Part shown: positions 1 through 20,766 of the stretch, one piece after another
How positions within the stretch are numbered: position 1 is the stretch's first letter
Layout: the number at the start of each line of letters is the position of its first letter
Virus record (IMG/VR): IMGVR_UViG_3300035698_026380
Span: 1 to 20,766 of that record
Source: a virus
Strand: one strand, 5' to 3'
DNA: 20,766 nt
The notes under the pieces: generated by a model
What the model saw: the letters and a program-made list of their open reading frames with translations, nothing else
What the model was told of the DNA's origin: nothing
The model's database searches: none
Made by a program: the position numbers and the translations under genes

Positions 1-127
1 AATCTAAATTTTGTGTTGGATCTTTTTCTGCATTAATAGTCCACGTGTAAGATCCTGCCTTTAAGACCTCTCCATCATATTTTTGATTAACAATTCTTGT
101 TTTAGTAATATTTTTGTAAGTAGAAAC
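1..127. repeat. Terminal direct repeat, left copy (circle junction)
   Basis: Bases 1-127 are identical to 20640-20766. A long reading frame passes through the join without interruption, so the repeat is best read as an assembly overlap of a circular molecule of about 20,639 bp. The length of 127 fits a common assembler k-mer size (inference). Biological terminal repeats of a linear genome are less likely because the repeat lies inside a gene. Confidence 0.93.
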
Positions 128-685
128 AATATCCTTACATAATTCTTTTCCATCTTTTCTTAATATAATCTCGAATCCCGTATCTCTAATTTCCTTTGAA
201 TAAATATAACCTGTGTTATCTGCAAGGCCAATATAGGTTAATGGCAGTGTTGTTGAGCACACTTTATCAAATTTATCAGCAACTCTCTCTTGATATCCCT
301 CCTCAACCTCAATATAAGTATCAAATTGTTTTAGATTTACAATTTCTTTTGAATATACATCAATTACATCAAAATCATCAAACAAAGATCCATCTGAATA
401 AAGAACTGCCTTTCCTGATGCTTTACAATCAATATAACATTTATCTGAATTATCTACTAAAGAATACTCTGCAATCTTATCCGTTTCTATCCATAAGAAT
501 GTTTTTGAGATTTGAATTGCTCCATATTTAGCATTAAAATCTGCTTTTAGATAATTATGAACTTCTGCTTTATCCTCAACAGAGATCATTTTATCTGCAA
601 AAGGATTTAACTCTAAAGCTGAAACGGATGGAATTAAGACTAACATCAAAAGCATTATTCCTAAAAAGATCTTTTTAACCACCAT
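1..685 (-). CDS. Secreted Gly-rich/Ig-like adhesin, N-terminal part (gene continues from the window end)
   Basis: This is the first 228 codons of a protein that continues at 20640 and ends at 17707, about 1205 aa in total. I translated it directly: it opens with a signal peptide (Lys-Lys, hydrophobic stretch, Ser-Val-Ser-Ala at residues 20-23, mature start near Leu24). Residues 24-225 have mixed strand and helix character with several Cys and no family I recognise. The ATG at 685 follows a GGGAGGG Shine-Dalgarno site lying within the last codons of the preceding gene, and the genes overlap by 11 bp. It is inferred to be the exported start of a virion surface or receptor-binding protein. The C-terminal part is described in the 17707-20766 entry. 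Confidence 0.85.
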   Translation of the reverse strand, partial: MVVKKIFLGIMLLMLVLIPSVSALELNPFADKMISVEDKAEVHNYLKADFNAKYGAIQISKTFLWIETDKIAEYSLVDNSDKCYIDCKASGKAVLYSDGSLFDDFDVIDVYSKEIVNLKQFDTYIEVEEGYQERVADKFDKVCSTTLPLTYIGLADNTGYIYSKEIRDTGFEIILRKDGKELCKDIVSTYKNITKTRIVNQKYDGEVLKAGSYTWTINAEKDPTQNLD

Positions 686-1235
686 AATGCCCTCCCCCAT
701 AAATTTCATCATCTTTTGATCCCATTCTAACAAACATAATTATTCCTCCAACTATTCCAATTATTGCAATCCACATAGGCAGATTCAACATTATGAAATT
801 TGATCCCGTAAATCCTGCAAATGTAGAGGCCACTGTTGTATTTTCAATCACACTCTCATAAGCATTACTCAATCCAACTGAAACTATTGTTGCAATAATA
901 GTAATGAAAATATATGGCACAAAAAAGACGGGTTTAGTTGTTACTAAATACGATCCTATGAAAATGCTTATAATCATTCCGACTATTAAGAAAAGGGAGA
1001 TCCAATATAAAGCATTATATGTTGCAGGAACTTGATCAAATGTATCATTCAAAACCTGTGTTGTGTTTTGGCCTGATGGTAAATCCATTCCATCCATTGT
1101 TTCATGGAGTTGATCACTTGCTTTTCCACCCATATAAATAAAAATTCCACTTATGAAAATAATTATTATTCCCACCACCATAAAAATAAAGAGATCTGTT
1201 AATCCACCTTTTTTATTTCTTAATAAAGATTTCAT
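675..1235 (-). CDS. Four-TM membrane protein with class III-like signal (186 aa)
   Basis: The short N-terminus carries Arg-Asn-Lys-Lys-Gly at residues 6-10, then Gly-Leu-Thr and a hydrophobic helix (about 14-35). That pattern resembles archaeal class III (pilin/archaellin) signals cleaved after Lys-Gly. Three more hydrophobic segments follow, in the second half, and the tail is Gly-rich with Tyr. I chose ATG 1235 over ATG 1241 because GGAGGT at 1243-1248 is 7 nt from the former but only 1 nt from the latter; 1235 also gives an ATGA overlap with the upstream stop. It lies in the virion-type operon just before the adhesin. A virion membrane component is inferred; the exact function is unknown. 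Confidence 0.75.
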   Translation of the reverse strand: MKSLLRNKKGGLTDLFIFMVVGIIIIFISGIFIYMGGKASDQLHETMDGMDLPSGQNTTQVLNDTFDQVPATYNALYWISLFLIVGMIISIFIGSYLVTTKPVFFVPYIFITIIATIVSVGLSNAYESVIENTTVASTFAGFTGSNFIMLNLPMWIAIIGIVGGIIMFVRMGSKDDEIYGGGHYGG

Positions 1236-1465
1236 TTCCATAACCTCCGATCAAATTTAATTTTTAGATCTAATTTTATACTTTTTTTATTGTTAATCAG
1301 GTTATTTTCTATATCTACAAAGGAGGGAGATTTAACAATATCTGTGGTTAATTCCCTCAAACTTTTCTTTTCTCCCCTTGACATCATGATCTTTTTTTGG
1401 ATTTCATCTAATCTTTTCTTAAATTCAGGAGAAACTTGCATTGGGAATCTATTTGATTTTGCCAT
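1232..1465 (-). CDS. RHH-like small protein (77 aa)
   Basis: A small basic protein. Residues 6-20 (Arg-Phe-Pro-Met-Gln-Val-Ser-Pro-Glu-Phe) look like the beta strand and first turn of a ribbon-helix-helix DNA-binding domain, followed by helices through about residue 55; the C-terminus is Lys-rich. The start forms a TAATG overlap with the stop of the 271-aa gene, so translation is probably coupled. As a candidate regulator inside the virion operon it could give feedback control of the promoters here. The RHH assignment rests on pattern alone. A long reading frame on the opposite strand is a shadow. Confidence 0.65.
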   Translation of the reverse strand: MAKSNRFPMQVSPEFKKRLDEIQKKIMMSRGEKKSLRELTTDIVKSPSFVDIENNLINNKKSIKLDLKIKFDRRLWK

Positions 1466-2280
1466 TACTTATATTTCCTCCCTTGCCTCCTCCTTGCCTC
1501 CTCCTCTGGCATCCCTTTCTCAATTAGATTCATTACTTTCTTATCTGTTGCATAATAGATGATCATCCCTGCAATTGATAATATAATCATTGGGAAAAAT
1601 GCAATTATGCTGAAATAAAACATTACTTTCCATGCTCCTGCCATACCTAAATATTGTATTGTGTAACCCTCATTAAACTGCCACATGCTGAAAGTTCCAA
1701 CAATAAATAAGATATGTGAGATCCAATAACATGTAAATTTCCCAATTGGATTATCAATTCCCATAATTCCCCCTAATGCTAATAAGAATAAGATCATCAT
1801 AAGTAACATTGCTGAATTAAATTTAATACTATGTGCAATATCTAACTCATCCCCAAAACCATTTGCCTGAAAGAAAAAAGTTTTAAATCCTGCTAATGCT
1901 GATGAATTACAATGGATCATTACTGCATATTTTCCTCTTTCTGTTATAATGTTTGCAGGACGGCTCATAAACCAATAATCATCTATATATGTTGGATTTC
2001 CTGCCAAAAGTAATGTTCCATTACCATCTGTTAATTCAACCTCACAACTAACATCTGCACCTGTTAATTGAACTCCATTTGATTTATTAAATACATGAAT
2101 AAATATTGATGCACCCTCATTGATTTTATAATATGGCATAGCATTTGCCTCAATAACCAAATTTCTATCTCCAACAAATTCCGTTGTTACAGGAGGCTTT
2201 GCACTCACCATTGGCATAATCACAACTATTAAGATCACAAAGATCAATGCAATTTTTAGTTTAGTATTTACCTTTAACAT
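1465..2280 (-). CDS. Signal-peptide Ig-like/multi-TM membrane protein (271 aa)
   Basis: Residues 1-27 form a signal peptide ending Met-Val-Ser-Ala-Lys. Residues 30-145 are a strand-rich extracellular domain with two Cys and several Asn-X-Ser/Thr sites, like an Ig-fold module. Three to four TM helices follow (about 155-175, 185-203, 215-245), then a charged cytoplasmic tail (Glu-Glu-Glu-Ala-Arg-Arg-Arg). The start overlaps the upstream gene by 20 bp. This layout (exposed domain plus TM bundle) fits a virion membrane glycoprotein or a surface-modifying protein. I recognise no named family, so the role is inferred from the operon. Confidence 0.8.
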   Translation of the reverse strand: MLKVNTKLKIALIFVILIVVIMPMVSAKPPVTTEFVGDRNLVIEANAMPYYKINEGASIFIHVFNKSNGVQLTGADVSCEVELTDGNGTLLLAGNPTYIDDYWFMSRPANIITERGKYAVMIHCNSSALAGFKTFFFQANGFGDELDIAHSIKFNSAMLLMMILFLLALGGIMGIDNPIGKFTCYWISHILFIVGTFSMWQFNEGYTIQYLGMAGAWKVMFYFSIIAFFPMIILSIAGMIIYYATDKKVMNLIEKGMPEEEARRRQGRKYK

Positions 2281-2998
2281 ACCTCAACGGATTAAGTAAT
2301 CCCCTCTCTTTAATTGGAACACCATTATCCCCCATCTGCATACCTGCACCCAATTGTGCATTTGTGTTTGTTGCTTGTGTAACATTGATCATTTCTCTCA
2401 ATGATCTCTTTTCTGCACCATCCAATGCTCTCTTATAAGTATCATGAATAATATCCTTTAATTCTGTAACCAACATCTCATAATTCTTTCTTTTCTCATC
2501 AGTATCCATCCCAAATTCTATATCTCTCATAAAGATAAGATTGTTAATTGCTCTGCCAAAATCAAAAACCTTTAGATTGATCTCCCTATTTGAATAATCT
2601 GCCAAAACTTTATTTCTATTAACATAAAGAGATAAAACTTTCATAACCTCATTAACCCCAACTGCATTTAATGGATTATTTTCTGGATCAGGATTTTTAT
2701 CCCAAATAATATGGCCATCCTTAAACTTAGGAATATCCCCCCGTAAAATATGCTCTGCTCTTTCCAAAATATCATTTAATTCTAATTGCCACCTAACAAT
2801 ATTATCCTCTTGCCTTGATGCAAAAGCACTTATCTGAGAATTAGATCTTGGATCTTGATATTGTTTATTATTAACTTGGCCATATGATCCTTGCAGATCT
2901 TCCCTCTCCAATTCCCCTACTGCTTTTTGAATCTCCCCGTCTGAAAAACCTTGAGTTTTTAAATCTCCAATATCTTGTGGGCTTAAACTAACAACCAT
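2261..2998 (-). CDS. Soluble helical protein of virion operon (245 aa)
   Basis: No TM segments. Residues 5-30 (Ser-Pro-Gln-Asp-Ile ... Gly-Phe-Ser-Asp-Gly-Glu-Ile) look like a small three-helix, UBA-like module common at the N-terminus of archaeal and phage structural proteins. A Gln/Asn/Ser-rich linker follows, then a mostly helical core (65-210). The C-terminus has Gly-Leu-Leu-Asn-Pro-Leu. The gene has its own upstream TATA-like box and operator-like palindrome. It lies between the 1219-aa protein and the membrane proteins, so an internal virion or assembly protein is plausible. Function unknown. Confidence 0.75.
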   Translation of the reverse strand: MVVSLSPQDIGDLKTQGFSDGEIQKAVGELEREDLQGSYGQVNNKQYQDPRSNSQISAFASRQEDNIVRWQLELNDILERAEHILRGDIPKFKDGHIIWDKNPDPENNPLNAVGVNEVMKVLSLYVNRNKVLADYSNREINLKVFDFGRAINNLIFMRDIEFGMDTDEKRKNYEMLVTELKDIIHDTYKRALDGAEKRSLREMINVTQATNTNAQLGAGMQMGDNGVPIKERGLLNPLRYVKGKY

Positions 2999-3009
2999 CT
3001 TTTTAATTT

Positions 3010-3057
3010 GGATAACATGTATCCATCATTATTTAAGGAAAATAATCTTTATAAATT
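3010..3057 (-). promoter_or_regulatory. Internal promoter with 15-bp near-palindrome before the 245-aa gene
   Basis: On the minus strand a TATA-like AATTTATAAA lies at 3048-3057, overlapping the stop of the 1219-aa gene. A start about 25 nt downstream would fall near 3027. Immediately after it, at 3010-3024, is GGATAACATGTATCC (plus-strand reading), whose GGATA/TATCC arms are inverted. The same element, differing by one base, occurs at 16789-16803 beside the capsid-like genes. It is probably an operator that adds late control inside the long operon. Confidence 0.5.
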
Positions 3058-6000
3058 ATTGTGTAATTCCTTTCAATAAGTCTTTTTCTGAAAACCCCCC
3101 TTTCTTTTTTAACCTTGCTCCTCTCCTAATACCAAATCCTGTTTTAATTTTCCTCATTTCTTTCAAAGCATCCTTAACTGATCCAAATTCCTGTGGTTTT
3201 AATCCAACTGCTCTTGATGTAAAATCGGGAAACATTCCCAATAACTCAGGGGATAGTTTATCTCTGCTTGATTTCCTTTTCTTTTGGATCTTTTTTGCAA
3301 CTGCAAAGATAACAGGAGGTTTAAATTTTGGAGATTTTAAGGGTGTTGGAGGGTTATATGTTCCCCCTTGCCATATATTAACCCCTGATAATGCAGGAGT
3401 TAAGGCCAATGCTTGAATTTGTGCTGTTTTTGTTCCTTGAACAGATCTTAATTGAGATTGTTGTAATTGGCTTGTTTTGGTTATATCCATATTTTTTAAC
3501 ATATTTTTTAACTCTATATCTTGTTTTGTGCTTGATCTTAGGTTAAATTGGGATGCAACTGCTACTCCTTGCCCAAGCATTAAGGCATCTAAATTACTTG
3601 CTGAAAGATCTGTAATTGCCCCCATCTGTGCAACTTGCGTTGTTTTGGGAGTTGTAATAATTGCCTTTAATTGTTGTTTTAGATCTAATTGGGTAACTTG
3701 AGAGGGAGATGGTGTGCTTATTGTAGTTCCTCCTGTTCTTGATGAACTTCCAACAACTTTATTCAATTTATTGATAACCTTATTCATATCCTTTGATCCC
3801 TCTGTTGCCCATGCTGAATAATCTGTTTTCCCTCCTCCTTTTGTAAAAGTAAATAGGGGTTTTTGTGTTCCTGCCTTAGAGAGATCTACATTCCAATCAG
3901 ATAGTGTAGATCTTGTAATATCCAATCTCCTTTGGTTATTCAAGGCCTCAATAATGGTTGTTGTTCTCTTTGGGGTTACTTTTATTGCCCAATTATCCTT
4001 TGAAAAGGAAACTAGATCCTTATATTTAACTGGTTTAAACAGATCTGCTCCATTTTGTTTTCCTAAATAATCAAATCCTTTCTTAGAATCAGAAACTTTA
4101 ACCAAATTCTTTGTTTGTGAAAACTCAAAATCCTTTAATTTAACAATGTTTCCTCTCTTATCTAAAAAGTTCCCAACTCTGAACTTATTTTCCATAACAA
4201 ATGATTGATCATTAATTGTTACCAATTTTCTATTAACATTATATTTATCTTGGATAACCCTTGCAGATCTTGTTTTGATATTTAGGCCTTTATCAGTATA
4301 TTCAATAACAGGTTGCCTTTGCGTGAATGTGAATTGTGCCTTTGCACCCTTTGATCCAACATTGATTAATCCTTTTTCTAACCAAACATCTTGCATTTTT
4401 GGGGCATAATATCTTAATGTTGATGTTGCCTGATAGTCTGAATAACCATATTTCTTTAACAGATTTCTTGCATTTTCATAACCACTTGGTGCAGTTTTAA
4501 CTAAAACATTCCCTCTGATCCCTGTTAATCTCACAAATTGTGCAGGTTGATTTGCAGGAATCCCCTCATAAATATTCTTTAAATTTGTGCCTAAATACTT
4601 ATTAGATAATGCCCTCCATTTTGTTGTTACTATTGTTCTCCTCCCTGCAATTCCCGTTTGAGATAATTTCTGTTGGCCATAAAACACTTTATTGGTAACT
4701 TTTCCATCTGCTCCTATGATCTTAATATCTTTTCCCAATGTTTGTGATGCTCTGATATTCATCTTGGGAGGTTTAATGTTTGCTGTTTTAACTACGGGAG
4801 ATTTAAGGTATTTAATCCCTGAATAACCCAAAGATGCCCCTGTGATGATCGCTGTTGTTAAACCTGCTCCTCTTTCAGAATATGTTGCAGTTGGATCAAA
4901 TGCTTTTGCTGTTCCTGTAACAAAAAATGTTCCTGTTAAACCTAATTTTATTGATGATGGCAATGCACCGATCAAAGAAGTTGCACCATATAAAGCACCT
5001 GATGTTGCAAGGAGATCAACAGGGTTATCTACAAGAGTTGTTCCAACAGAGGCCAATCCTATTCCTGTTTGTGCAACTCCCCCCTTTATTCCCTTTAAAC
5101 TCCAAAAATCAACATCTTTTTGTAATTGATTATAACCTAATTCATATTCTTTCTGATATTGTTCTTGGATCTTCTTGGCCTCATCACTCTCTTTAAATCT
5201 TGCCTCTGCATTCTCAAAAGGTGCTTGATCAACAATTATGTTTTTCATATATTTATCTTCAAATGCAGTTTGATAGATCCCTTGATATTTTGTTTCCTTT
5301 TCTGTTTTAAACTCCTCAATTTTCTCTTTCCCAATAACCCACTCATCTATGTTTGTTTGTGCTTTCCTTAATTCTCCTCTTGTTTCCTCTGCCAATGTTT
5401 CCACAATTGTTGGTTTATCTATTTTCCCAAAAGAAATATTTAATTTTGGGCTTGATCCTGTTCCTGCAATATCAAAATGCACCCTCTCCTTAACCCAATT
5501 ATAACCTCCAACCCCTTGCTTGATCACAGGGAATTTCACTGCTTTTGATAATATGCTCTCCTGATCTTCCAAATTGCTTAAATTAGTTTCCATTGGATCT
5601 GTGCTTAAAAAAGCATCCATATTCTCCTTTGTTACATATAATCCTGATGGAGTAACAATCTCATCCTCTTTCCTATTTTCTTTTTTCCATTTGATATATT
5701 GTTTCTCTCTCCATTCTTTTTCAAATTGCTCTTGGCCAACTTCCTCAATTCTCTGTTGTTGTGCCTTTACTTTCAGATTATATTCTGTTGGGGAAAATGA
5801 TCCCCCAAATGCCTTGCTTTCTATTGAATTAACCTCTCCCGTTGGGCTAAATGTTATTTTCTCATCAGGATATAACTTTTGAAACTCTATTGCTTTTGGA
5901 TTAATCCTTTGTTGTGCATAATCAGGCAGGTTTAGAAATCCAACCTTTCCCCCCCACTTTTTTAATTGATTAACCTGAGAAATATTTGCATTATATTTTG

Positions 6001-6715
6001 CAACTGATTCATTGAATGATCTATAATTAACCTTATCTTTTGAGATCCCAATTGATTTTATAACAGCATCCAATTTGCCTGATTGGAGATCTGATTTAAA
6101 TTTATATTGGGAACTATCTCTTGCATCCCATTTTCTCCTATCAAAACTTGCCTTATCATCTGCATAATCAACAAGATCTCCTGCTGAATATCCCTGATTA
6201 ATTTTTCCTGATTGGCCTTGCAAATATCTTAGTTGTGCCTCTGCCTCCTTAACATCATTCTCCTTTTTATCCTGCCTCTTTCTGATGTATAATTTTTGCC
6301 TTGCCCTCTGATCATTATCCCTTGAATAAGGATATGTTCTTTCATACTCATAAAATTTATTTAATTTTTCTTGTGCCTCTGTAACCTTATTTGTAAAAGT
6401 AGTAATATTTGTATTAAAGGATTTTCTTTCTACCTCTATTCTTATATTCTTTTTTGATGTGATCTCAGTGGGAGATAAAAAGAATTGCTGAACATTAGGA
6501 GATAATTGTTGGTATTTACTTGAATATCCCTCAAAGGTAAATGGATCATTTGGTTTATCAATAAACACAGATGATCTTAATCTATTGGCCTCTGCCCTTG
6601 CACTTTCAAATTCATTCCTTTCTCTCTGTTCTTTCTGTGCTTGTTTAATTCTTTCTGTTCTTGTGATCCTGCTTTGATCTACCCCTCTTTGTTGGCTAAA
6701 TGATCCCTGTGCCAT
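3056..6715 (-). CDS. Very large virion-type protein with hydrophobic centre (1219 aa)
   Basis: First and largest gene of the virion-type operon, with a leaderless start at 6715. Residues 1-160 are Gln/Lys/Arg/Glu-rich and probably coiled coil. Residues 300-540 are charged and helical. Residues 545-640 are a Gly/Ala-rich hydrophobic stretch able to form several membrane helices. Residues 650-1000 are strand-rich, a Ser/Thr/Gln-rich linker follows (about 1000-1110), and the last 80 residues are very basic. The size, coiled coil, hydrophobic centre and basic tail recall tape-measure or injection/minor virion proteins and the carriers of polymorphic toxins, but I recognise no catalytic motif. A DNA-contacting or membrane-crossing virion protein is inferred. 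CpG dinucleotides are extremely rare here. Confidence 0.8.
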   Translation of the reverse strand: MAQGSFSQQRGVDQSRITRTERIKQAQKEQRERNEFESARAEANRLRSSVFIDKPNDPFTFEGYSSKYQQLSPNVQQFFLSPTEITSKKNIRIEVERKSFNTNITTFTNKVTEAQEKLNKFYEYERTYPYSRDNDQRARQKLYIRKRQDKKENDVKEAEAQLRYLQGQSGKINQGYSAGDLVDYADDKASFDRRKWDARDSSQYKFKSDLQSGKLDAVIKSIGISKDKVNYRSFNESVAKYNANISQVNQLKKWGGKVGFLNLPDYAQQRINPKAIEFQKLYPDEKITFSPTGEVNSIESKAFGGSFSPTEYNLKVKAQQQRIEEVGQEQFEKEWREKQYIKWKKENRKEDEIVTPSGLYVTKENMDAFLSTDPMETNLSNLEDQESILSKAVKFPVIKQGVGGYNWVKERVHFDIAGTGSSPKLNISFGKIDKPTIVETLAEETRGELRKAQTNIDEWVIGKEKIEEFKTEKETKYQGIYQTAFEDKYMKNIIVDQAPFENAEARFKESDEAKKIQEQYQKEYELGYNQLQKDVDFWSLKGIKGGVAQTGIGLASVGTTLVDNPVDLLATSGALYGATSLIGALPSSIKLGLTGTFFVTGTAKAFDPTATYSERGAGLTTAIITGASLGYSGIKYLKSPVVKTANIKPPKMNIRASQTLGKDIKIIGADGKVTNKVFYGQQKLSQTGIAGRRTIVTTKWRALSNKYLGTNLKNIYEGIPANQPAQFVRLTGIRGNVLVKTAPSGYENARNLLKKYGYSDYQATSTLRYYAPKMQDVWLEKGLINVGSKGAKAQFTFTQRQPVIEYTDKGLNIKTRSARVIQDKYNVNRKLVTINDQSFVMENKFRVGNFLDKRGNIVKLKDFEFSQTKNLVKVSDSKKGFDYLGKQNGADLFKPVKYKDLVSFSKDNWAIKVTPKRTTTIIEALNNQRRLDITRSTLSDWNVDLSKAGTQKPLFTFTKGGGKTDYSAWATEGSKDMNKVINKLNKVVGSSSRTGGTTISTPSPSQVTQLDLKQQLKAIITTPKTTQVAQMGAITDLSASNLDALMLGQGVAVASQFNLRSSTKQDIELKNMLKNMDITKTSQLQQSQLRSVQGTKTAQIQALALTPALSGVNIWQGGTYNPPTPLKSPKFKPPVIFAVAKKIQKKRKSSRDKLSPELLGMFPDFTSRAVGLKPQEFGSVKDALKEMRKIKTGFGIRRGARLKKKGGFSEKDLLKGITQ

Positions 6716-6745
6716 GTATAACAGAGGTATAACTACTATATAAAT
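6712..6745 (-). promoter_or_regulatory. Promoter/operator copy 1 (34-bp repeat) for the virion-type operon
   Basis: On the minus strand a TATA box (ATTTATATAG) is centred about 25 nt upstream of the A of the ATG, implying a leaderless mRNA. Between TATA and ATG, GTTATAC occurs twice with a 4-nt spacer, an 11-bp period (plus-strand positions 6716-6722 and 6727-6733). All 34 bp from 6712 to 6745 recur at 15657-15690. Such helically phased repeats covering the start site suggest a repressor or activator site shared by the two operons. Confidence 0.75.
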
Positions 6746-6765
6746 ACTTAGGAAAGTGGAAAAGA

Positions 6766-6788
6766 TTTATAAGTAAATAGTGTGTGTA
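6766..6788 (+). promoter_or_regulatory. Divergent promoter for the ATPase module, with GTGTGTG box
   Basis: TTTATAAG at 6766-6773 is centred about 25 nt before ATG 6795, so the transcript should be leaderless. Downstream lies AAATAGTGTGTGTA (6775-6788), a motif also found near the start sites at 11954-11965, 14516-14526 and, inverted, 9969-9981. The divergent promoter of the 1219-aa gene lies only about 20 bp away, so the two are likely to interfere or be co-controlled. Confidence 0.65.
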
Positions 6789-6794
6789 TATGAT

Positions 6795-7334
6795 ATGGTT
6801 AAGGCAGGAACGGAAAGTGGGGAGGGAGCAATTTCTCTTGGAACAGATGCTTGGAATATCGCTGATGGATTCACAAAAATTAAGATTTTAAGATTGTTAA
6901 TTCAAATAGATCTTGATGAGGAACTTGCAATGTTCGGGAAAAGAGATGATCAGGATGCAACACCCCCACAAATGATTCCACAAAGGAGGATTGAGAGTTT
7001 TGAAAAGATGCTTTTTCATTTAAGGCAATTAATAGGGAATTGTAAATTTTCAATAGCAAAGGGAGGATTAGATGATACACTTCTCACACAATATATGGAG
7101 AGATTAAAAATGGTGGAGGAGTTTTCAGGTGCTTGTGCAGATTGGAAAATTAATGATATAACAAAAGAAAATAGTTTAGAGATCAATGAGGATCATTTTA
7201 GAAAAAGTTTTAATATTTTAAGGACAATAAAAGATGATTTAAATTTCCCTTTAAATAGAGCATCACTTATATTCAGACAATCAGATGAGATGGATTTAGA
7301 TAAAATCATGAGAGATATAGTGGAGGGAGGATAA
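6795..7334 (+). CDS. Helical protein of unknown function, partner of the ATPase (179 aa)
   Basis: First gene of the plus-strand module. I chose ATG 6795 over the upstream GTG at 6780 because the TATA box at 6766-6773 places transcription initiation at about 6795, which excludes the GTG. The protein is soluble and mostly helical. Residues 25-45 are amphipathic (Lys-Ile-Lys-Ile-Leu-Arg-Leu-Leu-Ile) and a Pro-rich turn follows near 58-64. No motif is recognised. It ends one base before the TTG start of the P-loop ATPase, with the ATPase's Shine-Dalgarno site inside its last codons, so the two proteins are probably made together and may interact. Confidence 0.75.
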   Translation: MVKAGTESGEGAISLGTDAWNIADGFTKIKILRLLIQIDLDEELAMFGKRDDQDATPPQMIPQRRIESFEKMLFHLRQLIGNCKFSIAKGGLDDTLLTQYMERLKMVEEFSGACADWKINDITKENSLEINEDHFRKSFNILRTIKDDLNFPLNRASLIFRQSDEMDLDKIMRDIVEGG

Positions 7335-7335
7335 A

Positions 7336-8340
7336 TTGACAGTAGTAAGATTTTGGGGAATGGATCAGTTTGCAATGATGTGTGCAAAAATGTTGTTAAA
7401 CAAATTTGATTGTTTTATTGTTATAGAGGGAAATAGAGGTTTAGGAAAATCAACTTTGGCTTACCATCTATTAACTAGAGTTGGCAGGATCATGAAACGA
7501 ATCGCAAAAGAAACAGGAGGGAAAGATAGTCTATACAAAGATTATTATTCCTTTAAACCATACCCACAATCAAAAGGAAAACTAAAAGGAAACACAAAAA
7601 ATATTCTCTATCAAAGAGATGAAGTTATTAATTTCTTTGATCGATGGAACGCCTCTGCCCTCGCTGATGAGGGGATAAATGTTTCTTTCAATCGTGATTT
7701 TTGGAATGAGGATCAGAAAAATCTTATTAAATTAATCAATATGAATAGGGATCATTGCAATTTATTTATTATGTGCATCCCACAATTTCAGGTTTTAGAT
7801 AATCAGATCAAGAACTTATGTAAGATCAGAGTTACCATTGCCCGTCGTGGAATGGCAGTTATTCAAACTCCAAACAGAACTATTTATAATAAAGATAAAT
7901 GGGATACTGCAAATAATGAGAGGATAGAAAGAGAATGGTTAAAGAAAGGATCAGGCCTCCCAAAATATTCTAAACTAAATACATTCAGGGGGATGATGAG
8001 ATTTCCTGCACTAACAAAAAGAGATGAATCGATTTACACCACAATAAAAGTTAATGAAAGGAACACGATCAAAAAGGATCTTGGAGTTGGTGGAGAGGAA
8101 AAGAAAGAGAAAGAACTTTCGGAGATCGCAGTGGAAAGGTTAAAGGAGGGAAAGATTAGAAATGCAAACATATTGGATGGAATGGCCATTGCAAATGGAT
8201 CAACTCCTGATTCTTTTAAGAACATAATTAGAGGGAAGTTAAAGAAAGAGGGAATTGATCACAGGTTGCCACAATATTATTGGGAAAAGCAAGGGAAAGG
8301 CAAGGGAAAAGAGGGAGAAAGTGGAGAAATGTTTGGATAA
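7336..8340 (+). CDS. P-loop ATPase, possibly genome-packaging or Zot-like (334 aa)
   Basis: A P-loop NTPase. Walker A is Gly-Asn-Arg-Gly-Leu-Gly-Lys-Ser-Thr (32-40). The likely Walker B is Ala-Leu-Ala-Asp-Glu (108-112), preceded by Arg-Trp. A hydrophobic strand ending Cys-Ile-Pro-Gln (143-150) fits a sensor position after a helix with Asn-Arg-Asp-His. This order resembles single-domain packaging or morphogenesis ATPases of the FtsK/HerA/Zot sort and phage P-loop proteins. The C-terminal part (250-334) is charged and may hold a helix-turn-helix before a Lys/Gly/Glu-rich tail. The start is TTG 7336, 5 nt after a GGAGG site; the in-frame ATG at 7360 lies too far from it. Packaging is favoured because no terminase is seen, but DNA replication cannot be excluded. 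Confidence 0.75.
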   Translation: MTVVRFWGMDQFAMMCAKMLLNKFDCFIVIEGNRGLGKSTLAYHLLTRVGRIMKRIAKETGGKDSLYKDYYSFKPYPQSKGKLKGNTKNILYQRDEVINFFDRWNASALADEGINVSFNRDFWNEDQKNLIKLINMNRDHCNLFIMCIPQFQVLDNQIKNLCKIRVTIARRGMAVIQTPNRTIYNKDKWDTANNERIEREWLKKGSGLPKYSKLNTFRGMMRFPALTKRDESIYTTIKVNERNTIKKDLGVGGEEKKEKELSEIAVERLKEGKIRNANILDGMAIANGSTPDSFKNIIRGKLKKEGIDHRLPQYYWEKQGKGKGKEGESGEMFG

Positions 8341-8365
8341 TTTTGCCTTTTTAAGCCCTAATATG

Positions 8366-8392
8366 CCCAAATTTGCAGGATTTGGGTTTTTT
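8366..8392 (+). terminator. Stem-loop plus T-run terminator after the ATPase
   Basis: CCCAAAT (8366-8372) and ATTTGGG (8380-8386) form a perfect 7-bp stem with a 7-nt loop, followed by six T (8387-8392). It lies 26 bp after the ATPase stop. The T-run is what archaeal RNA polymerase responds to. It separates the ATPase pair from the integrase, which has its own promoter. Confidence 0.7.
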
Positions 8393-8401
8393 GGGAGGAA
8401 A

Positions 8402-8427
8402 AAGTTATTCGCCTAACAGAATAACTT
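8402..8427. other. Candidate recombination (att/dif-like) core site
   Basis: A perfect 9-bp inverted repeat, AAGTTATTC (8402-8410) and GAATAACTT (8419-8427), flanks an asymmetric 8-bp spacer (GCCTAACA). It lies about 120 bp upstream of the integrase gene. Two inverted arms around a 6-8 bp spacer is the usual architecture of tyrosine-recombinase core sites. No tRNA fragment was recognised alongside. A transcription-related hairpin remains possible, as there is no strong T-run after it. Confidence 0.5.
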
Positions 8428-8490
8428 GAGGCCACTGAATCCATAAGCCAATCCCAACCCAAATTAAATCCAAATCTCAGAGGGAAATCC

Positions 8491-8525
8491 ACTTAATCAT
8501 CGTTAAGTTGCAAGGGTTTAAAAAT
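8491..8525 (+). promoter_or_regulatory. Integrase promoter with upstream small palindrome
   Basis: GTTTAAAAAT (8516-8525) is a TATA-like box centred about 25 nt before ATG 8546, again predicting a leaderless message. Just upstream, ACTTAA (8491-8496) and TTAAGT (8503-8508) are inverted around 6 nt and could bind a dimeric regulator such as the integrase itself or an RHH protein. Confidence 0.5.
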
Positions 8526-8545
8526 CCCCCCCTCCTAATTAGATT

Positions 8546-9373
8546 ATGGAGATTTCAATTTTGCAGGAGTATGATCAGTTTAGTTCATTCCTAATTAGGA
8601 AAGGCCTATCATTAGAAACGCAGAAACTTTATTTGATCTATGTGGAAAAGATAATCTATATCTTAAAAGAAACACAGATGAAACTTAGTCAGGATGTGAT
8701 TGATATATTTCTTGATGCCTACCCCCATGCTGTAAGCAGGGCTTTCCTAAAAAACTATTTAGAATATAAAGAGAGGAAAGATCTAACCATCGTTAAACGA
8801 ACAGGGAGGCCTCCTAAGAAAGAAACGATCACTCTATCATCAGAGGAGTTAAGATTGATGAGAGATCGCTTGTATGCCCACGCAGATAAATATGGATTGA
8901 TCTTTGATCTATCTGTGGGATGTGCATTGAGGAGGCAAGAGGCAATCAATATCAAATGCAAGGATATTAAGATCGAGGAGGATGATACAATGATGATCCT
9001 GATCAAAGGGAAAGGAAACAAGGAAAGAAAAGTTGTAGTGCCTAAACAAATTGCATCCTTAGTGATCCATTATAGTTTTAGTAATAACCTAATTCCATCA
9101 GATTACTTGTTTAAATCAACCACAATGGAGGATAAACCGATGGATAAAACAATGTGGAACAAATCTTTTTCAAACGCATCAATGGATGTGTTGGGAAAGA
9201 AATACCATCCCCATCAGTTAAGGCACACAAGGGCAACAGATTGGTTTGAAAAGGGAATTGATATTGTAAGAATCCAACAGAGATTAGGCCATACTAATAT
9301 TGCAACTACAAGATTATATCTAAACCCTGATAATAGGAGAGAATTAAAGAAATGGAGTAAAGAGGAACAATAA
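8546..9373 (+). CDS. Tyrosine recombinase/integrase (275 aa)
   Basis: A full-length XerA/phage-type tyrosine integrase. Residues 1-75 form the SAM-like N-terminal core-binding domain. The catalytic domain carries the complete set: Arg129 (Ala-Leu-Arg-Arg-Gln-Glu-Ala), Lys156 in Gly-Lys-Gly-Asn-Lys-Glu-Arg, His223-x-x-Arg226, His249 (Leu-Gly-His-Thr) and Tyr258 nucleophile. It should catalyse site-specific integration or excision, or resolution of multimers of the circular element. An att-like inverted repeat lies upstream. CpG is clearly more frequent here than in the virion-type operon. The recombinase assignment is secure; whether it integrates or resolves dimers is not. Confidence 0.95.
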   Translation: MEISILQEYDQFSSFLIRKGLSLETQKLYLIYVEKIIYILKETQMKLSQDVIDIFLDAYPHAVSRAFLKNYLEYKERKDLTIVKRTGRPPKKETITLSSEELRLMRDRLYAHADKYGLIFDLSVGCALRRQEAINIKCKDIKIEEDDTMMILIKGKGNKERKVVVPKQIASLVIHYSFSNNLIPSDYLFKSTTMEDKPMDKTMWNKSFSNASMDVLGKKYHPHQLRHTRATDWFEKGIDIVRIQQRLGHTNIATTRLYLNPDNRRELKKWSKEEQ

Positions 9374-9383
9374 AAACAGATAA

Positions 9384-9536
9384 AGGAGGGGAGAGGAGTT
9401 GATTTTGATACATGAGTTTAGAAATGTAAATCTTCTCCCATAAACTCCCCCCTCGCCAAAAGAGGTTCTCATCACTACTAATAAAATAAGAAAAATAAAA
9501 TATATTATAAATCTAATGTATTTCTAATAAAGATTA
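9384..9536. terminator. Convergent intergenic region with weak terminator signals
   Basis: The 160 bp between the integrase and the convergent 131-aa gene holds no gene. GAGTTTA (9414-9420) and TAAACTC (9441-9447) are inverted around 20 nt and flanked by purine- and pyrimidine-rich runs. On the minus strand, CTAAT/ATTAG arms overlap the 131-aa stop codon and are followed by T-rich DNA (9484-9512). It probably terminates transcripts from both sides. Confidence 0.4.
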
Positions 9537-9929
9537 GTATGCTTTAAAGCACAAATAATTTTTATCATCTAATTCAGTTTGAACTTCTAAACCTACCAAC
9601 CCATCTAAATTTTCTGCACCAACAAATGCTAAAAAACTTGCCAATGCCGATTGTTTAGGAATTAAGTTATCTGCATCCAAATTAAACCATAATCCTGATG
9701 TTTTTATCTCTTTTATCTTCTTATAAGAAACAGATGAGATCTCAATTGTTTCATCCTTATCAGGATGCTTACAAACAACTGCAACTTTCTCTCCGATCTC
9801 TTTCCCCTCCTTATTATTCTGCATATTAACAGAATAAGAGATGATCTTAACAACAGATGGCTTTAAAGAAATGTTTTCGATTGTGCCAATTCCAATGTTT
9901 CCATGTTTATTCAAAACTTTATTTTCCAT
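9534..9929 (-). CDS. Conserved-looking protein of unknown function (131 aa)
   Basis: A soluble, strand-rich protein ending in Asn-Tyr-Leu-Cys-Phe-Lys-Ala-Tyr. The alternating hydrophobic pattern and the Tyr-Leu-x-Phe-Lys-Ala-Tyr end recall small OB-fold ssDNA-binding proteins, but I cannot confirm a family. It is the last gene of the minus strand before the integrase and has its own leader: GGAGGT at 9945-9950 lies an unusually long 15 nt before the ATG, and a TATA-like element lies near 9985-9993. It may be expressed separately from the genes above it. A replication or regulatory role is speculative. Confidence 0.65.
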   Translation of the reverse strand: MENKVLNKHGNIGIGTIENISLKPSVVKIISYSVNMQNNKEGKEIGEKVAVVCKHPDKDETIEISSVSYKKIKEIKTSGLWFNLDADNLIPKQSALASFLAFVGAENLDGLVGLEVQTELDDKNYLCFKAY

Positions 9930-9944
9930 GTTTCAATTTTCTAT

Positions 9945-9994
9945 ACCTCCTTTCAACTTTATTTCATAAAATAGTGTGTGTTTTAATATTTATG
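9945..9994 (-). promoter_or_regulatory. Promoter and leader of the 131-aa gene
   Basis: On the minus strand a TATA-like TAAATATTAAAA lies around 9982-9993, followed by ACACACACTATTT (9981-9969), the reverse complement of the GTGTGTG box seen at other promoters here. GGAGGT follows at 9950-9945. Unlike most first genes in this window, this one appears to have a leadered mRNA. Confidence 0.4.
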
Positions 9995-10000
9995 CTGTAA

Positions 10001-10189
10001 CTATGGAATCATACCAAAATCCTGCACACAAAAGCATTGTTGCATAGTTTTCTTTGTGTAATATTCAAGAGGATCTGCCAAACATTGTTGTGCATTGGAT
10101 CTCAAATAAAAAACAAGGAAGATGCAAGTTAAGATAACAATTATAATCATTCCAAAATAGGCAATTGTTCCTAACTTTTGCTTATCCAT
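10001..10189 (-). CDS. Single-TM small protein (62 aa)
   Basis: Short N-terminus (Met-Asp-Lys-Gln-Lys), one TM helix (about 7-30), then a Cys-containing tail with Cys-Phe-Cys near the end. I chose ATG 10189, one base after the upstream stop, over a GTG at 10207 that overlaps the previous gene; the GTG remains possible. Last gene of the operon that starts at 11944. Function unknown; a small membrane or virion component is possible. Confidence 0.6.
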   Translation of the reverse strand: MDKQKLGTIAYFGMIIIVILTCIFLVFYLRSNAQQCLADPLEYYTKKTMQQCFCVQDFGMIP

Positions 10190-10190
10190 T

Positions 10191-10421
10191 TTAGTATTTG
10201 TAAGCACTTGCCTCTTTTCTCATTTGCATCTTCCTGATCTCTGCACTTTTGATCCTTTGCCTATTCATCTCAAAATCATGATGCATCCGATCACTTTCTC
10301 TAAGATATTCTAATTCTTTCATCCTTAATTTATTCCTCTTGCTATCTAACTCAAAAGATAATTTGTATAATTCTGCTTTTTTCTCAAAATCATCTTTTTC
10401 AGGTGCTTTTTTACTTGCCAT
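10191..10421 (-). CDS. Charged coiled-coil small protein (76 aa)
   Basis: Almost the whole protein (residues 10-70) is a highly charged helix of Lys, Arg, Glu and Met with heptad-like hydrophobic spacing, probably a coiled coil. No TM or catalytic motif. It overlaps the upstream 109-aa gene by 11 bp. It may be a scaffold or adaptor to the membrane proteins of the same operon. Function unknown. Confidence 0.65.
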   Translation of the reverse strand: MASKKAPEKDDFEKKAELYKLSFELDSKRNKLRMKELEYLRESDRMHHDFEMNRQRIKSAEIRKMQMRKEASAYKY

Positions 10422-10740
10422 TTTCTGTTAAATCTGCCAATGCTCCTGCAATAAGAACCAATGCTGTGTTTAATTCTTGCATTTGATGTAATAATTCAAC
10501 TCTAAATCTACCATCACTCTGTAACATTTCAATTTCCATCAAAACTCTTTGTGCATTTTCATCTTTTTCCACCTTTTTAACAGGTTTTGCCTCTATTTTC
10601 TCCTCATCATCATTTTTCTCCTCATCTTCCACTATTTCCTCAACTTTTTTGGTTTCAGGATCACTTTTCTCTGATGTTTGGGAGTTCTCTTTTTGTTTTT
10701 CTTTCAACTTGGCCACTAACTCCTTTAAACTTTCTGCCAT
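10411..10740 (-). CDS. Acidic/basic low-complexity helical protein (109 aa)
   Basis: Residues 1-60 are Lys/Glu/Asp-rich low complexity; residues 65-105 are a more ordered amphipathic helix region (Met-Glu-Ile-Glu-Met-Leu ... Leu-Ile-Ala-Gly-Ala-Leu-Ala). ATG 10740 is preferred over TTG 10749 because a GGGAGGT site lies about 10 nt upstream of the former. It overlaps the end of the 135-aa gene by 80 bp in another frame, an unusually long overlap. Function unknown. Confidence 0.65.
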   Translation of the reverse strand: MAESLKELVAKLKEKQKENSQTSEKSDPETKKVEEIVEDEEKNDDEEKIEAKPVKKVEKDENAQRVLMEIEMLQSDGRFRVELLHQMQELNTALVLIAGALADLTENGK

Positions 10741-11068
10741 TTTTATCAATACCTCCCTTTAATTCTATAATTATTTGATCATAAATCCACAATGTTTCAT
10801 TTATTTGCTTTTTAGGGATCATTTTAACCATCAAGATCTTTTTGGCATCATACCATCCAATTCCATCATCTACACACATTGAACACCATTCAACAATCTC
10901 CTGTGGATATGCTTTTTTTCGGATCTTGTATTTCCAAATAAATTTAAAGGATTTACTCCACCCATTATAAAAGGCCTTAACAAGAAAAAATATTCCTGTT
11001 CCAAAAAATCCTCCGATAAATACAACCTTAATTAATGGAGTTAAAAACCCTGTTACAAACTCGCCCAT
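10661..11068 (-). CDS. Membrane-anchored protein (135 aa)
   Basis: One N-terminal TM helix (about 10-31), then a basic region (Lys-Tyr-Lys-Ile-Arg-Lys-Lys), a Cys-Ser-Met-Cys pair near residues 63-66 and a helix with Trp-Tyr-Asp-Ala-Lys-Lys. The last 27 residues are highly basic and are encoded in the stretch that also encodes the start of the next protein. It starts 4 bp after the 244-aa gene. No family recognised. A membrane component acting with the 244-aa protein is inferred from gene order. Confidence 0.65.
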   Translation of the reverse strand: MGEFVTGFLTPLIKVVFIGGFFGTGIFFLVKAFYNGWSKSFKFIWKYKIRKKAYPQEIVEWCSMCVDDGIGWYDAKKILMVKMIPKKQINETLWIYDQIIIELKGGIDKNGRKFKGVSGQVERKTKRELPNIREK

Positions 11069-11072
11069 CTTA

Positions 11073-11807
11073 TCACACAGGCACTAAACCTGATGCTCCT
11101 CCTGTCCAATTACCCGATGTTGTAACATAATTCTCTCCAAATACCCTTAATAAGATCTTGGAGGTTTCCAAATTAATTGTTGCCACTCCTGAAAATTTAT
11201 CCAATAACTTTGAAAATTGGAAAAACATAACCACCATGCAAACGGAGATCACTAAAAACACAATAATCAACATTACTGTATTTCCCCATTTTTCCCAAAA
11301 GGTTTTATCCATCAATCTTTGCTCTAATAATCTCTCTGTTGCCAATCTCTGCAATCTCATATCCTCTTGAACAAACTTGATCCCCATTTCCTTTGATTTT
11401 TTATTCAACTCATCCATTTGGAAATTAATCCACTCCCCATCTTCCCTTATATAATACCAAAATTCTTTTGGTGCTGTTTGGATCTTACCAACAGGCAACC
11501 ATTTTATTGCCTTAATTTTTAACATTCCCCCTGCAACTTTCCATAATTTATCTCCTGCCATTCCAAAAGGAACTTCTTTGGCAGAATAAACTCCAACTCT
11601 TGTTGGAACATTCCCAATTAATCTAAAAACATGGATCTTGATCCAAAATTGTTTCTTAACAACTTTCCAATAAATTAAAATTCCCCCCAACGCAAAAATT
11701 ACAACTGCAATAAAGAAAATTAAAAGGATCGTTGCAAAAGATCCAAGTCCTATTCCCCCAACATCAGCAAAGGGATTAACAGATGCTAAACTTACGGGAT
11801 CGGCCAT
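11073..11807 (-). CDS. Two-TM membrane protein (244 aa)
   Basis: An N-terminal TM helix (about 22-48) ends in Tyr-Trp-Lys-Val-Val-Lys-Lys. A soluble domain (50-180) contains Trp-rich strands and a charged helix. A second TM helix (about 183-207) precedes a short outer tail. No signal cleavage site is evident. The TGATG overlap with the preceding zinc ribbon gene suggests coupled translation. The protein is not recognised; a membrane platform or envelope protein is possible. A nearby reading frame on the other strand is a shadow. Confidence 0.75.
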   Translation of the reverse strand: MADPVSLASVNPFADVGGIGLGSFATILLIFFIAVVIFALGGILIYWKVVKKQFWIKIHVFRLIGNVPTRVGVYSAKEVPFGMAGDKLWKVAGGMLKIKAIKWLPVGKIQTAPKEFWYYIREDGEWINFQMDELNKKSKEMGIKFVQEDMRLQRLATERLLEQRLMDKTFWEKWGNTVMLIIVFLVISVCMVVMFFQFSKLLDKFSGVATINLETSKILLRVFGENYVTTSGNWTGGASGLVPV

Positions 11808-11944
11808 CAGGCCACAACCTCTTTATTCTCAAAACCACAACTACGGCAAATCCACACATGATCCTTGATCCTTAAATATCCAAACTTAGAATCACATCTT
11901 TGACATCTAATTCTTTCCTCTTTTTTTTCATGCTCCTCTTTCAT
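11807..11944 (-). CDS. Zinc-ribbon mini-protein (45 aa)
   Basis: A charged N-terminus (many Glu/Lys) precedes Cys14-x-x-Cys17 and Cys33-x-x-Cys36, a standard zinc-ribbon arrangement with a 15-residue knuckle spacing. It is the first gene of its operon, with a leaderless start 25 nt after a TATA box, and it overlaps the next gene as TGATG. Zinc ribbons of this size bind DNA, RNA or proteins; a transcription-related role is plausible. The promoter placement and Cys pairs make the gene likely to be real. Confidence 0.75.
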   Translation of the reverse strand: MKEEHEKKEERIRCQRCDSKFGYLRIKDHVWICRSCGFENKEVVA

Positions 11945-11953
11945 TTTATTATT

Positions 11954-11976
11954 ACACACACTCTATTTATATACTT
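11954..11976 (-). promoter_or_regulatory. Promoter with GTGTGTG box before the zinc-ribbon operon
   Basis: On the minus strand GTATATAAATAG (TATA centred near 11969) is followed by AGAGTGTGTGT and ATG 11944, 25 nt from the TATA centre. The TATA and box closely match the promoter at 14516-14536. It lies at the edge of the end of the 59-aa gene of the operon above. Confidence 0.7.
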
Positions 11977-11983
11977 TATTGTT

Positions 11984-12163
11984 TTATTCGGGAATTGCAG
12001 GGTTGTAAGGTTTGTTATGGATTGAAAAGTAACTAAATAGTTTGTTGTCTAAATCCCTAATAAGTCCTTTCTTTTCCTTAATTTTAGGACTCATTGTTAG
12101 ATAATTGATTCTCCTAACCAAACCACTAATTTCCCCCCAATCTTTTGTTATTTGTTTCATCAT
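11984..12163 (-). CDS. Small basic protein (59 aa)
   Basis: I translated this from two adjacent ATG codons at 12163. It is helical and Lys/Arg/Ile-rich (Leu-Val-Arg-Arg-Ile-Asn near 15-20), with an aromatic, Asn/Pro-containing C-terminus. It begins immediately after the 30-aa gene stop, fitting the end of the same operon. No motif is recognised; it is supported mainly by tight packing and clean codons. Confidence 0.5.
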   Translation of the reverse strand: MMKQITKDWGEISGLVRRINYLTMSPKIKEKKGLIRDLDNKLFSYFSIHNKPYNPAIPE

Positions 12164-12256
12164 TTAATCTCCCAGACAGGAAACAATCCAAATCATAATA
12201 AAGGCCACGAAAAAACCGATTATAAATCCTAATGTTCCTGCATTTATTGGTGTCAT
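12164..12256 (-). CDS. Single-TM miniprotein (30 aa)
   Basis: A 30-residue reading frame that is almost entirely one TM helix (Gly-Phe-Ile-Ile-Gly-Phe-Phe-Val-Ala-Phe-Ile) with a Cys near the end. It starts with an ATGA overlap to the preceding gene and ends just before the next start. Such TM miniproteins are frequent in archaeal viruses, but at this length only the packing supports it. Confidence 0.45.
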   Translation of the reverse strand: MTPINAGTLGFIIGFFVAFIMIWIVSCLGD

Positions 12257-12393
12257 ATTTTAATTTCTCTAATTTTGATTTTGTATCTTTCCTCTCTTAA
12301 TCTTGCCATTTCCCTATAAAAACATTTCCTACAATATCTTTTCAAACAAATATATGCTGTTGCATTTTTGATCCCACACTTGCAACATTTCAT
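12253..12393 (-). CDS. Cys-rich zinc-finger-like small protein (46 aa)
   Basis: Cys3, Cys4, Cys6, Cys16, Cys21 and Cys24 in the first half suggest a small zinc knuckle; the second half is a very basic helix (Arg-Leu-Arg-Glu-Glu-Arg-Tyr-Lys). It starts one base after the preceding stop and overlaps the next start by ATGA. A nucleic-acid-binding role is inferred. Confidence 0.65.
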   Translation of the reverse strand: MKCCKCGIKNATAYICLKRYCRKCFYREMARLREERYKIKIREIKI

Positions 12394-12394
12394 C

Positions 12395-12595
12395 CTAAAA
12401 GATCCACCTCACAACACTGATCATTGCAAAAATTATAGATCCTAACACAATAATTTTCTCATACCATTTAGAGAAAATCCAATCCCATGTGAAGATCCTT
12501 TTGATAATATCCCTTATTAATTCTCCATAAGAAACATTCATCACTTCTTTCATGCTTGACATCCCTAATGGATTTGTTGCTGTTGGATTAGGCAT
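12395..12595 (-). CDS. C-terminally anchored small membrane protein (66 aa)
   Basis: Residues 1-15 are Pro/Asn/Thr-rich, the middle is an amphipathic helix (Ile-Arg-Asp-Ile-Ile-Lys-Arg-Ile) with Trp residues, and a TM helix ends the protein. I chose ATG 12595 rather than ATG 12631 because it forms a TAATG overlap with the peptidase gene stop. As the neighbour directly downstream of the prepilin-peptidase-like gene it could be a partner or substrate of that enzyme, but no class III signal is seen. Function unknown. Confidence 0.6.
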   Translation of the reverse strand: MPNPTATNPLGMSSMKEVMNVSYGELIRDIIKRIFTWDWIFSKWYEKIIVLGSIIFAMISVVRWIF

Positions 12596-13014
12596 TATAC
12601 AAAAATCCCCCCGATTAATCCCCCAATCCATAATGCCAAAAGGAAAGGAATAAATGGAACTTCCTTAAACTTTGCAAACTTATTTACTATGAAAATATAA
12701 AATACTTGGCCAACTGCAAAAGATCCTACTAATGCTAACATTGAAAATATATTGGGAATGAAAAATCCTAACATGATCATTACTTTAATATCTGCTATTC
12801 CAAAATCAATGCCCTCTGCCTCTGAAAATTCATAGAGTAATAAACCAAACAACCCAAAAATTAAAGCCCATCTAAAATTTGCCCACCTTACAAAAGTTAA
12901 TAAAATTATTGTTGCTGTTAATAAAACAGAGGGAATTGCCCTTGTTTTTAGATCTAAAATAGAGAATATAATTATTAATACTGTAAAAATTAATAATACC
13001 ACTGAAATAATCAT
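12595..13014 (-). CDS. A24 prepilin/preflagellin peptidase-like membrane protease (139 aa)
   Basis: A membrane aspartic protease of the type IV prepilin peptidase (A24, PibD/FlaK-like) family. The first catalytic Asp is in Asp21-Leu-Lys-Thr-Arg-x-Ile-Pro, at the end of TM1. The second is in Gly72-Ile-Ala-Asp75-Ile-Lys (the GxxD-x-K site). The late Val-Pro-Phe-Ile-Pro-Phe-Leu motif (119-125) is also typical. Five to six TM helices fill the rest, and the length is short, as in preflagellin peptidases without the bacterial methylase part. These enzymes cleave class III signals after Lys/Arg-Gly; matching proteins are encoded at 15736-16320, 16393-16695 and 675-1235. The ATGA overlap with the nuclease gene suggests coupled translation. 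Confidence 0.85.
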   Translation of the reverse strand: MIISVVLLIFTVLIIIFSILDLKTRAIPSVLLTATIILLTFVRWANFRWALIFGLFGLLLYEFSEAEGIDFGIADIKVMIMLGFFIPNIFSMLALVGSFAVGQVFYIFIVNKFAKFKEVPFIPFLLALWIGGLIGGIFV

Positions 13015-13544
13015 TTTTCATCAAACCATTTCTTTAGAATTTGTTGATTAACTAGATCATTTATTGGCCTTAACATACTATGGAGAATATATTTTGTATC
13101 CCCAATCCCGAAATCTTTAACATGTGCTTTGTGAATATCATCCCCTGTTGCATAACCAAGTATTTCCACCTGATCATCTGTGATTTTTGTTGCAACATAG
13201 TAATCATTTAAAATTCTCCTAAATTGTGCAACGGGAATCATTAACCTCTTATGAAAAGATTTTGATGCTGTTTTAACATCCATTATCTTTTTTCCAACAG
13301 AAAAATCCCCATCCCCTGCCATTCTATCCCCATCTCTCCCCCAAATAATTTTATCTTTAACATTTTTTCTTTTGAGAAACTCATTAAATGCCCATTCTCC
13401 TAAAAAACCCGTATAAAACCGATCATAAATTGTTCCCCCATTAACCCCTCTTGGATCATCAGGGTTAATTATTCCTTTCGTTATGCACCTTTTTGCAACA
13501 AGATCTGCCTCTTTCCTTGCGTCAGAGGTTATTCTTATGATCAT
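13011..13544 (-). CDS. PD-(D/E)XK-family nuclease (177 aa)
   Basis: The motif order fits a restriction-like nuclease fold: Glu50 in Gly-Glu-Trp-Ala-Phe-Asn, Asp80 in Gly-Asp-Gly-Asp-Phe, and Asp89-Val-Lys91 at the end of a strand, followed by a helix and strands. The protein is small and soluble, with no specificity domain visible. Candidate roles are host DNA degradation, resolution of replication or recombination intermediates, or genome processing before packaging. Both ends overlap neighbours as ATGA, placing it tightly between an RHH-like gene and the prepilin-peptidase-like gene. Confidence 0.8.
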   Translation of the reverse strand: MIIRITSDARKEADLVAKRCITKGIINPDDPRGVNGGTIYDRFYTGFLGEWAFNEFLKRKNVKDKIIWGRDGDRMAGDGDFSVGKKIMDVKTASKSFHKRLMIPVAQFRRILNDYYVATKITDDQVEILGYATGDDIHKAHVKDFGIGDTKYILHSMLRPINDLVNQQILKKWFDEK

Positions 13545-13864
13545 TCTCCATCAATTTCCCCTGCAATTAACTTGATTTGGTGTAAATGATTTGAAATTAA
13601 CTCAAACTTTTTAAATTGTGCAAATTGTTTCCTTATTTTCTCATCTTGTTCGATCTTTGCCATAAATTCCTTAACATATTTTATCCGATCCTCATTTTTT
13701 TGAGATTGATACATTCCAACCCCCAAATCGCAGAGAGTAACGGCAACACCTTTTCTATAACACTCAGTTGGAGAAATATTATATTGTTCTATTAATTTTG
13801 TAAATTCCTTTGAAACACTTACAGAGGTTATAATTGTTTTTCCTAATCTATTTTGTTTTTCCAT
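13541..13864 (-). CDS. RHH-like DNA-binding protein with coiled-coil tail (107 aa)
   Basis: Residues 9-43 show a ribbon-helix-helix pattern: an alternating strand (Ile-Ile-Thr-Ser-Val-Ser-Val), helix A beginning Lys-Glu-Phe, and helix B after Ser-Pro-Thr-Glu. Residues 55-100 form a charged helix likely to mediate oligomerisation. A GAGG site 8 nt before the ATG supports the start. It resembles other proteins encoded at 14053-14505, 1232-1465 and 15225-15359, suggesting a family of regulators in the element. The operator is unknown. Confidence 0.7.
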   Translation of the reverse strand: MEKQNRLGKTIITSVSVSKEFTKLIEQYNISPTECYRKGVAVTLCDLGVGMYQSQKNEDRIKYVKEFMAKIEQDEKIRKQFAQFKKFELISNHLHQIKLIAGEIDGE

Positions 13865-13865
13865 C

Positions 13866-14063
13866 TTATTTTCCTCTTTTTCTTAATTTCATTCTTTTTT
13901 CTAACATTTTCAGTTGAAATTCATTCCTTGATGCAATAACACTGAAAAAGATGAAAAGCAAAGCCATGAAAAGCATCCCTAATTTAAGTAAAAAAGTATT
14001 TTGAAACCATGCACCAAAAACATAAGCATGTGCTAAAAGCAAAGTTATTTCACTATTTCTCAT
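13866..14063 (-). CDS. Small membrane protein with basic tail (65 aa)
   Basis: Two hydrophobic segments (about 6-22 and 25-44) and a strongly basic C-terminal helix (Lys-Met-Leu-Glu-Lys-Arg-Met-Lys-Leu-Arg-Lys-Arg). It starts inside the end of the preceding RHH-like gene (11-bp overlap). The length and topology are typical of virus accessory membrane proteins; no specific function is recognised. Confidence 0.65.
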   Translation of the reverse strand: MRNSEITLLLAHAYVFGAWFQNTFLLKLGMLFMALLFIFFSVIASRNEFQLKMLEKRMKLRKRGK

Positions 14064-14505
14064 CTTTTATTTCCGTTTCCTTTTTAATTATTCCACTTAC
14101 ATCCATTTCTTTTCCCAACATATCTTTTATATTGCCAAAAACACTATTTATTTCCTCTTGTATTTTTGCTTGTGTTGGTTTTGGATCTTCTTTCTCCTTA
14201 GATCCCTCCTGCAATAACTCTAACTGATCTCTCAAGGCCTCACACTCTTTGTTTTTGGCATCTAAATTACCTCTTACCTTATGTAACTTTAATAATAAAT
14301 TAGTTTGTGGATAATCATGGATTAATCCCTGATCTCCCTCCTTATCTGTTATTAAAAATTTAATACCAAATTCCGTTGCATTTTTTAATCCAATATTTTC
14401 TTGTTTTGCTAATTCCCATAAATCTGCATCTATATTTACAGAAGTTAATTTAGTTGGAATTTTTCTCCAATCATCAGGTTTATTGAATGTTCCATCTTTT
14501 TCCAT
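14053..14505 (-). CDS. RHH-like regulator with coiled-coil C-terminus (150 aa)
   Basis: Residues 18-52 fit a ribbon-helix-helix fold (Lys-Leu-Thr-Ser-Val-Asn-Ile strand, then two helices). Residues 70-110 are a coiled-coil-like helix, followed by a charged, Pro-containing linker and a final helix. First gene of the middle operon, with a leaderless ATG 25 nt after a TATA box. As the first product expressed it is a good candidate for controlling its own promoter and the related GTGTGTG-box promoters. That target is inferred. Confidence 0.7.
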   Translation of the reverse strand: MEKDGTFNKPDDWRKIPTKLTSVNIDADLWELAKQENIGLKNATEFGIKFLITDKEGDQGLIHDYPQTNLLLKLHKVRGNLDAKNKECEALRDQLELLQEGSKEKEDPKPTQAKIQEEINSVFGNIKDMLGKEMDVSGIIKKETEIKDEK

Positions 14506-14515
14506 GATTTATTAA

Positions 14516-20766: not shown

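Follow-up and report, generated by a model that had tools for sequence, protein, structure and literature searches.

The locus at 12595–13014 raises the question of which proteins a prepilin peptidase would cut when it is encoded in a small viral genome. The DNA analyzed here (20,766 nt, all of it; hereafter, the window) is the IMG/VR virus record IMGVR_UViG_3300035698_026380, and because an exact 127-nt direct repeat is found at its two termini, it represents a complete circular genome of 20,639 bp. The best explanation, which we regard as fairly probable, is that the product of the locus is a compact A24 aspartic prepilin peptidase, dedicated to the virus, that matures capsid or envelope proteins. 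The features of the peptidase region and the terminal repeat are as follows:

1–127, no strand: terminal direct repeat, identical to 20640–20766
12395–12631, minus strand: small protein with a C-terminal membrane helix, directly downstream of the peptidase
12595–13014, minus strand: compact A24 prepilin peptidase, 139 aa, six predicted helices (PF01478, hhalign, AlphaFold model)
12640–12657, minus strand: PFIPFL motif (PFIP invariant in five viral peptidases; host counterpart IPF(V/I)PSFL)
12790–12792, minus strand: codon of predicted catalytic Asp75 in a Gly-x-Ala-Asp motif (invariant in five viral peptidases; aligns with host GGGD)
12952–12954, minus strand: codon of predicted catalytic Asp21 (invariant in five viral peptidases; aligns with the host A24 Asp)
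13011–13544, minus strand: conserved protein whose gene overlaps the start of the peptidase gene; nuclease-like motif GDF...DVKT

The open reading frame reported in the initial annotation is present, but its strand had to be corrected to minus, with the ATG start at 13014. Asp21 (in LDLKTRAIP), Asp75 (in GIADIK) and PFIPFL (residues 120–125) all lie where they had been placed, and the proposed membership in the A24 family was confirmed by two profile methods. Pfam PF01478 (Peptidase_A24) matched residues 8–105 in hmmscan (E-value = 1.8e-5) with 25.6 bits, just under the curated cut-off of 26.5 bits, which was exceeded in the genome search (27.8 bits). When a profile of the viral peptidases was compared with that of ten host A24 enzymes by hhalign, both Asp residues were aligned at an E-value of 2.2e-9, against 0.15 for an unrelated membrane family used as a control. 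The annotation had proposed a structure-based search (HHpred or Foldseek); profile comparison gave these matches, whereas the fold search did not recover FlaK. Six helices are seen in the AlphaFold model (mean pLDDT 75.6), which found only generic membrane matches (Foldseek, VIA), but the absence of FlaK says little because the alignment behind the model contains only five sequences. Algal antenna proteins were matched in a PDB profile search (E-value = 0.002), but over a stretch that includes the second Asp and neither the first Asp nor PFIP; this match was rejected as a chance similarity between membrane proteins. It is thus nearly certain that the window enzyme is an A24 prepilin peptidase. 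As for its neighbors, a homologue of the 12395–12631 product is also located downstream of the peptidase in a related genome, G002 (BLASTP E-value = 2e-19), and similar ORFs exist in G001 and G004. The 13011–13544 product is 46% identical to the neighbor of the peptidase in G001 and has no Pfam match.

Among viral contigs, scans with single proteins brought no relatives, whereas scans with small alignments brought three further circular IMG/VR records: G001 (21.5 kb), G002 (31.3 kb) and G003 (25.8 kb). Each of these has an exact terminal repeat (127, 127 and 82 nt, respectively), so all three are most likely complete circles. In a genome scan, the same element family was recognized in several contigs of the metagenome-assembled genome (MAG) Candidatus Woesearchaeota archaeon M55A3 (G004), and a search with the ATPase profile added more distant members, namely G183:C37, which is circular and complete with a 114-nt terminal repeat, and three G330 contigs. 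These three (C15, C24 and C45) are different members of the wider family in one Woesearchaeota-group MAG. The hosts of these small circular viruses are probably Woesearchaeota, an assignment made from MAG bins, which can include misbinned virus contigs. Phage reference collections gave no match for the peptidase, ATPase, capsid-like, minor or spike proteins of the window, and plasmid reference collections gave none for the peptidase.

The compact peptidase exists in all four complete close genomes (the window, G001, G002 and G003) and also on contig C47 of G004, beside a homologue of window 11073–11807. Four of the five viral peptidases match PF01478 at E ≤ 0.01, those of G001, G003 and G004:C47 among them; the G002 homologue (140 aa) was missed by Pfam and was matched by the viral profile with an E-value of 6e-55, this profile including the G002 protein itself. 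The four other sequences are 33–41% identical to that of the window, and D21, P28, G72, D75 and E-x-PFIP are invariant across the five. The host A24 enzymes of the phylum are about 285 aa long; the viral form lacks their insert of about 130 aa (the EGDWIAK...GPKDLG region) and keeps the C-terminal motif. The viral peptidases are monophyletic with respect to the host enzymes (support 100/100), on long branches, and the compact form was found in only one of 371 sampled genomes of the phylum, namely G004, where it lies on the viral contig. Short A24-like matches (L042 and L044) in other Woesearchaeota-group genomes have no Asp motifs and were dropped. The dN/dS values of the viral peptidase (0.12–0.48, with dS near saturation for most pairs) indicate that the gene is under purifying selection.

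Candidates for the substrates are encoded on the same circle. The initial annotation had described three membrane proteins with Lys-Gly directly before the first transmembrane helix (TM1), and all three were found, on the minus strand:

675–1241, minus strand: four-helix membrane protein, proposed minor substrate (K/R-G in 8/8 homologues)
1206–1211, minus strand: Lys-Gly codons, proposed cleavage site KKG/GLTD of the minor protein
15736–16320, minus strand: long capsid-like paralogue with an insert of about 95 residues between the helices, proposed substrate
16291–16296, minus strand: Lys-Gly codons, proposed cleavage site DKG/VAGLT of the long paralogue
16393–16695, minus strand: short capsid-like two-helix protein, proposed substrate (helical hairpin model; homologues in all relatives)
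16672–16677, minus strand: Lys-Gly codons, proposed cleavage site DKG/VAGLT of the short protein

The long and short paralogues are 71–73% identical in their aligned parts. Archaeal class III cleavage sites have Gly, Ala or Ser at position -1 and a charged residue at -2 (PMC4371748), and this rule, with a hydrophobic helix following, fits all three proteins; the other surface proteins of the window have, judging from their sequences, Sec-like signal peptides instead. Lys, Arg or Asn plus Gly, followed by 16 residues free of K, R, E, H and P, was found in only three of the 28 window genes scanned, which are the three proposed substrates. When the first residues were shuffled, at least three such genes appeared in 64 of 2000 trials (p about 0.03), so the enrichment within the window alone is weak and the convincing part is the conservation in the relatives. 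In the peptidase-bearing elements, Gly lies directly before TM1 in all 17 substrate homologues (12/12 capsid-like and 5/5 minor), and Lys or Arg occupies -2 in 15 of the 17; the other two, both from G004, have Asn. Positions further upstream are variable, with Asp frequent at -3 in the capsid-like set. The minor protein has a conserved Asp at +4, which may be reminiscent of the acidic +5 residue of pilins. The peptidase gene and the genes of the proposed substrates are not adjacent. The survey of related contigs that had been suggested earlier showed the peptidase and signal-bearing proteins linked in four of the four complete close genomes, whereas G183:C37 has the signals without the peptidase. 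On these sequence patterns, the three signal-bearing proteins are likely to be substrates of A24 cleavage.

The capsid-like pair was modeled as two-helix hairpins, and most of the capsid-like proteins have an N-x-T sequon between the helices. The two-helix hairpin is the typical topology of spindle-virus capsids (PMC10866085, PMC12934983). From this modeled topology, together with the pairing and the gene order, we infer that the paired proteins are capsid-like virion proteins, and a role of the proposed substrates in the virion is plausible. They have no sequence or fold match to known capsids, and searches with the models returned only generic helical hairpins. One capsid match, in G131, was a host pilin-like protein rather than a virus protein. 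In G002, a third two-helix capsid-like protein was found that has no K-G signal (L011 5437–5712). The short and long genes seem to exchange sequence (window 15736–16695; L006 15478–16466), and in G002 an 84-nt stretch of the second helix is identical between the two genes, as opposed to about 74% identity between genomes.

A type IV pilus or archaellum system requires a T2SSE ATPase and a T2SSF platform. As the initial annotation had stated, no pilus assembly ATPase or platform is encoded: PF00437 (T2SSE) and PF00482 (T2SSF) are absent from all four circles, whereas both were detected in the controls and in two host MAGs. With signal-bearing capsid-like proteins present and this machinery lacking, the most likely targets of the enzyme are proteins of the virus particle.

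The following mechanism is proposed, in which cleavage, virion location and the assignment of enzyme to substrate are inferred. The two hairpin proteins and the four-helix envelope protein would insert into the host membrane such that the short basic N-terminus faces the cytoplasm and the loop lies on the outer side. Cleavage by the viral peptidase would then occur on the cytoplasmic side, directly after the conserved Gly and ahead of the first helix; the cut position and the membrane side are those known for PibD and FlaK. The N-terminus exposed by this cut, VAGLT... or (G/A)xTD..., would be hydrophobic, and the helices, once trimmed, could pack into the shell of the virion in the way that type IV pilins pack when they have been cut in this manner. 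The signal is probably recognized by the host A24 enzyme as well; with a viral copy, the supply for the abundant capsid subunits would be large and quick.

The distant relatives bear directly on whether the viral enzyme is needed. Both capsid-like proteins of G183:C37 bear RRG or KKG, and its minor protein bears KKG, yet no element-borne A24 gene is found on this complete circle; the enzyme-substrate linkage is thus not obligatory, and the viral copy is not universally required. Capsid genes with neither a linked nor a host peptidase had been named as evidence against the proposal, but the MAG that holds G183:C37 encodes a host A24 enzyme. The host enzyme may suffice there, with the viral copy as a supplement elsewhere. 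On the G330 contigs, KKG is retained in those minor proteins that were found, and in the capsid-like proteins K-S is present, or else K-G closely followed by charged residues; their signal status being ambiguous, these capsid homologues were left out of the signal counts. No viral A24 is found on these contigs, and a host A24 is present. The pattern across the distant relatives is suggestive, in a small sample of related members. It also agrees with the reading that maturation of the viral proteins is the work of the host A24 enzyme while the viral peptidase serves another purpose, such as the processing or disturbance of host pilins or archaellins, leading to an altered cell surface or a block of superinfection. 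The hosts do have pilus ATPases, platforms and pilin-like KKG proteins, but the peptidase is present in every complete close relative, and since all of the elements that bear it carry signal-bearing substrate-like proteins, an in-house substrate is simpler; we consider another purpose rather unlikely.

The signals could instead mean that the two-helix proteins form, rather than a capsid, a filament or a conjugation-type pilus of a plasmid that is matured by the peptidase. Class III signals are typical of pilins, and archaeal conjugation pili, too, consist of small helical hairpins, one of which (8dfu, Z 5.5) appeared among the generic helical matches. The lack of a T2SSE ATPase and a T2SSF platform in the four circles, the absence of a VirB4/VirD4-like match among the window proteins scanned and the cataloguing of the window as a virus record make a plasmid pilus distinctly improbable. 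Still less credible, and in our view very improbable, is that the Gly preceding TM1 owes its conservation to helix packing or to membrane insertion, with no cleavage taking place and the peptidase being a passenger gene. The weak enrichment within the window and the replacement of K/R-G by NG in two proteins would fit such a role, but K/R-G is kept in two protein families whose N-termini otherwise vary, and a passenger gene is at odds with the purifying selection on the peptidase.

Compared with known systems, maturation of virion proteins by the viral enzyme would combine several familiar parts. Like the archaeal PibD and FlaK (MEROPS A24B; FlaK structure 3s0x), the viral peptidase has two catalytic Asp residues, the second within G-x-hydrophobic-D, as described for the A24 active site (PMC4371748); it is also predicted, with moderate confidence, to have six helices, and it shares an IPF/PFIP-like C-terminal motif with the host enzymes. 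It differs from them in its length of 139–140 aa, without the insert of the Woesearchaeota enzymes, and in being encoded by a virus without pilus genes. The capsid-like proteins are small, very hydrophobic and two-helix, like the hairpin capsids of spindle viruses (SSV VP1/VP3, SSV19 and NYMAG-47; PMC5748691, PMC10866085), and form a paralogous pair here, although they have no detectable sequence or fold match to those capsids. SSV1 VP1 is trimmed N-terminally by a protease whose identity is not known, the SSV1 genome containing no evident gene for one (PMC5748691). However, VP1 is cut at Glu after a variable extension (PMC5748691), as opposed to the K-G site proposed here, and its trimming is thus not the same reaction. 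An A24 enzyme on an archaeal mobile element is also known from thaumarchaeal integrative-conjugative elements, but these have pilins, FlaI/PilT ATPases, TadC and VirB4/VirD4 as well, pointing to a pilus or secretion system (PMC6563490), which is not the case here. In the literature searched, the coverage of which is incomplete, we came across no prepilin peptidase encoded by a virus in the absence of a pilus system, and no paper joining such an enzyme to virion maturation. That a Woesearchaeota virus lineage took over a prepilin peptidase and made it a maturase dedicated to capsids, thereby connecting the assembly of virions with the maturation of pilins, is to us an evenly balanced proposition. 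If true, it would give a new role to a family known from pili, archaella and secretion. A virus with its own A24 enzyme and conserved signals makes the trimming of hairpin capsid proteins in archaeal viruses testable; in addition, the viral A24 gene clearly marks viruses of the Woesearchaeota, a little-known group.

Other genes of the window include the following:

7336–8340, plus strand: P-loop ATPase (GNRGLGKST), marker of the wider element family, with homologues in all relatives
8546–9373, plus strand: tyrosine integrase (PF00589, E-value = 3.2e-26)
17707–20639, minus strand: bulk of a spike-like protein (ORFs 2–733 and 17707–20766 share the terminal repeat)

The ATPase gave only weak Zot and DnaA-like matches. 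The spike-like gene starts near 733, crosses the contig ends and encodes about 1,200 residues, including a glycine-rich domain (PF21722, E-value = 5.9e-13) that, in close relatives, seems to have been exchanged for other domains, whereas the C-terminal part remains similar. A small ORF among the structural genes (17109–17306) resembles part of an HNH-type homing endonuclease that occupies the same place in G002, and is probably a remnant or a short gene; HNH-like ORFs also lie among the structural genes of G003. A perfect 34-nt repeat (6712–6745 and 15657–15690) overlaps two gene starts and is likely a shared promoter and start region, and a 53-nt repeat with 79% identity (11934–11986 and 14495–14547), near two further gene starts, is likely a shared promoter.
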